A stretch of 64,000 bases of DNA, from positions 1-64,000 of the forward strand of contig CANEZP010000007.1 in NCBI GenBank assembly GCA_947444305.1, given 5' to 3'. Below, piece after piece: positions 1 to 64,000 of the stretch (positions within the stretch are counted from its first letter, which is position 1; every line of letters starts with the position of its first letter). This stretch comes from Pseudobdellovibrionaceae bacterium (GTDB lineage: Bacteria > Bdellovibrionota > Bdellovibrionia > Bdellovibrionales > UBA1609). The notes under the pieces are model-generated. The model made no database searches and was not told where the DNA came from. It saw nothing but the letters and a program-made list of their open reading frames with translations. The position numbers were made by a program, and so were the translations under genes.

Positions 1-1223
1 GCATCGGCCTCTTCGATCGGCTCTTCAAAATTGCGGTAAAGGTTGAGTCCGATGGCGAGGAGTTGGCGCACCGAATACTTGCGTGCCGGATCAAGCCCTT
101 GGTTTTCGCAAAACATAACGAACGCGCGCGCCATTTGCGCTTGGTCCATCGGCTCGTAGAAAACCTGCTCAAACTCTTCCTTTTGCAGCGAACGCTCGAG
201 CATGCGTAGGTGTTCGATCCAGTTCGAATTGCGGAAAGGCCCGACCGGGTGAGAAGGACCTTGGGTGCGCGAGGCCGACTTAAAATCTTTCGCATAAAAG
301 AGCAGGTGACGTTTGCCGGTTTTCATCACGACGTTGTAAGGCGGATTAAACTTTTTAATTTCGTCGGCTTCCATCAACGCCGCTTCGAGTGCGGATTGGC
401 ATTCGGTCACGTTGAGGTCCCAGACTTGCGCCATCATCTCGAGCTTGCGTTTGTCACGCCCGGCTTTCCCCCGGAAGTAGGAGTTAACCCGGGATTTGAG
501 CGAAGTCGCTTTGCCGACGTAGAGCACGTCGCCGCTTTTCGCGATCATGCGGTATATGCCGGGCGAGTCGGGCAGGGCCAAACGTTTTTCGGAAGGCAGG
601 CGATATTCGTAGCGGCCCTTCGGAGTTTTGGTCTTCTGCGCTAAAAAATCTTTGAGAGCCGGGTAATCCTCGATGCCCTTCTGATTGAGCTCGGTCACGA
701 GCCCGCGCCAAATGTCGAGCGTCGCGCGCACGTGTTCGCCCGAGCGTTTGAGCGCGCCGACCGGGTTACCGAAGAACCCCGCCGTGCCGCGGATATTTTG
801 GCTCGGCAGATTCGGAAAAAGTTTTTTCGTTAGCGCGTGCGAGCAAACGATATCAAAGGGCAGGCTTTCAATTTTTTCGCGCTCGAAGAGATCGTTCAGA
901 AACGGTTTTTCAAACTGCGCGTAATGAATCACGGAGAGTGCCGGTTCGGTCAGTAGCCCCGCCGACTTCCTAAGTGCCGCGAGGACGTCACAGAATGTAG
1001 CCCCGTTTTCGAGATCTTTGTCGGTAAGGCCCGTCAATTCACTTACCCGGTAGGGAATGCGCTCACCGGGCGGCAGGCCCAGCAAATAGGATTCAATTTT
1101 TGGCTCCGTATCCGCCGCGCTGGCGACGGTCCACGCGATCTCGAGGAGCTGACCCGACGACGGACGCATACCCGTCGTTTGGCAGTCGATCAACAATACG
1201 GGTAAATCTTTAAGCTTCGTCAT
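1..1223 (-). CDS. DnaQ-like exonuclease domain fused to UvrC-type GIY-YIG nuclease domain (partial, C-terminus cut by window edge)
   Basis: About 407 codons are visible, from an ATG at 1223 preceded by GAAGGA on the minus strand; the 3' end lies outside the window. Residues ~10-190 resemble a DEDDh 3'-5' exonuclease. Residues ~215-310 carry a UvrC/Cho-like GIY-YIG domain: GIY, then LYVGKA, an SRVNSYF arginine, and a glutamate in EAALMEADEIKKFNPPYN. This layout matches DnaQ-Cho fusions that make nicks or trim DNA during excision repair. The first exonuclease motif reads LLIDCQTTG, so the usual DxE is DxQ, and the later motifs are also altered. The exonuclease may be inactive while the GIY-YIG half looks intact. 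It overlaps the upstream helicase gene by 14 bp, suggesting co-translation. Confidence 0.8.
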   Translation of the reverse strand, partial: MTKLKDLPVLLIDCQTTGMRPSSGQLLEIAWTVASAADTEPKIESYLLGLPPGERIPYRVSELTGLTDKDLENGATFCDVLAALRKSAGLLTEPALSVIHYAQFEKPFLNDLFEREKIESLPFDIVCSHALTKKLFPNLPSQNIRGTAGFFGNPVGALKRSGEHVRATLDIWRGLVTELNQKGIEDYPALKDFLAQKTKTPKGRYEYRLPSEKRLALPDSPGIYRMIAKSGDVLYVGKATSLKSRVNSYFRGKAGRDKRKLEMMAQVWDLNVTECQSALEAALMEADEIKKFNPPYNVVMKTGKRHLLFYAKDFKSASRTQGPSHPVGPFRNSNWIEHLRMLERSLQKEEFEQVFYEPMDQAQMARAFVMFCENQGLDPARKYSVRQLLAIGLNLYRNFEEPIEEAD

Positions 1224-3594
1224 GGCTGTTCCAAAATCCTTCGATGTCGCTCAAAATCTTATTCGACACCAGCGCCGCCGGGTCTTCGGGCAACCAGTCG
1301 GCCGGCATGGTGCGCAGGTAGTTTTCGTGTAGGAAACGCCGGTCCATCAGTACGATCAAACCGCGGTCTTCGCTCGAGCGGATCACGCGCCCCGCGCTTT
1401 GAATCACCTTCGCCATCGCCGGGTAGGTGTAGGCGTAATCGAAGCCGTTGCCGTATTTGCCCTCGTAGTATTCGCGTAAAAGCTCGCGCTCGAAGTCGAA
1501 GGTCGGGAGCGCCGGTCCCACGATGATCGCGCCGATCAGCATCTGGCCCGGATAATCGACGCCCTCGGCGAAAACGCCGCCTTGCACGGCCATGATCAAA
1601 GTCGGCTTGTCTTGCGAACGCAATTTCTCGAGGTAATATTCAACTTGGTCGCGGCGCATTTCGCGGCTCTGCTTTAGAATATCGAAATCGGGAAGGTTCA
1701 GTCCCTCGGCCACTTTATACAAGAAATCGAAGCTCGGGAAAAAAACGAAGTAGTTACCCTTGCGCAAGCCTACGATGCGCTCGATGGCGCTTTGGATTTT
1801 TTTATAATTGCCCGCACGATCTTTTAATCGGGTCGACACTTGCGGAATAATTAAAAGTTTACGATGTGATTTAGGAAACGGCGATTCAAACTCGGCGGTC
1901 TTCAGGTCGGGCCCGTCCATGCCTAATATTTTCGTGTAGTAATCAAAAGGCTTAATCGTGGCCGAAAACGCGACGACGTTCGAGAAATTTGCGTAACATT
2001 CACGTAACCAAAGCGAAGCATCACAACAGGTGATTTTGAGCGACGGGCCCTCGGGCGTATACGTGCAAAAGAACTCCTCGCTTTTGTTGAGCAAACTTTG
2101 CGCGAATTCGGAGATCGCGTGGCAAACCGCGAGCACGGGATCGTTACGCTGCAGTTCGACGCCCGAGTGGATGTAGTTATTCTGGAGTTCTTGGCTGCGT
2201 TGAAAAAGTTCGATGAAGTCACGCTCGTCGATTTCAACTTTGCCGGCGCGATTTTCCGTGCCTGGCGCCGCGCTCGAACGGATCCGCAAACGCGCGGCGA
2301 TCGCCAGCCCTTCCAGCGCATCGCGCAGGTCGGGCGTCAGGTGCGTGGCGCGCTGAACTTCGAGATCAAGCGCGTTCGCCGACAAACGGCCCGAGAAATA
2401 TTCGTTCGCGCGGGGAGGCAAGTTATGCGCTTCGTCCACGATAAGATTCGGCGGCGTGTTTTTGCCGTGTCCGTTGTACGTAAGCTTGCCCGTAATATTA
2501 CGCGGTGAAAAAACATAGTTATAATCGCAAATGGCGAGGTCCGCTTTACTTACCACTTCCATTTGCAATTCGAACGGGCAGACCTCGTGCTCTCGCCCGA
2601 ATTTCAAAAAAGTTTTTTGATTTAAATTTTTCTTCTTTACGAGCTTGTCGGCTAATTTCTTTTCGGAAACTTTGGTGTAATAATCTTTCGCGTATTCACA
2701 GTACTCCGGATTGCAAAGAACTTCTTCTTTCAGACACATCTTGCCCTTCGCGTGCAGGGTCAGCGATTTCACTTTCGCGCCGGTCGCCTGCAAGCGCCGG
2801 GCAGCATCTTCGGCGACGGAGTGCTGGCTATTTTTGGCGGTTACGTAAATCGCTTTTTGCCCGCGCGTCATCGCTTCGCGCAAAACCGGAAAGGTAACCG
2901 CCGCGGTTTTGCCCAAACCGGTCGGCGCTTGCGCCAAGATTAAGCCACCTTTGCTCAAGTTTTCTTCGATGGTGCGCACGAGTTCGGGTTGCCCCGGCCG
3001 CGGGTGCTGAAACGGAAAAGTAAACGCCGCCGCCGAAGCTTTGCGGCGTTTTTTTAATTTTTCGAACGTTTCGTCTTCATTGATGAGTTCGGTCAAGCGC
3101 CGGTCGATCCAGGCTTCAAACGATTTCAAATCAAATTCTTCGCGCAAGTCTTTGCTCGTTCGATCGCGCGCGCTCACGATGTGCAGCCGCGTTTGCGGCA
3201 GCGTTCCCGTTTGTAAAAAATGAAGGTAGGCGTACGTCTGTAATTGTAGACGGTATGGGTGCGCGGGATTGCGGTTCAGCGCATCGAGCAAGGCTTCGGG
3301 CTGGTACGCCGTTTTTATTTCTTCGACCAGCGGGGGCGAGCCCGGCAGGAATCCATCCATGCGGCCGCCGACGATGATTCGGTATTTCCCGCGCGCGAAG
3401 GTATGGCTGATCCACCTTTCGGCGTTGTAGTACGAATTTTCTTTGAGACGCTCGGCTTGGATCTCCATATGGATCTCGGAGCCGACGTTCGGTAGGGCGC
3501 CGTAGCCCGAATACAATTCGATGCTGCCCAGCCGCGGTACGGGCAGGGCAAATTCGGCGACGCCAAGCTGGAGGGTTCGTGATGATCCGGCCAA
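1210..3594 (-). CDS. RecB-like PD-(D/E)XK nuclease fused to XPD/DinG-family Fe-S DNA helicase
   Basis: 794 aa. The N-terminal ~150 residues carry a Cas4/RecB-like nuclease signature: GRMDGF (D80), VEEIK (E92, K94) and a QxxxY motif near 118-122. A superfamily 2 helicase of the XPD/Rad3 type follows: Walker A APTGLGKT (~223-230), four cysteines (C287, C294, C299, C339) placed as for a 4Fe-4S domain, DEAH at 387-390, and a C-terminal QSAGRVIRS motif VI. Such proteins unwind DNA 5' to 3' and may resect ends. The start is a TTG without an obvious ribosome site, so the N-terminus is uncertain. It overlaps the DnaQ/GIY-YIG gene, which suggests a shared repair role. Confidence 0.85.
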   Translation of the reverse strand: MAGSSRTLQLGVAEFALPVPRLGSIELYSGYGALPNVGSEIHMEIQAERLKENSYYNAERWISHTFARGKYRIIVGGRMDGFLPGSPPLVEEIKTAYQPEALLDALNRNPAHPYRLQLQTYAYLHFLQTGTLPQTRLHIVSARDRTSKDLREEFDLKSFEAWIDRRLTELINEDETFEKLKKRRKASAAAFTFPFQHPRPGQPELVRTIEENLSKGGLILAQAPTGLGKTAAVTFPVLREAMTRGQKAIYVTAKNSQHSVAEDAARRLQATGAKVKSLTLHAKGKMCLKEEVLCNPEYCEYAKDYYTKVSEKKLADKLVKKKNLNQKTFLKFGREHEVCPFELQMEVVSKADLAICDYNYVFSPRNITGKLTYNGHGKNTPPNLIVDEAHNLPPRANEYFSGRLSANALDLEVQRATHLTPDLRDALEGLAIAARLRIRSSAAPGTENRAGKVEIDERDFIELFQRSQELQNNYIHSGVELQRNDPVLAVCHAISEFAQSLLNKSEEFFCTYTPEGPSLKITCCDASLWLRECYANFSNVVAFSATIKPFDYYTKILGMDGPDLKTAEFESPFPKSHRKLLIIPQVSTRLKDRAGNYKKIQSAIERIVGLRKGNYFVFFPSFDFLYKVAEGLNLPDFDILKQSREMRRDQVEYYLEKLRSQDKPTLIMAVQGGVFAEGVDYPGQMLIGAIIVGPALPTFDFERELLREYYEGKYGNGFDYAYTYPAMAKVIQSAGRVIRSSEDRGLIVLMDRRFLHENYLRTMPADWLPEDPAALVSNKILSDIEGFWNSHDEA

Positions 3595-3660
3595 GCGCGC
3601 ATACTAGCCTACTTCTCCGGCCTTCGCGCCACGGTTGAAGCACGGAGTCAATTAGGTTGG

Positions 3661-3697
3661 CGGAGGCGTTTCCGGCCCAAAGTCGGGCCTCCGTTTT
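3661..3697 (+). terminator. Hairpin plus T-run in a divergent intergenic region
   Basis: CGGAGGC (3661-3667) pairs with GCCTCCG (3687-3693) and is followed by TTTT. An alternative inner hairpin pairs GGCCC (3674-3678) with GGGCC (3685-3689). It looks like a rho-independent terminator on the plus strand, yet the flanking genes run away from each other, so no annotated gene ends here. It may end an unannotated short transcript. Confidence 0.4.
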
Positions 3698-3698
3698 G

Positions 3699-3717
3699 CC
3701 GTCTCAGGATGAGACGG
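3699..3717 (+). promoter_or_regulatory. Perfect palindrome (operator-like) upstream of the Gly/Cys-rich secreted protein
   Basis: CCGTCTCA (3699-3706), spacer GGA, then TGAGACGG (3710-3717): an 8-bp perfect inverted repeat. The core GTCTCANNNTGAGACGG recurs at 34384-34400, again about 50-60 bp upstream of a secreted-protein gene. Both sites are followed 25-30 bp later by CATTAGGT. This suggests a binding site for a common dimeric regulator. Confidence 0.5.
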
Positions 3718-3730
3718 GACCCCAAAGCCC

Positions 3731-3759
3731 TCTTAAAAACATTAGGTATTGTGTAGAAT
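3731..3759 (+). promoter_or_regulatory. Candidate promoter with start at or next to the ATG
   Basis: A -10-like TAGAAT sits at 3754-3759, with a weak -35 candidate TCTTAA at 3731-3736 (17-bp spacer). Transcription would start about at the ATG at 3766, so the mRNA could be nearly leaderless. The AAAGG just before the ATG is too close to act as a normal ribosome site. Confidence 0.35.
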
Positions 3760-3765
3760 AAAAGG

Positions 3766-5340
3766 ATGCAAAAACACGTTCCGTTTTTCATCCTCGCGGC
3801 CTGGTTTTCCTTCTTATTTTCCAGCGCAAGTTTCGCGGCCGAACCGCCGCGTTCATGGCAGGATTTCGCCGGAAGCCAGGGCGTCGATTGCGCGAATCCG
3901 GCGGCCGGAACTATGGAACAATTCCGTTGCGATCAAGCTCGCACGGCCTTCTGCGGTCAAAACGGCAACGAGCAGTGCACCCTAGCGCGCCCGAATACTT
4001 CGGGCACCACGAAGGCTGATCTGCAACGCGAACTATCGCAGGCGGCCGAACGCTGCAAACAAACGCAAGAGAACGCGCAAAAAAATTGTTCCGGGAAACA
4101 AGGCTCAACGGCTTCGCCCGCGGCGGCCGAAACGATGCAGGCCGCTTGCAAACAACTTGATGACGCCACCGCCTCGGCCGAAAAAGTGAACACGGGCGTC
4201 GGTGGATTTTGCCAAGGCGTGAAGGGACGTTGCCAATCAACGTGCACCGCCGCGAAAACGGCGCTCACCGAAATGGCGAAGACCTGTACCGATTGCGCGG
4301 GCTTCACTCTCGCGAGCCAACCTGAATTCACGGCTCTTGGAAAAGCATCACAGTTTTGCGAAAAATTAGATCCCAAACAAGTTCTGGATCAAGCGCGTAC
4401 GCAAATGAACGCGGGCAATATCGCCGAACAATGTAAAAAGCTGAGCGGTTCGGCCCCGGGCGACAAACCCGGAGCCGGTGATCAAGCGGGCACCGGCAAA
4501 GACGGAAAAGACGGTAAGAAGGACGGCAAAGATCCCGCCACCACCGACGGGAAAAAAGATTCGAAGGGTTCGAAATCAAGTTCGAGCGCGATGAATCCCG
4601 CGATGCTGATGGGTCTCGCGCAAATGGCGATGGGCATGATGAACCAACCGCAAACCCCCGCGGCGCAACCGCAAGCGGTGAACCCGGCGCTCGACAAAGT
4701 GGATTGCACGGTGAACCCGAACTTGGCCGGTTGCCCCGGTACGGCCGCGGCGACCGATTCTTGGAATAAAACAACCGCGGCGGTCGCCGACGCGGGTACG
4801 GCCGCGACGGGCGGTGGCTTCAATCCCGCCGATGATTCGGCGATGGCACCGGCGGCAACGGATGCTTCGGGTGAGCCGAAAGCCGCGGGCACTCCGCCTA
4901 CGGTCGGCGGCGTTCCGAACGGTGGGGGCGGTATGCCCGGCGGCGGCGGTGGCGGCGCGGCCAGTCTCGGCGGTGGTGCTGGACCGGGCGGCGGCGCGGC
5001 CGGTGGTTCGAAGACCGACGTGTTGCACGGCATGAGTTCGGGCGGAGGCGGCATGGGCGCGATGGCCGCGGGCATGAACATGAAAAACGGCGAGAGCGGC
5101 GGCGGTTACACTTACGGCCAAGGTTCGAACTACGGCGCCGGCGGCGACGAAGCGGGCCTCGATCTTTCGCAGTTCTTGCCGGGCGGTAAACAAGATCCGA
5201 CGAGAAAACTCGCGGGCATCGCGGGCGGCGGCCCGGGCAACTTTCAGATCCAAAGCAAAGACGTAAATATCTTCATGCGCATCTCGGAGCGAATCAAAGC
5301 CCGCTGTAGCCAGGGCCTCCTGCGCGATTGCATTCCCTAA
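3766..5340 (+). CDS. Secreted Cys- and Gly-rich protein of unknown function
   Basis: 524 aa with a clear signal peptide (cleavage likely after SASFA, ~residue 24). The mature protein has 18 cysteines: fourteen in the first ~230 residues, two near 315-325 and two at the very C-terminus (ARCSQGLLRDCIP). An even count fits disulfides in the periplasm or outside the cell. Residues ~230-275 are rich in Lys/Asp/Gly/Ser, ~275-300 in Met/Gln, and ~340-470 form long glycine runs. I do not recognise a domain. Possible roles are a cell-surface or secreted structural protein. It has its own operator-like palindrome upstream, so it is probably singly transcribed. Confidence 0.75.
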   Translation: MQKHVPFFILAAWFSFLFSSASFAAEPPRSWQDFAGSQGVDCANPAAGTMEQFRCDQARTAFCGQNGNEQCTLARPNTSGTTKADLQRELSQAAERCKQTQENAQKNCSGKQGSTASPAAAETMQAACKQLDDATASAEKVNTGVGGFCQGVKGRCQSTCTAAKTALTEMAKTCTDCAGFTLASQPEFTALGKASQFCEKLDPKQVLDQARTQMNAGNIAEQCKKLSGSAPGDKPGAGDQAGTGKDGKDGKKDGKDPATTDGKKDSKGSKSSSSAMNPAMLMGLAQMAMGMMNQPQTPAAQPQAVNPALDKVDCTVNPNLAGCPGTAAATDSWNKTTAAVADAGTAATGGGFNPADDSAMAPAATDASGEPKAAGTPPTVGGVPNGGGGMPGGGGGGAASLGGGAGPGGGAAGGSKTDVLHGMSSGGGGMGAMAAGMNMKNGESGGGYTYGQGSNYGAGGDEAGLDLSQFLPGGKQDPTRKLAGIAGGGPGNFQIQSKDVNIFMRISERIKARCSQGLLRDCIP

Positions 5341-5363
5341 TCTCGCGATTGAATTCCTAATCT
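5323..5363 (+). repeat. Imperfect tandem repeat spanning the stop codon
   Basis: A 21-bp unit beginning CGCGATTGCATTCC (5323-5343) is followed by a 20-bp near-copy beginning CGCGATTGAATTCC (5344-5363). The first copy encodes the last residues and stop of the Gly/Cys-rich protein. It looks like a recent slippage duplication. Confidence 0.6.
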
Positions 5364-5719
5364 TAAATGACGCCTCATAATTCCCGAAGGCGTCGAAATG
5401 AACAAATCGACGTCGTGGAGTAATAAGGCCAATCTGAAATCGAATAAGCCCAGCGCAGACGGGCGATTTGTTCATTTCGACGCCTTTCGAAAATGCGCTA
5501 TTCGGCAAGCTTTGCCGTGCCTACTTTTCGCTCCGAACGAAATGAATTTATTCTGATCGCTTAGCCTTCGCGGTCGCCGGGGCGGGCTCTCTGCATGGCC
5601 GTTCCGCTCGGCGGGCAGAGCTTTCGCGAGCGGCGAGCCGAGTCCTAGCCTCGGCATAGGCTTCGCAACGTGACATGTAGCGATCCTGGATTCGGGGTCG
5701 TTTCGTCACCGGGAGGGTC
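5341..5719. other. 379-bp intergenic region
   Basis: It contains the stop-spanning tandem repeat, the 23-bp inverted repeat and a further GC-rich stretch (5575-5680) able to fold, for example GCTCTCTGC against GCAGAGC. I see no convincing gene. The GGGAGG ribosome site of the next gene lies at 5711-5716. Confidence 0.6.
5387..5486. repeat. 23-bp perfect inverted repeat with 54-bp loop
   Basis: The left arm at 5387-5409 (starts AAGGCGTCGAAATG) and the right arm at 5464-5486 (ends CATTTCGACGCCTT) are exact reverse complements. No coding sequence is convincing between them. It could be a large transcript-end hairpin for the upstream gene, or a small MITE/REP-like element. Confidence 0.7.
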
Positions 5720-6862
5720 GTGTACTCGTTTATATCCGCGCTGATTTTATTCTCAACCGCTAGCGCTTTTGCCGGTGTCACGACGGACAACTTCGTCGTT
5801 GAGCCCGGGCAAAGCGTCACCGGGGTTGCGCGCCTTGAGCGGCAGCAAATCAAAGAAGATTTGCATTACCTGAAGGCGGCCGTGGCCGCGGGTTACGCGG
5901 GCCCCGAGTTCTCGCGGCGTCTGGGTGCGGTCAGTCTCGAAGAAACATCATCGCTCGGATTTTGCGAGCGCTTAGCCGCGGTTTTCGAAAACGTGCGCGA
6001 CGCTCACTTGCGGGCGGGTGTGGAATTCCGAGCTTGCGGGCGCAGGCCCGCGCCGGGCCGCGTGGGCGCGAACCTCGCGGGCGCAACAAACCAGTGGCTA
6101 CAAAAAACTATCGTTCGTAACGGTAAGACGATCGAAGTGCTCGCGATCCCGAAATTTCTGCCGCGATTCGATGCCGGATGGAACGGATTCTTGGACGCGG
6201 TTCGAACCTTACGGCAGAGCGCACGGCCCTTCGTCATCGATTTGCGCGGCAACGCGGGCGGTGACGATTCGATGGGTTTCGAGCTCGCGCGGATTCTTAT
6301 GGGGCTCGAGCCGTTCGTGAACCTGCCTTCTCCGGTGGAGAGCCGCCGGTTTCGCCAAACTCCCGAAGCGTTCGCCTTACAAAGTAACCATTGGGCCCTC
6401 AACATCAGTCGTTTACGCGCGGAGGGCGCAGCGGTGCCGCCGTACATGTACCAACGGAGAGACGAAATTTTATCGTGGATGGAGCGGGCGAAGAACGGGC
6501 AATTTCCGGAACAGTACGTTGAAAACTTGCCCGAAAGCGCCTTTGATCAATCAAAAATATTTAGCCCGGACCTTTTGGTTTTGGTGGATCGTGCGTGCGC
6601 GTCGGCTTGCGAGACGACGTTGCAAGTGCTCGAGAACATTCCCGGCCGGGTACTGGTCGGAGAGAATACCTACGGCGCCGTCGAGTTCGGCGACGTAGGC
6701 CGTTTGCTTTTACCCCATTCGCGCATCGTCGTTTCGCTAGCGACGATGAACGTCAAATTTCGTGACGGGCGCAGGGTAGAGAAATCGGGCTACGCGCCCG
6801 ACCTCACCGTGCCCGAAGGCGCGGACGCGCTGGAAGCCGCTCTCAACCGAATCGTAGAATAA
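5720..6862 (+). CDS. Exported S41-family (tail-specific type) serine peptidase
   Basis: 380 aa, GTG start at 5720 with GGGAGG eight bases upstream, and a short signal peptide (FSTASAFA). The C-terminal half has the S41/ClpP-like fold signatures: a beta strand ending in IDLRGNAGGDD (~173-183) and the nucleophile segment DRACASACETT, with Ser295 as the likely catalytic serine. The region after it (ENTYGAVEFGD) fits the oxyanion/Lys area of the family, but a lysine base is not obvious. No PDZ domain is visible. It probably cleaves peptides in the periplasm or outside the cell. It converges on the aminopeptidase gene with only 5 bp between them. Confidence 0.8.
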   Translation: MYSFISALILFSTASAFAGVTTDNFVVEPGQSVTGVARLERQQIKEDLHYLKAAVAAGYAGPEFSRRLGAVSLEETSSLGFCERLAAVFENVRDAHLRAGVEFRACGRRPAPGRVGANLAGATNQWLQKTIVRNGKTIEVLAIPKFLPRFDAGWNGFLDAVRTLRQSARPFVIDLRGNAGGDDSMGFELARILMGLEPFVNLPSPVESRRFRQTPEAFALQSNHWALNISRLRAEGAAVPPYMYQRRDEILSWMERAKNGQFPEQYVENLPESAFDQSKIFSPDLLVLVDRACASACETTLQVLENIPGRVLVGENTYGAVEFGDVGRLLLPHSRIVVSLATMNVKFRDGRRVEKSGYAPDLTVPEGADALEAALNRIVE

Positions 6863-6867
6863 TAGTC

Positions 6868-9570
6868 TTACAAACTGCTCATCGCGCGAATGCGTTGGCA
6901 GCGCTCGTCTTCATCCAAGCTCACGCGCAAAGCCTTCGTCACCGTCGGGGACGCCCGGCCCGGTGTCTTTAAGTACTCACGCAAACGCACCGACTCTTCT
7001 TGATCACACGACAAAGGCGCGAGGCTCGCGGCCACGCTTTGAACGAAGAGTTCATTCTCAGAATTGCCGTTCTTGTTCAGGTAATCGTAAAAATCTTCTT
7101 CGAAACGTTTCGCGAGTTCACGCTGTTCAAGTGGGAACAACACGCGCAGTACCGCGCGGGCTTCGGTGAAGGTCACCAACGGTTTGGGTTGGCGTAGCGC
7201 GGACACCCACTTCTCTTTAATTTTTAAATCGGGTTGAACCGCTTCGCTAGCCAAAGCTTGGCGCTGGCCGCGATCGCTCGAGTCGCGAATTTTCATCTCG
7301 GTAATGAGCTCGTGGGCCATCGGGTGGTTGTAGCGCGCAAGATTGCGCACTAAACTCCACGCGCGGTCGATGTCGAGCGGGAAACCCTTCGCGATCTCTT
7401 TCGCGAGGCGCGGAGTTTTGGCGCCGGCGGCTTGCGCCGGATTCGTGCCGGTCGCCCACTTCACGAGTTGGTCCAGCGCCGCGGGCGTGCGCGCGAGCTG
7501 AACGTAATTGTCGAACCATACGCGTTGTTCGTCGCTGCCGGGCTTCGCGGCTTTGAAACGACGAAGGTAATCACCCTCGATGTCGCCGATAAATTGCTCA
7601 CGCTCCTTCTTCACGCGATCGTCGAGCTGGGGCCAGTAATTTAAAATTCCCGAAGCTTCGCGGCCCGAGATGGTCGATACGATCATCTTCGTTAAGATAG
7701 GATCTTCTTCTTTCGGGAAATGAACTTTAACGATGTTGATGTATTCCCGCAGCGGCATGTCGGTGTTGCGGACCATCTCCCACAGATCATCCCAAACCAT
7801 GGTGCGCAGTAATTTGTCGTCGATGCTGCTCAGGTGGTTGCGCGCGAAGGCTTGCGAAACGGGATCGAGCGCGACCGCGAGGTAGCCGTCGTCTTGGTAG
7901 TTCGGATAAACGAATGCGGGGCACGGCCAAGGACCTTTCAGAGTTTCGTTCGGCTTCGTGAGATCAACGCGCACGGTTTGTTCGCCCGTGAGCTTACCGT
8001 TTTTCTCGTTAAACAAAGCGAGGGTGACCGTCTGGGGGCGAAATTGCGCACCGGGCGTGGGCGTTACGATCAAATCGATATTTTGCAATTTGCCGGCGTC
8101 GCAAGCCCACTTGGCGGTGATTTTATCGGTCCCGCTTTGCTGCAGCCAACGTTTCGCCCAAAGATTTAAATCCCGGTCGGTCTGCGCCTGAAGTGAAGCG
8201 ATGTATTCTTTTTGTTCGGCATTCTTGAACGCGTAAGTGCGGATGTACGATTGAATCCCTTTTTGGAACGCGGCCGGGGACATGTAGGCGCGCAGCTGCT
8301 TGAGGACCGCGGCTCCTTTGCCGTAAGTGATGCCGTCGAAGTTAGCAAACGCGACCTTTACGCTCGGGACCGGCGCTTCGATCGGGTGTGTGGTGACGAG
8401 CGAGTCCTCCCAGTAGGCCCAATTTTTATCGTCGGCGAAGAAATCCTGCCAGGCTTCTTTGAATTCGGTGCCTTCGGCCAAGGCGAGGGTCGCCATGAAC
8501 GTCGCGAAGCTTTCGTTAAGCCACAAATCATTCCACCATTTCATGGTGACGATATCGCCGAACCACATGTGCGCCATTTCGTGGAGGATCACGCTGGCGA
8601 GCCCGCGCAATTCATCACGGGTCGGTTCGGAGCGCCATAAGTAACGCTCGTTAAAGGTGACCGCTCCGACATTTTCCATCGCGCCGGCGTTGAATTCAGG
8701 CACGACGAGCTGATCGTATTTTTTAAAAGGATACTTCATGCCGAAGTAAGAATTGAAAAACTTGAGACCCTGTTTTGTGTACGTGAACCATTCTTTGGTG
8801 CGCAAATGCTTGGCCATGCTGGGGCGAACAAGCAAACGTAGCGGGATATCTTCGAATTTATCGCTGTAGATTTTAAACGGGCCCGCGACGAGCGAATACA
8901 AGTAGGTCGAGATCGCCTCGGTCGGTGGGAAGATCCAAACACGGCGGCCCTTCTCGCCCTTGCCGGGTTTACCGAGCGTGGTGGACACGACTTCCCACGC
9001 CGCGGGCGCATCGACCGTCAGGCTAAGGATCGCGCGCAGATCCGGTTGGTCAAACGAAGGCATGAAACGATTGTTGTCGAAAGTTTCGAATTGCGAATAA
9101 AGGAAAACCTCTTTGGTCTGCGGGTCGACGAATTTATGGAGGCCCTGGCCTTGGCGGGAGTAGTCTTGCTCGTATTCGATTTCAAGTATGTTCGCGCCGA
9201 CTTTGAGGGCCGAGGGCGGCAAGTTGATCCAATAATTCGATTTCACTTCCGGTCCGAGCGGGGCTTCGTTGAGTTTAATCGCGGTGATTTTACCCTCGTA
9301 AAAATCCAGGCGCAGGGGCTGGCCGATATCTTTGAGGTAAAAGCTGATCTCGCTTTTGCCCTTAAAGGTTTTGTCGCCGGGTTCGTCCGTCAGCTTTACG
9401 GAGACTTTGTATTGGACGTCGCTAACCCGGGCCTTGCGGGCCTGCGCTTCTTTCCAGGTCAGATCGGAAGAGAGTGGGGCCTTTCCCGCGCTTTGTTTTT
9501 TCTCGCCGGTCGATTTACAGGACGTGATGGCGAGCAGGGGCACGATGATGATCGCAAGGGCAAAATTCAT
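6868..9570 (-). CDS. M1-family metallo-aminopeptidase, lipoprotein (PepN/ERAP-like)
   Basis: 900 aa. The N-terminus ends in a lipobox (LAITSC, Cys18), so it is lipid-anchored and exported, unlike cytosolic PepN. The catalytic set is complete: GAMEN at 296-300 and HEMAH (330-334) with the third zinc ligand E353 in NESFA, spaced as HEXXH-x18-E. The C-terminal ~300 residues are the helical domain seen in full-length M1 enzymes. It would remove N-terminal residues from peptides outside the cytoplasm, which suits an organism living on protein. The name pepN is for the family only. The convergent neighbour is the S41 peptidase. Confidence 0.93.
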   Translation of the reverse strand: MNFALAIIIVPLLAITSCKSTGEKKQSAGKAPLSSDLTWKEAQARKARVSDVQYKVSVKLTDEPGDKTFKGKSEISFYLKDIGQPLRLDFYEGKITAIKLNEAPLGPEVKSNYWINLPPSALKVGANILEIEYEQDYSRQGQGLHKFVDPQTKEVFLYSQFETFDNNRFMPSFDQPDLRAILSLTVDAPAAWEVVSTTLGKPGKGEKGRRVWIFPPTEAISTYLYSLVAGPFKIYSDKFEDIPLRLLVRPSMAKHLRTKEWFTYTKQGLKFFNSYFGMKYPFKKYDQLVVPEFNAGAMENVGAVTFNERYLWRSEPTRDELRGLASVILHEMAHMWFGDIVTMKWWNDLWLNESFATFMATLALAEGTEFKEAWQDFFADDKNWAYWEDSLVTTHPIEAPVPSVKVAFANFDGITYGKGAAVLKQLRAYMSPAAFQKGIQSYIRTYAFKNAEQKEYIASLQAQTDRDLNLWAKRWLQQSGTDKITAKWACDAGKLQNIDLIVTPTPGAQFRPQTVTLALFNEKNGKLTGEQTVRVDLTKPNETLKGPWPCPAFVYPNYQDDGYLAVALDPVSQAFARNHLSSIDDKLLRTMVWDDLWEMVRNTDMPLREYINIVKVHFPKEEDPILTKMIVSTISGREASGILNYWPQLDDRVKKEREQFIGDIEGDYLRRFKAAKPGSDEQRVWFDNYVQLARTPAALDQLVKWATGTNPAQAAGAKTPRLAKEIAKGFPLDIDRAWSLVRNLARYNHPMAHELITEMKIRDSSDRGQRQALASEAVQPDLKIKEKWVSALRQPKPLVTFTEARAVLRVLFPLEQRELAKRFEEDFYDYLNKNGNSENELFVQSVAASLAPLSCDQEESVRLREYLKTPGRASPTVTKALRVSLDEDERCQRIRAMSSL

Positions 9571-9687
9571 ATTTCCTCCGGACCAAATGTTCTATCAAAT
9601 CCCCCGTTGTTCTCAACTCTTACTTGAACTTACAACGCATGGGGAGTAACCAGGAATGACGACCAGAAATTAAGGATACCGCCCAAC

Positions 9688-11016
9688 ATGGAAACCGAAA
9701 ACACCGAGCTAGACTGGTCCGACATCAATACGCTCAAAGAGCATTGGTCCGACCTCGATCTTGAGACCCGCAAAGAAAGGTTCAACGCCCTCCCGCGCAT
9801 CGACGCCGAGGAGCTCTTTCTTAGTTTCGGTCCCGACGAGCAAATCGAATTGGTCAACGAGTTGCCCTCGGTCGAAAAACGCTCGTGGATCCGTTTGCTC
9901 GCGCTCGATGACGCGGCCGATTTTATCCAAAAAATGCCGGCGAACGACCGCCAAGATGTCTTGCTCCTCCTCGACGCCGTTTCCCGGCAAGAAGTTATGG
10001 GCCTAATGGCCTACGCCGAAGACGAAGCGGGCGGCGTGATGAATCCGCGCTATTTCCGCCTGCGTCCCGACATGTCGGTCGAAGAGGCTATCCGCTACTT
10101 GCGCGCGCAGGCCCGCACCCCGGTCGAAACTATTTATTACGCTTACGTTCTGGACTACGACCAAAAGTTGCTGGGCATCGTTTCGTTCCGTGAGCTGCTG
10201 CTCGCGCAGCCCGATAAAAAGGTGCGCGAAATTATGAAGGACGAGCTGGTCACCATCCCCGAGGAGATGGACCGCGAAGAAATCGCTTCGCTCTTCGTCA
10301 GTCACCAATACATGGCCTTGCCCGTGGTCGACGATCAGTCCCGCATGAAAGGGATTATCACGTACGACGATATCGTCGACGTCGTCCAAAAAGAAACGAC
10401 CGAAGATATCCAGAAGATCGGGGGGATGCAGGCCCTCGACGCTCCTTATTTCAAAACGCCGTTCCTTAGCATGGTTAAGAAACGCGCCGGTTGGCTGATG
10501 GTCCTGTTCGTCGGCGAAATGTTTACGGCGACGGCGATGGCTTCCTACGAAGAACAAATTCAAAAGGCCGTCGTACTCGCGTTGTTTATTCCCTTGATCA
10601 TGAGCTCAGGCGGTAATTCGGGCTCGCAAGCCTCAACGCTGATTATCCGTTCGCTCGCCATTCGCGAAATTCGTTTGCGCGATTGGTGGCGGGTTTTGTT
10701 TCGCGAGCTGGCTTCGGGGCTAGCGCTCGGGCTTTGTCTCGGCTCGCTCGGTTTTTTACGCGTCATGCTCGGCGGGCAGTTGCAATCGGGCTTATCCGAG
10801 CACACGACCTTACTCGCGATCACGGTCGCGGCCAGCGTGGTCGGCGTCGTCATGTGGGGTTCTTTGAGCGGTGCGATGTTGCCGTTCGGTCTACGCAAAC
10901 TCGGGCTTGATCCGGCCACCGCATCGGCGCCGCTCGTCGCCACCCTCGTCGACGTGACCGGACTCGTAATTTACTTCAGCGTCGCGACGGCACTTCTTAA
11001 AGGTGTTCTGCTTTAG
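9688..11016 (+). CDS. mgtE: MgtE-family magnesium transporter
   Basis: 442 aa in the family's order: an N-terminal MgtE_N helical superhelix domain (~30-130), two CBS domains (~135-255) that sense cytosolic Mg2+, a plug helix, and five transmembrane segments from ~275 onward with the conserved SSGGNSGSQAS stretch and a C-terminal LVDVTGL helix. It is a Mg2+ channel gated by Mg2+. AAGGA at 9672-9676 serves as ribosome site. The 3' end overlaps the convergent ChaN-like gene by 20 bp. CorA lies just beyond that gene, so two Mg2+ transport systems sit together. No Mg2+ riboswitch was recognised in the 117-bp leader. Confidence 0.93.
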   Translation: METENTELDWSDINTLKEHWSDLDLETRKERFNALPRIDAEELFLSFGPDEQIELVNELPSVEKRSWIRLLALDDAADFIQKMPANDRQDVLLLLDAVSRQEVMGLMAYAEDEAGGVMNPRYFRLRPDMSVEEAIRYLRAQARTPVETIYYAYVLDYDQKLLGIVSFRELLLAQPDKKVREIMKDELVTIPEEMDREEIASLFVSHQYMALPVVDDQSRMKGIITYDDIVDVVQKETTEDIQKIGGMQALDAPYFKTPFLSMVKKRAGWLMVLFVGEMFTATAMASYEEQIQKAVVLALFIPLIMSSGGNSGSQASTLIIRSLAIREIRLRDWWRVLFRELASGLALGLCLGSLGFLRVMLGGQLQSGLSEHTTLLAITVAASVVGVVMWGSLSGAMLPFGLRKLGLDPATASAPLVATLVDVTGLVIYFSVATALLKGVLL

Positions 11017-11938
11017 ACGTGGCCGCCGGTTCGGGCGGCAGTTCGTATACTAAAATATAATCGGCCTGCGCGCCGTACTTGGGGTCGGGGGCAACCGCTT
11101 TCGCGAGCGATTCCGCGTTCCATTCCGTCACTTCGGCTTGCACCAAGGTCTTGACCTGCGGCAACCCGTAAACTTTTAGACGTGCCGGTAGGGCGTGTCC
11201 GAAATCGACGTGAAATTGGCCGGCGATAATCACGAAGACGCCGGCGGGATCACGCCGCAAAGATGTTTGCCACGCCATCGTGTCATCCCACAAAGACTGC
11301 GCCCAGAAGAAATTCTGCAATCGTTCTTCAGGGACGTGACCGTTCATGACTTCTTTGAAACGTTCGAAGTAGGGCGCCGAGCCCGGCTCCCAAACGGGTG
11401 GTAACTTCGAGATCTCTTGCTCATCGAGGGAGCCCGGACCCGTGCGCCCGACCTTGCCGCTGATGGTGCGCGGAATGTTCAGCGCCCACGTGCGGCCCCC
11501 GTTGGCCGCCGGCAAATTGACTTGATCTCGGTACACGGGCCAAGCGTTGCCGCCCCAACCGATCGCGCGAAGAAATTCGGCCTCGGCTATTGTTCCGGAA
11601 GTGTATTGATCGACGAAGCTTTGTCTCGGATAGTCGAAAAATTCCATGCCGAGCGATACGGGATGAGTGGCCGCGATCAGCTCCATCAATTGGACCTGGT
11701 TCCGGTGATGAACGATCTCGGACAAGCTGCCGTCGACCGCGTGCTGCTCACCGATGACTAAGACGTCACCGTTTTCGATCGCTTCGTGTTGCCATTCATG
11801 AATGGTGAGCCAGCGTTGATCCGCGGTGCTCCAAATTTTTTCGTTTCTCGGTAGCTGCGCTATGGATTCGTTCGCGCCCGCGACCGGAAAACCGGCCCCT
11901 AGATAAAGCGCGGCAAATAAAAATAAAGTTTTAATCAT
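10997..11938 (-). CDS. ChaN-like (DUF399) exported heme-binding-family protein
   Basis: 313 aa with a signal peptide (cleaved near GAGFPVAGA). It has the hallmarks of the ChaN/Tiki-like fold: VLVIGEQHAVDG near the N-terminus, LGMEFFDY, and GVFVIIAGQFHVDFG near the C-terminus. These conserved His/Glu residues line the putative heme or metal site. Campylobacter ChaN binds heme, but it is unknown whether this one does. No lipobox is seen. It is transcribed divergently from corA with only about 40 bp between the starts and convergently with mgtE. Confidence 0.75.
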   Translation of the reverse strand: MIKTLFLFAALYLGAGFPVAGANESIAQLPRNEKIWSTADQRWLTIHEWQHEAIENGDVLVIGEQHAVDGSLSEIVHHRNQVQLMELIAATHPVSLGMEFFDYPRQSFVDQYTSGTIAEAEFLRAIGWGGNAWPVYRDQVNLPAANGGRTWALNIPRTISGKVGRTGPGSLDEQEISKLPPVWEPGSAPYFERFKEVMNGHVPEERLQNFFWAQSLWDDTMAWQTSLRRDPAGVFVIIAGQFHVDFGHALPARLKVYGLPQVKTLVQAEVTEWNAESLAKAVAPDPKYGAQADYILVYELPPEPAATSKAEHL

Positions 11939-11979
11939 TTCCTACCCCCGGCCTCAGGCTTAGCCTAGGATTGCGAGGT

Positions 11980-12930
11980 ATGGCAAATACACGCATCGAC
12001 TTCACCGGTTTTCACTGGCTTGATATTAGTAATCCGACCCCGGAGTATTTGAACGAGGTCGCGGCCGAATACGGTCTGCATCCGACTTCCGTGCAAGATT
12101 GTTTGCAGCCCGAGCATCTGCCCAAATACGAGATGATCGATGAAGTTAGCTTCATCGTCTTACGCGCGTTCGACCGCGAATGCTCGAGCGAATCCGACAC
12201 CGTGCAGGAGCTTACCCGCAAGGTCGCGATCTTCTACGGTGATGAATTCGTCATCACGATTCACCGCACCGATCAGCCGTTTCTCGACGCCATGGTTCAG
12301 CGTTGGCAAAAGCGTAGCGGTAAGGATCCGGCCTACACGCCCGAACACATCCTGGCCGACGCGATCAACGAAGTCGTACGCAGTTACGAACGGCCCATTC
12401 TCGATTGCGTCGCGCAGCTCGAAATTTTTGAGCAAGAAATCTTCGGCGCCGGCACGCACCGGAAGTTTCGCATGGCTAAGGGTTATTATCTGAAGCGTAA
12501 GGTTTCCGTTTATAAGCGAATCTTACGCAGCACGCTCGAGCCATTGACCAAGGTGATGGCCAGCGCCGAGGCACAGCTCATGCCGCACTTCCAGAACGCG
12601 CGCGAACTTATCGATAATTTGTACTTCTACGCCGACGAAACTTCGGAGAGCATCGGCTCGCTACTCAATCTGCACATTTCTTTGCAGTCGCAAAAAACCA
12701 ACGAAGCTTCGCGCCGCACCAACGAGGTCATGCGAGTCCTTACCATTTTTAGTTGTTTCTTTTTGCCCATCAACTTCATCGCCAGCATTTACGGCATGAA
12801 TTTCGAGAACATGCCCGAGCTGAAAAACGAACATGGCTATTACATGGCGCTCGGCTTGATGTTCTCGGTCGCCGTGGGAATTTTTATTTGGTTTCGCAGC
12901 AAGGGCTGGCTTAAAAAAGGCGTGGCTTGA
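11980..12930 (+). CDS. corA: CorA-family Mg2+/Co2+ channel
   Basis: 316 aa from the ATG at 11980; a TTG nine bases earlier is possible but sits too close to the AGGA at 11966-11969. The long N-terminal cytosolic alpha/beta domain is followed by two C-terminal transmembrane helices joined by YGMNFENMPELKNEHGY, which contains the invariant GMN selectivity motif. It forms a homopentameric divalent-cation channel. Its stop overlaps the next start (TGATG), so the DMT transporter is translationally coupled. Confidence 0.93.
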   Translation: MANTRIDFTGFHWLDISNPTPEYLNEVAAEYGLHPTSVQDCLQPEHLPKYEMIDEVSFIVLRAFDRECSSESDTVQELTRKVAIFYGDEFVITIHRTDQPFLDAMVQRWQKRSGKDPAYTPEHILADAINEVVRSYERPILDCVAQLEIFEQEIFGAGTHRKFRMAKGYYLKRKVSVYKRILRSTLEPLTKVMASAEAQLMPHFQNARELIDNLYFYADETSESIGSLLNLHISLQSQKTNEASRRTNEVMRVLTIFSCFFLPINFIASIYGMNFENMPELKNEHGYYMALGLMFSVAVGIFIWFRSKGWLKKGVA

Positions 12931-13826
12931 TGGCGGTGCCCGTTCGCCGCGTGCTCGCTTCGGTCGAGTTGGTAACGGCCGCCGCACTCTGGGGTTTCGG
13001 TTTCATCGCGACCATTTGGGCGTTCGAAGTTTTCTCGCCCTTTGAAATCACGTTCATGAGATTCGCGATTGCGGGATCGCTTCTTATCTTTTTTGTATTT
13101 ACGCCGGCCGGTCGCGCTTCGATCACGCAGTATATTCGGATTAGCTTTATACCGGCTTTGTTGCTAACGACCACGCTGATCTTTCAAACGTGGGGACTGC
13201 AATACACAACGCCGACCAAAAGTGGTTTCATCACGACGTTGTACGTGGTGTTCGTGCCGATACTGGAATCGCTCGTCTCGCGCCAAAAATTACCTTGGAC
13301 TCTTTGGGCCTGCGTCGCCTTGGCGCTGGTCGGGACGGGGTTGATCGTCAACGTCGGGATCGACTCGCTCAATATCGGCGATGTCCTTACTTTTATTTGT
13401 GCGCTGGCCGCGACCTTCCAAATTTACTGGCTCGGTTTGGTCAGCCCCAACATCGAGAAGCCATTCGTTTTCAATTTGGTGCAGGCCGCTTGGGGTGCGC
13501 TCATCTGTTTGCCGGTGCTTTTTTTCGAGCCGCTACCGCAGAAGTTGGCGAACATCGGTGACTGGTCCATGCTCGCGTGGGCGGGTTTGCTCGCGTTAAG
13601 TCTCGGGTCGACGGTCATCGCCTTCTTCTTGCAAGTGCGCGCGCAAAAGTTTTTATCCGCGACCGTCAGCAGCCTCATCTTTTTGCTTGAGTCGCCCTTT
13701 GCGCTCATCTTTGCGTTGCTGCTGTTAAGCCAAACCTTAAGTTTGAGTGAATCCTTCGGCGCGGTGATCATCTTTGCCTCGGCCGCGGCGGCCAGCGTTT
13801 TTGAATCACGACGCAAAAAGATCTAA
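12930..13826 (+). CDS. EamA/DMT-superfamily transporter
   Basis: 298 aa, ten predicted transmembrane segments arranged as two EamA repeats of about five helices. Typical signatures are AALWGFGFIATIWAFEVFSPFEITFMRF in the first repeat and LALSLGSTVIAFFLQVRAQK in the second (quoted in parts). Such proteins export small metabolites or amino acids; the substrate cannot be told. The ATG at 12930 overlaps the corA stop by one base. Confidence 0.88.
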   Translation: MAVPVRRVLASVELVTAAALWGFGFIATIWAFEVFSPFEITFMRFAIAGSLLIFFVFTPAGRASITQYIRISFIPALLLTTTLIFQTWGLQYTTPTKSGFITTLYVVFVPILESLVSRQKLPWTLWACVALALVGTGLIVNVGIDSLNIGDVLTFICALAATFQIYWLGLVSPNIEKPFVFNLVQAAWGALICLPVLFFEPLPQKLANIGDWSMLAWAGLLALSLGSTVIAFFLQVRAQKFLSATVSSLIFLLESPFALIFALLLLSQTLSLSESFGAVIIFASAAAASVFESRRKKI

Positions 13827-13883
13827 AAGAGATCGGGTTAAAAAACCTTGCCTCCCGCGCCCGGCGGAATCATCCTTGAGCGC

Positions 13884-14675
13884 ATGACTTTACTGCAATC
13901 GTTGATACTCGCCGTGGTCGAAGGTTTAACCGAATATTTGCCGGTCTCATCGACCGGGCACCTTATCCTGACGTCGTGGATGATGGGAATTAATCAGGAT
14001 CCGTTCGTAAAAGACTTTACCGTGATGGTGCAGTTCGGGGCGATCCTCGCGGTCGTGCTGCTTTACTGGCGCCGCTTTTTACTCAATTTTAAAATCTACC
14101 CGCAGGTCGCGGTCGGCGTGCTGCCCGCGATCGCGATCGGGCTCGCCGTAAAGAAATATATAGACGTCGTGCTCGGTAACGTTTGGATCGTGGCGATCGC
14201 GCTTTTGGTCGGCGGGGTGCTGTTGATCCTGACCGACGCTTGGGTCGCGCGTAAAAAAACGGCGGGTCTTAAGATCGAAGAGCTGCCGGTGCCCTCGGCC
14301 CTCAAGATTGGTTTTTTTCAAACGATGGCGTTTATCCCGGGCGTTTCGCGCTCGGCGGCCAGCATCTGGGGCGGTTTGCATCAGGGACTGAATCTGAAAA
14401 CGGCCACCGAGTTTTCGTTTTTCCTTGCGGTACCGACGCTCGCCGGAGCTTCGCTCCTCAAATTGCTGAAGGCTTGGCCGGAGCTTACGCGCGAGCACAT
14501 CGAAGTTTTGTTGTACGGGAATTTAGTATCGTTCGTGGTGGGCGCGCTCGCCATCAAAGGTTTCGTCGGCGTGGTCGAGCGGCACGGGCTAAAATTTTTC
14601 GGATACTACCGGGTCGTGCTCGGTCTACTCGTGATCGGCGTTTTGGTCTTCGGCGGCGAAGTTCACGTCTTGTAG
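13884..14675 (+). CDS. uppP: Undecaprenyl-diphosphatase UppP (BacA family)
   Basis: 263 aa integral membrane protein. It shows both catalytic blocks: EGLTEYLPVSSTGH near residues 13-26 and PGVSRSAASIWGG (~150). UppP removes a phosphate from undecaprenyl diphosphate so the lipid carrier for peptidoglycan can be reused. The ATG at 13884 places the first transmembrane helix at the very N-terminus as in the family. An upstream in-frame alternative would add an unusual hydrophilic leader. Its 3' end overlaps the convergent HNH nuclease gene by 51 bp. Confidence 0.92.
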   Translation: MTLLQSLILAVVEGLTEYLPVSSTGHLILTSWMMGINQDPFVKDFTVMVQFGAILAVVLLYWRRFLLNFKIYPQVAVGVLPAIAIGLAVKKYIDVVLGNVWIVAIALLVGGVLLILTDAWVARKKTAGLKIEELPVPSALKIGFFQTMAFIPGVSRSAASIWGGLHQGLNLKTATEFSFFLAVPTLAGASLLKLLKAWPELTREHIEVLLYGNLVSFVVGALAIKGFVGVVERHGLKFFGYYRVVLGLLVIGVLVFGGEVHVL

Positions 14676-15188
14676 GACGGCCTCGCCCGGCTGACCGGCC
14701 GGCATCATGTTCGGCGGCACCATATTGTCGATGTGACACTTCGAGGGCTCAACTTTCGGCGGGTGCATTTTGGCGTCGGTGATGATCTGCAACGCCTGGG
14801 CTTGGGTCATGCGGCCGTTCTTCAATTCGATGTACAATTCCATTTCCAAATTCTGACGGGTGGCTTTTACGTTCTTGTGCTCGGGCCAAAGATTGCCTTC
14901 GTGGTTTGAGCCGCCCATGAACAACGGAACGTAGTGGTCGACGGTGTATTCGCGGCGGCATTTCGCGGGTACCCGGTAGACTTCGTAGATTTCCTTCTTC
15001 AGCGCGTAAGACACGTTGCGGACGCAGTAGGGGACTTTTTCGTTATAACGGTAGTCGACAAAATCCGGATCTCTCGGGTTGCAGTAGTCCCCTTGGGTCA
15101 TCGCGGGATTGGGTTTAACGGGGAAGTTCTCGGCGACGGTCGTAAAACCGGTGAGCATTAGAATCGTGAGTAGAATTCCTTTGATCAT
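14625..15188 (-). CDS. Secreted HNH-type endonuclease
   Basis: 187 aa from the ATG at 15188, which has GGAGG just upstream on the minus strand. The signal peptide is MIKGILLTILMLTGFTTVAE. The core reads CRREYTVDHYVPLFMGGSNHEGNLWPEHKNVK, presented here as one conserved block around VDHYVPLFMGGSN: a beta-beta-alpha HNH motif with DH, N in NHEGNLW, and H in PEH. Export suggests degradation of extracellular or prey DNA, a common trait in predatory bacteria (inference). A longer in-frame extension upstream has no support because the signal peptide starts at 15188. Confidence 0.8.
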   Translation of the reverse strand: MIKGILLTILMLTGFTTVAENFPVKPNPAMTQGDYCNPRDPDFVDYRYNEKVPYCVRNVSYALKKEIYEVYRVPAKCRREYTVDHYVPLFMGGSNHEGNLWPEHKNVKATRQNLEMELYIELKNGRMTQAQALQIITDAKMHPPKVEPSKCHIDNMVPPNMMPAGQPGEAVLQDVNFAAEDQNADHE

Positions 15189-15421
15189 GGATCCTCCTGT
15201 TACGCGGGTGGGGTATATGAAAATTTTGCAGGGACCGGCTCGGGACTGGCAATAGATCTCGGAGATCCGAACACAAACCAAAAAATCGGGACGGATCGGC
15301 GGACCCAATGTGGATAAGTTTTTTGGCGCGGCTTGTCGCGATTCCCAACATGAATGGTTTCCGCGCGCCGATTTTGCGCTAATCTCTTTGTCATAAAGGT
15401 TCGATCTTCGGGAGGTTTTCA

Positions 15422-15652
15422 GTGAGTTTAGGACCAATGGAATTAGTTTTGATCCTTGGTATTGCGTTGTTGTTGTTCGGTCCGTCACGTTTACCGGGTC
15501 TAGGTAAATCGATGGGCGATGCCATCCGTGGCTTCAAGAAAGGCATCGACGGCGAGGACGAAAAAGAGGCGGCTCGCCAAGAGCAGCTTCGCGAAAGCGC
15601 ATCGGAAACCACCGCCCAAAAAGAATCCATCAAAAATAAAACAGAAATTTAG
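15422..15652 (+). CDS. tatA: TatA/TatE-type twin-arginine translocase subunit
   Basis: 76 aa, GTG start with GGGAGG nearby. It has the TatA signature: a single N-terminal transmembrane helix (ELVLILGIALLLF), the hinge FGPSRLPGLGKSMG, an amphipathic helix AIRGFKKG and an acidic tail. TatA forms the pore part of the Tat pathway. No tatB or tatC is adjacent, so it depends on genes elsewhere. A Tat client (the iron-sulphur subunit at 46732) lies in this window. Confidence 0.9.
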   Translation: MSLGPMELVLILGIALLLFGPSRLPGLGKSMGDAIRGFKKGIDGEDEKEAARQEQLRESASETTAQKESIKNKTEI

Positions 15653-15663
15653 GGAGTTCGCTC

Positions 15664-16377
15664 ATGCTTGATTCATTGCTCGATCCGGCCATCGGTCTGA
15701 TGTTCGTTTTCCGTTGGTTGCACGTGTTCGCCGGCATCATCTGGATTGGTTTGCTTTATTACTTTAACTTCGTTCAAGGCGCCTTCATGGCCGAGACCGA
15801 CGCCGGCGCTAAGTCGCAGGTTTTGCAGAAGCTCGCGCCGCGCGCCCTTTGGTGGTTTCGTTACGGCGCACTTTACACATTCTTAACCGGTTTGTTCCTG
15901 CTCATGTACCGCGCGCACATCGACGTGAAAAACGGTTCGTCGATCATGGCTAGCTCGTACTGGATTAACATTTTAACGGGCGCGCTCATGGCGACCCTTA
16001 TGTTTTTGAACGTTTGGGGCATCATCTGGCGTAAACAAAAAGTTATGATCGCTAACGCCGTTGCCACGGCCGCAGGGCAACCCGCAAATCCCGCCGCCGT
16101 TCCCGCCGGCGTCGCCGCGACGCTCGCTTCGCGCACCAACGTTTTGTTCTCGGTGCCGATGTTGTTCTTCATGCTTTCGGCCAATCACTTGAATTACCCC
16201 GTCGACGAGAGTTCAAACGTCGGTCTCTATTGGGTGATCATCTTGGTTTTGGTCGGCGCGATTGAAGCCAACGGAATCGTCGGCAAAGCCGGACCGATCA
16301 CCTCGATCAAAGGCGTCATCACCGGCAGCTTCGTGCTCACCGCGGTGATCATCTTGATCAACAACTTTGTTATCTAG
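15664..16377 (+). CDS. PuuD-like urate hydroxylase membrane domain (DUF989/Urate_ox_N)
   Basis: 237 aa with about seven transmembrane segments. Histidine-containing helices FRWLHVFAGIIWIGLLYYFNF and SANHLNYP match the membrane part of PuuD, the cytochrome-linked urate oxidase. In PuuD of Proteobacteria a cytochrome c domain is fused to the C-terminus. Here it stops after the membrane part, and a separate cytochrome c gene begins 13 bp later. No other purine-catabolism gene is nearby, so the substrate is uncertain. Confidence 0.75.
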   Translation: MLDSLLDPAIGLMFVFRWLHVFAGIIWIGLLYYFNFVQGAFMAETDAGAKSQVLQKLAPRALWWFRYGALYTFLTGLFLLMYRAHIDVKNGSSIMASSYWINILTGALMATLMFLNVWGIIWRKQKVMIANAVATAAGQPANPAAVPAGVAATLASRTNVLFSVPMLFFMLSANHLNYPVDESSNVGLYWVIILVLVGAIEANGIVGKAGPITSIKGVITGSFVLTAVIILINNFVI

Positions 16378-16390
16378 TTAGTTAATCTTT

Positions 16391-16708
16391 ATGCGGATTC
16401 TCATGCTCGCGCTTATCCTGCTGGGCGCGGCCTGCACCAAAAAAGAAACGAAAGTCGCTTCACCGGTTGAAGAGGGGAAGCGACTCTACGCCGTTCATTG
16501 CACGGCCTGCCACGCCGCCGACCCTAAGAAAGACGGGGCGGTGGGGCCTTCAAATTGGGGCAGCAGCCTCGAGCTGCTCGAACGTAAACTTGTCCACGGC
16601 GATTACCCTCCGGGGTATACGCCCAAGCGGCCGACCAGGGTGATGGTCCAATTGCCCTTCCTTAAAGATCAGATTCCTAATCTGCATGCGTACTTGAATT
16701 CCCCCTGA
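16391..16708 (+). CDS. Small lipoprotein cytochrome c
   Basis: 105 aa. The signal peptide ends in the lipobox LLGAAC (Cys15), so the protein should be membrane-anchored in the periplasm. One heme-binding motif, CTACH, is at 37-41; a methionine in RVMVQLPFLKD is a plausible sixth ligand. Position 13 bp after the PuuD-like gene suggests it is the detached electron-transfer domain of that enzyme, passing electrons to the respiratory chain. Confidence 0.85.
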   Translation: MRILMLALILLGAACTKKETKVASPVEEGKRLYAVHCTACHAADPKKDGAVGPSNWGSSLELLERKLVHGDYPPGYTPKRPTRVMVQLPFLKDQIPNLHAYLNSP

Positions 16709-16738
16709 TTTTTCTTAAACTTCTAGGTGGGGGTACAC

Positions 16739-17938
16739 ATGTTTCAGTTCGGAATCGAGCGCCTGCTTAATGAAAGTGATCTACAAGAAAAATTGATCGA
16801 TAAGCGTCTGGCTTTTTTAGGCCATCCCGCGAGCGTCACGCAAGAGTTGAAGCACTCGCTCGATCTGCTCTCCCTCAATCCGAAATTTAAAATCGTCGCG
16901 GCCTTCGGCCCCCAACACGGCATGCGCGGCGAAAAACAAGACAACATGATCGAAAGCGACGATTACGTCGATCCCGTATTGGGCATTCCCGTTTACTCAC
17001 TCTACGGCAAGGTTCGCCGCCCGACGCCCGCGATGATGAAGGGTTGGGATGTCTTGCTCATCGATATGCAAGACGTCGGCTGCCGCATCTACACCTTCCT
17101 GACGACCTTGTTTTACATGATGGACGCGGTCGCCGGCACGAGCCAGGAGATCTGGGTTCTTGATCGCCCAAATCCCGCCGGCCGCGAGATCGAAGGGCAC
17201 ACGCTCGACATGAAGTTCGAAAGCTTCGTCGGCGCGGCACCCGTGCCCATGCGCCACGGTTTAACTTTGGGCGAAGCCGCCCTCTGGTACCGCGATCACA
17301 AAAAGATGAAGATCAATTTGCACGTCGTCGGCATGAAAGACTACCGCCCGAAAGACGTCCCGAACTACGGCTGGCCGCAAGTGGCCTGGGTCAATCCTTC
17401 GCCAAACATCCCGCGCGTTAGCTGCACGCGCGTTTATCCCGGCACGGTGTTGATCGAAGGTTCGAATATTTCCGAAGGCCGCGGGACGACAGTGCCGCTC
17501 GAAATTTTCGGTCTGCCCAAGATCGACATGAACGTTGTTTTAAAAGAAATGCAGAGCATGGCGCCCGAATGGCTCGAAGGCTGCGTGATCCGACCGGCGT
17601 TTTACGAGCCGACCTTTCACAAGTTCAAAGGTGAACTCGTCTCGGCTTTGCAAGTTCACGTCGACGGGCATTTCTATAATCCGCAAACGTTTAAACCTTA
17701 TCGCTTGGTGAATTTGTTTTTCAAAGCCGTTCACCGCGTGAAGCCCGACTTCGAAATCTGGCGTCAACCGCCCTACGAGTACGAAGAAAAACACATGCCC
17801 ATCGACATCTTGTCCGGCCACTCGATGCTTCGCGATTGGGTCGCGCAAGCCAAACCCAACATCAAAGACTGGGACGAATCCCTACGTAAAGACGAATCCG
17901 CCTGGGAAGAAGAACGCCGCGAATTCCTACTCTACTAA
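16739..17938 (+). CDS. namZ: NamZ-type exo-beta-N-acetylmuramidase (DUF1343, GH171)
   Basis: 399 aa from the ATG at 16739, with GGTGGGGG upstream. Family blocks are evident: FGPQHGMRGEKQDN, YSLYGKVRRPT, LLIDMQDVGCRIYTFLTT, VLDRPNPAGREIEG, and a C-terminal domain ending LRDWV. NamZ cleaves terminal MurNAc from cell-wall fragments. No signal peptide is present, so it probably acts in the cytoplasm on imported muropeptide sugars, unlike secreted homologues. This may serve recycling of own or prey peptidoglycan (inference). Confidence 0.85.
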   Translation: MFQFGIERLLNESDLQEKLIDKRLAFLGHPASVTQELKHSLDLLSLNPKFKIVAAFGPQHGMRGEKQDNMIESDDYVDPVLGIPVYSLYGKVRRPTPAMMKGWDVLLIDMQDVGCRIYTFLTTLFYMMDAVAGTSQEIWVLDRPNPAGREIEGHTLDMKFESFVGAAPVPMRHGLTLGEAALWYRDHKKMKINLHVVGMKDYRPKDVPNYGWPQVAWVNPSPNIPRVSCTRVYPGTVLIEGSNISEGRGTTVPLEIFGLPKIDMNVVLKEMQSMAPEWLEGCVIRPAFYEPTFHKFKGELVSALQVHVDGHFYNPQTFKPYRLVNLFFKAVHRVKPDFEIWRQPPYEYEEKHMPIDILSGHSMLRDWVAQAKPNIKDWDESLRKDESAWEEERREFLLY

Positions 17939-18042
17939 AAGGCGCCCCCCACTCCCGGACATGGGCCGGGCCCCGGAGCTTCGAACATCACCACAAGAAA
18001 TTCGCGTGAGGCCGCTCGCCTATTTAGGACACTCAGCATTCC

Positions 18043-18092
18043 GTGCCGGAATATCCGCACGGTAATTCTATTGTGCGGATATATCCGCACGG
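18043..18092. repeat. Two palindromic GTGCGGATATATCCGCAC-type sites 30 bp apart
   Basis: The second site (18073-18090) is an 18-bp perfect palindrome. The first (18043-18062 with its CGG tail) matches it at 17 of 20 positions. They lie in a 251-bp gap between convergent genes, so a promoter operator is unexpected. They could be REP-like elements or sites in an unannotated transcript. Confidence 0.6.
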
Positions 18093-18157
18093 AAGGCTGA
18101 GGGGGGTTGGGAGAGGGTTTTGGGGTCGCGTCAGGCAAGGCGGAACGAAGCGCCAAG

Positions 18158-18180
18158 CCGGAATTAAGCAGCAATTCCGG
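18158..18180 (-). other. Hairpin downstream of the histidine kinase gene
   Basis: CCGGAATT and AATTCCGG form a perfect 8-bp stem around a 7-base loop just after the kinase stop on the minus strand. There is no T-run, so termination is only possible, not shown. Confidence 0.35.
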
Positions 18181-18189
18181 CCGAGGGCC

Positions 18190-19365
18190 TTAGGCCGCCG
18201 GGTCGCCGATGTTTTCAGAGCGCGGGCGGTAGAGGGCAGGATCCATGATTTTCTCTTTGGGCAGTTCGACCCAGAAAGTGGAGCCGACGCCCTCGACCGA
18301 TGTCAGCTGGAGCTTGCCGCCCATGCCTTCGCTCAGTTTGCGGCTGATCGGCATGCCTAAGCCCGTGCCGTTGTGGTGATCGGCCATTTGGCCCACGGTT
18401 TCGAATTCGTTAAAGACTTTATCGAATTGATCGGCGGGGATACCGCGGCCGGTGTCCTCAACGTAAAGGCGGATGTGATCGACTTCGTCGGTGAAGTGAA
18501 CGCGCACGGTGCCGCCGGGGCGGTTGTACTTGATCGCGTTGTTGATGATGTTCGAGGCGATTTGTTTCAAGCGAAGTTCGTCGTAGTAGGCGAGCAACTC
18601 TTGCGGCGGACTTTCGATCTTCAGGGTGACCTTATGGGTCTCGGCCATGCTTTGAAAATTGTGGACGATGTTGCCGACCAGTTTTTCCGGATTATGCTGC
18701 TCGAGATAAAAATCCATTTTGCCGGCTTGGATTTTTGCGAAATCAAGAATGTCGTTAACTAATTCCTGTAGATGAATGCCCTGATCGTGAATCATATCGA
18801 TGAATTCGCGCATCTCTTCGGGCGAATCGTAGAGTCCCATTTTTAAAATCTCGGCGCTGGCGACCATCGCCGAAAGCGGCGTGCGCAGCTCGTGCGTGGT
18901 CAGCGCGATGAATTTATTCTTGGCAAGATCGAGTTCCCGCAAGGCCCGGTTCTGTTTTAATAATTCTTCGTAAGTGGCTTTGATCTCGGCTTGCTTAGCG
19001 ATGATGTCGCGTTGAAGTTTCTTTTGCAAAGTTACGTCTTGCAACATCAGCAGGTGAGCCGCGTGCCCATCGACCTCGAGTTTGCGGACGCCGACGTTGC
19101 CGATGAAGGAACTCTCAGTGGTGCGGATGACGATGTCGTGGTAAAGGCCGTCGGCCGCCAAGATGTCTTGCGCGAAACTCTTCAACGGTGGCTTATCGCT
19201 CGCGGGAACCATGCCCGATATGGTCGGCGTCGCGGTGCCTAGCATGTTCTTAGCCATCGGGTTAATGAACAAGCAATCGCCGTTCGCCTGATCAAAAACC
19301 ACGATGCCGAACATCGCGCCTTGCGCCACTTCTTCGTACAAATGGGGGAGGAAACCGGGCTTCAC
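18190..19365 (-). CDS. PAS-domain sensor histidine kinase
   Basis: 391 aa, GTG start overlapping the HDOD stop (GTGA). Residues ~10-115 resemble a PAS domain (FGIVVFDQANGDCLFIN), then a coiled coil, HisKA with phospho-acceptor His158 (TTHELRTPLS), and HATPase_c with N box NNAIKYNRPGG, G1 box DTGRGIP and G2 box GTGLGMPI. No transmembrane helix is visible, so it senses a cytoplasmic signal. As last gene of an RR-HDOD-HK operon it probably phosphorylates the coupled response regulator. Confidence 0.9.
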   Translation of the reverse strand: MKPGFLPHLYEEVAQGAMFGIVVFDQANGDCLFINPMAKNMLGTATPTISGMVPASDKPPLKSFAQDILAADGLYHDIVIRTTESSFIGNVGVRKLEVDGHAAHLLMLQDVTLQKKLQRDIIAKQAEIKATYEELLKQNRALRELDLAKNKFIALTTHELRTPLSAMVASAEILKMGLYDSPEEMREFIDMIHDQGIHLQELVNDILDFAKIQAGKMDFYLEQHNPEKLVGNIVHNFQSMAETHKVTLKIESPPQELLAYYDELRLKQIASNIINNAIKYNRPGGTVRVHFTDEVDHIRLYVEDTGRGIPADQFDKVFNEFETVGQMADHHNGTGLGMPISRKLSEGMGGKLQLTSVEGVGSTFWVELPKEKIMDPALYRPRSENIGDPAA

Positions 19366-20252
19366 TGCGGACCCCCGAGCACGCGTAAGAAATCCGAAGC
19401 CTTGTCTAAATTGCCGCGGATCTCGCTAAGCAACGGCTTCAGATGTTTTTCGGGATCGAGGGTCAAGCGCTCCATCACGTCTTTCGGCGCACCGAGCACA
19501 CGTTCGTGACCGGACTTGCCGAACTTCATCGCGTGGGTCAAAAGATTTGCTAAGAAAACGATGTCCACGTTGCGGTGAAGATCGGCCGCGATATCTCCGC
19601 GTTGATTAAGGTCTTTGCTATGGTGATGCGCGATCGTGGCCTGGATGGTGACCGGCAGCTTCCATTTTTGCGCAAGCGCTTGGCCGATCTCGGTGTGCGA
19701 AGGCAAACCCAGCGCGGCTTCCGCTTCGAAGTAAGAAACATTATTCTTTTGCGCGTGCTCGACGATGCCGAGCATGGTTTCGGATTCCAGCGTGTACAAC
19801 GCGACCTTACCCATATCGTGGACGAGCCCGCACGTGAACAAATCAGCCGGGGTCGGGTGGCTCACGAATTTCGCGATCGTTTCGGCGGTAATGCCGGTTC
19901 CGATCGCGTGCTTCCAGAATTCATTCATGTCGAACTTTTGCGGGCCTTTGGTTTCGAGCGCTTTTAAGATCGATGCGCCAAGGACCAGTTGGTTTACGGT
20001 GTCGAAGCCGATGTAGCCGATCGCGCGTGCGAGTGAACTTACGCCACCGGGAATCGCGTAGTACGCCGAATTGACCATCTTCAAAACCTTTGAGGTCAGG
20101 CCTTGATCGTTGGCCATGATCTTCTCGACGTCGTTGGTCGACGACATCGGATCATTGATCACGCGGCTGAGTTCGTAAACGATCGACGGCAGGGAAGGCA
20201 GATCTTCGAGCCGGGCGACGATGGTTTCGGAAGTGATGGCCTTCGCGTTCAT
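19362..20252 (-). CDS. HDOD-domain signalling protein
   Basis: 296 aa. HDOD (a degenerate HD-type domain) spans most of it: ARLEDLPSLPSIVYELSRVINDP, then MVNSAYYAIPGGVSSLARAIGYIGFDTVNQLVLG (quoted as landmarks), and LVHDMGKVAL with an HD pair. HDOD proteins are regulatory partners of two-component and c-di-GMP systems in many bacteria. It starts one base before the response-regulator stop ends (TAATG) and shares GTGA with the kinase, so the three are translated together. Confidence 0.85.
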   Translation of the reverse strand: MNAKAITSETIVARLEDLPSLPSIVYELSRVINDPMSSTNDVEKIMANDQGLTSKVLKMVNSAYYAIPGGVSSLARAIGYIGFDTVNQLVLGASILKALETKGPQKFDMNEFWKHAIGTGITAETIAKFVSHPTPADLFTCGLVHDMGKVALYTLESETMLGIVEHAQKNNVSYFEAEAALGLPSHTEIGQALAQKWKLPVTIQATIAHHHSKDLNQRGDIAADLHRNVDIVFLANLLTHAMKFGKSGHERVLGAPKDVMERLTLDPEKHLKPLLSEIRGNLDKASDFLRVLGGPQ

Positions 20253-20650
20253 TAAGCGGCCGGCGCTTTCGGGAAAACTTTGTTCGGGAAGAGTGCCTTC
20301 ATCGAAGTTTGCACGCGCGTGAACGAGATGGGTTTTAAAATGTACCCGCTTACGTTCAAAGCCTTAGCGCGTTCGATATAATCTTTCTCGGAAACGGCGG
20401 TGATCAAGATCACGGGCAAAGACTTGAGATTTTCCTGCCCGCGGACTTTGCGCAGCAACTCAAGACCGTCCATCCCGGGCATCATGATGTCCGAAATCAA
20501 AAGTTTAACGTCGTGTTTGTCTGAAGTTAAGGCCTCAAAAGCTTCGAGGCCGTTTTCGCAAGCGACGACCCGGAAGCCCAGCTTCTCGAGCAGGTGAGTG
20601 AGGATCTTGCGGTTCGGTGGTGAATCTTCGGCGAGTACGATCGTTTCCAT
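20252..20650 (-). CDS. Single-domain response regulator (CheY-like)
   Basis: 132 aa consisting only of a receiver domain. The acidic pocket is AEDS near residues 7-10, the phospho-acceptor is Asp54 in ISDIMMPGMDG, and the conserved Thr and Lys appear in LITAV and LKPIS. With no output domain it must act through partners, most simply the coupled HDOD protein. It is first in a minus-strand operon of three. Confidence 0.9.
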   Translation of the reverse strand: METIVLAEDSPPNRKILTHLLEKLGFRVVACENGLEAFEALTSDKHDVKLLISDIMMPGMDGLELLRKVRGQENLKSLPVILITAVSEKDYIERAKALNVSGYILKPISFTRVQTSMKALFPNKVFPKAPAA

Positions 20651-20735
20651 ACGAACATTTCGGAATTTCGCGCGCGCGTATTTAATTTTTGCGGGGCCCG
20701 GTGTTTCAATCCGGTACAGGATCTTAGACCTAATT

Positions 20736-21233
20736 TTACTTGAGGAAATTTTTAAGCGAGGCTTGGCTCTTCTTCACTTTGGCGGTCATGTTTTTTTGAT
20801 GTTTTTCGAGCGCGCGGGTTAACTTTTGGTCACCGGCGCTGGCTAAGATCCGCACCGCCAGCAGGCCCGCGTTGTGCGAATTGTCGACCGCGACCGTGGC
20901 GACGGGCACGCCCTTAGGCATCTGGGCGATCGAAAGTAGGCTGTCGAGTCCGTTAAGTTTATTGATGGCGACCGGGACGCCGATGACCGGCAAGGTGGTC
21001 ATCGAAGCGACCATGCCGGGTAGGTGGGCCGCGCCGCCCGCACCCGCGATGATGATTTTCAAACCGCGTGTTTGCGCTCCCTTTGCGTAATCCACCATGA
21101 GGTCGACGGTTCGGTGCGCCGACACGATTTTGATTTCGAATTTCACACCGAAAGATTTAAGGACTTCGCCCGCTTCCGTCATGACTTTCAAATCACTTTG
21201 GCTGCCCATGATAATTCCGACTTGCGTTTTCAC
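20736..21233 (-). CDS. purE: 5-(carboxyamino)imidazole ribonucleotide mutase, PurE
   Basis: 165 aa from a GTG at 21233 that overlaps the purK stop (GTGA). Class I PurE blocks are present: [36 protein letters not shown] and [17 protein letters not shown]. It converts N5-CAIR to CAIR in purine synthesis. A longer reading frame upstream has no support. Pairing with PurK is the normal bacterial arrangement, though purE second is less usual. Confidence 0.95.
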
Positions 21234-22330
21234 AGCTTGAAGTCCTTTCGCCATTGCAGCGCTTTGGTGAGCGCTTTTTTTGGTGAAGCTTCGGTCACGT
21301 TGATGTGCCCGAGTTTGCGGCCGGCGCGGTTCTCGCTTTTGCCGTACCAATGGAGTTTACCCTTCGGGGCGCGAGACAACTGCACTTCGCCGTTGCCGTC
21401 GCCGAGTAGGTTGACCATCGCGAAAGCTTTCTTAAGCTGTTCAACTTTCGGCAGCGGTAAGCCCAAACCTGCGCGGACATGATATTCAAATTGGCTGCAG
21501 GTGAGCGCATCTTGCGAGTAGTGGGCCGAGTTGTGTACGCGCGGCGCGAGTTCATTGACGACCAAACCTTTCGGGGTGTCGAACAGCTCAACCGCTAAGA
21601 TCCCGACGTAATCGATTTTCTCCATCATCACGCGGACCTTTTTGGTGAGCGCGCCGAGCTTCGTATGCGTGACCGGACCGGTCACCGAGAAACAGCGGGA
21701 GTTCACCTGAACGCTTTCGACCAGCGGCAATTGCAAGAAGTCGCCGTTCTTGCCCCTGACGAACGAAACCGCGAGCTCACGCTTAAAATCAACGAAGGCC
21801 TCGGCGATGAAGCCGTGCGAAGTTTTTTGCAAAATCATCGGGTCGTGTTCGCCGTTCTTGACGACGAAGGTGCCGTAACCGTCGTAGCCGAAGCGGCGTT
21901 GTTTCAGCACGAAACTGTTCTTAAATTTTTCGATGGCGCCGGTGAGATCCGCTTTATTCCCGACCGTAATCCACGGGCTGGTCGCAATGCCGAAGCGATC
22001 GAGCATCTGTTTTTGCGTCAATCGGTCCTGGATATTTTCGATCGCCTTGAGGTTCGGGAACACGTAGACCGACTTCGGCAGGCAGTTGGTCAGTTTCGGA
22101 ATGTCGACAAATTCGCTTTCAAAAGTGAGTGCGCGTAAATCGCCGAGGAACTTGCGCAGATCATTCTCATCCGACAAGGCCCCGAGCCGTGTTTGCCCAA
22201 CCACTTGCGCCGCCGGATCGTTCGCCTGGGGAGTTAGGACCGCAACGCTGATCCCGAGCGGGAAAGCGTCTAAGGCCAACATGCGTGCGAGTTGTCCCCC
22301 GCCTAAGATTCCTAAGTCTATTTTGTTCAC
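21230..22330 (-). CDS. purK: N5-carboxyaminoimidazole ribonucleotide synthase, PurK
   Basis: 366 aa ATP-grasp enzyme, GTG start. It begins with the PurK nucleotide-fold signature [18 protein letters not shown], then the ATP-grasp core ([17 protein letters not shown]), GILAVELF and [17 protein letters not shown]. It makes N5-CAIR from AIR, bicarbonate and ATP and hands it to the coupled PurE. Confidence 0.95.
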
Positions 22331-22382
22331 GGAGGCACAATATCGTCTTGTGGCATGATCCTCAAAGCTTTAGGTTGGGCGG

Positions 22383-23450
22383 ATGAACGTCACGCCGTCT
22401 TTTATGCAGCACGCCAGGCCCATCCTCGGTGGTCAGGTGAATTTTCCGGTAAGCCTCGCGCCGATGGTGGGACTCTCGCACGTGGCGCTGCGTTTGATGG
22501 TGATGAAATACTTGCCCGAAGGCGCCGTCACTTTCTGGCCGACGGAGATGCTCTCGTCATGGCGGCTCCAGCGTGAGGTTTTGGGCAACACCGCCGAAAC
22601 TTACCGCTGCGCGAGCGAAACTCACTTGGTTCCGCAAATTTTAGGCAACGAAGAAGCGCCGATCGCCGAGAGCGTGAAACGTTTGGTGGATTGGGGCGCG
22701 GTGGGCGTCGACATCAACATGGGTTGCCCGGTGAACAAAGCGCTTAAGCACAATTACGGCGTGGCGCTGATGGGTGACGCCGGTTACGCGGCCGAAGTGG
22801 TGCGTATGACCAAACGCAATTCGAGCGTCCCGGTCTCGGTGAAGCTGCGCGCGGGTTTGCAAAACGACGAAGAGTTTTTGATTCGCTTCGTGAAAGGCTT
22901 GGCCGACGCCGGTGCCGACTGGGTCACTCTACATCCGCGCATCGGCGCGATGAAGCGGCGGGGCGCGGCCGACTGGCGGCAGATTCGTTTGGTGCGCGAT
23001 TCGGTTTCGATTCCCGTCGTCGGTAACGGCGATGTGCAATGCCTCGACGACGTTTTCGCGATGCTCGACATCGGTGGCTGCGACAACGTCATGATCGGCC
23101 GTGGCCTCGCGGCGAGACCGTGGCTGTTGTGGCAAGTGGGCGAACGCTTAGGTTTTGCGCCACCGCCCGGCATGACCGGCCGCGCTCCCTCGACTCCCGA
23201 AGAAGAAGGCGCCGAGTTCGGTAAATCCTGTGGGCATTTTTTAAGTTTGCTCGAGAAATATTATACGTTCGAAGAAGGCTTCAAACGTTTCAAATTTTAT
23301 TTGCGCATGGTCTGCGGCTGGCTCGAGTTCGGCCATTTTCTTTTCGCGTCGACGTCGAAAGCCAAAGACTACGCGCAACTGCGTGAGGCCTTAGAAAAGT
23401 TTTTCTCAGGCCCGCAATCTATGGTGCTCCGTACTAACTTGCGAGAGTGA
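22383..23450 (+). CDS. tRNA-dihydrouridine synthase (Dus family)
   Basis: 355 aa FMN-dependent TIM barrel: LAPMVGLSHVALRLM at the N-terminus, catalytic Cys in INMGCPVNK, then VSVKLRAG, LHPR and VVGNGDV...VMIGRGLAARPWL. It reduces uridine in tRNA D-loops. The target position cannot be assigned with confidence; it is not a close copy of the DusC-like enzyme at 26088. The 3' end abuts the accessory Rhs segment, whose frame starts inside this stop codon. Confidence 0.9.
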   Translation: MNVTPSFMQHARPILGGQVNFPVSLAPMVGLSHVALRLMVMKYLPEGAVTFWPTEMLSSWRLQREVLGNTAETYRCASETHLVPQILGNEEAPIAESVKRLVDWGAVGVDINMGCPVNKALKHNYGVALMGDAGYAAEVVRMTKRNSSVPVSVKLRAGLQNDEEFLIRFVKGLADAGADWVTLHPRIGAMKRRGAADWRQIRLVRDSVSIPVVGNGDVQCLDDVFAMLDIGGCDNVMIGRGLAARPWLLWQVGERLGFAPPPGMTGRAPSTPEEEGAEFGKSCGHFLSLLEKYYTFEEGFKRFKFYLRMVCGWLEFGHFLFASTSKAKDYAQLREALEKFFSGPQSMVLRTNLRE

Positions 23451-24886
23451 TTATTTTTTTGCCAAAAACGGCCGGTACTCTAACGAACACGTTAAGTGCG
23501 GTCACGGGACAGCTATCGTCAAATATCCTCGGTAATTCTTCCGAAACTTTTGCTTACGACTCAACGTACGGCGAACTTTCGACCTACCGCCATTTATATT
23601 CAGGCAATCAGACCTACAAAGAAGTTTACGGCAGAGATCTGTTGGGGCGGATTACATCCCGAGATGTTACAAACGGCAGCGTTTTGACGGAGTATGACTA
23701 TGTCTATGACACTTCCGGCCGCCTGAGCGAGGTATGGACGGGAGGCGTCCTGACTAGGACTTATAATTATTCGCTTAACAGCAACCGGTCTTCCGTTGTT
23801 CAAGGTTCGACGACGACATCAGCAACGTACGACAACCAAGACAGAATTTTAACCTACGGTAACTACTCATTCACTTACAACGCCCGGGGTGAATTAAGCG
23901 GTCGCACGCAGAGTGGCAGCGTTGAGGCCTTCACTTACGCTTATAATTCATTGGGCGCGATGGCGGGAATGACTCGTACATACGCTTCCGGTGCTACGAC
24001 GTTAACGGACTCGTACACTTATAGAAATGATTCTTTTGGCAATCGCATAGACATTCTAAAAGGAAGCACGCTTCAAAAACGTTATATCTATGACGAGAAG
24101 CGCCGGCTCATCGCTGAATTGAACAGTTCGGGAAATCTGGTCGCGCGCTTCGTCTACTTGAACAATTCTCATTCGCCGGATTACATGATCAAGAGCAATA
24201 TCAAATACCGTTTCGTTCATGATCATGTGGGTAGCATCGTCGCCGTTGTTCATTCCACTACCGGCGCGATTGCTTCATCAATATCCTACGATGAATTTGG
24301 AAAAATTATTTCCTCGACGGCATTGAATTTCCAGCCTTTCGGTTTCGCCGGAGGTTTGCGAGACGATGCGACGGGCTTCGTGCGGTTTGGTGCTCGGGAT
24401 TATGATCCGGAGACGGGACATTGGGCCAGCAAAGATCCGATCCTCTTTGGCGCGGGGGATACGAACCTTTACGGTTATGTGATGAACGATCCCATCAACC
24501 TGATCGATCCCAGCGGTCTCAAGCCAGGGGACAAATTCAAAACCCCCGACGCCGCCGCTCGTGATGCGATAAATTATATCAATCCGACTTCCAGAAGAGA
24601 AAATCGCGAATACAGCGGAAGCATCTTTAAAGATCCGTCGGGAAATTTCTTCGCAACCGATCCGACCGGTGGAGACGAAAATTCCAGCCGAATTCCGATT
24701 CAGCCGGGTAATTTTCCAGCGGGTATCTATCACACTCATGGTGGTCCTTCGCCTGGCGCTGAAAATTTCTCAGGTCCGGATATTGATGGCGCAGATTGGA
24801 TTGGCCGCCCGTCATGGCTTGGTACACCCTCTGGAAACATTCTAAAATACGACCCCAATTCCAAGAAGACATCACGTTGCCCATAA
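23447..24886 (+). CDS. N-terminally truncated Rhs repeat protein with C-terminal JAMM-like toxin domain (DUF4329 type)
   Basis: 479 aa. Residues ~10-330 are Rhs/YD repeats (YDTSGRLSEV, YDEKRRLIAEL, YDEFGK). The Rhs core end is ARDYDPETGHWASKDPI then LYGYVMNDPINLIDPSGL (~315-358), which marks the usual boundary before a variable toxin tip. The tip has HTHG at 429-432 with S442 and D445, fitting HxH-x10-SxxD of JAMM/JAB metallopeptidases. No signal peptide or N-terminal sheath is present and the frame starts inside the dus stop without a ribosome site. It may be an orphan or displaced Rhs tip rather than a complete effector. Base composition is AT-richer than its neighbours. Confidence 0.75.
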   Translation: MIIFLPKTAGTLTNTLSAVTGQLSSNILGNSSETFAYDSTYGELSTYRHLYSGNQTYKEVYGRDLLGRITSRDVTNGSVLTEYDYVYDTSGRLSEVWTGGVLTRTYNYSLNSNRSSVVQGSTTTSATYDNQDRILTYGNYSFTYNARGELSGRTQSGSVEAFTYAYNSLGAMAGMTRTYASGATTLTDSYTYRNDSFGNRIDILKGSTLQKRYIYDEKRRLIAELNSSGNLVARFVYLNNSHSPDYMIKSNIKYRFVHDHVGSIVAVVHSTTGAIASSISYDEFGKIISSTALNFQPFGFAGGLRDDATGFVRFGARDYDPETGHWASKDPILFGAGDTNLYGYVMNDPINLIDPSGLKPGDKFKTPDAAARDAINYINPTSRRENREYSGSIFKDPSGNFFATDPTGGDENSSRIPIQPGNFPAGIYHTHGGPSPGAENFSGPDIDGADWIGRPSWLGTPSGNILKYDPNSKKTSRCP

Positions 24887-24905
24887 AGACATCACGTTGC
24901 CCATA
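24866..24905 (+). repeat. Exact 20-bp tandem duplication across the Rhs stop codon
   Basis: AAGACATCACGTTGCCCATA occurs twice head to tail. The first copy supplies the last codons of the Rhs tip, and the stop lies at the junction. Either copy alone would still give a stop, so the coding end is unchanged. Confidence 0.85.
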
Positions 24906-24917
24906 ATAGGAGTGCAA

Positions 24918-25277
24918 ATGTCATTGAATTCAATCTTGTGCGTCCTTTCAATGTTTGCCGCCATTTCCCTTAAGGCGATGGCGAGCGGACCAGATTGCTC
25001 GGTAAAATTGAACACGCGAGCCGCTAAATTTGTTGATGAGGTAGTAAAAGCCTCAAACGCTAAGACCTTGGAGGCCATCAAGAGTTCGAAAGAAAGTGAT
25101 CTCATTCAGTTTCATCACGACTATGGATTGTGGATCAGAAACAAGTGGCTTAGAAGTGGCAAATCAAGCCAGCAAATAGTCGAAGCCGTTACCGGTGATA
25201 AAAAGTCAGATCTAGATTCGGCGAGTCAGAGAACAATTGAACATGTCTGGTGCCGCATGAAAAAGGATAGTGCCTAA
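24918..25277 (+). CDS. Candidate immunity protein for the Rhs tip (exported, DUF6794-like)
   Basis: 119 aa from the ATG at 24918, which has AGGAG six bases upstream. A signal peptide (to about MASG) puts it in the periplasm. The C-terminal half, around FHHDYGLWIRNKWLRSG and HVWCRMKKD, resembles DUF6794, small proteins often found beside toxin tips. Its position 31 bp after the Rhs tip gives the standard effector-immunity layout. The immunity role is inferred from location only. Confidence 0.55.
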   Translation: MSLNSILCVLSMFAAISLKAMASGPDCSVKLNTRAAKFVDEVVKASNAKTLEAIKSSKESDLIQFHHDYGLWIRNKWLRSGKSSQQIVEAVTGDKKSDLDSASQRTIEHVWCRMKKDSA

Positions 25278-25482
25278 ATTGTGCCATAAAAATTCACAAG
25301 ATCAGGAAAATTTGGACAAAAACCAACTTGGGAACCTTGCACTCACAACAAAATCACTGCAACCGCGCAGTCGTTGTGGATAAGTAAGGATCGGAGAGGA
25401 CGAGGTATTAAAACTGAAAAAGATCCTAGAAATTTTGGCTTAACCGATTGTCCTGATAGCGGGCTATACCCTGACCACAGTA

Positions 25483-25674
25483 ATGCTTTTAGTTCTGGCC
25501 GGAATATGGGTCGCCTATTTGGTTTGGTTAATAGACCTCAATATCGACGGCCCGCGATGGATGGCGCTGACGCTGGACCTTGCAACTTTGGTTGGAATAA
25601 TTCTCTCAGTAAGTTCCAGCCGAACTCGGGAAGCTGCAAAGAAAGTCTGGAAGCAATTGTCCCGTAACCTCTAG
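25483..25674 (+). CDS. Possible small two-helix membrane protein, perhaps a broken gene
   Basis: 63 aa with two hydrophobic helices (MLLVLAGIWVAYLVWLIDL and WMALTLDLATLVGIILSV) and a basic tail. The same frame upstream of the ATG is also hydrophobic (IVLIAGYTLTT) and, beyond a TAA at 25441-25443, reads LKLKKILEILA. This suggests a once longer protein now interrupted by a stop. No ribosome site precedes the ATG. Confidence 0.35.
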   Translation: MLLVLAGIWVAYLVWLIDLNIDGPRWMALTLDLATLVGIILSVSSSRTREAAKKVWKQLSRNL

Positions 25675-25691
25675 ATTAACGGTTGCGGTTT

Positions 25692-25805
25692 TTACTTCGC
25701 AGGATCGCCGTAGAGACGTTCAGTATCAAAGATGCTGGCGTGACCAAGGATCGTGAAGATCGAAGACAACGCGCCCCAATCCCGAGTTAAAATAACCGCA
25801 ACGAC
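25692..25805 (-). pseudogene. Possible tyrosine-recombinase C-terminal remnant
   Basis: The minus strand encodes a 37-residue fragment containing FTILGHASIFDTERLYGD before a stop. This resembles the LGH..I..T..Y box at the end of phage/integron-type integrases. It sits directly after the glutaredoxin stop in the same frame, with no start of its own. The flanks share GTTGCGGTT/AACCGCAAC inverted arms. The match is short, so chance cannot be ruled out. Confidence 0.3.
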
Positions 25806-26060
25806 TTAGCGACCCGCCAAGCGGTCGAGTTCGCCCTTCGAATCCAGCGCCGCTAAATCCGAAAAACCACCGATCAATTTGCCGTCGATGAAAATTTGCG
25901 GGACCGTGCGCTGGCCGGTTTTGGTGCGCAGCTGCTGGAGTTCGTCGTCTTTGCCGTCAAGGTTCACTTCCTCGAACGCAATGCCTTTACGGCTTAGAAG
26001 ATCTTTCGCGCGGATACAAAACGGGCAGGCACCCCAGGTGTAAACTTGTACGGACGACAT
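25806..26060 (-). CDS. grxC: Glutaredoxin (GrxC type)
   Basis: 84 aa thioredoxin-fold protein with a dithiol active site CPFC at 12-15, the cis-Pro loop TVPQIFIDG and the GG of GGFSDL. It reduces disulfides and mixed glutathione disulfides in the cytoplasm. It is followed by possible integrase debris, so the accessory patch ends here. Confidence 0.92.
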   Translation of the reverse strand: MSSVQVYTWGACPFCIRAKDLLSRKGIAFEEVNLDGKDDELQQLRTKTGQRTVPQIFIDGKLIGGFSDLAALDSKGELDRLAGR

Positions 26061-26087
26061 ATTTTAAAACCTCCAGTTAAAAGAAAA

Positions 26088-27092
26088 CTAACATAGCGCT
26101 TGGGCCGTGTCAGCGACGGTTTGGGCACGTATCGGGACGGCCTGATCGAGTGTCGTGAAGAACTGGTCCACCTCGGCGGCCGATTTCAATATCTTCGCCC
26201 GGGTAAACCATTCGAACCCTCGTTCATCATTCACGGACCAGTAACGCAAAAGCTGCTTAAGGCGCGCGACCGCGAATTGGTCGCCGCGCTCGGTGCGGCT
26301 CATCGCGAAGAAACGTCGCATGAAGTCTTGGCGATCGAAGTCCTGAACGAACGCCTTTTCCCCACGCAGCTCGGCTTGGATTTCGAGCGCGAGGGTGGGT
26401 CGGCGCACGACTCCACGACCAAGTGCGACCTTCGAAACGCCGCAGGCTTCGGTGCAGCGCCGGTAATCTTCGACGGACCAAATCTCGCCGTTGGCCAAGA
26501 AGGGGAGCGTGCGGCCTTCGCGCATCGAAGCGATGTATTCCCAGTGCGCGGGCGGCGTGTACATCTCGGCCTTCGTGCGCGCGTGCACGACGATGTGGGC
26601 CGCGCCGGCTTGTTCGACCGCGTGGGCGATCTCTTTGTGAAAATCTTTGTGATCAAAACCCAAACGCACCTTCGCGGTCACGGGAATGTGCGCGGGTACC
26701 GCGCGCCTGACGGCACTCGTGACTTCAAATAACCGTTCGGGGTTCTTCAGGAGTGAGGCGCCGCCGTCGTGGCGGTTCACGGTTTTGGCCGGGCAACCGA
26801 AATTAAGATCGATGCCGGGCGCGCCGAGTTCGGCCGCGAAGCCCGCGTTTTCGGCCACGGGGCCGGCTTGCCCGCCGAGGAGCTGCACGAACACGGGCGT
26901 CCCGCTGCGGGTACGGCCGCCGTTTTTCAGCTCGGGACAATATTTATGGTAAACGTGCGCGGGCAAAAGTCTTTCGGTCACGCGCACGAACTCGGTGACC
27001 ATGCGGTCGAAACCACCGACCTCGCTGAGAAGATCGCGCAGGATCCAATCGAGCACGCCCTCCATCGGCGCGAGTTGAACCGAAGGCGTCAT
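26088..27092 (-). CDS. dusC: DusC-like tRNA-dihydrouridine synthase
   Basis: 334 aa. VQLAPMEGVLDWILRDLL at the start and catalytic-Cys block DLNFGCPAKTVNRHDGGASLL are typical of DusC, which modifies U16. VTAKVRLGF, IVVHARTK and FLANGEIWS...VALGRGVVRRP follow. It overlaps the upstream EVE gene by ATGA, forming an operon. Confidence 0.85.
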   Translation of the reverse strand: MTPSVQLAPMEGVLDWILRDLLSEVGGFDRMVTEFVRVTERLLPAHVYHKYCPELKNGGRTRSGTPVFVQLLGGQAGPVAENAGFAAELGAPGIDLNFGCPAKTVNRHDGGASLLKNPERLFEVTSAVRRAVPAHIPVTAKVRLGFDHKDFHKEIAHAVEQAGAAHIVVHARTKAEMYTPPAHWEYIASMREGRTLPFLANGEIWSVEDYRRCTEACGVSKVALGRGVVRRPTLALEIQAELRGEKAFVQDFDRQDFMRRFFAMSRTERGDQFAVARLKQLLRYWSVNDERGFEWFTRAKILKSAAEVDQFFTTLDQAVPIRAQTVADTAQALC

Positions 27093-27607
27093 TTGCTCGC
27101 GGCTGTTTCTTTGGCCGGTTTTTTCGCGACCATCTTTTTTCCGGACATTTTTTCTCCGGACATCTTTTTAACGACGTCGAATTCTTTTTTCGTTACGGGT
27201 TGGATCGAGAGACGCTGGCCTTTTTTGACCACGAGCATGTCCTTCAGCTCGGCTTTGTCTTTCAACTCTTCAAGCGCAACGAGACGTGGAAATTTTTCGA
27301 GGAAACCGATGGTCACGCATTGCCAGCGCGGATTTTCTTTGGTGGATTTCGCGTCGAAGTATTCCGACTTTTTGTCGAACTGCTTTGGGTCGGGCTCGGC
27401 GGGGCCCGCGACGGTGGCGAGGCCCGCGACCCCGGGTGGTTCCGCGTTCGAATGGTAGAACAACACTTGGTCGCCGGGTTTCATGTCTTGGGTCATGAAG
27501 TTACGCGCTTGGTAGTTGCGAATGCCATCCCAGAGCGTAGTTTTTGCCTTCGAGAGATCGTCGATCGAGAAAACTTCGGGTTCGGATTTTATAAGCCAGT
27601 AGCGCAT
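27089..27607 (-). CDS. EVE-domain protein with Lys/Met-rich tail
   Basis: 172 aa from the ATG at 27607, which has GAGG six bases upstream. Residues 1-~130 form an EVE (PUA-like) domain: YWLIKSEPEVFSIDDL, LWDGIRNYQARNFM, DQVLFYHSN, and PRWQCVTIGF. EVE proteins bind modified DNA or RNA bases. The C-terminal ~35 residues repeat KMSGEKMSGKKM and are strongly basic, suggesting nucleic-acid contact. Coupling to a tRNA-modifying enzyme is suggestive but not proof of a tRNA role. Confidence 0.85.
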   Translation of the reverse strand: MRYWLIKSEPEVFSIDDLSKAKTTLWDGIRNYQARNFMTQDMKPGDQVLFYHSNAEPPGVAGLATVAGPAEPDPKQFDKKSEYFDAKSTKENPRWQCVTIGFLEKFPRLVALEELKDKAELKDMLVVKKGQRLSIQPVTKKEFDVVKKMSGEKMSGKKMVAKKPAKETAASK

Positions 27608-27716
27608 CAATACCTCGGTGCTGGATAAGTAACGGAAAGCGCCGCGCAAGTCCAACTTTTGGGTGCCTTCATTCGTGAAAGCCGTTATTTTTAGCGCTAA
27701 TTTCAAAGGAGCACGC

Positions 27717-29129
27717 ATGAGCGATCAATTGAAGGATCAGTACCGGGTCGAAAAGGACACGATGGGCGAAATCAAAGTCCCGGCCGAGCGCCTGTGGGGC
27801 GCACAGACCCAACGCTCCATCGAGAACTTCAAGATCGGCGGCGACAAGTTCCCCCGCGAAATGATCCGCGCGCTGGGCGTGCTCAAGAAAAGTGCCGCGC
27901 GCGCGAACCAAAAGTTGGGTCTGCTCAAGGAAGAAAAAGCGAAGTTCATCGTGCAGGCCGCCGACGAAGTCATCAAGGGCCAATGGGACGCCGAGTTTCC
28001 GCTCGTGGTATGGCAAACGGGCAGCGGCACGCAAACCAACATGAACGCCAACGAAGTCATCGCTAACCGCGCGATGATCCTAGCCGGCGGCAAAGCGGGC
28101 GAGAAAAGCATTCACCCCAACGACGACGTCAACAAAGCGCAATCCTCTAACGACACGTTCCCGACCGCGATGCACATCGCGGTGGCCGAGCGCGCGACCC
28201 AGCATCTCATTCCCATGCTTAAAGGATTAAAGGATGCGCTAGAGAAAAAACAAAAAGAATTTGCTTCGATCGTAAAAATCGGGCGCACGCATTTGATGGA
28301 CGCGACTCCTTTAACATTGGGTCAAGAATTCTCGGGCTACGTTCAGCAACTCGAAAACTCCGTGCAGCGTGTGCAAAGTTCGCTCACGCACGTTCATCAG
28401 CTGGCGCTCGGGGGCACGGCCGTCGGGACCGGCTTGAATACGCATCCCCAGTTTGCCGAGACCGCGGCCAAGATCATCGCCGAAGAGACCGGCCTACCGT
28501 TCACCAGCGCGCCCAATAAATTTGAGGCGCTCGCGGCCCACGATGCGCTCGTGCAGATGTCGGGCACGCTCAAAACGATCGCGTGTTCGCTCATGAAAAT
28601 CGCGAATGACTTCCGCATGCTCGGTAGCGGCCCGCGCTGCGGGATCGGCGAGTTGATCTTGCCCGCGAACGAACCCGGCTCATCGATTATGCCCGGCAAA
28701 GTGAACCCCACGCAGAGCGAAGCGATGACCATGGTGTGCGCGCAAGTGATCGGCAATGACATGGCCGTGGCGATGGGCGGGGCGACCGGGCACTTCGAAC
28801 TCAATGTCTTTAAACCTTTGATCGTGCACAACGTGCTGAACTCTATCCGCCTGCTCGGCGACGCTTGCGATTCGTTTCGCGAACATTGCGTCGAGGGGAC
28901 CGAGGCCAACGTCGAACAAATCAAGAGCCACTTAAACAACAGCCTCATGTTGGTGACCGCGCTTAACGCCACGATCGGCTACGACAACGCCGCTAAGATC
29001 GCGAAAGCCGCTTGGAAAAATGGAACCACGCTCAAAGAAGAAGCGCTGAAGTCCGGACTTTTGACCGAACAAAAATTCGACGAGGTCGTTCGTCCCGAAA
29101 AGATGACCGGCCCCGACGGTCAAGGGTAG
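27717..29129 (+). CDS. fumC: Class II fumarate hydratase, FumC
   Basis: 470 aa from the ATG at 27717, AAGGAG upstream. It has the superfamily signature [11 protein letters not shown], plus [26 protein letters not shown] and [15 protein letters not shown]. It interconverts fumarate and malate in the TCA cycle without iron-sulphur clusters. It heads a plus-strand run of closely spaced genes to 32760. Confidence 0.95.
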
Positions 29130-29135
29130 GGCACT

Positions 29136-29672
29136 TTGCGCATCGGCGTCTTTTGCAGCGCGAGCGAAGCGGTTTCGCCCATGCTGTTCTCCGAAATCGA
29201 ATTGCTCGGCGAGAACCTCGCCCGTGACGGTCACGTGGTCGTCTACGGCGGCGCCAGCAACGGCTGCATGGGCGCGTTAGCGAGGGGCGTGCTTCGCGCG
29301 AAGGGCCGGTTGGTCGGGGTCGTACCGGTCATGGATTTTATGAAAGAGCTGGTGCAGCCGGGTCTGCACGAAATTTTCGAAGTCCCGACGATGTCTTCTC
29401 GCAAAGAAATCATGATGCGTGAGAGTGAAGCGTTCATCGTCTATCCGGGCGGGTTAGGTACGCTCGACGAAGCATTTGAAGCATTGGCTCTGAAAAGCCT
29501 CGGAAGCCAGCGTAAACCTATCGTATTTTATAATTTCCTCGGTATCTGGACCCCGTTGATCGAAGCGCTCGAGCTCTTGGCGCACGCCAATTTGATCCGC
29601 GACCGACTCGACGATCTCGTGCGCGTGATAGACAAACCAGACGATCTACGCGAATATTTTAAGCATGTCTGA
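29136..29672 (+). CDS. LOG-family (TIGR00730) phosphoribohydrolase
   Basis: 178 aa, TTG start. The N-terminal IGVFCSAS is needed for the nucleotide fold, which supports this start. The family motif PGGLGTLDE is near residue 107, preceded by SRKEIMMRESEAFIVY. LOG proteins release free base from nucleoside monophosphates such as cytokinin riboside 5'-phosphate. The bacterial substrate is uncertain. Its last 8 bp overlap the next gene. Confidence 0.88.
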   Translation: MRIGVFCSASEAVSPMLFSEIELLGENLARDGHVVVYGGASNGCMGALARGVLRAKGRLVGVVPVMDFMKELVQPGLHEIFEVPTMSSRKEIMMRESEAFIVYPGGLGTLDEAFEALALKSLGSQRKPIVFYNFLGIWTPLIEALELLAHANLIRDRLDDLVRVIDKPDDLREYFKHV

Positions 29673-30534
29673 GCTATTAAAAAATCCGAGGCTGCAATGG
29701 CTCGGCAGTGAATTTTTGCGCCCCTACGTTTACGTTCGCCCCGAAAATCGTATCGCGACGCCCGGTCAGAGTTTTAAAACCGACTGGTTCAAGATGTCGC
29801 CCATCTACAAAAATCCACTACGGATGGATGAAGTCGATTTCGCCGATCAAATTTTGCGACTCGAAACTCACGCGTTTGCCGCCAGCAATATGCCGATGCC
29901 CCGCTGGGTTTTTTACGATTGCGCGATCATGCCCGGCTTCGTGGCGGGATTTGCGATACACCGTTCAAAAGCCACTCCCGAGATGATTAAAATATTGCAG
30001 CCGGCCGATTCGACCGAGTGGCTGCCGGTCTCTTTGTTTATCTGCATTCCCGCGATGGCGCACAAAGAATGGATCGCGCACAATCTCTGCTCGATCAATT
30101 CGCTGGTGCCTAAAGAGCAGAGTATCTACGGACTCGGCTTCCTTTCGAAAGCGTTCGCGCTTTGGTACGCCAACGTTGAAACGCTCTGCGGGATCACGCA
30201 ATGGAAAAGCCCGGCCGTTCGCCTCCATACGCATTACGGCGACTTCGAGGTGCTTACGGCTTACACACCGGTCCATTCGTACGCTCACACGCTGACTTAC
30301 CGGATGAGCACCAATGTATTAGAGTGGAAACGCTTTTTTACCCACGAGCAGGATCCCGACTTCGAAAAACGTTTCTCGCCCGCGGGTTTCGAAGTGGATC
30401 CGCAGGACGAGAACAGTTTAAAGAGCTTTCAGACCAAATTGGAAGCGGGGGGTACGCGGTATTTCTTGAACGCGGCCCAAATCCGAAGCCAACCGCTCGA
30501 CGCAAGGTTGACTGTCTACGTTCGGAAAGGGTAA
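29665..30534 (+). CDS. Conserved-looking protein of unknown function
   Basis: 289 aa, ATG inside the end of the LOG gene. No signal peptide, no transmembrane helix and no domain I can name. It is a mixed alpha/beta protein rich in aromatics, with segments such as MPRWVFYDCAIMPGFVAGF and YGLGFLSKAFALWYANVE. Tight coupling to the LOG gene suggests co-expression. Confidence 0.75.
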   Translation: MSELLKNPRLQWLGSEFLRPYVYVRPENRIATPGQSFKTDWFKMSPIYKNPLRMDEVDFADQILRLETHAFAASNMPMPRWVFYDCAIMPGFVAGFAIHRSKATPEMIKILQPADSTEWLPVSLFICIPAMAHKEWIAHNLCSINSLVPKEQSIYGLGFLSKAFALWYANVETLCGITQWKSPAVRLHTHYGDFEVLTAYTPVHSYAHTLTYRMSTNVLEWKRFFTHEQDPDFEKRFSPAGFEVDPQDENSLKSFQTKLEAGGTRYFLNAAQIRSQPLDARLTVYVRKG

Positions 30535-30543
30535 TCTTAGCGC

Positions 30544-30966
30544 ATGAATCAATTACCCGCAGTCGCCAAGAAGGTCTACTTCAAGTGCAACAAATGTGAG
30601 ACGGACCGCTACCAAGTCGTTCTCTCCCACACCTCGCTGACCTCGGCCAAACTCGAATGCGAAGTTTGTAAATCGAAAAATACCTTCAAACTTGAAGAGC
30701 CCAAACGTCCTCGCGTCGCGGCTCCTAAAAAACCCGGCGCGACTAAGTCCAAAGCCAAAGGCTCGACCCACGTTGCGAAGTGGACTCAGCTCCGCGACAA
30801 CAACGGCGACAAACCCACTTCGTACAATATGAAAAAGGGTTTTGAAGTCGGTTCGGCGCTCGAACATCCCAAATTCGGTTTGGGTTTCGTGGTCAATGTT
30901 TCTGACGCCGCCATTCAGGTGATCTTCGAAGACGAACAACGGCAGCTCGTACATAACCGCCCATAG
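30544..30966 (+). CDS. Zinc-ribbon protein with C-terminal Tudor/SH3-like domain
   Basis: 140 aa. Residues ~12-46 form a CxxC...CxxC ribbon (CNKCET then CEVCKS). A Lys/Pro-rich linker follows, then ~100-138 reads VGSALEHPKFGLGFVVNVSDAAIQVIFEDE, which resembles the Tudor-like domain at the UvrD/PcrA C-terminus that contacts RNA polymerase. A role near transcription is plausible but inferred. Confidence 0.7.
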   Translation: MNQLPAVAKKVYFKCNKCETDRYQVVLSHTSLTSAKLECEVCKSKNTFKLEEPKRPRVAAPKKPGATKSKAKGSTHVAKWTQLRDNNGDKPTSYNMKKGFEVGSALEHPKFGLGFVVNVSDAAIQVIFEDEQRQLVHNRP

Positions 30967-30977
30967 ATAAGGCGTTG

Positions 30978-32024
30978 ATGCGATTCTTAACATTCAATCT
31001 GTGGCATGGCTTAAGTCCCTCAAGCCCCGTTTCGATGGAGGCTTTAGAACCTACGGGCCGCCGCAGTTTGCGTGAGCAATTGCAACTCGAGGTGGCCGCC
31101 TCCGTCCAGGCCGACGTTCACTTTTTCCAAGAAGCCAATCCCGTTCGCACCCGCTGCGCTTTGCTGAGCGAAGCCGTCGGTTCGGAAGGCGTGTTCCAAC
31201 GCGACCTCACCGGCATGAAACTCTTCGGCGTCGGCGTGCCTTACAATCTCAATTCCGGTTTGATTACCGCCGTCCGTCGTAAGTGGGCGATGAAGCCGCT
31301 GCAGGCCGTTTCACTCTCGCGCCCCGGCACCAATTTCGTGCGCAACTGGGGCAGCTGGCAATTGCGCGAAGAGCGCTTCGCTCTGATGTGCGAAACTATC
31401 TTGCCCGGCTGGGGCAAAGTTTTGCTGGTGAACGCGCACATCCACCACGGACTCGAGGCTACCGACACCATCGGTGAAGAGCTTATTTTCTTAGCCGATG
31501 AGCTCGAGCTTCCGGCCTCGGCGGTGAGCGAATTAAAAGAACGCCTGGCCAAAGGCAACGCCAAACGTGCGCTCGAGCTCGAAGTTTTATTCCGCACGAT
31601 CGAAAGTTTGGAAGACCGCTACGAAGCCATCGTCGTGGGTGGCGATTTTAATTCGCGTCCATCGAGCAAAGCCTACGCGAAATTCACGGAACACGGTTTC
31701 CGCGATGCTTGGGCCGAGGCCAACCCTCAAGATCCCGGTCTAACTTTTGATTCCGAAACGAACTTAGCCAATCATCTGCTGCAAAAGAAGTTTCCGCTCA
31801 CTTTAGTCGTCGAAGATCTTTCTTTTTCCACGAAAGTAAAAGAACGTCTGATGACCCTCGCGCGCAAGCACGAGCGTTCGCCCCGGCGTATCGATTATCT
31901 GTTCTTCCGTTCGAAGTCGGTGAAGCTCGCGGTAAAATCCGCTTCTTTAATCGGTAAGCCGAATGCCGAAGGGCTTGCGCCCTCCGATCACTACGGCGTG
32001 TGCGCCGACATCGAGGCGACCTAA
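30978..32024 (+). CDS. Endonuclease/exonuclease/phosphatase (EEP) family protein
   Basis: 348 aa from the ATG at 30978. EEP motifs are in order: FNLW near the start, FFQEAN (catalytic Glu), NAHIHHG, GGDFNSRPSS and SDHYGV at the end, preceded by RRIDYLFF. Members cut DNA, RNA or phosphoesters such as sphingomyelin. The absence of a signal peptide favours a cytoplasmic nuclease or phosphodiesterase. Its stop overlaps the BolA start (TAATG). Confidence 0.85.
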   Translation: MRFLTFNLWHGLSPSSPVSMEALEPTGRRSLREQLQLEVAASVQADVHFFQEANPVRTRCALLSEAVGSEGVFQRDLTGMKLFGVGVPYNLNSGLITAVRRKWAMKPLQAVSLSRPGTNFVRNWGSWQLREERFALMCETILPGWGKVLLVNAHIHHGLEATDTIGEELIFLADELELPASAVSELKERLAKGNAKRALELEVLFRTIESLEDRYEAIVVGGDFNSRPSSKAYAKFTEHGFRDAWAEANPQDPGLTFDSETNLANHLLQKKFPLTLVVEDLSFSTKVKERLMTLARKHERSPRRIDYLFFRSKSVKLAVKSASLIGKPNAEGLAPSDHYGVCADIEAT

Positions 32025-32350
32025 TGGTCTGGCAAACGCGCATCCAAGACAAATTGACCGCGGCGTTTTCTCCATCGCACCTTGAGATCACGAACGAAAG
32101 CCCCATGCACGGCTTAGCCGCTTCGGCCGAAAAACATTTCCGCGTCGTTATGGTCTCGGCCCGCATGGAAGGTCTGTCGCGCATAGATAGGCATCGTTTG
32201 GTAAACGAAACTTTGGCGGCGGAGCTGCGCGATCACGTGCACGCCCTCTCGGTTCAAGCGTTCACCGCTCCCGAGTGGGAGAAAAAGCACGGCGCCACTT
32301 TCGCCTCGCCCGAATGTCTCGGCGGCGGCAAGCGGGAAGGTATCCGTTGA
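32024..32350 (+). CDS. bolA: BolA-family protein
   Basis: 108 aa starting at the TAATG overlap. The BolA fold is shown by VWQTRIQDKLTAAF, NESPMHG, HFRVVMVSARMEGLSRIDRHR and LRDHVHALSVQAFTAPEW. BolA proteins pair with monothiol glutaredoxins in iron-sulphur handling and affect cell shape. The only glutaredoxin here is the dithiol type at 25806. It overlaps the next gene by four bases (TTGA). Confidence 0.9.
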   Translation: MVWQTRIQDKLTAAFSPSHLEITNESPMHGLAASAEKHFRVVMVSARMEGLSRIDRHRLVNETLAAELRDHVHALSVQAFTAPEWEKKHGATFASPECLGGGKREGIR

Positions 32351-32760
32351 GAAAAGCCGTCAAGACCTTCGCGATCGGTGCACTAGGCGGAGTCTTGGGT
32401 GTCATGTCTGCGGCGGGCATCGCTAAGGTCACTTCATCTTTAAAAACAATTCGCGTCGAAGACACTTCCCAGCTTTTACAAAACATTGGGCAAGGTCAAC
32501 TCGTCGTCGGCGGCAAAACCTGGGACGCGCACCTGTACTGCAACGAAGAATCGATCGCCAATCCAAAATTGATCGAATTCTATCAATTGAACGAACAAAG
32601 CGAGCTGGTCGTCCTATGCACCGGCGAAGAAAACGTAGTCTCCGTCTTTCCCCCGGACGGTGAACCAAAAGTCCGTCGTGTGAAGCCGAAGAAAACGACG
32701 ACTCGGATCTCCGATGAAATTTTGCGTAATTCCGTTATCCGTTTGACCCGGCCGGATTAG
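32347..32760 (+). CDS. Membrane-anchored protein of unknown function
   Basis: 137 aa with a TTG start overlapping the bolA stop. One N-terminal hydrophobic helix (FAIGALGGVLGVMSAAGIA) is followed by a soluble ~110-residue domain with two cysteines (YCNEE, VLCTG), probably facing the periplasm, and a basic stretch RRVKPKKTTTR. No domain recognised. It is the last gene of the fumC run. Confidence 0.65.
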   Translation: MRKAVKTFAIGALGGVLGVMSAAGIAKVTSSLKTIRVEDTSQLLQNIGQGQLVVGGKTWDAHLYCNEESIANPKLIEFYQLNEQSELVVLCTGEENVVSVFPPDGEPKVRRVKPKKTTTRISDEILRNSVIRLTRPD

Positions 32761-33067
32761 ATTTCCTAGTTCGTAAATTTATCTCCGATTGGCCTCATCC
32801 CTTTAACGCAGCGATGATCCCTCCATGCGAGTGGCGCCTCTCCGCCATCCGGGCGGAGAGTATTGAAAAGTGAAATCCAATTTAAATTTCGAAGGCTAAT
32901 CAGGAAAGTAGCTAACGCCCATTCTCTCTTTTGCTCTCACATTCTCTCTCTTTTCTTTTTCTTCCGCAAGGTCGACCATGCCCAAGAGCTTATCGAAGTT
33001 TTTCCACTGGTCGAACTTCCACTTTCCTCCTCATCCTTCTTCACGTCTATCCCATCCTAATCAATTC

Positions 33068-33166
33068 AAACCTCCCAAATATCCAAGTCTTGCGGCCGCG
33101 GACGGCCGCAAGAAGCCACTCTCAAGGATGGAAGATCAGCGCAACACCACGATGAGGCCCTCGAAG
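33068..33166 (+). repeat. REP-like structured repeat, copy 1
   Basis: It begins AAACCTCCCAAA and ends near CGAAG. The core is an 11-bp perfect stem, 33088-33098 with 33103-33113, around loop CGGA. A second copy at 43089-43186 has the same flanks and loop but a different stem sequence that is still fully complementary. That copy lies beside a RAYT transposase gene. Confidence 0.75.
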
Positions 33167-33171
33167 TAAAA

Positions 33172-33187
33172 TTCTGTGCGCACAGAA
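33172..33187. repeat. 16-bp palindrome TTCTGTGCGCACAGAA, copy 1
   Basis: Perfect inverted repeat just after the REP-like element. Other copies are at 34116-34131 (inside the HNH gene) and 36306-36321 (one mismatch). All share upstream AAAA and lie within 3.2 kb. Confidence 0.75.
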
Positions 33188-33419
33188 AATCTGAAAAAGA
33201 TTTCTCAAAACCAAAATAGATTTGACGGATTTTCCGAAGCCTTTGTGCGCGGATGGTGCAGTTAAAAACAGAAACTTGAAAGCAAAATCAAATTATTAAT
33301 TCGCGTTCAATACAAAGGCGATATGAGTGAATAAACAAAGGTTAAATACAAGAGTAGGTGAGCATCAAACCGCTCTCTCAAAAAGCCGTGTTATGGTCAT
33401 GCAACTTCGGAGGTTCACC

Positions 33420-34379
33420 ATGAACACAGAGCAAAAAAGAATTCACGCACGAGCGTTAGAGGCGCGGGCCAAGTTTCATAACTTTGAATTGGAGTTTATC
33501 TCGATATTGCAAGATGCCGAGCGAACGCGTTTGCCGCGTGCGCTGAATAAGCGAAGCCTGCATGTTTACGCCGTTGATGTTTTAGGTTTCACTCCGCCGG
33601 TCGCGTACATGTTCATTGCGGTCGCCCGAAAAGCGCTTGAGATTCCGGAGTTAATTGCATCGGATCTTTCCGTGTTCGTGTTGAGTCGGTTGATGTCGAC
33701 AATCAATCCGCTAAATGCGGCGGAACTGATTCATCTCGCGCAAACCAAGTCGAGCCGTGAACTGGATATGGAGCTTGGTCGTCGAAATCCTAGATATAAA
33801 GCCGAGCGAACTAAAATCCACTCCGAAGAATGCGTTGAGCTCACGGTTAAGGTCTCGGCGAAATTTTTGGACAAATTGAAACGGGTGCAAGCTTTACGTG
33901 CGCAGAAAAATTGTGAGGCCGGGATGGGTTTTGCTCTGGAGGTGAGTTTAGACGAATACCTTCGCCGGCATGATCCCGTGCAAAAAGCTGAGCGGGCTCA
34001 GAAAAGAAAAGCCGGCGCCCAAGCTTTGGCGGTGGTTGATGCGGTGCTAGGCGACGCCGTCGCGGTGGAGCCGATTGTAGATCCAATCGTTGCCGAAGTG
34101 GATGGGAATAGAAAATTCTGTGCGCACAGAAAGTTTAAGCGTGTACCCCTAACGGCGGCGCAAAGGCATGCGGTTTTTGCGCGCGACCAAGGTAAATGTA
34201 CCTCGTTGGATGCCTCGGGCACGAGATGCAATTCAGACCAATGGATTCAGGTTCACCATATTGTTGAGGTGGCTCGGGGTGGAGGTAATGAGCCCTCGAA
34301 TCTCACGACGCTTTGTTCGTTTCACCATGATTTGGTTCATCAGCTTGAGTTCAGTTTGGACGGGCAAGTGGCGGGTTGA
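33420..34379 (+). CDS. HNH endonuclease with DUF222/13E12-like N-terminal region
   Basis: 319 aa from the ATG at 33420, GGAGG six bases upstream. The helical N-terminal part (VLGFTPPVAYMFIAVARKALEIPEL, SVFVLSRLMSTINPLNAAELIHLAQ in landmarks) is like that of the multi-copy HNH proteins of actinobacteria and Bdellovibrio. The C-terminal HNH has RHAVFARDQGKC, two HH pairs (VHHIVEV, SFHHDLVH) and zinc cysteines. It probably nicks or cuts DNA. A copy of the 16-bp palindrome lies in frame at 34116-34131, encoding part of KFCAHRKF between the two domains, as if inserted. Confidence 0.85.
   Translation: MNTEQKRIHARALEARAKFHNFELEFISILQDAERTRLPRALNKRSLHVYAVDVLGFTPPVAYMFIAVARKALEIPELIASDLSVFVLSRLMSTINPLNAAELIHLAQTKSSRELDMELGRRNPRYKAERTKIHSEECVELTVKVSAKFLDKLKRVQALRAQKNCEAGMGFALEVSLDEYLRRHDPVQKAERAQKRKAGAQALAVVDAVLGDAVAVEPIVDPIVAEVDGNRKFCAHRKFKRVPLTAAQRHAVFARDQGKCTSLDASGTRCNSDQWIQVHHIVEVARGGGNEPSNLTTLCSFHHDLVHQLEFSLDGQVAG
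34116..34131. repeat. 16-bp palindrome TTCTGTGCGCACAGAA, copy 2, inside the HNH coding sequence
   Basis: Identical to the copy at 33172-33187. It sits in the linker between the N-terminal and HNH domains without breaking the frame. Confidence 0.8.
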
Positions 34380-34383
34380 AGCT

Positions 34384-34400
34384 GTCTCAAAATGAGACGG
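34384..34400 (+). promoter_or_regulatory. Second GTCTCANNNTGAGACGG palindrome
   Basis: GTCTCA, spacer AAA, TGAGACGG, 57 bp upstream of the ATG of the next secreted protein. It matches the palindrome at 3699-3717, including the trailing GG. Confidence 0.5.
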
Positions 34401-34414
34401 TTCCAGGGCGCGCG

Positions 34415-34430
34415 TGGCATTAGGTTCGCA
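34415..34430 (+). promoter_or_regulatory. Possible sigma-54-like -24/-12 element
   Basis: TGGCATTAGGTTCGCA has GG and GC separated by ten bases as in sigma-54 promoters, with two departures from TGGCAC-N5-TTGCA. It is 27 bp before the ATG. The other GTCTCA-associated promoter lacks this, so the call is weak. Confidence 0.25.
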
Positions 34431-34456
34431 CTCTAGGTCCTTAGCAGGGAGATTTC

Positions 34457-36292
34457 ATGCGTAAAACGATTTTAAACTTCATGGTTGTGCCTTTTGTATT
34501 CGGTACCAGCCAAATTTGGGCCGCCAGCTGTTTAGAGGATCTTACCGGCAAAGGTGTTCTCGCGAGGGTAGGTTCATGGCTTGGAAAAGCTAAAGCATTG
34601 ACCTCGTCGTTCATGCCCCAGCTCGATCAGCCAAAAAAGGAATTGCGCTATGTTTTCTCAGACGTTTACATCTTCAGGACGCCGGTAAGGACCGGGGCGA
34701 CCTACGCTGAGGGTCCGCAAAGTGACAAGAGTGATCTGCTCTGGACCGCCTATCCATACGCAACTGCCGAAGAAAAGAACGTCAACGGACGTGATTTGAT
34801 CACGGCACGTTTGTGTGAGTTTTTTGGTTACGTCACCACCCAGCCGCGAATTTCTGAATTAAAGCATCGCGCGGTGCTTGTTCAGAAAGATTTGAGACAA
34901 TCGCACGGCTTCCTAAAGACGCCCGTTGCCGACTCTTCTAAATATCGTCAACTCCGACTCGTCTCCGCCTTGGTTGGGAAAACGCTTAAGGGCGTCAACA
35001 CAACAAATCCCGAAGAGTTAGCGGTCGAGACAACCGTCGGCACACTTGGCCTTAAAGTTTTTAAAGTTGAAAATCAGGCTGATAGCTTTGTCGAAGGTGA
35101 ATTCTCCGCAGCCGGCGGTTTGTCTGGCATTATGGAAATCGTCGACGTAAAATTGTACCCGGTCGATCATCCGTGGCGCCGGCTTAACGTTCAGGACGCG
35201 AACGCCTTCTTGAGTCAGCTCGCAAAATTCACCGACGGTGTGATCAATTCGATCGTCGCGGGCGCGCAACTCGATGATCAAAATGTGCAACGCAAGATCG
35301 TGCAAGGCCTGAAAGAGCACCGCGATGCTATGAAGCGGGATCTTGGCGCCTTCATCGCGGCGATAGATCCGGGACCTGGGCAAATCATCGGTGAGCTAGA
35401 GCCCGTTCAGCAATTGCTCGCCAAAAAGTCCATCGAACTTTCCTGGGCCAAAGAGAACGGTCCCAAAGAGGACTACATCAGACTCTGGCAGCGCGAACAT
35501 ATCGTTATCGCCGAAAAGTATCTCAAAGAATTTGCGGCGGGCCGGATCCTGGACGTTAAGCTCGCCGAGAAGCTTTGGAGCTTCTATCAGATGCGGGCTG
35601 ACGTTGAACGGAATCCCAAAGAGCTCCAGCAATTCTTGCCCGTGTTGAGCCGCGCCTTCGAAATCGGTGAACCCGCAAAACACTTTGCGAGCGAGATGTT
35701 CAACAGCTTCGTTCGTTCCGGTGATCAAAAACTGATCCGGGCGGCGCTGGATATCGTTAGGGAAAAATACTACGGTGGTCACTCCGAATCGATGAAGATT
35801 GCCTTACGCGAGCTGTGGCATCCCGTTTACGAAGGTTCGCATATTCCCAGCTTCTTGCCCGTGATTCAGACGATCAAAAGCTTGGGCGAAGGTTACCATG
35901 ACTTGGCCGAGATATTACTATTCAGCGTGATTGATCGCACGCTCTACAGCTCCCGGTTCGCCGAAACCGCGTTAAGCCGTGGCGGCGGTTTCCATAACGC
36001 GCAAGATGTGAGTAAGAGCGTCGAGGGTGGCGCACTCGCCATCGAGGAATTCTTAAGCGTAGGAACAACCCGCTCGTTAACCGCGCGACTTGAGCTAGAT
36101 AAGTTAGCCAAGCTTTTCCGGGCCATGAAATACGACAGCTTGGGCCGTCGCGGTTTTGGCCAAGGCGTAACTCCGCACGAGGCTTTCGGCTTGAACGGAA
36201 CTACCCGCAGCGAAAAGTTTGATCCGTACAAATTGATCAACGATTACATCGCCGGCAGAACGCAAACTCTGCAAATCGATTTCATTAAATAA
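34457..36292 (+). CDS. Large secreted protein of unknown function
   Basis: 611 aa, AGGGAG upstream, with a signal peptide (to about QIWAASC; cysteine near the cleavage region could also be a lipobox-like site but the motif is poor). Residues ~60-400 are alpha/beta, with no motif I can name; the C-terminal part looks helical. Acidic/basic composition is balanced and there are few cysteines. It has its own operator-like palindrome upstream and a terminator hairpin after it, so it is probably monocistronic. Its neighbours are also exported proteins of unknown role. Confidence 0.7.
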   Translation: MRKTILNFMVVPFVFGTSQIWAASCLEDLTGKGVLARVGSWLGKAKALTSSFMPQLDQPKKELRYVFSDVYIFRTPVRTGATYAEGPQSDKSDLLWTAYPYATAEEKNVNGRDLITARLCEFFGYVTTQPRISELKHRAVLVQKDLRQSHGFLKTPVADSSKYRQLRLVSALVGKTLKGVNTTNPEELAVETTVGTLGLKVFKVENQADSFVEGEFSAAGGLSGIMEIVDVKLYPVDHPWRRLNVQDANAFLSQLAKFTDGVINSIVAGAQLDDQNVQRKIVQGLKEHRDAMKRDLGAFIAAIDPGPGQIIGELEPVQQLLAKKSIELSWAKENGPKEDYIRLWQREHIVIAEKYLKEFAAGRILDVKLAEKLWSFYQMRADVERNPKELQQFLPVLSRAFEIGEPAKHFASEMFNSFVRSGDQKLIRAALDIVREKYYGGHSESMKIALRELWHPVYEGSHIPSFLPVIQTIKSLGEGYHDLAEILLFSVIDRTLYSSRFAETALSRGGGFHNAQDVSKSVEGGALAIEEFLSVGTTRSLTARLELDKLAKLFRAMKYDSLGRRGFGQGVTPHEAFGLNGTTRSEKFDPYKLINDYIAGRTQTLQIDFIK

Positions 36293-36326
36293 CGTGCGCA
36301 GAAAATTCTGTGCGCACGGAATTTTT
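36293..36326. terminator. Hairpin terminator containing palindrome copy 3, shared by convergent genes
   Basis: CGTGCGCA (36293-36300) pairs with TGCGCACG (36311-36318), with GAA/TTC extending the stem, followed by TTTTT at 36322-36326. The third copy of the 16-bp palindrome (36306-36321, one mismatch) is part of it. It follows the 611-aa gene and ends just before the convergent caspase-like gene. Confidence 0.6.
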
Positions 36327-36330
36327 GCGC

Positions 36331-37329
36331 CTAGCGAAACGATTCTGAAGATTGTTGCGGTGAAGAAGTGGTGCCGGATTGACAAGCCGGCGGCATGGCC
36401 TTCGATAGCGGATAGCACGAGGTCCAAGAGCTATTCTGTTCCCGGTTGCCGGTGACGTTCGCAAGTTGGTCGGTTGTTGTTATGAATTGAGACTTACACG
36501 TGCGGCTCACCGGGCTAGCGCAAATCAATTGTTCAATCTTATCTACCGGAAGCTGTTTCCCCCCGTTGGCCGTCAAGAATAGGCCCTGAAGATCATCGAA
36601 GGTCTTTGGTTGGTTTGATCCGAGCGGCACGCACTCCCTTTTAGCTACTTCGCCGGATAGTCGCGTGATATTTGCGCTATCATCACTGATCTGGTCACGG
36701 CCCGCCGAATTGAGCATCGAAGAGTTCGGCCCAAGATCTAAACCGCCCGAGAAGCAAGAATCATTTAATCCAAAAACCTTTTTGCCCGCGAAAGCTTTCC
36801 GTAAGTCCGAACTTCTCACGACGTATTTCTCAAGCCCTTCGCAGCCTGGGCTCCACGACTTAGCTTTGCGGGCATTCGCTTTGTCATTTTCCAAACGGAT
36901 ATCGCCGCGGCACTTTGCGAGCAGGGACGGCGGCATCGCGGGCAAGGGAATCGCCCATTCGCCGTCCGCGAGCAAAATACCGTGCCCTGAATAATTGAAA
37001 TTAACGTATTTAGCGCTTCCGATATTTTTTGTGAGGATGGCTAGCAGCTCTTTTTTTTCCATCATCGTTTGGAACGGCGTTTGCTCATTCATCTCGAAGC
37101 TACGTGCGCTCCATATTTGCGAAAGCTGTTTTTGCGTCCGTGCGTCTTCCGCGACGTTGTTGAGATCCACGAACCCGCGGTTCACTCGGCCTTGATTAAA
37201 CGCTAAGTTAAGGCTCACCGTTTCTTGGCGTTGTTGAGGTTTGCATGCAGGTTGGGCCGCTACGGATTCCAACCCGCAGATAACGACGAGGGATAAGCTC
37301 ATAGTTAAGTTACGAATGGCAGAATTCAT
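36331..37329 (-). CDS. Exported caspase-fold (C14-like) cysteine peptidase
   Basis: 332 aa with a signal peptide (to about VAAQP). The caspase-type dyad is clear: His116 in FNYSGHG and Cys192 in GLNDSCFSGG. The ~60 residues between them suit the family. Acidic specificity-pocket residues cannot be judged. The C-terminal tail is Ser/Gln-rich. Metacaspase-like enzymes usually cleave after Arg/Lys or Asp. Export points to action in the periplasm or outside. It is coupled by ATGA to the upstream secreted protein gene. Confidence 0.75.
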   Translation of the reverse strand: MNSAIRNLTMSLSLVVICGLESVAAQPACKPQQRQETVSLNLAFNQGRVNRGFVDLNNVAEDARTQKQLSQIWSARSFEMNEQTPFQTMMEKKELLAILTKNIGSAKYVNFNYSGHGILLADGEWAIPLPAMPPSLLAKCRGDIRLENDKANARKAKSWSPGCEGLEKYVVRSSDLRKAFAGKKVFGLNDSCFSGGLDLGPNSSMLNSAGRDQISDDSANITRLSGEVAKRECVPLGSNQPKTFDDLQGLFLTANGGKQLPVDKIEQLICASPVSRTCKSQFITTTDQLANVTGNREQNSSWTSCYPLSKAMPPACQSGTTSSPQQSSESFR

Positions 37330-38096
37330 TTTAGCGTATCGGGGGGCGGAGTTGATTCGATGGCTTTATTGCCGTTCGCTGTAGGCATTCCGGAGTTACC
37401 GAACCTCCAAAGACCTTCGTTTGGCCAGGTCAACTCAATCTCCGCACTGTACTCGAACGGCGAGGGTTTTTTTCTTTTCGCGGCCCATTTCTCAAACTGC
37501 GTTTTGAATTTTTGTGCTTCTGGATTCGACATGCCCCGATTTTTTGAGTCGGCGTATTCTCCCGTTTTGCAGGCAGGAGTTAACGGTGGAATGTTTTTTA
37601 TATTCGGCGGAAGGGGCTGGGCATTAATTTTGACCTGAACCCACGGCGCGCTATTCTCCGAAATCGTAACTTTACAAGTTTCCTTCAAAGAATTCCAACC
37701 GTCCTCGGTAAGGGGTGTTGCTAACCCCGCTTCGGCGGTGGGAAGGAGTAAATCCACAATCCAATATCTTGAAAAGGCCATGTTTGGCGCACAGATCGCC
37801 TTGTGCAGTATTTCTTTTTCTTTCTCCGAAAGCGGTTCATTAAGAACCAGGCCAACCCCGCCGGACTGAATCATACGATCGTTTGATGACGAGCCCGTGC
37901 TTCGAAGGTCAATACAGTTTTTATTTTTTAGAAGTCGAAGACCCTTCGCCAGATTTTCCGCGGCTTTGACCGGCGTGTTTTCTAGATTGAAAGTATAGAG
38001 ATAGATCTTCGGTTCGGCCATGCTCCGTGCGGGAGCGAACAATGTAAACGTGAGTAGGAGAGTCCCAACCGAGAGGTTCGCTATCCAAGATTTCAT
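37326..38096 (-). CDS. Exported protein of unknown function coupled to the caspase-like gene
   Basis: 256 aa from the ATG at 38096; a longer frame upstream is unlikely because the signal peptide (SVGTLLLTFTLFAPARSMA) starts here. Mature protein has four cysteines and the segment LPPNIKNIPPLTPAC. No domain recognised. The stop overlaps the caspase-like start (ATGA), so the two are made together. It might be a substrate, partner or inhibitor (inference). Confidence 0.65.
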   Translation of the reverse strand: MKSWIANLSVGTLLLTFTLFAPARSMAEPKIYLYTFNLENTPVKAAENLAKGLRLLKNKNCIDLRSTGSSSNDRMIQSGGVGLVLNEPLSEKEKEILHKAICAPNMAFSRYWIVDLLLPTAEAGLATPLTEDGWNSLKETCKVTISENSAPWVQVKINAQPLPPNIKNIPPLTPACKTGEYADSKNRGMSNPEAQKFKTQFEKWAAKRKKPSPFEYSAEIELTWPNEGLWRFGNSGMPTANGNKAIESTPPPDTLK

Positions 38097-38229
38097 CCTG
38101 TGTCCTAACCGCGATAAGTTTGCTTGAGCGTAACGCTGAATTAATATTATCGCGGATAGCGTAGATGATCGAGCCGGAGGTCGGTCAGTCTCCTTTGCTA
38201 GGCCAAGGTCTAATGCATTGTTTCGGGCC

Positions 38230-38829
38230 TCAGCCCAGCTTCTCCCACAAGAAGAAGTAAACGGTGAGCACCGGGGCAAACTGCCAGCTCACAAGATTTG
38301 CGAACAACGAAGTCAGGAAAGGGCGACGCAGGCCCATGCGGCGGTAAATAAGCGCTTCGGTGACGACGGCAAAGGTCTCCGCCATCAAGATATTGGTGAG
38401 GTAACCGAACGGCAGGCGCATCACACCAAAGAACACGATCGGGTGCGTGAACAGATTGACCGCGCTGACCCGCAAAGCGGTTTGGCCCATCGGGCGCCAG
38501 CGTGGCCACAAAAATAAAATCGGGATCACTTCGAGCAAGTTGGATTGCAAATAAATTTGTAGGTAGTGCCAGTACCAGCGGTCTTGCGGAGCCGCGAAAC
38601 TTAACGGCGCCGGTGTCTGCGAGTAGACTTTGTGAAGATAGGCGTTCGCGCCGAACAGAAGATTTTGGATCAAGCCGTAAGGCGTGAGCATCAAAGCGAC
38701 GGGCCAGTTCATAGCAGCGGCCGAATCCGCACGAAAGCCGGAAAACTGAGCTACGGAAAGAACGAAGGCCGCCCAGATCAGGCAGCCTCCGACAAGTAAC
38801 GTTTTGAATTTCAGCGGGCTGAATTTCAT
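38230..38829 (-). CDS. Integral membrane protein of unknown function
   Basis: 199 aa with about five hydrophobic segments, including LLVGGCLIWAAFVLSVAQF, NLLEVIPILFLWP and LVSWQFAPVLTVYFFLW. No family recognised. It follows the 205-aa exported protein gene by 8 bp on the same strand, suggesting an operon. Confidence 0.7.
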   Translation of the reverse strand: MKFSPLKFKTLLVGGCLIWAAFVLSVAQFSGFRADSAAAMNWPVALMLTPYGLIQNLLFGANAYLHKVYSQTPAPLSFAAPQDRWYWHYLQIYLQSNLLEVIPILFLWPRWRPMGQTALRVSAVNLFTHPIVFFGVMRLPFGYLTNILMAETFAVVTEALIYRRMGLRRPFLTSLFANLVSWQFAPVLTVYFFLWEKLG

Positions 38830-38837
38830 TCGCCTAA

Positions 38838-39455
38838 TTATTGACTAAGAACTTGAAGGCTGCAGAAATAATCGTTGCGCATTTCGCCGGTCGTGGGGCG
38901 GCGGTACGAGCGTTCGCACAAAAACTCAACTTGGTAAGCGTCACTATTGAACGTCAAAGTGGGCGGTAATTTGGTCGCCAGTAAATTCAAGTTCTCCCCG
39001 TAGACGTTAAACACGGTTCCGCTATTGCCGCCGGGCACGATGCCCAAAGCGCGACGTTCGGGCGAACCGTTGAAGCGCGTGAAGTCTTTCGCTTCACCGA
39101 CGGCTTTGTTGCCGTCTTCATCATCCACGCCGCTCTCCGCACGGGTTTGCAGCGAGAACGTGCACATCCAGTCGGTGCGAGTTTCGCCGTTCGACGGGCG
39201 TTCGTATTGTTTTTGGCAGTAGATGGAAGCCGCCCACTGACCCGACACCAAGTGAACGCTGCGGCCACCCATGACGTCGGTAACGGGCAAAACTTGCGCG
39301 AGCTTGCGCGTGTCTTCGCCGTAAACTTTAACTTCGGTCGTCGATACCCCGGCTGCGGGCGCGATGCCGAGCACGTCCACCGTTACGATGCCGCCGTCAT
39401 TGGCGTGAGCTTGGAGACCGGTCACGAGCGCGAGAAGGCTGAGCCACTTCAACAT
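38838..39455 (-). CDS. Exported protein with an internal duplication
   Basis: 205 aa with a signal peptide (to LQAHAND). Two copies of a ~65-residue unit are visible: EVKVYGEDTRKLAQVLP...YCQKQYERPSNGETRTDWMCTFSL and VFNVYGENLNLLATKLP...LCERSYRRPTTGEMRNDYFCSLQV. Each has two cysteines, probably one disulfide per unit. Function unknown. The ribosome site GGAGG lies just upstream on the minus strand. Confidence 0.75.
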   Translation of the reverse strand: MLKWLSLLALVTGLQAHANDGGIVTVDVLGIAPAAGVSTTEVKVYGEDTRKLAQVLPVTDVMGGRSVHLVSGQWAASIYCQKQYERPSNGETRTDWMCTFSLQTRAESGVDDEDGNKAVGEAKDFTRFNGSPERRALGIVPGGNSGTVFNVYGENLNLLATKLPPTLTFNSDAYQVEFLCERSYRRPTTGEMRNDYFCSLQVLSQ

Positions 39456-39564
39456 ACAATTTCCTCCGGGTGCGCCGAATCCAGAAGCGGATCACGGCTG
39501 AGCCACAACGTAGTCATGGCCGCGCGGCGCAAGCACGAGGTATTCGCCGATAACGAAAAAATTC

Positions 39565-39744
39565 TCAGGTGGAGAGTTCTTGAAGCTGGCTCTTCAACCG
39601 TTCAAGCAACTTCGAACGGCGCGCGACCTCTTCGTCGGCAAGTTTGGTGTCTTGGGTGAGTTCGACGCTGAGTTCTTCAAGCTGACCTTTCAGCTTCCGA
39701 CACAGTTCACGAACGCCCGCATGTCTTTGTACCTTCGGTTTCAC
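39565..39744 (-). CDS. Possible small coiled-coil protein
   Basis: 59 aa from a GTG at 39744 (a TTG at 39780 would add 12 residues). The sequence is highly charged and heptad-like: CRKLKGQLEELSVELTQDTKLADEEVARRSKLLERLKSQLQ in outline. No ribosome site is clear, so coding status is uncertain. Confidence 0.4.
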   Translation of the reverse strand: MKPKVQRHAGVRELCRKLKGQLEELSVELTQDTKLADEEVARRSKLLERLKSQLQELST

Positions 39745-39839
39745 GGTTAAAGCATAGGTACATCGGGAGTCTTTTGACAAGGTCTAAAGCTTTCGTTACA
39801 GCTTGGGGGATCTAAGAATCTCAGAGGAGAACCCACGCC

Positions 39840-41519
39840 ATGGCTAATGAAATCATCTACACCATGAAGGGTGTCGGCAAAGTGTATCCGCCGAACCGCT
39901 TCGTTTTGAAGAACATCTATCTCTCGTATTTCTACGGTGCGAAGATCGGCGTTTTGGGTCTGAACGGCTCGGGAAAATCGAGTTTGCTTAAGATCATGGC
40001 AGGGGTCGATCAGGATTTCGTCGGCGAAGCTTTCCCCGCGCGCGCGTTCAAGGTCGGCTACCTCGAGCAGGATCCGAAGTTGGACGATGCATTAAGCGCA
40101 AAAGAAAACGTAATGATGGGCCTCGGCGAGCTCAACGATCTGCTCAAAGAGTTCCAAACTATCAGCGATAAATTCTCGGATCCCGATATGGATCCCGACG
40201 AAATGGAAAAGCTGATCGAGAAGCAGGGCGCCGTCCAAGAAAAGATCGAAGCCAAAGACGGGTGGTCGATTGACCAAAAAGTCGAAACCGCGATGGAAGC
40301 TTTGCGTTGTCCCCCGGGCGATTCACCGGTCACGAACCTCTCCGGTGGTGAGAAGCGCCGGATCGCGCTTTGCCGTTTACTTTTGAGTGAACCCGACATT
40401 TTGCTGCTCGACGAACCGACCAACCATTTGGATGCAGAAAGTGTCGGTTGGCTCGAAAACTATCTCCACAAATTTCCCGGTACCGTCATCGCGGTAACTC
40501 ACGATCGCTACTTTTTGGATAACGTGGCGGGTTGGATTCTTGAGCTCGATCGCGGCGAAGGGATTCCGTGGAAGGGCAATTACAGTTCGTGGCTCGAACA
40601 AAAAGACAAACGCCAAGAACAGGAAGAGAAACAAGAAAACCGCCGTAAAACTTCGATGCAGCGCGAGTTGGAATGGGTGCGCATGAGCCCCCGCGCCCGC
40701 CAAGCCAAATCGAAGTCGCGTATTTCCGCTTACGAAAACTTGTTGAAAGAGCCCGCGCCCGAGAAGCTAGCCGAGATGCAAATCTACATTCCGCCCGGGC
40801 CGCGCCTCGGCGAAATCGTGATCGAAGCGCAAGACGTGTCGAAGGCCTACGGCGACAAATTGCTTTTCGAAAACCTAAACTTTTCGATCCCGCGCGGCTC
40901 GATCGTCGGCATCATCGGCCCGAACGGCGCCGGCAAATCGACTTTGTTCCGCTTGATCACCGGTCAGGAAAAACCCGACAGCGGTTCGTTCAAGGTGGGT
41001 GAGACGGTGAAGCTCGGTTACCTCGACCAAGCCCGCGCCGGCATCGACGAGAACAAGCTGGTCTGGCAAGAAATCTCGGATGGCCAAGATGTCGTTCGTC
41101 TCGGCAACCGCGAATACAACGCCCGCCAATACGCTTCGTGGTTCGCCTTCACCGGCGATTCCCAGCAAAAGCAGGTCAACATGCTCTCGGGTGGTGAACG
41201 CAACCGCCTGTACATGGCCAAGATGCTTAAAAACGGCGGCAACGTCCTTCTGCTGGATGAACCGACCAACGATTTGGACGTGAACACCATGCGCGCTTTG
41301 GAAGAGGCGATGCTGGAGTTCGGTGGTTGCGTGGTGTGTATCTCACACGATCGCTGGTTCTTGGATCGTATCTGTACGCACATCATGGCGTTCGAAGGGG
41401 ATTCAAAGGTCGAGTTTTTCAACGGCAATTACACCGAGTACGAGGCCGATCTTAAGCGGCGTCTCGGCGTTGAGACTTTGGTTCCGAAGCGGATCCATTA
41501 CCGCTCGCTGTCGCACTAG
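39840..41519 (+). CDS. ettA: ABC-F ATPase EttA (energy-dependent translational throttle)
   Basis: 559 aa with two ATP-binding cassettes. Cassette 1: Walker A GLNGSGKSS, signature NLSGGEKRR, Walker B ILLLDEPTNHLD. Linker (P-site tRNA-interaction region) is charged around QKDKRQEQEEKQENRRK. Cassette 2: GPNGAGKST, LSGGERNR, VLLLDEPTNDLD. There are no membrane segments. EttA binds the ribosomal E site and gates the first elongation step by ATP/ADP ratio. Length and the arm insertion (~95-140) fit EttA better than Uup. Confidence 0.93.
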   Translation: MANEIIYTMKGVGKVYPPNRFVLKNIYLSYFYGAKIGVLGLNGSGKSSLLKIMAGVDQDFVGEAFPARAFKVGYLEQDPKLDDALSAKENVMMGLGELNDLLKEFQTISDKFSDPDMDPDEMEKLIEKQGAVQEKIEAKDGWSIDQKVETAMEALRCPPGDSPVTNLSGGEKRRIALCRLLLSEPDILLLDEPTNHLDAESVGWLENYLHKFPGTVIAVTHDRYFLDNVAGWILELDRGEGIPWKGNYSSWLEQKDKRQEQEEKQENRRKTSMQRELEWVRMSPRARQAKSKSRISAYENLLKEPAPEKLAEMQIYIPPGPRLGEIVIEAQDVSKAYGDKLLFENLNFSIPRGSIVGIIGPNGAGKSTLFRLITGQEKPDSGSFKVGETVKLGYLDQARAGIDENKLVWQEISDGQDVVRLGNREYNARQYASWFAFTGDSQQKQVNMLSGGERNRLYMAKMLKNGGNVLLLDEPTNDLDVNTMRALEEAMLEFGGCVVCISHDRWFLDRICTHIMAFEGDSKVEFFNGNYTEYEADLKRRLGVETLVPKRIHYRSLSH

Positions 41520-41539
41520 ATTTGATATTGCGGGTCGAA

Positions 41540-42070
41540 CTAAGCGGCCGACTTCATCGGCGTCGATTGCGCCCGCAAGCTCGCGTTCAATTCTTCATAT
41601 ATAGACTGAAGAGCCAGGAAGTCCTCCTGGCTTTTTTGTTTTCCGGCCACGGCTAGGGCGGTGTCGGGGTGGAGCTGCTTCGCCAGGCGGCGGTAAGCCT
41701 TCTTCAAAAGCGATACGGAAATGACGGTGGCGACTTCGTTCGCGCCGAGTTTAACGAGCGAGTTTACGAGGCGTTGATCGGTTGAGTTCAGTTCGCTGAT
41801 GGTCCACGAAGGCTCTTTGACGACGGGGGCGGCTGCGGGGGCAGCGGTGATGGTCGGAGCCGGCGCGGGGGTCGCGGCAACTTTTGCCTTCGGGGGAGTT
41901 GCGTAGCGCGCCGACGGCTTAGCGAAGGTGGCGGAGGTATTTTCCCAATGAAAAGTCGGCATTTCAGGAATGGGCTCGGGGGTGTAAGCGGCAGCGGTTT
42001 CCGTCTTCGGTGCCGGGTCATTCTCCTCGAGGAGGCCGGCCAAAATTTCGCGGAAGCTCTGCTTTTCCAT
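41540..42070 (-). CDS. J-domain protein with Pro/Ala-rich N-terminal region
   Basis: 176 aa. Residues ~1-90 are low complexity (Ala/Pro/Thr). The C-terminal ~80 residues resemble a DnaJ J-domain, with LLKKAYRRLAKQLHPDTA including the HPD motif that activates Hsp70. The rest of a DnaJ (G/F, zinc fingers) is absent. It converges on ettA and is divergent from the SWIB gene. Confidence 0.75.
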   Translation of the reverse strand: MEKQSFREILAGLLEENDPAPKTETAAAYTPEPIPEMPTFHWENTSATFAKPSARYATPPKAKVAATPAPAPTITAAPAAAPVVKEPSWTISELNSTDQRLVNSLVKLGANEVATVISVSLLKKAYRRLAKQLHPDTALAVAGKQKSQEDFLALQSIYEELNASLRAQSTPMKSAA

Positions 42071-42169
42071 ATGATTTCGTATCGGAATGAATCAGATTTT
42101 CGATGAGCGAGCCCGACCATAGCTAGACGAACAGTCGGGCGGATCACCCCAATTTCAGCTTCACTTCTA

Positions 42170-42267
42170 GAGGGGAAAACGCGTTTCACCGAGTGAGACT
42201 TCGCGGTTCTCGAGGGGAAAAGCGAGCGATCGGGCGGTTTTTCAAAGATTCCCCGAGGGGAAAACGC
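42170..42267 (+). repeat. Three direct repeats GAGGGGAAAACGC at ~42-bp spacing
   Basis: Copies start at 42170, 42212 (one base changed: GAGGGGAAAAGCG) and 42255. The spacing of 42 and 43 bp is about four helical turns, so sites would face one side of the DNA. They lie between the divergent J-domain and SWIB genes, upstream of the SWIB promoter. Confidence 0.7.
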
Positions 42268-42308
42268 AGTTTCTCGAATGAAAAAAACGATTCCCTCTGC
42301 ATTTTTCT

Positions 42309-42337
42309 TTGGACATGCAGAATCTAGTCAGTATCAT
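42309..42337 (+). promoter_or_regulatory. Sigma-70-type promoter for the SWIB gene
   Basis: TTGGAC (42309-42314), 17-bp spacer, TATCAT (42332-42337). It is 39 bp before the ATG, which has AAGGGG as ribosome site. Confidence 0.6.
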
Positions 42338-42376
42338 CACGGTGTAGGCAAACAATAACAACCAAGGGGAAACACC

Positions 42377-42808
42377 ATGGCAACGAAGAAAAAAGCGACT
42401 AAAAAAGCCGCTGCAAAAACGGCCACCAAAAAAACCGCTACTAAAAAAGTAGCTACGAAAAAAGCTGCGCCCACCACTAAGAAGGCCGCAACTTCCACGA
42501 AGAAAGCTGCAACGACCACGAAAAAAGCAGCTACGACTAAAAAAGCCGGCGGCGCTAAGCGCACTCCGAACGCTGCTTTCATGAAGCCGCTCACTCCCAG
42601 CGACGCTCTTGCCGCAGTCATCGGCGCTTCGCCGTTGCCCCGCACGCAAGTCGTTAAAAAATTGTGGGCGTACATCAAGAAGAACAATCTTCAAGATGCT
42701 AAAAACCGCCGCAACATCAACGCGGACGACAAACTGAAGCCCGTCTTCGGCAAAGGCACCGTTTCGATGTTCGAAATGACCAAACTCGTTTCGAAACACC
42801 TCAAGTAA
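42377..42808 (+). CDS. Histone H1-like protein with C-terminal SWIB domain
   Basis: 143 aa. Residues 1-~62 are almost only Lys, Ala and Thr in ATKKA-type repeats, as in histone H1 tails. Residues ~68-143 form an SWIB/MDM2 domain: AFMKPLTPSDALAAVIG, RTQVVKKLWAYIKKNNLQD, RRNINADDKLKPVFG and MFEMTKLVSKHL. Such proteins occur in chlamydiae and Bdellovibrio-like bacteria and probably compact or organise DNA. The strong promoter, good ribosome site and terminator suggest high expression of a single gene. Confidence 0.9.
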   Translation: MATKKKATKKAAAKTATKKTATKKVATKKAAPTTKKAATSTKKAATTTKKAATTKKAGGAKRTPNAAFMKPLTPSDALAAVIGASPLPRTQVVKKLWAYIKKNNLQDAKNRRNINADDKLKPVFGKGTVSMFEMTKLVSKHLK

Positions 42809-42845
42809 AAAACCAAGAAAGCACACGCTTTCGAAAGTTTGAACA

Positions 42846-42875
42846 AAGCCCTCGGTAACCCCGGGGGCTTTTTTT
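42846..42875 (+). terminator. Rho-independent terminator after the SWIB gene
   Basis: AAGCCCTCGG pairs with CCGGGGGCTT (one G-U) around a 5-base loop, followed by seven T residues. Confidence 0.9.
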
Positions 42876-43255
42876 GGTCTCTGCCCCGGCGAAGTGCCCC
42901 CAAGTAGAGGCCCTAACGATTCCGCAAAGCCCGTCCATCCCTGCGAAGCCTCTTCGAACCGGCATCCAGCCGGTCCGACCTAAAAAATGAAGAAGGTTTT
43001 CCCCTCTCAAAAAAGGAAAAAACCTTTACAGCCCTTGAAGGACAAAACGTATTTGAATTCTTCGATCTCGACGGACCCACCAAAAGAAAAACCTCCCAAA
43101 CATTCAATTTCCGACGCCGCGGACGGCGTCGGAACGCCACTGCCAGGACGCTAGATCCCTGCACCACACAAATGGGGCCTTCAAAGCACAGACTACGCAC
43201 CGCCAAAAGACAAAAAACCGTTGTTTTATAAGGAGCGATGGTCTAGAAACACCGC
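42876..43255. other. Intergenic region upstream of the RAYT gene
   Basis: It contains an inverted repeat AAGGTTTT...AAAACCTT (about 42992-43026), then the REP-like repeat at 43089-43186, then AAGGAG (43229-43234), which is 21 bp before the ATG and so too far to be a good ribosome site. No gene is convincing. Confidence 0.6.
43089..43186 (+). repeat. REP-like structured repeat, copy 2
   Basis: Starts AAACCTCCCAAA like copy 1, with stem 43109-43119/43124-43134 (11 bp, perfect) and the same CGGA loop. The stem sequence differs from copy 1 on both arms in a compensating way. The distal flank (AGATC, then GGCC and AAAG) also matches. It lies 70 bp upstream of the transposase gene. Confidence 0.8.
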
Positions 43256-43786
43256 ATGTCGAACCGCAAACGCCAACAAGAATTCAAGGGAGAGGGACTC
43301 CAAAGACCGAAAGACTCATTCGGCGGTGCGGACCTCAAAGGAAACCCGAAGAAGGCTCGCCCGTTGGACTCTAAGCTGCCGATTCACCTCACATTAAGGG
43401 CCACGAAGAGCGTCCTAAGAACCCCAAAGCATTTCGGCATCGTCGAACGCATCATTAGCGAAGTCGCGAAGAAGCATGGCGTGAAGATTTATAAGCGCGC
43501 GAACGTGGGCAATCACCTCCACATGGCGATTAAGCTTCCGCGGGTTAAGCGGTGGGCGGCGTTCATACGGGAGCTTACGGGGCGTCTGGGCTTAGCTTTG
43601 AAAGGCGTCATGGGTGGGGAAAGGCTCTGGGCTTACCGGCCGCACACGCGCATCGTGCGGGGGTGGAAGAAGGCGTTCGGGATCGTTAAGGAATATATTG
43701 AATTGAATCAGCGGGAGGCCGAGGGATTTATCTCGCGCAAAGATATCAAGACGCTAAAGGACCTCCGCCTAATCTTCGACGGGTAG
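43256..43786 (+). CDS. REP-associated tyrosine transposase (Y1/HUH, IS200-like RAYT)
   Basis: 176 aa. The HUH motif is NHLHMAIKL, and the nucleophile is likely the Tyr of VKEYIELNQREAEGF. The N-terminal ~40 residues are basic. RAYTs cut and join single-stranded DNA at hairpins of REP elements and are usually single-copy chromosomal genes. The structured repeat just upstream and its second copy at 33068 are the natural substrates (inference). Confidence 0.82.
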   Translation: MSNRKRQQEFKGEGLQRPKDSFGGADLKGNPKKARPLDSKLPIHLTLRATKSVLRTPKHFGIVERIISEVAKKHGVKIYKRANVGNHLHMAIKLPRVKRWAAFIRELTGRLGLALKGVMGGERLWAYRPHTRIVRGWKKAFGIVKEYIELNQREAEGFISRKDIKTLKDLRLIFDG

Positions 43787-43961
43787 GTCAATCGAGTTTG
43801 TAGGGAGTACAGACTTGTCTAACGAAAAATGCGCGCCAACTTTCAAAAATCTCGCACGAATTCCATTCTCCAGAGGGAGATCCCGCACTTACGCGGCGGG
43901 TACAGCGTTTGCTATAGGGACCAGCACGAGTCAGGGTCCCAAGTAAATATCTGGAGTAGCG

Positions 43962-44225
43962 ATGAGAATGTTCTCGAGTGGCACGCAAGGGTTGGGTTGG
44001 TTCTTAGCCGGAATGCTGTTGCTCTCATCGCAGGCTTGGGGCCTTGATCTCGATGTTGTCATCGCGCAAAACGAAAGCAGCTCGGCGCAAATTTTAGGCA
44101 CCTTAGGTCGCGATAAACAAGTCAACGCAACGACCTCAAAGTCGACCGCTAAGATGGTTCACGTGAAACTCCTGAAGAAGAATAAAAAAGCAAAAGCCCG
44201 CAAGCACCGTAAAAGCCGCGCCTAA
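43962..44225 (+). CDS. Small exported basic protein
   Basis: 87 aa with a signal peptide (LGWFLAGMLLLSSQAWG) and a very basic C-terminus (KLLKKNKKAKARKHRKSR). CTGGAG is the ribosome site. No family recognised. A hairpin GGGACC/GGTCCC lies just upstream (about 43917-43940). Confidence 0.6.
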   Translation: MRMFSSGTQGLGWFLAGMLLLSSQAWGLDLDVVIAQNESSSAQILGTLGRDKQVNATTSKSTAKMVHVKLLKKNKKAKARKHRKSRA

Positions 44226-44261
44226 GTTGCCGAGCGCAAACGATTCTGCTAGTCATGGGTT

Positions 44262-45017
44262 ATGAATCCCTTAAAGCCTGACGAAATCCCGAAAATGCGT
44301 GCCGCAGGTAAGCTTGCCGCGCGAACTCTCGAACATGCCGGTAAGTGGGCCCGCGCGGGGGTCACCACTAACGAAATCAATCAGATCGTGCATGATTTTA
44401 CGCTTTCGGCCGGCGCGATCCCGGCGCCGCTGGGCTACCACGGTTTTCCGAAGTCGGTTTGTACCTCGGTCAATTCTTTGATCTGCCACGGGGTCCCCGA
44501 CGACACGCCGCTAAAAGACGGGGACATTATTAATATCGACGTCACCTGTATCTTGGATGGCTATTTCGGCGATACTTCGCGCACTTTCTTTGTGGGCAAT
44601 GTCTCCGACAAAGCGCGCGACCTGACCGACGTTGCCGAAAAAGCGATGTGGAAAGGGATCGAAGAAATTCGGCCCTTCGCCACGACGGGCGACATCGGCT
44701 TTGCCATAAACAAGTTCGTCACCAAGCGCGGCTACCACGTCGTTAGGGAAATTGGCGGGCACGGTATCGGCACGACCTTCCACGGCGACCCGTGGATTCC
44801 GTCCTTCGGTAAGAAGGGGCGGGGGCCAAAGCTTACGCCGTGGTCTTGCATTACGGTCGAGCCGATGGTCAATGAGACCGACGCCGCCATCGACGAGTTT
44901 GATATTCCCGGCAGCGAGATTAAGTATTATCACACCATGGACCGCACGCTTTCGGCCCAATTCGAGCACACCGTGTTGATCACCAATGCGGGCTTCGAGA
45001 TCATGACCCAGGTTTAG
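44262..45017 (+). CDS. map: Methionine aminopeptidase type I
   Basis: 251 aa. Metal-ligand blocks of Met[22 protein letters not shown] (two Asp), GGHGIG (His), and ITVEPMVN (Glu) and QFEHTVLIT (Glu). It also has an H in LICHGVPDD for substrate binding. It removes initiator Met co-translationally. The N-terminal zinc finger of eukaryotic type is absent. Confidence 0.95.
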
Positions 45018-45037
45018 ACATTTCGCGTCTGTCGGAG

Positions 45038-45102
45038 GTACGTCTTTTATGCCGTACCGCGAGCAGCGTAGTTGCCATCGTTCGGGAGCGCCGATATGCT
45101 GC
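45038..45102 (+). promoter_or_regulatory. Two hairpins in the ahcY leader (possible cis-regulatory RNA)
   Basis: GGTACG (45038-45043) pairs with CGTACC (45054-45059); GCAGCGTA (45063-45070) pairs with TATGCTGC (45095-45102) with one G-U. The leader between map and ahcY is 110 bp. An S-adenosylhomocysteine riboswitch would be expected at such a gene, but the known consensus is not clearly present. Confidence 0.3.
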
Positions 45103-45127
45103 CTCCACACAATCACGAGGTAAACAT

Positions 45128-46618
45128 ATGCGCGAGGTTTCTAAGATGAAGGCCACTAAGAATAACGGCGTCAAAGCCATGAAAGCCAATCCCAAAGCGA
45201 GCAAAGACTCGAAACCGGGCGACAACAAGTCGAAGAAACCGGCCGTCGCATTAGCCGCGGCCACCAAGGTCAACGGCAAGATCGCCGGCACCGCCGACGT
45301 CGATTACAAAGTCTGCAAAGCCGCGATGAATGATCCCGCAGCCTTCGCCGAAATGGCGCGCTGGGGCCGTGAAGAAATCAAAATTGCCGAAACCGAAATG
45401 CCCGGCCTGATGGCTTTGCGCAAAGAATTTGGCAAATCGAAACCGCTTAAGAACGTAAGAATCGCGGGCTGCTTGCACATGACGATTCAAACCGCGGTCT
45501 TGATCGAAACTCTCGTTGAGCTCGGCGCAAAAATCCGCTGGTCTTCATGCAATATCTTTTCGACTCAAGATCACGCGGCCGTAGCTATGGCCGCGGCCGG
45601 CATCCCGGTCTTCGCTTGGAAAGGTGAGACCGAAGCCGAAGCCGCTTGGTGCATCGAACAAACGATCACCGGCTGGGGCGACGGCGGTTTCGACATGATC
45701 CTCGACGACGGTGGTGATTTGACGAACATGATGCACGAGCCGCGCTTCGCGAAGCACATGAAACAAATCGTCGGCATCTCGGAAGAGACGACCACGGGCG
45801 TTCACAATCTTCATAAATTGCACGAAGCCGGTAAACTGCGTTGCCCGGCCATCAACATTAACGATTCGGTCACCAAAACTAAGTTCGATAACTTGTACGG
45901 CTGCCGCGAATCGCTGGCCGACGGTATCAAGCGCGCGACCGACGTTATGCTCGCGGGCAAAAAAGTCGTCGTCGCCGGTTACGGGGACGTGGGCAAAGGT
46001 TGCGCGACTTCGATGAAGTCGTACGGCGCACGCGTTCTGATCACCGAAATCGATCCCATCTGCGCGCTGCAAGCCGCGATGGAAGGTTTTGAGGTCGTTA
46101 CGATGGAAGAAGCCGTTGAAGAAGGCGACATCTTCGTCACCGCGACGGGCTGCCTCGACATCATCACCGAAAAGCATTTCAAAAAAATGAAAACCGGTTC
46201 GATCGTTTGCAACATCGGTCACTTCGATATCGAGATCGACATGGCTTGGTTAAACAAAAACACGCAACAACGTGAAGTTAAACCGCAAGTCGATATCCAT
46301 ACGTTCAAAGACGGCCGCGAGATCATCGTTTTGGCCAAAGGCCGTTTGGTGAACTTAGGTTGCGGAACGGGTCACCCCTCGTTCGTTATGTCGACTAGCT
46401 TCACGAACCAAGTGCTCGCGCAGATGGAACTTTGGGGCAACCGCTCGAAGTACAAAGAGATCGGCGTTTACTTGCTTCCGAAAGAGCTCGACGAAAAAGT
46501 CGCTTCGCTTCACTTGGAAAAATTGGGCGTTCGTTTGACCAAGCTTTCCGACAAACAGTCGAAGTACTTGGGCGTCGAACAAGCCGGTCCGTTCAAGCCT
46601 GAACACTACCGTTACTAG
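45128..46618 (+). CDS. ahcY: Adenosylhomocysteinase with Lys-rich N-terminal extension
   Basis: 496 aa. Core motifs: [58 protein letters not shown]-binding [13 protein letters not shown], and C-terminal KPEHYRY. It splits SAH to adenosine and homocysteine using bound NAD+. The first ~48 residues are an additional Lys/Ala/Asn-rich segment ([12 protein letters not shown] and so on) not needed for the fold, resembling the tail of the SWIB protein. CGAGG before the ATG supports this start; an internal Met at residue 7 is possible. Confidence 0.95.
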
Positions 46619-46632
46619 ACCTTAAGCAGGGC

Positions 46633-46654
46633 AAGGGCGCGACATTGCGCCTTT
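46633..46654 (+). terminator. Hairpin after ahcY
   Basis: AAGGGCGC, loop GACATT, GCGCCTTT. The stem is short with a brief T tract, so a moderate terminator. Confidence 0.5.
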
Positions 46655-46659
46655 CGCCG

Positions 46660-46691
46660 TTGACACCTTTTCATTAAGTTTTCAGTATAGT
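46660..46691 (+). promoter_or_regulatory. Candidate promoter of the paoABC-like operon
   Basis: TTGACA at 46660-46665 and TATAGT at 46686-46691, but the 20-bp spacer is long, so one box may be misassigned. Confidence 0.35.
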
Positions 46692-46731
46692 ACCCGCCGG
46701 TAAACAAAGCGTTTTCCCGGCGGAGGTTCGT

Positions 46732-47340
46732 ATGTCCGAGGAGAACTCTAAAGTTTCACGGCGCTCCTTCTTGCGCCACGCGGGCGTAGCGGGTGCCGGA
46801 GTCGCGGCCTTACCGCTCATCAGCAATGCGCAAAATGCGCCGCCCATCAGCGAATCCGAAAAGCCTTACGTACCCGACGGCGCGCAAGACGTGCGGTTGA
46901 ATATCAACGGCAAAAACTATGATTTAAAGATTGAACCACGCGTAACGCTGCTCGACTGCTTGCGGGAGAATCTGAACCTGACCGGCACGAAGAAGGGCTG
47001 CGACCATGGTCAGTGCGGGGCTTGCACCATTCACGTGAACGGCAAGCGCGTGAACTCGTGTTTGAGTCTCGCGATCGCGCACCAGGGCGATGCGATCACC
47101 ACGATCGAAGGCTTAGGTACGACGCAAAAGCCGCACCCGATGCAAAAAGCGTTTATGGAACACGATGCTTACCAATGCGGTTACTGCACGTCGGGCCAAA
47201 TCATGTCGGCAACGGCACTGCTCAAAGAGCCATGCGGCAAAGCGGCCGGTGACGTGCGCGAGGCGATGAGCGGAAACATCTGCCGTTGCGGCGCCTACAA
47301 AAATATCCTCGAAGCGATTCAAGACGTGAGGGGTGTGTAG
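46732..47340 (+). CDS. paoA: Periplasmic aldehyde dehydrogenase 2Fe-2S subunit (PaoA/YagT type)
   Basis: 202 aa. Tat signal SRRSFLRHAG at the N-terminus, then ferredoxin-type cluster ligands in CDHGQCGACTIHVNG...NSCLS and CGYCTSGQ...CRCGAY. These give two 2Fe-2S clusters that relay electrons from the molybdenum site. CGGAGG is the ribosome site. The last base of its stop is the first of the next start. Confidence 0.92.
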   Translation: MSEENSKVSRRSFLRHAGVAGAGVAALPLISNAQNAPPISESEKPYVPDGAQDVRLNINGKNYDLKIEPRVTLLDCLRENLNLTGTKKGCDHGQCGACTIHVNGKRVNSCLSLAIAHQGDAITTIEGLGTTQKPHPMQKAFMEHDAYQCGYCTSGQIMSATALLKEPCGKAAGDVREAMSGNICRCGAYKNILEAIQDVRGV

Positions 47341-48305
47341 TGCAATCCTTCGGTTATAAAAAAGCGGGCAGCCTCGACGAGGCTGCGAGGACGGGCGCCG
47401 ACGGAATAAAATTTTTGGGCGGCGGCACCACTTTGATCGATCTTATGAAGCTTGAAGTCGAACGGCCGAAAGCGTTGGTCGACATCACGGCGTTGCCGCT
47501 CGCCGCGATCGAAAAGCAAAAAGACGGCGGCGTAAAAATCGGCGCGACCGTGCGTAACTCGGATCTCGCGCACAATGATTACATAAAGAAAAACTACGCC
47601 GTTTTGTCGCAGGCGTTACTCGCGGGGGCGTCGGCGCAACTGCGCAATAAAGCGACGACCGCGGGCAATTTACTTCAACGTACGCGCTGCACCTATTTCC
47701 GGGATCCGTCGAGGGCGTGCAACAAGCGCGTGCCCAAAAGCGGGTGCGGCGCGATCGGCGGTCACAACCGCAATCTAGCCATTCTCGGGACCAGTAACGA
47801 TTGCATCGCGACGAATCCGTCGGACATGAACGTGGCGATGATGGCCCTCGGCGCGCGTGTTCACGTGCTCGGCGAAAAAGGGGAGCGATTCATCAACATC
47901 GATGAATTTTATCTTCTGCCCGGCAACACGCCCGAAAAAGAAACCGTGCTTCAGCCCGGCGATCTTATCACGGCGGTAAGCTTGCCGGCTTTGCCCGCCG
48001 GCACGGTGACGTCGTATTTGAAACTGCGCGACCGTGCTTCGTACGAATTTGCGTTAGCCTCGAGCGCGGTCGTCGCGAGTATCCAGGGCGGTAAACTCAC
48101 GCGTCTAAGATTCGCGATGGGCGGCATCGGGACGAAACCCTGGCGTAACCCCGAAGCCGAAAAAGTATTGCTTAACGGCGGCACGATTCAAGACGCGGTC
48201 GCCTTTTTTTTGAAAGACGCTAAACCGCAAAGCGAAAACGGTTTCAAAGTCGAACTCGCTAAACGCTGCCTGACTCATTCACTTAAAAACGCACTAAAGG
48301 CTTAA
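47340..48305 (+). CDS. paoB: FAD-binding subunit of the xanthine-dehydrogenase family (PaoB type)
   Basis: 321 aa, GTG start at the TAGTG overlap. FLGGGTTLIDLMK is the FAD loop. A Cys-rich insert CTYFRDPSRACNKR...SGCGA matches the 4Fe-4S binding segment of PaoB. It accepts electrons from the 2Fe-2S subunit. Confidence 0.9.
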   Translation: MQSFGYKKAGSLDEAARTGADGIKFLGGGTTLIDLMKLEVERPKALVDITALPLAAIEKQKDGGVKIGATVRNSDLAHNDYIKKNYAVLSQALLAGASAQLRNKATTAGNLLQRTRCTYFRDPSRACNKRVPKSGCGAIGGHNRNLAILGTSNDCIATNPSDMNVAMMALGARVHVLGEKGERFINIDEFYLLPGNTPEKETVLQPGDLITAVSLPALPAGTVTSYLKLRDRASYEFALASSAVVASIQGGKLTRLRFAMGGIGTKPWRNPEAEKVLLNGGTIQDAVAFFLKDAKPQSENGFKVELAKRCLTHSLKNALKA

Positions 48306-48306
48306 A

Positions 48307-50517
48307 ATGGATAAAATCCAAACGGTAAAACCTAGTCGCGAAGCCAGGCACGATGCGCCCTTAAAAGTTACGGGCCAGGCGAAATACACTTCCGATTTTA
48401 ACTTTCCGCGCATGGCTTACGCCGTGCCGGTTTGCGCGACCGTGGGTAAAGGTAAAATCCGCGCGATTGATTCCAGCTCGGCCCGCGCGATGAAAGGCGT
48501 GCTCGGAGTCTACTCGCGCGAGAACATCGGCGCCCTTTACCGGCCGACCAAAGAAGCGAGCATGGATTACCGCATCGACGAAGCGCGTCCGCCTTTCGAA
48601 GACGACCTCATTACTTATTACGGGCAATACGTGGCCGTCGCGGTCGCCGAAACTTTTGAACTCGCGCAGGCGGCCGCGAAAGCCGTGAAGGTTTCGTACG
48701 TGAGCGAGAAACCGAAGCTCGGCGGCAAACTTGAGCAGGAAGACTTGAAGAAGACCGATCACGAACGGGGCGACGCCGCGAAAGCGTTCGCGCAGGCGGA
48801 AGTAAAAGTCGATCACGTTTACGTCACGCCAACCGAAGTTCACAATCCGATCGAGCTCCACGCGACGGTCGCGCATTGGACTTCACCCGACAAAGTCACC
48901 CTGTATGAAACTTCGCAAGCGATTCACGCGCAAAGAAACGTGATGGCGCAAATCCTCGGCATTCCGCGGGAGAACGTGCAAGTCATCACGAAATTCTTAG
49001 GTTCCGGCTTCGGCGGTAAACTCTGGTGCTGGCCCCACAGCGCGATCGCCGCGGCTACCGCACGTAAGCTTAATCGTCCGGTTAAATTAGTGACCGACCG
49101 GCACATGGCGTTCACGAACGTGGGCCACCGCCCGCGCACCGAGCAGCGCATTCAGCTCGGCGCCGATAAGAACGGAAAGTTCAAAGCGCTGATCCACGAT
49201 TACGCCAGCCAGTCGAGCATGGACGATGAATACAAAGAAAACTGCGGTGAAGTGAGCGGCTTTCTTTACGGCGTATCCGATGTGAAAGTCACTTCGGGCG
49301 TCGCGCGCAGAAACCAAAGCGTGCCGACCGCGATGCGCGGTCCCGGCGCGGTGCCCGGATTACACGCTTTGGAAAGCGCGGTTGATGAACTGGCGATCGC
49401 TTTAAACATGGATCCCGTCGCGCTCCGTATTCTGAACGACACCAACGACGATCAAATGACGAAGAAGCCGTTTTCGTCCCGCCATTTAAAAGAGTGCCTT
49501 GAGCTCGGCGCGCAAAAATTCGGCTGGTCGAAACGAAACGCGAAGATCGGGTCGATGAAAGACGGCGACGAGATCATCGGCTACGGCGTGGCCGCGTGCA
49601 CTTGGCCCGCGCGCCGGCTCGATGCCGACGCCGCGGTTGAATTCACAAGAGACGGCCGCGTGAAAATTTCTTGCGGCACGCACGACGTGGGTACCGGCAT
49701 GTACACGGTCCTCGCGAACATCGTGCACGAGGAGACGGGGATCGCGAAAGACAAGATCGACGTTGAGCTTGGTGACACGAACCTTCCGAAAGGTCCGATC
49801 GCCGGTGGTTCGATGGCCACCGGCTCGGTCGTGCCCGCGGTGGTCGAGGCGTGCAAGAAAGCGAAAAAGAATTTGCTTACCGCCGCGACAAAAATCCAAA
49901 GTTCGCCGTTCAAAGGTTTGAAGGACGACGAAATTAAATTCGAAAAGGGTCTCGTCACAGGCAAACGCGGCGGCAAAATGGATTTCGCTTCGCTGCTTAA
50001 AAAACTCAACATGAGTTCGGCCGCGGGTCTTGCGTCGGTCAAGGGCAACATGGCGGCGATGGATAAAGAGAAGTTCTCGACAAAATCCTTCGGCGCGCAG
50101 TTCGTTGAGATCGGCTGGAATCCGCTGTTGGCAAAACTAAGAGTTCGCCGCGTGGTCAGCGTGATTGACGCCGGCCGGATCATTAACTTCCAACCCGCGC
50201 GTAACCAAATCGAGGGCGCGATCGTCATGGGCGTAGGTATGGGATTGTTCGAGTACGCCGTGACCGATGCGCGTGACGGCTTCATCGCGAACGCGAACTT
50301 GGCCGACTACGTTATGCCCGTGCACGCAGATTGCCCGGAGATCGACGTTACTTTCCTGGATTACCCGGATAAAGAAGCGAACGCTTACGGCGCGAGGGGC
50401 GTCGGCGAAATCGGTTTGGCCGGGATCGCGCCGGCGATTTGCGCGGCCGTGCACCACGCGACCGGCGTGCGCGTGCGCGAGTTGCCGGTTCGGATCGAAG
50501 ATTTATTAGCGACCTAA
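48307..50517 (+). CDS. paoC: Molybdopterin-binding catalytic subunit (PaoC/XdhA type)
   Basis: 736 aa. Aldehyde oxidase N-domain (VTGQAKYTSDFNFPRMAYAV) and Mo-cofactor blocks (LGSGFGGKLW, MRGPGAVPG, GTHDVGTGMYT). The catalytic base is Glu in YGARGVGEIGLAG near the C-terminus. It has no Tat signal, so export probably rides on PaoA. Aromatic or other aldehydes are the likely substrates. The usual dedicated chaperone gene (paoD/xdhC) is not next to it. Its end overlaps the convergent L,D-transpeptidase gene by 12 bp. Confidence 0.92.
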   Translation: MDKIQTVKPSREARHDAPLKVTGQAKYTSDFNFPRMAYAVPVCATVGKGKIRAIDSSSARAMKGVLGVYSRENIGALYRPTKEASMDYRIDEARPPFEDDLITYYGQYVAVAVAETFELAQAAAKAVKVSYVSEKPKLGGKLEQEDLKKTDHERGDAAKAFAQAEVKVDHVYVTPTEVHNPIELHATVAHWTSPDKVTLYETSQAIHAQRNVMAQILGIPRENVQVITKFLGSGFGGKLWCWPHSAIAAATARKLNRPVKLVTDRHMAFTNVGHRPRTEQRIQLGADKNGKFKALIHDYASQSSMDDEYKENCGEVSGFLYGVSDVKVTSGVARRNQSVPTAMRGPGAVPGLHALESAVDELAIALNMDPVALRILNDTNDDQMTKKPFSSRHLKECLELGAQKFGWSKRNAKIGSMKDGDEIIGYGVAACTWPARRLDADAAVEFTRDGRVKISCGTHDVGTGMYTVLANIVHEETGIAKDKIDVELGDTNLPKGPIAGGSMATGSVVPAVVEACKKAKKNLLTAATKIQSSPFKGLKDDEIKFEKGLVTGKRGGKMDFASLLKKLNMSSAAGLASVKGNMAAMDKEKFSTKSFGAQFVEIGWNPLLAKLRVRRVVSVIDAGRIINFQPARNQIEGAIVMGVGMGLFEYAVTDARDGFIANANLADYVMPVHADCPEIDVTFLDYPDKEANAYGARGVGEIGLAGIAPAICAAVHHATGVRVRELPVRIEDLLAT

Positions 50518-51630
50518 GTCCGCGGCGCGCGGGCGCGCAGTCTCGCGGCTTTCAACCACAACCAAGGTGCGTGAAAGACTCGGGCGCATGACCGGGGTCA
50601 CGCCGTCGGCTTCCATTTTGATATTGCCCGAACGATCGAAGTCAGGAATTTCGGGCGTAACGTCGTAGGTATTGAAACCCTGCGCCCGCTGTGCGGCCAA
50701 CTCTTTTGCGAACGAAGGCCCGGGTGCCGTTCGCTCAAAATTTCCGCCGGCCATTTCGCCCGGCGTGACCGGCCCGCCGGTGCGGCGAACTAACCAGAAC
50801 AGGTCGCGCGCATCGGCCCGGTTCATGCGAATGCAAGCGCCCGAGGCCCGGCGGCCTAATTTATCTTCGGTGCCGACGGGCGCGCGGTGGGTGGCGATCC
50901 CGCGCGGATGAAAAAATACGGCGTGGTCCATGGCAGCATCTTCCCAATCTCCGGAAACGTGATCGATGCTCAAACGGATCGGGGTCCAATAGCCGGTCGG
51001 CGTGTTCGAGAAGTAAGATGATTTAGGTGCGTGGTCCGACTCGGCCATCCCCGCGGCGTAACGGTCTTCGTTCGATAACTCAGGGATCTCACGGCCGGTG
51101 GACACCTTCGCGCCGTTTTTCACCAAGACGGGCATAGCATCGTCAATCTTTTGGTAAACATGAATAGTTTGTCCGGACTTCGCTTTATTAATGACGATAA
51201 CGACGTCGAAGTATTTCACTTTCCAGTCATCCGGATCGGCCATGCTGGCGTGATCGAACACGACGACCGGTTCTTTCGGAGCGCGCGGCATGCGGATCGC
51301 GGGGGCGGCCGGGCGAGGCGGAGGTTCTGCGCCACCGAAAAGGTCTTCGAAGAAATTCGCTTTGTGAATTAATCCGTCTTTTCCGTCCCCGGCGGAGGTT
51401 GCGGGCGCGGCCGGGCGTTCCTGTTCCGAAGCACGAATCACCTCGTCCATCAGCGCGTTCTGCTCATCGGCGCTTAGGCCGAGGCGGTGCACAAGCGAGG
51501 GATCGGCTTGTAAAAGCTGAATGCTTTTGGGAACCGGCTTGGTCGGTTCGGGCAACTTCGCCCAGGCATTCAACGAAAGTGTGGAGGTAAGCGCCAGCGC
51601 AACTAAAAGGGGGATATCTTGGGGGTACAT
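50506..51630 (-). CDS. L,D-transpeptidase (YkuD family)
   Basis: 374 aa with a signal peptide (to LNAWA). The YkuD domain lies at ~125-300; the active site is HRAPV...LGRRASGACIRM, with the catalytic Cys in SGACIRM. It makes 3-3 peptidoglycan cross-links or attaches proteins to the wall. Residues ~70-120 are Pro/Ala-rich linker. Predatory Bdellovibrio carry many such enzymes that modify prey wall (family context, not shown here). Confidence 0.88.
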   Translation of the reverse strand: MYPQDIPLLVALALTSTLSLNAWAKLPEPTKPVPKSIQLLQADPSLVHRLGLSADEQNALMDEVIRASEQERPAAPATSAGDGKDGLIHKANFFEDLFGGAEPPPRPAAPAIRMPRAPKEPVVVFDHASMADPDDWKVKYFDVVIVINKAKSGQTIHVYQKIDDAMPVLVKNGAKVSTGREIPELSNEDRYAAGMAESDHAPKSSYFSNTPTGYWTPIRLSIDHVSGDWEDAAMDHAVFFHPRGIATHRAPVGTEDKLGRRASGACIRMNRADARDLFWLVRRTGGPVTPGEMAGGNFERTAPGPSFAKELAAQRAQGFNTYDVTPEIPDFDRSGNIKMEADGVTPVMRPSLSRTLVVVESRETARPRAADLGR

Positions 51631-51743
51631 AAGGTAGGAAGAATTGCAGAATACATTCCTGCTTTAGGAGGCATCCCGGTCAATATAAACGCGCCGGGCG
51701 CGGGCGATGCCGTTTTTAGGCATCCACCTGACCAAACTTTTTG

Positions 51744-52181
51744 CTACCGGTCTTCATCCTCGAAATCGCAGACAACATTGAATGAATCTATAGGCGCGCC
51801 GTTGTACATGACCCCGGGGGGAGCTTTGATCCTTATGTCGGCCTCGGAAGAAACGACTTTGCCCGTAAACGGATTGATTGTGGTGATCTTAAGGTAGCCG
51901 TCGATTTGAAGTTGTCCAATCAGGGGAATCTCTTGCGGTAATCCTACGCGGCTCGCGTTCAACTGCGGTGTCTCCATAAAGAGTGCGCGCTCAGAAAGGT
52001 CAAAGCCTTTGCGATCGACTAAGTATTCTAGTGGCGGCAGCGCGAAGCGGCCCTCGCTTTGTACCGCGGGCGGTTTTTCGGCGAGGAACATTGAACAGGC
52101 GATCCGCGTTTTGAGATCGCCGTCTTGCGCATAAGTGAAAGGGGCGGTGATGAACATCGCAAGGACCAAAACCAGTTTCAT
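51744..52181 (-). CDS. Small exported protein of unknown function
   Basis: 145 aa from the ATG at 52181, with AGGAGG ideally placed upstream. Signal peptide KLVLVLAMFITAPFTYAQ. Two cysteines in the mature part (IACSM, VVCDFEDED) could form a disulfide. No domain recognised. Confidence 0.75.
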   Translation of the reverse strand: MKLVLVLAMFITAPFTYAQDGDLKTRIACSMFLAEKPPAVQSEGRFALPPLEYLVDRKGFDLSERALFMETPQLNASRVGLPQEIPLIGQLQIDGYLKITTINPFTGKVVSSEADIRIKAPPGVMYNGAPIDSFNVVCDFEDEDR

Positions 52182-52280
52182 AATCCTCCTAATCCTTGAG
52201 GTCTCCACCGTTATGAAACTAATTGTGGACAGTGGCTAGAATAATTTTGAATGGACCGCGTAAAGAATCGCGCGCGCGCT

Positions 52281-53228
52281 TTAAAAGCTAAAACCTAATT
52301 GAACCTTCAACGCCGCCACTTCGGGAATGCGTCTGAAGAACCGCAAGGCATCCTTTGCCTCATCACGGTAATGCTCGTTCGTGGTCGCATCGACGAAAGG
52401 ATGTTTTTGCTGAACGATCCAAACGGGAACGCTGATCGAAATCCAATCTCCGCCCCAGGTGAAGCCGTTCTTAGTTTGCCAGCGGTTACCGATGCCCCAG
52501 CTTACGCCGGCGGTATTTACTTTGAGCAAGTCGACCCGCGAGCGCTGCGGTCCCATGACCGAATCCAGGGCGGCGCTGCCGAGGTGCAGATCCAGTTCGT
52601 TATAGTAAATGCCGGTCACGAAGCTGAAAGAATTTCGGCCACCGAAACTCCGCCAGCTTGCGGACAACCGTTGTTCATCGATCGAACCGAGGTTGATACC
52701 GTAGTAACCGAAGCCGAGTGAGCCGCGCGTGTAGCTCAGCTCGTAAGATGTAGATTCATTTTCATTGTACGAAGCCGTGAACCCATACTTCGTTAGGGTC
52801 CACATTTCGAATAAGGAATAATTTGCGGTCACCGTCCACTTAGTGTTCTGACGGTTCGACCGGGCCGCGCCTAGCGTACGACCAACTGAAGGGGAGATTT
52901 GCGAGACGGGCTCGTTCTCCTCAATGCTAGGCTCATTCAACTTTTTTTCGAATACCGCTTTCGGTGTCTCGGTATCGCCGATTTTATCTTCTTCGGCGGT
53001 CGGCGTTTTCTCGGTCTCGACGGGCTCTGTCGCTTTGTTCGGAGCACGTTCGGCCGGTTTAGCCTTTTTCTTCTCGGCTTTTGCTTCCTTCTTCTTCGCG
53101 ACCCGTTCGGCCGTTTTGCCCTCGGAAGTCGCGACCCCGCGGCCGGCCTCCGACTGCGCGAAGACGGGCGTGCAGGTCTGCAAGCCGATCGTAAGTACCG
53201 CCGTCAAGGCGGGTAAAAGAATTCTCAT
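52281..53228 (-). CDS. Probable outer-membrane beta-barrel protein with Lys/Glu-rich N-terminal linker
   Basis: 315 aa. A signal peptide (to PVFAQ) is followed by ~85 residues rich in Lys, Glu, Ala and Pro. Residues ~130-315 alternate polar and aromatic residues (WTVTANYSLFEMWTLTKYGF, FGYYGINLGS, FSFVTGIYY) and end in VQLGFSF, with the terminal Phe typical of BAM substrates. About eight strands are likely. Its start overlaps the orn stop (ATGA). Confidence 0.7.
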   Translation of the reverse strand: MRILLPALTAVLTIGLQTCTPVFAQSEAGRGVATSEGKTAERVAKKKEAKAEKKKAKPAERAPNKATEPVETEKTPTAEEDKIGDTETPKAVFEKKLNEPSIEENEPVSQISPSVGRTLGAARSNRQNTKWTVTANYSLFEMWTLTKYGFTASYNENESTSYELSYTRGSLGFGYYGINLGSIDEQRLSASWRSFGGRNSFSFVTGIYYNELDLHLGSAALDSVMGPQRSRVDLLKVNTAGVSWGIGNRWQTKNGFTWGGDWISISVPVWIVQQKHPFVDATTNEHYRDEAKDALRFFRRIPEVAALKVQLGFSF

Positions 53229-53776
53229 GTTGTTCCTCGTTTCGGGTCTATATGACTTAGATAGTATTTGAGTTCGTTAATACTTTCATTGATATCGTCG
53301 AGCGCTCGATGCCCATCCTTCTTCTTAAAGCGCAAATTGTACATGCCATTGAACATGACCTTCCATGCCGTCACGTCCATCATGCGGTAGTGCAAAAGTG
53401 CGTCCGTAAGCGGCATGTACTTCTTAAGAAACAACTTGTCCTGGGCGATCGAATTGCCCGCTAAAATGCCCCGGTCCGTGGAAAAATGCGACCGCACGAA
53501 CTTCGCCAACGTTTTGTCCGTTTCCAGCGGATCCATCCCGCCGGGAATCAGCGCCGTGAGGCCGCTCTCGCCGTGGTGGGTGCGATTCCAATCGTCCATC
53601 CCGTCGATAAAATTTTGCGGTTGTTTGATTACGGTATGAAACTGCCCGAGCGGATTAAGCTGCCAGTCGGTCACGATCGCGGCCACCTCAATCGGTACTT
53701 CTTTATCGACATCGAGGCCGGTCATTTCCATATCCAGCCATAATAGCTGCGCGGCGGTGGGGGTCTTCGTACTCAT
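53225..53776 (-). CDS. orn: Oligoribonuclease
   Basis: 183 aa DEDDh exonuclease: LLWLDMEMTGLD (D15, E17), LAGNSIAQDKLFL, and the HRALDDINESI end motif, with YRMMDV between. It degrades 2-5 nt RNAs including pGpG. Unlike the DnaQ-like domain at 1-1223, its motifs are intact. Confidence 0.95.
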   Translation of the reverse strand: MSTKTPTAAQLLWLDMEMTGLDVDKEVPIEVAAIVTDWQLNPLGQFHTVIKQPQNFIDGMDDWNRTHHGESGLTALIPGGMDPLETDKTLAKFVRSHFSTDRGILAGNSIAQDKLFLKKYMPLTDALLHYRMMDVTAWKVMFNGMYNLRFKKKDGHRALDDINESINELKYYLSHIDPKRGTT

Positions 53777-53810
53777 ATTTGCTCCATACTTAGATTCATA
53801 GGCTTATTGT

Positions 53811-54056
53811 CTATTCCATGAAGACGACCATTACGCCGTCGTTTACTTTTCCGTTGTCGAGGCGCTCGGGCTTCCAAGGGTAGTGTGCGAGTTTTAGATA
53901 TTCCACAACCTTCGCTTTGACCGCGCCGGTGCCTTTGCCGGGCATGATGCGCACTTGCTTAGCTGAGGAATGTTTTCCCAAGAAAGCTTCAACGGCATCC
54001 CAAACCTCGTCGGTTTTGTATCCGTGCAAATCGAGAGTAGGGCTCTTCTTGTTCAT
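53811..54056 (-). CDS. Stand-alone Smr-domain protein
   Basis: 81 aa from the ATG at 54056, with GAGG just upstream. It has LDLHGYKTDEVWDAVEAFL and VRIMPGKGTGAVKAKVVEYL, which fit the Smr domain's LDLHG and HGxG-type (here PGKGTG) blocks. Smr domains are nucleases acting on DNA junctions or mRNA during ribosome rescue. The HGxG histidine is replaced by Pro here, so activity may differ. Confidence 0.75.
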   Translation of the reverse strand: MNKKSPTLDLHGYKTDEVWDAVEAFLGKHSSAKQVRIMPGKGTGAVKAKVVEYLKLAHYPWKPERLDNGKVNDGVMVVFME

Positions 54057-54162
54057 ACGCCTCGCTTCCGGCAAAAGAAGAGTTTCAAGTAGACGGCGGG
54101 GAGAGTCAAACAGAGCGTCGCGCGATCACCCCCAGTTGACTGAATCCACCACGCTAGCCACA

Positions 54163-54972
54163 ATGCGTCCACTCGCTCTGGAGGTACATATCGAGCTGTC
54201 ATTGCAAGGTCATTGGGCATTGGTCGGCGGAGCTTCGCAAGGCATCGGCCAGGCGACCGCGCGGGCTTTGGCCGAACAGGGCGCACGCGTAATCCTGATG
54301 TCCAGGCGGAGCGAAGTGCTCGAGCAAGTGCGAAACTCCTTACCGAACCCTACGCAACACCGCACGCTGGCGCTGGATCTTGAACGTCTCGAAGATATTT
54401 CGACTTCCCTTGGCCGGCTCGTCGCCGATATCGGTCACGTCACCATCTGGGTCAACAACACCGGCGGCCCCAAAGCCGGTCCGTTAAGCGAAGCTTCGCC
54501 CGATGAGATGGAGCGCGCATTTCGTGGTCATGTACTTTCCTCGCAAGTCATTTTGCGGGCCCTGCTTCCCGGTATGAAGACCGCGAATTACGGGCGCATC
54601 ATCAACGTGCTTTCGACTTCCGTGCGCATTCCGATACCGAACCTCGGTGTTTCAAACATCGTGCGCGGAGCGATGGCTTCGTGGGCAAAAACTCTTTCGC
54701 TCGAGCTTGGGGCCTCGGGTATTACGGTGAACAATATTTTACCCGGCTTCACCGAAACCCCGCGCCTTGAATCTTTGATCAACGGCGCCGTCGCGAAGAC
54801 GGCCAAATCTGAAGAAGAAGTTCGAAACGAGTGGGTGAAAACCATTCCCGCGGGCCGCATCGGTCTGCCCACCGAGACCGCCGCCGCGATCGCGTTTCTC
54901 GCGTCGCCGGCCGCGGCTTATATTTCGGGCGTAAGCATCCCGGTCGACGGTGGCCGTACGGGATCGTTATGA
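54163..54972 (+). CDS. Short-chain dehydrogenase/reductase with atypical active site
   Basis: 269 aa. Rossmann start WALVGGASQGIGQATARAL, VNNTGGPKAG, and PGFTETPRL are SDR blocks. The usual YxxxK is replaced by SNIVR at the aligned place, which matches a subgroup of SDRs without the canonical tetrad. The ATG at 54163 lacks a ribosome site. A GGAGG at 54180-54184 precedes only an ATC at 54190, exactly where the SDR fold would start, so a rare start is possible. First gene of a coupled operon to 61088; stop overlaps the next start (ATGA). Confidence 0.8.
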   Translation: MRPLALEVHIELSLQGHWALVGGASQGIGQATARALAEQGARVILMSRRSEVLEQVRNSLPNPTQHRTLALDLERLEDISTSLGRLVADIGHVTIWVNNTGGPKAGPLSEASPDEMERAFRGHVLSSQVILRALLPGMKTANYGRIINVLSTSVRIPIPNLGVSNIVRGAMASWAKTLSLELGASGITVNNILPGFTETPRLESLINGAVAKTAKSEEEVRNEWVKTIPAGRIGLPTETAAAIAFLASPAAAYISGVSIPVDGGRTGSL

Positions 54973-56168
54973 AGTTCGACGTTTTCTTTTCGATCTGCCA
55001 AACCGACGTCGATGGCTACATGCCTTCCGAAAAGGTCATGTTCCAAAATTTTTTCGATCAAGTGCTGCTGGCCGATCGCTTAGGATACGGCTGCGCATGG
55101 GTGGCCGAGACTCACTTGTCATGCGAAATTCAAAAAGGTAGCTCGCAGCCGGTGATTCCGCATTTCAAAGGCGAGATCGGTTTAAACACCGATATCCTGC
55201 AGCTCGCGCACGTGATTTTCGCGCAAACAAAAAACATTGAAGTCGGTTCCGCCATCCGCAACATTATGTGCAACGGCGGGCCCATCGCGCACGCCGAAGC
55301 GATCCGCACTTTTTTAACTTTACGTGGTGTCACCCGCGAGCTCACCGGCGATGCCAGGAAGTTGAATATTGGTTTCGCTTCGGGCCGATTTGAGTTTTCG
55401 AACCGTCCTTACGGCGTGAAACCGCGCAACGCGATCGAGCGGGCGGGTTGGCCGGCGGTCAAAGGTAAGATCCTGCTCGAGGCCACCGAAATTTTCCTAC
55501 GTTTATTGAAAGGCGAAAAGCTTGCGCGCAAGGACGTCGCGATGCATGCGCTGACCCGCTCCGACTTCCGCAGTGACGACGAGTGGAACAAAGTGCGCGA
55601 CGTGGCCGGTACCTCACAAAATTCGGTGCCGATCGCGCCCTTCTGGGATTTCGAAAAACTGGGCGTGATTCCGTTCGATGCACCGTTAGATTTATTAACG
55701 CTAACGATCGGCACGCACGACCCTGCTTCGCAAACCTTGGCCAACTCCATCTTGCCTACGGGCGTGTTTAATCTCTCGATCACACCGCCCGAAGTGATTG
55801 AACAAACGCACGAGCGTCTCGCGCGCGATTACAACAAGGCGGGCGGGCCGTGGCGCCGCGACCTGATGCCGCGTACGGCGATGGTCTTCTTAGAGAGCAC
55901 GACCGAAAAAGCGAAAGCCGCCGCCGAAAAAGCCTGGGTCACTTACTGGCATGCGATGGAAGGCACGTTAGACCAAAAGAAAGTCGATCAGGCGGTCAGC
56001 AACACTTTGGCCGGCGACGCAAAAAGCTTAGCCGCGCAAATCCGCGCGAAATATAATCCCGAAGACCGGCTCATGTTGTGGTTCGACTTCAACAATCACG
56101 ACAACGAAGCCGTGAAACGCAGCATGACCGAATTCATGGAAAAGGTCGTGCCCGAGTTGAGGAACTAG
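54969..56168 (+). CDS. Luciferase-like (LLM) flavin-dependent monooxygenase
   Basis: 399 aa TIM-barrel of the bacterial luciferase class: ADRLGYGCAWVAETHL near the N-terminus, VGSAIRNI, and LNIGFASGRFEF. These enzymes use reduced flavin to oxidise a carbonyl, alkane, amine or aromatic. Such a gene is not part of the described 2-aminophenol route, so it may prepare the ring substrate. It has a flavin reductase need that no neighbour obviously meets, unless the SDR does. Confidence 0.85.
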   Translation: MKFDVFFSICQTDVDGYMPSEKVMFQNFFDQVLLADRLGYGCAWVAETHLSCEIQKGSSQPVIPHFKGEIGLNTDILQLAHVIFAQTKNIEVGSAIRNIMCNGGPIAHAEAIRTFLTLRGVTRELTGDARKLNIGFASGRFEFSNRPYGVKPRNAIERAGWPAVKGKILLEATEIFLRLLKGEKLARKDVAMHALTRSDFRSDDEWNKVRDVAGTSQNSVPIAPFWDFEKLGVIPFDAPLDLLTLTIGTHDPASQTLANSILPTGVFNLSITPPEVIEQTHERLARDYNKAGGPWRRDLMPRTAMVFLESTTEKAKAAAEKAWVTYWHAMEGTLDQKKVDQAVSNTLAGDAKSLAAQIRAKYNPEDRLMLWFDFNNHDNEAVKRSMTEFMEKVVPELRN

Positions 56169-56170
56169 TG

Positions 56171-57616
56171 ATGGAAAAGTTAAGGAACTTCATTAACGGT
56201 GAATACGTCGCGCCGATCGAGGGTAAATACCTCGATAAATTAAGCCCGGTCACCGGCAAGAAAATTTATGAACTTCCCGCATCGACGGAGATCGACGTCG
56301 TCAAGGCCATCCAAGCCGCGCAAAATGCGTTTGAGGATTGGTCGGCGTTGAAAGCCGCGGAGCGCTCGCGAATCTTGAATCGCGTGGCCGATATCATCGA
56401 CCGCCGCGCCGATGAACTCGCCGAGGCCGAGAGCCGCGACGTCGGCAAAACGTTAGAACTCGCCAAGAAGCTCGACATGCCCCGCGCCGCTTTGAATTTC
56501 CGTTTCTTCGCGAGCGCGATCATGCACAAGCAAGAGATGGCCACCGACATGGACGGCGAGGCGATCAACTACGTGCTACGCCAACCGGTCGGCGTGGCGG
56601 GCTTGATTTCGCCTTGGAACTTACCGCTATATCTTCTCAGTTGGAAAATCGCGCCGGCCCTCGCTTGCGGCAACACCGTAGTTTGTAAACCGTCTGAATT
56701 TACGTCAAAGACGGCTTTCCTGCTCGGCGAAATTTTAAATGAAGCGGGCGTCCCGAAAGGCGTGTGTAACATAGTTCTTGGTCAAGGCGATCCCGCCGGT
56801 TCGTACCTCGTGCAGCACCCGGGCGTTCCCTTGATCTCGTTCACGGGTGGTACCGCCACCGGCGAAAAGATCCAGAAGCTCGCGGCCCCCGGCGTAAAGA
56901 AACTTTCGCTCGAACTCGGCGGCAAGAACGCGACGATCATCATGAAAGACGTCGATATCGCCAAGATCATCCCGTCGATCGCGCGCGCGAGTTTCTTAAA
57001 CCAGGGCGAGATCTGCCTGTGCGGCTCCAAGATTTTGGTGCAAGACGACATCTACGAAGAGTTTTGCACGCAGCTCGCGAAGTACGTCGACAACATGGTC
57101 GTGGGCGACCCAATGGACCCGAAAACTTTCATGGGGCCGATCGTCTCGAAAACGCAGTACGATAAAGTTTTAGGGATGCTCGAAATCGCCAAGAAAGACG
57201 GCGGCAAGATCATCGCCGGCGGCGTCGTGCCCGAACTTCCGGGCGAACTGAGCGGCGGTTATTTCTTGCGTCCCACGCTCATCAAAGAGCTCACGAACTG
57301 CAGCGAAATCCACCAGACCGAAATCTTCGGTCCCGTCGTGACGATCAATTCATTTAAGTACGCGCACGAAGCGGTGAAGTGGGCCAACAATTCGCCCTAC
57401 GGATTGTCGGCCAGCGTTTGGACCAAAAATCTAAACCAAGCGCACAAGATCGCGGCCGACTTGCGCGTGGGCACCGTTTGGGTCAACACCTGGTTGCAGC
57501 GCGATTTGCGCGTCCCGTTCGGCGGCAGCAAAGCGTCGGGCCTGGGCCGCGAGGGCGGCGACCTCTCCATCGACTTTTACACAGAAACCAAAACCGTCTG
57601 CATCCAGTTGAAATAG
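56171..57616 (+). CDS. amnC: Aldehyde dehydrogenase, muconic-semialdehyde type (AmnC-like)
   Basis: 481 aa, ATG two bases after the preceding stop. ALDH motifs: SPWNLPLYLLSWKIAPALACGN, FTGGTATGEKIQ, LELGGKN and the catalytic-Cys segment FLNQGEICLCGSK, plus C-terminal KASGLGREGGD. The sequence style is that of 2-hydroxymuconic/2-aminomuconic semialdehyde dehydrogenases. In this operon it would oxidise the ring-cleavage aldehyde. The symbol rests on family plus context. Confidence 0.8.
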   Translation: MEKLRNFINGEYVAPIEGKYLDKLSPVTGKKIYELPASTEIDVVKAIQAAQNAFEDWSALKAAERSRILNRVADIIDRRADELAEAESRDVGKTLELAKKLDMPRAALNFRFFASAIMHKQEMATDMDGEAINYVLRQPVGVAGLISPWNLPLYLLSWKIAPALACGNTVVCKPSEFTSKTAFLLGEILNEAGVPKGVCNIVLGQGDPAGSYLVQHPGVPLISFTGGTATGEKIQKLAAPGVKKLSLELGGKNATIIMKDVDIAKIIPSIARASFLNQGEICLCGSKILVQDDIYEEFCTQLAKYVDNMVVGDPMDPKTFMGPIVSKTQYDKVLGMLEIAKKDGGKIIAGGVVPELPGELSGGYFLRPTLIKELTNCSEIHQTEIFGPVVTINSFKYAHEAVKWANNSPYGLSASVWTKNLNQAHKIAADLRVGTVWVNTWLQRDLRVPFGGSKASGLGREGGDLSIDFYTETKTVCIQLK

Positions 57617-57625
57617 GAAGGAAGT

Positions 57626-58507
57626 ATGGCAAAAGGTAAAATCGTCGCCGGAGTTTTGGCTCCGCATCCGCCGCACCTCGTGTACGCCGAAAATCCTCCG
57701 CAGAACGAGCCGAAAGCCGAATGCGGTTGGGAGACTTTGCGCTGGGCTTACGAACGCTTGCGCAGTTCACTCGCGCGCATCGAATACGACGTCATCATCG
57801 TGCAAAGCGCACACTGGCGCACGAACAGCGGAACGCATTTTTTGGGCGTACCGCATTTCAAAGGTTTGTCGGTCGATCCGGTGTTCCCGAATTTGTTCCG
57901 TTACACTTACGATTTAAAAGTCGACGTGCCGCTCGCCGAAGCAATCTGCCAAAAGGCGGAGGCCGCCGGCCTCGCGACCGAGATGATGCGCAACAAAGAT
58001 TACCGCATCGATTACGGCGCGATCGTTTCTTGCCATATGACCAATCCGTCGTGGGACACGCCGATCGTCGGCATTTCAAGCGTGGGTTCGGCCAGGTACT
58101 TCAATATGGATGTCTTGCAAGCGCAGATGTTCAAGCTTGGGCAGGCGACGCGCGAGGCGGTCGAAGCTTCGGGCAAGCGCGCGGTTTTACTGTCGAGCAA
58201 TTCGCTAAGCCACCGGCACTTCACCAAGGAGCCGGCGTTAGTCGAAGACATGAGCTTCGAGCACATCAACAATCACAATCAATATCTCTGGGACATGAAA
58301 ATGATCGATCTCATGAAGCGCGGCAAATCGCGCGAGATGATCGACATCCTGACCGACTTTACCGAACAAGCCAGCGCCGAAACCGACAGCGGCGCGCTTT
58401 CGTGGATGATGTCCGCGATGAATTTTCCCGATTACCCGGCGGAAGTGCACGGCTACGGCACGGTCATCGGCACCGGCAACGCCATCGTGGAATGGAGCCA
58501 GGCGTGA
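57626..58507 (+). CDS. amnB: LigB-type extradiol dioxygenase, catalytic subunit (AmnB-like)
   Basis: 293 aa. It carries HPPH (14-17), SAH (H63) and Glu252 in AETDSG, matching, with a one-residue offset, the Fe(II) ligands I recall for the 2-aminophenol 1,6-dioxygenase beta subunit (His13, His62, Glu251). SHRHF (H196) matches the acid-base His195. It would open the ring of 2-aminophenol or a related aminated/hydroxylated aromatic. The stop overlaps the next start (GTGA). Confidence 0.8.
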   Translation: MAKGKIVAGVLAPHPPHLVYAENPPQNEPKAECGWETLRWAYERLRSSLARIEYDVIIVQSAHWRTNSGTHFLGVPHFKGLSVDPVFPNLFRYTYDLKVDVPLAEAICQKAEAAGLATEMMRNKDYRIDYGAIVSCHMTNPSWDTPIVGISSVGSARYFNMDVLQAQMFKLGQATREAVEASGKRAVLLSSNSLSHRHFTKEPALVEDMSFEHINNHNQYLWDMKMIDLMKRGKSREMIDILTDFTEQASAETDSGALSWMMSAMNFPDYPAEVHGYGTVIGTGNAIVEWSQA

Positions 58508-59547
58508 ATCCCGTAATTAAAGGTTACGTTCTGCCGGGCCTGCCGCATTTGTTGCTTACGCCCGAAGCCAATCCGGGTTGGCAAAAGATCCGCTCGGCGA
58601 TGGATAAAGTGCGCGATGAAATCGCGAAGAGCGAAGCCGACGTTTTGATGATCTACTCGACGTACTGGCCCAGCGTGATCGGACACCAAATCTTGGCGCG
58701 CCCCGAAGCCGAGTGGGTTCACGTCGACGAACAGTTCCACGCGGTGGGATCTATCCCGTACAAGATCAAAGCCGACCGCGAACTCGCTTTAACCTACGTC
58801 GAAATGGCCAAAGCCCGGAACCTGCAAGCGCGCGAAATCAATTACCACGGTTTTCCGATCGACACGGGGAGCGTGGTGGTTTCCAAAATCGTCAATCCCG
58901 ACAACCGGATCCCGTGCGTGGTGGTTTCATCGAACGTTTACTCCGATCGCGCCGAGACGATCGTGCTCGGCAAAGCGGCGCGGGATGCGCTGCTGAAACA
59001 AAAAAAGAAAGCCATCGCGATCGTCGTGACGTCACTCAGTAATCGTATTCACGACAAGGTCACCGCACCCCAAGACGACAAGATCCATTCGCTCAAAGAT
59101 CAAGAATGGAACCAGAAATTTTTAGAGTTCTTGGGCGAAGGCCGCCTCGAGGACGTTTCGCAATTGTCGCGACAGTTTCACAAAGAAGCGCGCGTGCACA
59201 AAGTCGGCAACTTCAAACCGTTTTGGTGGCTCGCCTCGGTCATGGGGCAAAACAATCTCTACGCCGGCAACGTCATGGAATATCAACCGGTTTACGGCAG
59301 CGGCGCCGCGGTCGTTTCGCTTACGCCGTCCTCGAAGGCCGCGCGTGACCTCGAGTTTGACGAAAACGATCCCGAATCTTTCCCGGGCGAACGCAACGTG
59401 CTCGGCGGCGGAGAACCCGCGGCGCATGCCTCGCTCCGTGAGCTCGAAGCCGACGCGGATATCGATGTCGGTGCGGAGATCGGCGCCGACGAGCCCGACG
59501 ATCTCGAAGTGGAAGACGACGCGGGGGCGGGGAGCAACCCCCGATGA
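58504..59547 (+). CDS. amnA: LigB-family non-catalytic dioxygenase subunit (AmnA-like) with acidic tail
   Basis: 347 aa, GTG start in the amnB overlap. Residues ~1-275 resemble the alpha subunit of 2-aminophenol dioxygenase (KGYVLPGLPHLLL, DVLMIYSTYWPSVIG, IVVTSLSNRIH); it keeps the H of LPH but the other iron ligands are not arranged as in the beta subunit. The last ~65 residues, after RDLEFDEND, are strongly acidic (Asp/Glu/Ala/Gly-rich), an extension absent from the family. It ends at an ATGA overlap with the next gene. Confidence 0.75.
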   Translation: MNPVIKGYVLPGLPHLLLTPEANPGWQKIRSAMDKVRDEIAKSEADVLMIYSTYWPSVIGHQILARPEAEWVHVDEQFHAVGSIPYKIKADRELALTYVEMAKARNLQAREINYHGFPIDTGSVVVSKIVNPDNRIPCVVVSSNVYSDRAETIVLGKAARDALLKQKKKAIAIVVTSLSNRIHDKVTAPQDDKIHSLKDQEWNQKFLEFLGEGRLEDVSQLSRQFHKEARVHKVGNFKPFWWLASVMGQNNLYAGNVMEYQPVYGSGAAVVSLTPSSKAARDLEFDENDPESFPGERNVLGGGEPAAHASLRELEADADIDVGAEIGADEPDDLEVEDDAGAGSNPR

Positions 59548-60644
59548 AAAAAGATTTGATCGACGTCAAAGACGTTTACCCCAATGACCCCTTTGGTGAA
59601 AGCACCGAGGGCATTCCCACCGGGCGTGACGTCGAGTGGGAACCGCTCGTCGATTACCGCCGCAACGGCGTCAGCGAAAATACCGTGCACGGCGCGGTGA
59701 GCTGGTATTCGGGCTCGAAGATGATTCACTCCTTCGGCGGCAATGTCTTGTGCTACGGCCGCTCGATGATGAAGCCGTTTTACATTAAAGTATTTAGCGA
59801 AGAGCTTAAAGACGTGACCGACTGGCGCCAAAAAGCGGTCTCGGTTTCTTCGCACAACGGCACCGCCGAACACGTCGAAGTCTCGCAAAGTTTGCTCAGC
59901 GAAAGCGAGTGGGGATTGATGCAAACGCCGCTCGATTTGCCGCTCGTGCAGTTCGGCCGGCAAGTGCGCCGGCCCAGACGATGGTACAACAATTCGTCGG
60001 GCCACCACGCGGCTATTCTTCGCGGCGCACGGCTCAAAGGCTGGAACCGCGCGGGGTACACTCTTCCTTCGCACCAAGTTTTTCAAGAATACCTAAAAGT
60101 CGTACGGCGCTACCTCGGTGAAGATTTTCAGCCTAAGCGCATCGCGCGCGACGGCGACGGTTTGCCCACGGTCGCGATGACGGTCAAAGAATTGGCCGAA
60201 TGCTACGCGGGCCTCGCCAAGAACCGCAACGAAGATTGGATTTGGGAGGCGATGATCCGTTACCCCGACATCGTCGGCGGCTTTAATCGTCTCGACACCA
60301 CGGTCATGAAATCCTGCAACGGCCAAGTGATCGCCAAAGAAGGCGCCGACGGTTTGCTTGGTCTAGGAATCGTGCATCCCGATTTTCCCGAGGGGCTCGG
60401 CGTCGTGATCAAGATCGCCCACGGCTGGAATCCGCAAGCCACCTGGTACGTCGCGCGCGCGATTCTCGGCGTGCTCGGTTTTACATTGCGCAATCCGTAT
60501 CCTTTGCGCCGGCAAAAAGCATTTTTGGTGCCCGGGCTGGTCCCTAAGAATTATTTAGAAAAGTTGCGTGCGATACCGACCTGGGACGAGTGGGATCCCG
60601 ACATCGACCGCTGGTATTTCGATCCGTTCAGCCAACAGTTATAG
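59544..60644 (+). CDS. Asparaginase-II-like amidohydrolase, divergent
   Basis: 366 aa of the rhizobial-type (AnsA/ReAV) asparaginase family. The SxxK pair is S74/K77 in GRSMMKPF, the second serine is S103 in VSSHNG, and the lysine in IAKEGADG is retained. The zinc-binding cysteines of that family are not: the NNCSGKH block reads NNSSGHH (149-155) and DGCG reads DGDG (203-206). So the active-site core remains but the metal site is lost. In this operon it may hydrolyse an amide on the substrate or an intermediate, for example a formamide or carboxamide (inference). Confidence 0.75.
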   Translation: MKKDLIDVKDVYPNDPFGESTEGIPTGRDVEWEPLVDYRRNGVSENTVHGAVSWYSGSKMIHSFGGNVLCYGRSMMKPFYIKVFSEELKDVTDWRQKAVSVSSHNGTAEHVEVSQSLLSESEWGLMQTPLDLPLVQFGRQVRRPRRWYNNSSGHHAAILRGARLKGWNRAGYTLPSHQVFQEYLKVVRRYLGEDFQPKRIARDGDGLPTVAMTVKELAECYAGLAKNRNEDWIWEAMIRYPDIVGGFNRLDTTVMKSCNGQVIAKEGADGLLGLGIVHPDFPEGLGVVIKIAHGWNPQATWYVARAILGVLGFTLRNPYPLRRQKAFLVPGLVPKNYLEKLRAIPTWDEWDPDIDRWYFDPFSQQL

Positions 60645-60674
60645 AGCAACGGCTATTAGCCAAGGAGATTGCAC

Positions 60675-61088
60675 ATGAGCTTCGTATCTGCAAAAGCGCC
60701 CGAGCCCGTCGGCCCTTATCCGCACGCGAAAAAAGTCGGGGATTTTATCTTCGTCAGCGGCATCGGTCCGCGCCAGTTCGGCAAAAAAGAAATTCCGGGC
60801 GTCACCTTAGACGCCGAAGGCCGTTCGAAGTCGCACGATATTATTTTACAAACCAAAGCGACGATCGAAAACATCAAAATGATTCTTGAAGAAATGGGCT
60901 CGAGCCTCGACGACGTCGTCGACGTGACTTGTTTCCTGACCAACCTGAACGCCGACTTCAAAGACTTCAACGAAGTCTACGGCAGCTACTTCGCCAAAAT
61001 CGGCCCGACCCGCACCACGGTCGAAATCACAAAATTACCGACGCCGATCTCCGTCGAATTAAAGGTCATCGCGTACCTCAAAAAATGA
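60675..61088 (+). CDS. amnD: RidA/YjgF-family protein, candidate 2-aminomuconate deaminase (AmnD-like)
   Basis: 137 aa, AAGGAG eight bases before the ATG. RidA motifs: VGPYPHAKKVGDFIFVSGIGP and TKATIENIKMILEEMGSSLDDVVDVTCFLTN (in outline), ending RTTVEITKLPTPISVELKVIA. AmnD of the aminophenol pathway belongs to this family, and its place after ring-cleavage genes fits deamination of 2-aminomuconate. A generic imine deaminase is the alternative. Confidence 0.7.
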   Translation: MSFVSAKAPEPVGPYPHAKKVGDFIFVSGIGPRQFGKKEIPGVTLDAEGRSKSHDIILQTKATIENIKMILEEMGSSLDDVVDVTCFLTNLNADFKDFNEVYGSYFAKIGPTRTTVEITKLPTPISVELKVIAYLKK

Positions 61089-61122
61089 CACCGAGTTTCC
61101 TGTCCGGAAAGGAAATGCTGCG

Positions 61123-62667
61123 TTGTTAATTTCGTTGTTTTTTTTATTGGCGGCGAGTGGCTGGACGGCTCATGCCGTTGCGGCCGACGTGCCCGTCACG
61201 GCAGTCGTGACCGTCAAAGCAGTCACAACTTTCACGCAAGGAATCACGCAACCGCTTGATTCACTGAACCCATTCTCGGTGGCCGGCATCGATGCTTTCA
61301 CGGTCACGGGAAATATCCTGGAAGCCTTAGCACGTTCGAATCCTTACACGGGCGAGATCGAACCCGTGCTCGCCGAGTCGTGGTCGCTCGATCCTAAAAA
61401 CAAAACCTTTCGCGTGAAACTTCGGCGAGGAGTCGTGTTTCATAACGGAGATCCACTCACGGCGACGGATGTGAAATTCACTTTCGACGCCTATTTTGAT
61501 CCAAAGTTCAAAGCGCAGATATGGCAAGGCATGTGGTCGGAGATAGAATCGGTTCACGTGATCGATCCACTTACGGTCGACTTCAAAATGAAGAACTGGC
61601 GATACCAAACCTTCGAAACAACGCTGACCTCGCTGCGCATACTGCCGAGATCCTTTTACGGCGACGTTGCGCTCGAAAAGTTTCGCAAGAACATCGTGGG
61701 CACGGGTCCGTTCAAGATGAAAAGTTTTGCGCGCTACCTAGAGTTAGAACCGAATCCAAACTGGTTGGGGCCTTTAAAACCGCAACATAATCTTTCTATC
61801 AAGGTGATCGCGTCCGCGGCGCTGGCCGGTGAGATGCGCAAGCGGGGAGAGTTGGATTTCTACGCGCTCGAAGCCGGACAGTCTCCGGATCCGAACTCGG
61901 CAACTCGATTGAAGACCGGACTAGGTTCCGGCCTGTGGATCGACTTGAATCTCGGAAACTCATTGTTCCGGGATTCGGAAGTCCGACGCGCGCTTCAACT
62001 TCTTTGGCGACGAAAAGAGATGAACCAAAAGATTTTCGGCGGACAAATGCAGATCATGTCGGACCTCTTTTCGCCGGCCACCGATCTTCGGCCGCGCGCT
62101 CGCCCGGACGATCGCGCGACGGCCGATGATCCGGCGGCGGCCCGGACCATCTTCAAAAATCAAAAATGGTCGGATTCGAACAAAGACGGGACGCTCGATA
62201 AAGACGGCAAAAAGTTTGAGTTCACCGTCCTGGTGAAGTCGAATGAGCAAGAACGCTGGATGAGCTTCTTTCAGGCCGACGCGAAGGCCTGCGGCGTGCG
62301 CGTGCACATAGTTAAAGTAGAAGATGATGACCAGTGGCTCAAACGTTTACGCGAAGGCCGCTTCGACGCCGCCGCCGGCGGTGGAGGCTTGATCAACGAA
62401 CCTACGTCTTTGGTCTGGCACTCGGGCGCGCCGTACAACTTCCAAAAATTCTCGGATAAGCGGGTCGACGCTCTCACGGAAGCGCTGGAAAGCGAGTTTA
62501 ATCTGGAAAGAAGGCGTCTCATTCTGAGACAAATCATCGCGCGCATCGCCGAATTGAGGCCCTTCGTACCCGGACTCTTCACCGAAGAAGAAAGTTTTTT
62601 GCTTTCTCCGCGGCTGAAGGTTGATCCGAAAATTCCCGCGCGGGCGGAGCGCTGGACACTTCGTTGA
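61123..62667 (+). CDS. Oligopeptide/dipeptide-type ABC substrate-binding protein (SBP_bac_5)
   Basis: 514 aa, TTG start, signal peptide (to HAVAA). SBP family 5 landmarks: LDSLNPF, ITGNILEALARSNPYTGEIEPVLAESW in outline, FRVKLRRGVVFHNGDPLTATDVKFTFDAY and EFNLERRRLILRQI near the C-terminus. It captures peptides or other small molecules in the periplasm. No permease or ATPase gene is in the window, so partners lie elsewhere. It is 34 bp after the RidA-like gene and may be part of the operon, perhaps supplying its substrate. Confidence 0.85.
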   Translation: MLISLFFLLAASGWTAHAVAADVPVTAVVTVKAVTTFTQGITQPLDSLNPFSVAGIDAFTVTGNILEALARSNPYTGEIEPVLAESWSLDPKNKTFRVKLRRGVVFHNGDPLTATDVKFTFDAYFDPKFKAQIWQGMWSEIESVHVIDPLTVDFKMKNWRYQTFETTLTSLRILPRSFYGDVALEKFRKNIVGTGPFKMKSFARYLELEPNPNWLGPLKPQHNLSIKVIASAALAGEMRKRGELDFYALEAGQSPDPNSATRLKTGLGSGLWIDLNLGNSLFRDSEVRRALQLLWRRKEMNQKIFGGQMQIMSDLFSPATDLRPRARPDDRATADDPAAARTIFKNQKWSDSNKDGTLDKDGKKFEFTVLVKSNEQERWMSFFQADAKACGVRVHIVKVEDDDQWLKRLREGRFDAAAGGGGLINEPTSLVWHSGAPYNFQKFSDKRVDALTEALESEFNLERRRLILRQIIARIAELRPFVPGLFTEEESFLLSPRLKVDPKIPARAERWTLR

Positions 62668-62858
62668 CAGTTTTCGTGAAATTCGTTTGACGGTTTTTTG
62701 CAACTTCGGCGTCACTTTTCAAATTCATAAAATTTCGCAAATACTCTAAACAGCTGTGCATTTCGTAACGATCCACTTACGACGCATTGCTTTTGTTTTT
62801 TACTAGACCCTGTGAAACTAAGTTCATCCCACGGAACTGGGATTAAAGGGGACACGTA

Positions 62859-64000
62859 ATGACAAACAAAAAACTTCTTCTGGTGCTAACGAATGTTTTG
62901 TTGATCGCCGCGGGCTGCGGACAGACCAGCAATACTTCCACGCAAGCTTCACTCACGGCGCAAGCCGCTTGTGGTGGTTTGCAGAAGCCGGCAATTGATC
63001 CGTCTAATATAGACATCAACGGAGCCGTCGCTGCGAAGCCGGGTGATGCCGCCAGATACAGTTTGTCCGAAGACGTCAGCTGTAACGCGAACCAGGATGT
63101 CGCTTGGCGCACGGTCGCCGGCGCCCAAGGAAAAGGTTCGGGTTCGGCCTACGTTGCCTCTTTCAAGAAACCCGGTGAATACGTCGTCGCCGCAAAAATT
63201 ACGGACCCCAACTCAACGACGCCTTACGAAGTTTCAACTAAAACTATCGTCAGCACCGACCTCGTGATCAACGGCCCCCAGTACGGAATGGCCGAGCTTG
63301 AACACAGCTTCCAGATCGCGATCCCCGCGGGCGTGACGCTTGCGATGGCGCAGTGGAATTTCGGCGACGGCTCGCTTCCGACCAACGGAACGAACGCGCA
63401 AGACCACACCTTTATGTCCGCCGGTCAGTTTACGGTCACCGTAAACGTCATGGCGACGAACGGCGACACCGCCGTCCTTACTCACAAAATTACGGTTCTT
63501 CCGCCCACGGATGGTTTGGAGTGCGTTCGCGAATTATCGACAAGCGGACCGACCCAAGCCAACGTCAACTCGCCCGTCACGATGTCCGTATATATTCCGG
63601 CATGCGTGGCCTTCCGCGTGGGTAGTTTAGCTTGGAATTACGGCGACAATACCGCCGCCGGCACGAACCAAACGGTCACGCACACGTACACGACCGCAGG
63701 CACGTTCAACGTACGCGTTGATTTGTTCAGCCGCGAGAACCCGACTTCACCGATTCTGTCTTTAACCCGTACTATCGAAGTGTTACCCGGCGCAGGTGAA
63801 CCCGAACCTGAAGAGCCCGGTCCCGTTGATCCGAACTTGTGCTCGATCGTCGGCCAGACGCGCGACGCTTCCGGCGACATTTTTAGCGAAGAAGTTTCTT
63901 GCGGTATCAACGGCAAGAAAACGATGTCGTACCGCAACCGCATCGTGCAAACCTGCCAATTATCGGGCGAGATGAAACGTTGGGTTGAAACTTCACGCGT
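62859..64000 (+). CDS. PKD-domain lipoprotein (partial, C-terminus outside window)
   Basis: At least 380 residues. The signal peptide ends in the lipobox LIAAGC, giving a lipid-anchored protein. Two PKD-type beta-sandwich domains are visible: AQWNFGDGS...HTFMSAGQFTV (~165-205) and LAWNYGDNTA...THTYTTAGTFNV (~260-300). A Pro/Glu linker (EPEPEEPGPVDP) precedes a further Cys-containing region. PKD domains mediate adhesion or binding to polymers and cell surfaces. The ribosome site is AAAGGGG upstream of the ATG. Confidence 0.85.
   Translation, partial: MTNKKLLLVLTNVLLIAAGCGQTSNTSTQASLTAQAACGGLQKPAIDPSNIDINGAVAAKPGDAARYSLSEDVSCNANQDVAWRTVAGAQGKGSGSAYVASFKKPGEYVVAAKITDPNSTTPYEVSTKTIVSTDLVINGPQYGMAELEHSFQIAIPAGVTLAMAQWNFGDGSLPTNGTNAQDHTFMSAGQFTVTVNVMATNGDTAVLTHKITVLPPTDGLECVRELSTSGPTQANVNSPVTMSVYIPACVAFRVGSLAWNYGDNTAAGTNQTVTHTYTTAGTFNVRVDLFSRENPTSPILSLTRTIEVLPGAGEPEPEEPGPVDPNLCSIVGQTRDASGDIFSEEVSCGINGKKTMSYRNRIVQTCQLSGEMKRWVETSR

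Follow-up and report, generated by a model that had tools for sequence, protein, structure and literature searches.

A divergent, probably exported caspase-fold protein in an apparent relative of Bdellovibrio

The gene at positions 36331 to 37329 of the window (the whole stretch of 64,000 nucleotides that was analysed) was identified as a divergent caspase-fold gene. On the basis of its sequence and a structure model, we consider it reasonably probable that its product is an exported, Arg/Lys-directed caspase-type endopeptidase of putative activity, encoded by an accessory gene. Once exported by Sec and freed of its signal peptide, the protein would fold in the periplasm or extracellularly. 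Its caspase fold, of the orthocaspase type, would be stabilised by disulfides. A Cys192/His116 dyad with an acidic S1 pocket (Asp62 and Asp190) would then cut exposed proteins or peptides after Arg or Lys.

Locus layout and export signals

The gene overlaps a second gene, here called the partner. The partner ORF lies upstream and the caspase ORF downstream, and both are on the minus strand. The features were as follows.

36331..37329, minus strand: putative cysteine endopeptidase with a caspase fold (orthocaspase-type, p20-like), probably exported; 332 aa with 10 Cys
37326..38096, minus strand: partner, a presumably co-translated and exported protein of a small family, 256 aa
37326..37329, minus strand: ATGA stop-start overlap of the partner TGA and the caspase ATG, read in the sequence
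37255..37329, minus strand: probable Sec signal peptide of the caspase, residues ~1-25 (hydropathy and crude predictor; inferred boundary)
38016..38096, minus strand: probable Sec signal peptide of the partner, residues ~1-27 (hydropathy and crude predictor; inferred boundary)
36982..36984, minus strand: codon of catalytic His116 (SGHG), His in 8/8 family members
36754..36756, minus strand: codon of catalytic Cys192 (NDSC), Cys in 6/8 family copies and Asp in 2/8
37144..37146, minus strand: codon of Asp62, aligned with the S1-pocket Asp of metacaspase GCxND, Asp in 8/8
36760..36762, minus strand: codon of Asp190, two residues before the catalytic Cys, Asp in 8/8

The earlier note had described an intact His116/Cys192 pair, an ATGA overlap with the partner and a signal peptide on the caspase. 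The two catalytic residues were found in YSGHG (His116) and NDSCFSGG (Cys192) with exact numbering, and the overlap was present in the sequence. A signal-peptide-like N-terminus was also confirmed, on the partner as well as on the caspase. Each N-terminus begins with charged residues, followed by a hydrophobic core and an A-x-A-like site, and both were called positive by our own crude and lenient predictor, which suggested export. The same predictor was negative in two of the eight caspase-family copies as called, those of genomes G014 (longest start) and G270. No Shine-Dalgarno sequence was evident by eye before the caspase ATG (TCCGCCCCCCGATACGCTAAAATG). This fits translational coupling to the upstream partner, and translation of the caspase probably depends on the partner gene.

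The large exported neighbour of the earlier note is real, a 611-aa protein at 34457-36292 with a signal-peptide-like start. However, it is convergent to the pair on the opposite strand and so lies outside the operon of the pair. The ORF at 33327-34379, upstream of it on its own strand, passes the Pfam cut-off for an HNH endonuclease domain (E 1.4e-5). Elsewhere in the window, we take an ORF at 30975-32024 to be exo/endonuclease-phosphatase-like and genes at 57626-59547 to be ring-cleavage-dioxygenase-like, probably a catabolic cluster. There was 1 promoter-like match (2.2 expected) and there were 6 terminator-like matches (3.7 expected); an inverted repeat between the convergent genes was not significant (folding z -1.28).

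Recognition of the caspase family

The window caspase gave no caspase match in Pfam, NCBIfam or PDB sequences, nor any match to PF00656 (Peptidase_C14). Its weak matches there were to other proteins (HTH_57, E 0.17; triphenylmethane reductase, E 0.07-0.08). The link came through its family, beginning with a homologue in G014 (E 8e-23). A profile of these two sequences recovered three further copies among 140 genomes of the order. The resulting five-member profile, run at E 0.001 on 368 genomes of the phylum, recovered eight caspase-family copies from 7 of them, namely the window copy and those of G014, G090, G063, G110, G269 (two) and G270. Sub-threshold matches (E 0.05-0.32) were left out of the family, and no convincing homologue was found in three same-genus genomes.

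The PF00656 cut-off was passed by three of the eight members (three of the seven homologues, best 2.8e-10), not by the window copy, and NCBIfam caspase_w_EACC1 matched two of the eight (best 1.5e-5). Searched against the PDB, the family profile matched plant and fungal metacaspases (best whole-sequence E 4.2e-6, best single stretch 0.016). It also matched Geobacter GSU0716 (E 9e-4), with no stretch passing alone. When genome contigs were scanned with the caspase as a single protein, there was no match. The alignment scan gave two loci, the G090 and G014 copies, both from Bdellovibrionaceae MAGs. Because of this origin, and since G014 belongs to the same taxonomic family as the window genome, the window bacterium is apparently related to Bdellovibrio. 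A divergent member of the bacterial caspases fits the picture already known from surveys.

Active site, substrate pocket and cysteines

The His-Cys dyad of the window copy was present in its SGHG and DSC context. In the family profile, Asp62 aligned with the corresponding Asp of AtMCA4 and of the Candida glabrata metacaspase, and the spacing of Asp190 to Cys192 equalled that of Asp211 to Cys213 in TbMC2. Asp95 and Asp211 of T. brucei MC2 are described in a passage of PMC6426788 as the acidic residues that receive basic substrate side chains. Asp62 and Asp190 would thus provide the two acidic S1-pocket residues for a basic P1. Since both are conserved and match the metacaspase pocket for basic residues, cleavage after Arg or Lys is the likely specificity of the window caspase, as judged from the alignment.

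Asp replaced the catalytic Cys (NDSD) in G270 and in one of the two G269 copies, and His and the other invariant residues were kept. These copies (L046 1111-2337 in G270 and L047 1123-2325 in G269) are pseudo-proteases inside the same small family, and the genes beside them are presumably MarC-like. The replacement in two distant copies suggested that part of the family may act without proteolysis. By extension, the window protein could be a non-proteolytic binding protein with a caspase fold, like a pseudo-orthocaspase, in which the dyad is a relic. Pseudo-orthocaspases make up 8.6% of bacterial orthocaspases/caspase homologues according to a passage of PMC6426788. However, the window copy retains His, Cys and both pocket Asp residues, and we regard such a relic as highly improbable.

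A strict EF-hand loop (DxDxDG) followed the catalytic Cys at the same place in three of the eight copies (G014, G090, G063). By chance, such a loop appeared in 0-9 of 2000 shuffles per protein. These related copies probably use Ca2+ through the loop behind the catalytic Cys. The window copy had no strict loop, just a loose TANGGKQLPVDK, so its enzyme would probably work constitutively or under some other form of control. Of the cysteines away from the active site, Cys163 was conserved in 8/8 copies, Cys140 in 6/8 and Cys305 in 5/8, and the three closest family copies carried a C-terminal SWxxC. The conserved cysteines would suit an oxidising compartment.

Predicted structure

The caspase was modelled by AlphaFold from a three-sequence alignment. 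The mean pLDDT was 50.8, and values fell below 50 at the active site (192-195) and in residues 208-332. Over residues 30-191 the model showed the caspase order of strands and helices, at low overall confidence, with elements including E37-44, H59-70, E76-80, H92-103, E108-115, H173-179 and E184-191. Its last strands ran into SGHG and NDSC. The first VIA-align match was the yeast metacaspase Yca1 (Z 11.4, 2.9 A, 141 residues aligned). Among the 50 matches listed by Foldseek and the 50 listed by VIA-align, every entry title was a metacaspase, MALT1 or a caspase. Foldseek gave seven matches at E <= 0.001, and the TM-scores by query length were low (0.24-0.35 among the matches listed). These results indicated a caspase p20 fold in the window protein, in a model of low overall confidence. 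No p10 domain was recognised in this model, in which residues 208-332 are poorly resolved. The single-sequence model of the partner (mean pLDDT 42.5) was not used.

The partner family

The partner matched no family in Pfam. Among the 58 relatives searched first, no convincing match was found; besides the query's own gene there were six hits at E 0.01-0.24, one in the window genome itself, and these were left out. There was also no convincing homologue in the three same-genus genomes. In the 368 genomes of the phylum, matches were found in G351 (E 1.6e-5) and G338 (E 3.3e-5), and a partner profile added a second G351 copy and one in G105. These four are real homologues, and the family was clearly present in 4/368 genomes, the window genome among them. 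A five-member partner profile added two weak, partial matches (G100, E 0.006; G323, E 0.004). With both, the tally at E 0.01 was 6/368; neither was counted as a member, which leaves 4/368. A match in G266 (E 0.005), with a stop inside, was not counted either.

Cys 61, 102, 141 and 176 (window numbering) are the only four cysteines of the partner, and all were invariant in 5/5 family members. One G351 copy sits in a probable cell-wall/division cluster. At that locus (L037 3295-4835) the partner-family gene and another exported-looking gene lie between genes that we take to be ftsI- and murE-like, and a further neighbour is presumably mraY-like.

Association of the caspase and the partner

A secreted proteolytic system or a regulated envelope protease had been suggested in the earlier note, with conservation of the pair as one of its checks. 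The caspase family (7/368) and the partner family (4/368) co-occurred in the window genome only. Profile searches found no partner in any of the six other genomes that keep the protease (0/6), which is the outcome that the earlier note itself had named as a refutation, and G100 and G323 are not caspase genomes either. In the stretches read around the four partner homologues in three other genomes, no caspase was found. The partner is no constant companion of the caspase, and the suggestion of a two-part system was left unsupported.

Exported-looking neighbours of the other caspase copies were then compared. In G014, a 374-aa exported-looking protein is encoded 3 nt downstream of the caspase (0 nt from an alternative TTG). 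The G063 caspase is overlapped by GTGA with an exported-looking neighbour of ~216 aa, and in G110 a 462-aa exported-looking protein lies upstream, 8 nt from the caspase. No coupled neighbour of this kind was found for G090 (ORFs of at least 110 aa), where a same-strand ORF overshadowed by the longer convergent gene was discounted as spurious, or for the three G269/G270 copies (ORFs of at least 100 aa). When the window partner was compared by blastp with ORFs of at least 80 aa at the G014, G090, G063 and G110 loci, the best match was E 0.77, to another ORF. For G269 and G270, the comparison with the window partner consisted of the profile searches only.

An exported-looking gene was tightly coupled in four of the eight caspase copies, window included. 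In a sample of the window genome (the 64 kb window and 400 kb more, 458 crudely called genes), 59 of 202 signal-peptide-like genes had such a neighbour within 15 nt. At that base rate, the chance of at least four coupled copies in eight was 0.18, a value that rests on a lenient predictor, a base rate from one genome and eight copies from seven genomes. Since coupled exported pairs are this common, the coupling of the caspase copies appeared ordinary.

These data bear on the possibility that the two proteins form a dedicated system, in which the partner is the inhibitor, substrate or anchor of the protease, made first, co-exported and matched to it. The ATGA overlap, the lack of an evident ribosome site for the protease and the exported look of both proteins agree with it, as do the coupled exported-looking proteins directly beside three of the seven other copies (G063, G014, G110). 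However, those neighbours are dissimilar to the window partner, the partner occurs in three other genomes that have no caspase, and such pairs are commonplace in the window genome. A conserved pair was rejected on these grounds, and we consider a dedicated system unlikely. A broader proposal is that exported caspases across the phylum are repeatedly coupled to unrelated exported proteins, each serving its own caspase copy as substrate, inhibitor or anchor; Ca2+ gating would come and go, and catalytically dead copies would act as regulators. We regard this as very unlikely; if true, such coupled caspases would be an envelope protease platform with exchangeable partners. For the exported Arg/Lys-directed endopeptidase that we favour, translation would be tied to the upstream exported partner in the window genome, and the partner would not be a required component.

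Toxin and defence contexts

Some clan CD peptidases elsewhere serve in polymorphic-toxin or contact-dependent weaponry, and the window caspase could be a releasing or processing peptidase of that kind. In the window, an RHS/DUF4329 ORF lies ~11 kb from the pair. In G063, three ORFs separate the caspase from a gene ~2.3 kb upstream, read the same way, that encodes a Pre-toxin TG protein (PF14449, E 1.9e-14). However, the pre-toxin domain was found in just that one neighbour among those scanned with Pfam (window 5, coupled 3, G063 6, G014 2, G110 1), and one locus is an anecdote. Neither pair protein matched PADLOC-DB at E 0.1 (2023 library). A weaponry role is accordingly given very little weight. 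An immune or defence reading of the pair was also rejected, as PF00656 had no match in the window genome and PADLOC gave none.

The exported-looking Pre-toxin TG gene of G063 (L022 2239-4052) is followed by a small ORF overlapping it by 4 nt, possibly a polymorphic toxin and immunity pair. The ORF in the window (23447-24886) is of the RHS/YD-shell type with a C-terminal DUF4329 domain, perhaps a polymorphic-toxin fragment. The G+C content drops to 0.48 at 24-26 kb.

Origin of the pair

In G001, of the same genus, the genes on the upstream side of the pair, 38230 (E 2e-29) and 38838 (E 4e-4 over 53 aa), were found in the same order. The 8 kb on the pair's side held no match to the caspase or the partner. 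The 38230 gene was missing from the other two same-genus genomes. GC3 was 0.57 and 0.52 for the pair, compared with 0.68-0.73 for ettA, sahH and fumC. The convergent 611-aa neighbour was also lowish (0.60), so GC3 is weak evidence for acquisition. These results suggested that the pair is a lineage-specific arrival, and the caspase gene would be accessory and perhaps horizontally acquired. A mobile-element reading was rejected: no relative of the caspase was found in phages or plasmids, none of the partner in plasmids, and none in viral contigs by a close-relative search.

Comparison with known caspases

The window copy, missed by the profile libraries tried, extends the bacterial caspases by a divergent, Cys-rich and probably exported branch. 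Within its family, small as it is, there is variation in the dyad as well as in the Ca2+ loop. An active window enzyme would mean caspase-fold proteolysis in an oxidising compartment of a Bdellovibrio relative; among the matches listed, no literature title described an exported caspase from such a relative.

The closest solved folds are those of metacaspases (Yca1, Arabidopsis MCA4/9, Candida glabrata and T. brucei MC2), with which the dyad and S1 Asp were aligned. These metacaspases are intracellular, have a p10 part and are often Ca2+-dependent. In contrast, the window copy is likely exported, has no recognised p10 and has no EF-hand loop.

Other caspases were observed in relatives. Those of G055, G016 and G028 (L024, L025, L026) match PF00656 and lack a signal peptide; each is coupled to a small gene that we take to be TIR-like, with a second presumed TIR-like gene in G055 and G028; these loci are probable immune modules. 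Another exported-looking type was found in the order, in G007 (L027 1405-2940) and G021 (L028 84-1727). Like the window family, it has a signal-peptide-like start and a caspase domain, and it carries an EF-hand-like loop. Unlike the window copy, it passes the PF00656 cut-off and has a long C-terminal region. The G007 caspase follows what are presumably a sigma-factor-like gene and a membrane-anchored gene. This arrangement resembles the sigma-70-linked Myxococcus operons described in PMC3501461.

The earlier note put the usual location of bacterial caspases in the cytoplasm, which is somewhat too strong. As reported in the 2012 survey (PMC3501461), only 142 of 671 prokaryotic sequences could be placed, 98 as 'membrane' and 30 as 'extracellular', and most of the 98 have an N-terminal helix, possibly a signal peptide. 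The same survey covered 1463 prokaryotic genomes, with 237 of 508 caspase homologues in predicted operons with varied neighbours; for 70 of 217 such operons the function was unknown. For seven archaeal proteins, PMC6426788 reports EF-hand motifs. With the prokaryotic orthocaspases (C14, PF00656), the window protein shares the p20 fold, the SGHG and DSC motifs and the acidic S1 pocket, together with a probable signal peptide as in some members (PMC3501461). It differs from them in falling below all family thresholds and in its 10 Cys and C-terminal SWxxC segment, and its family differs in being scattered within one phylum.
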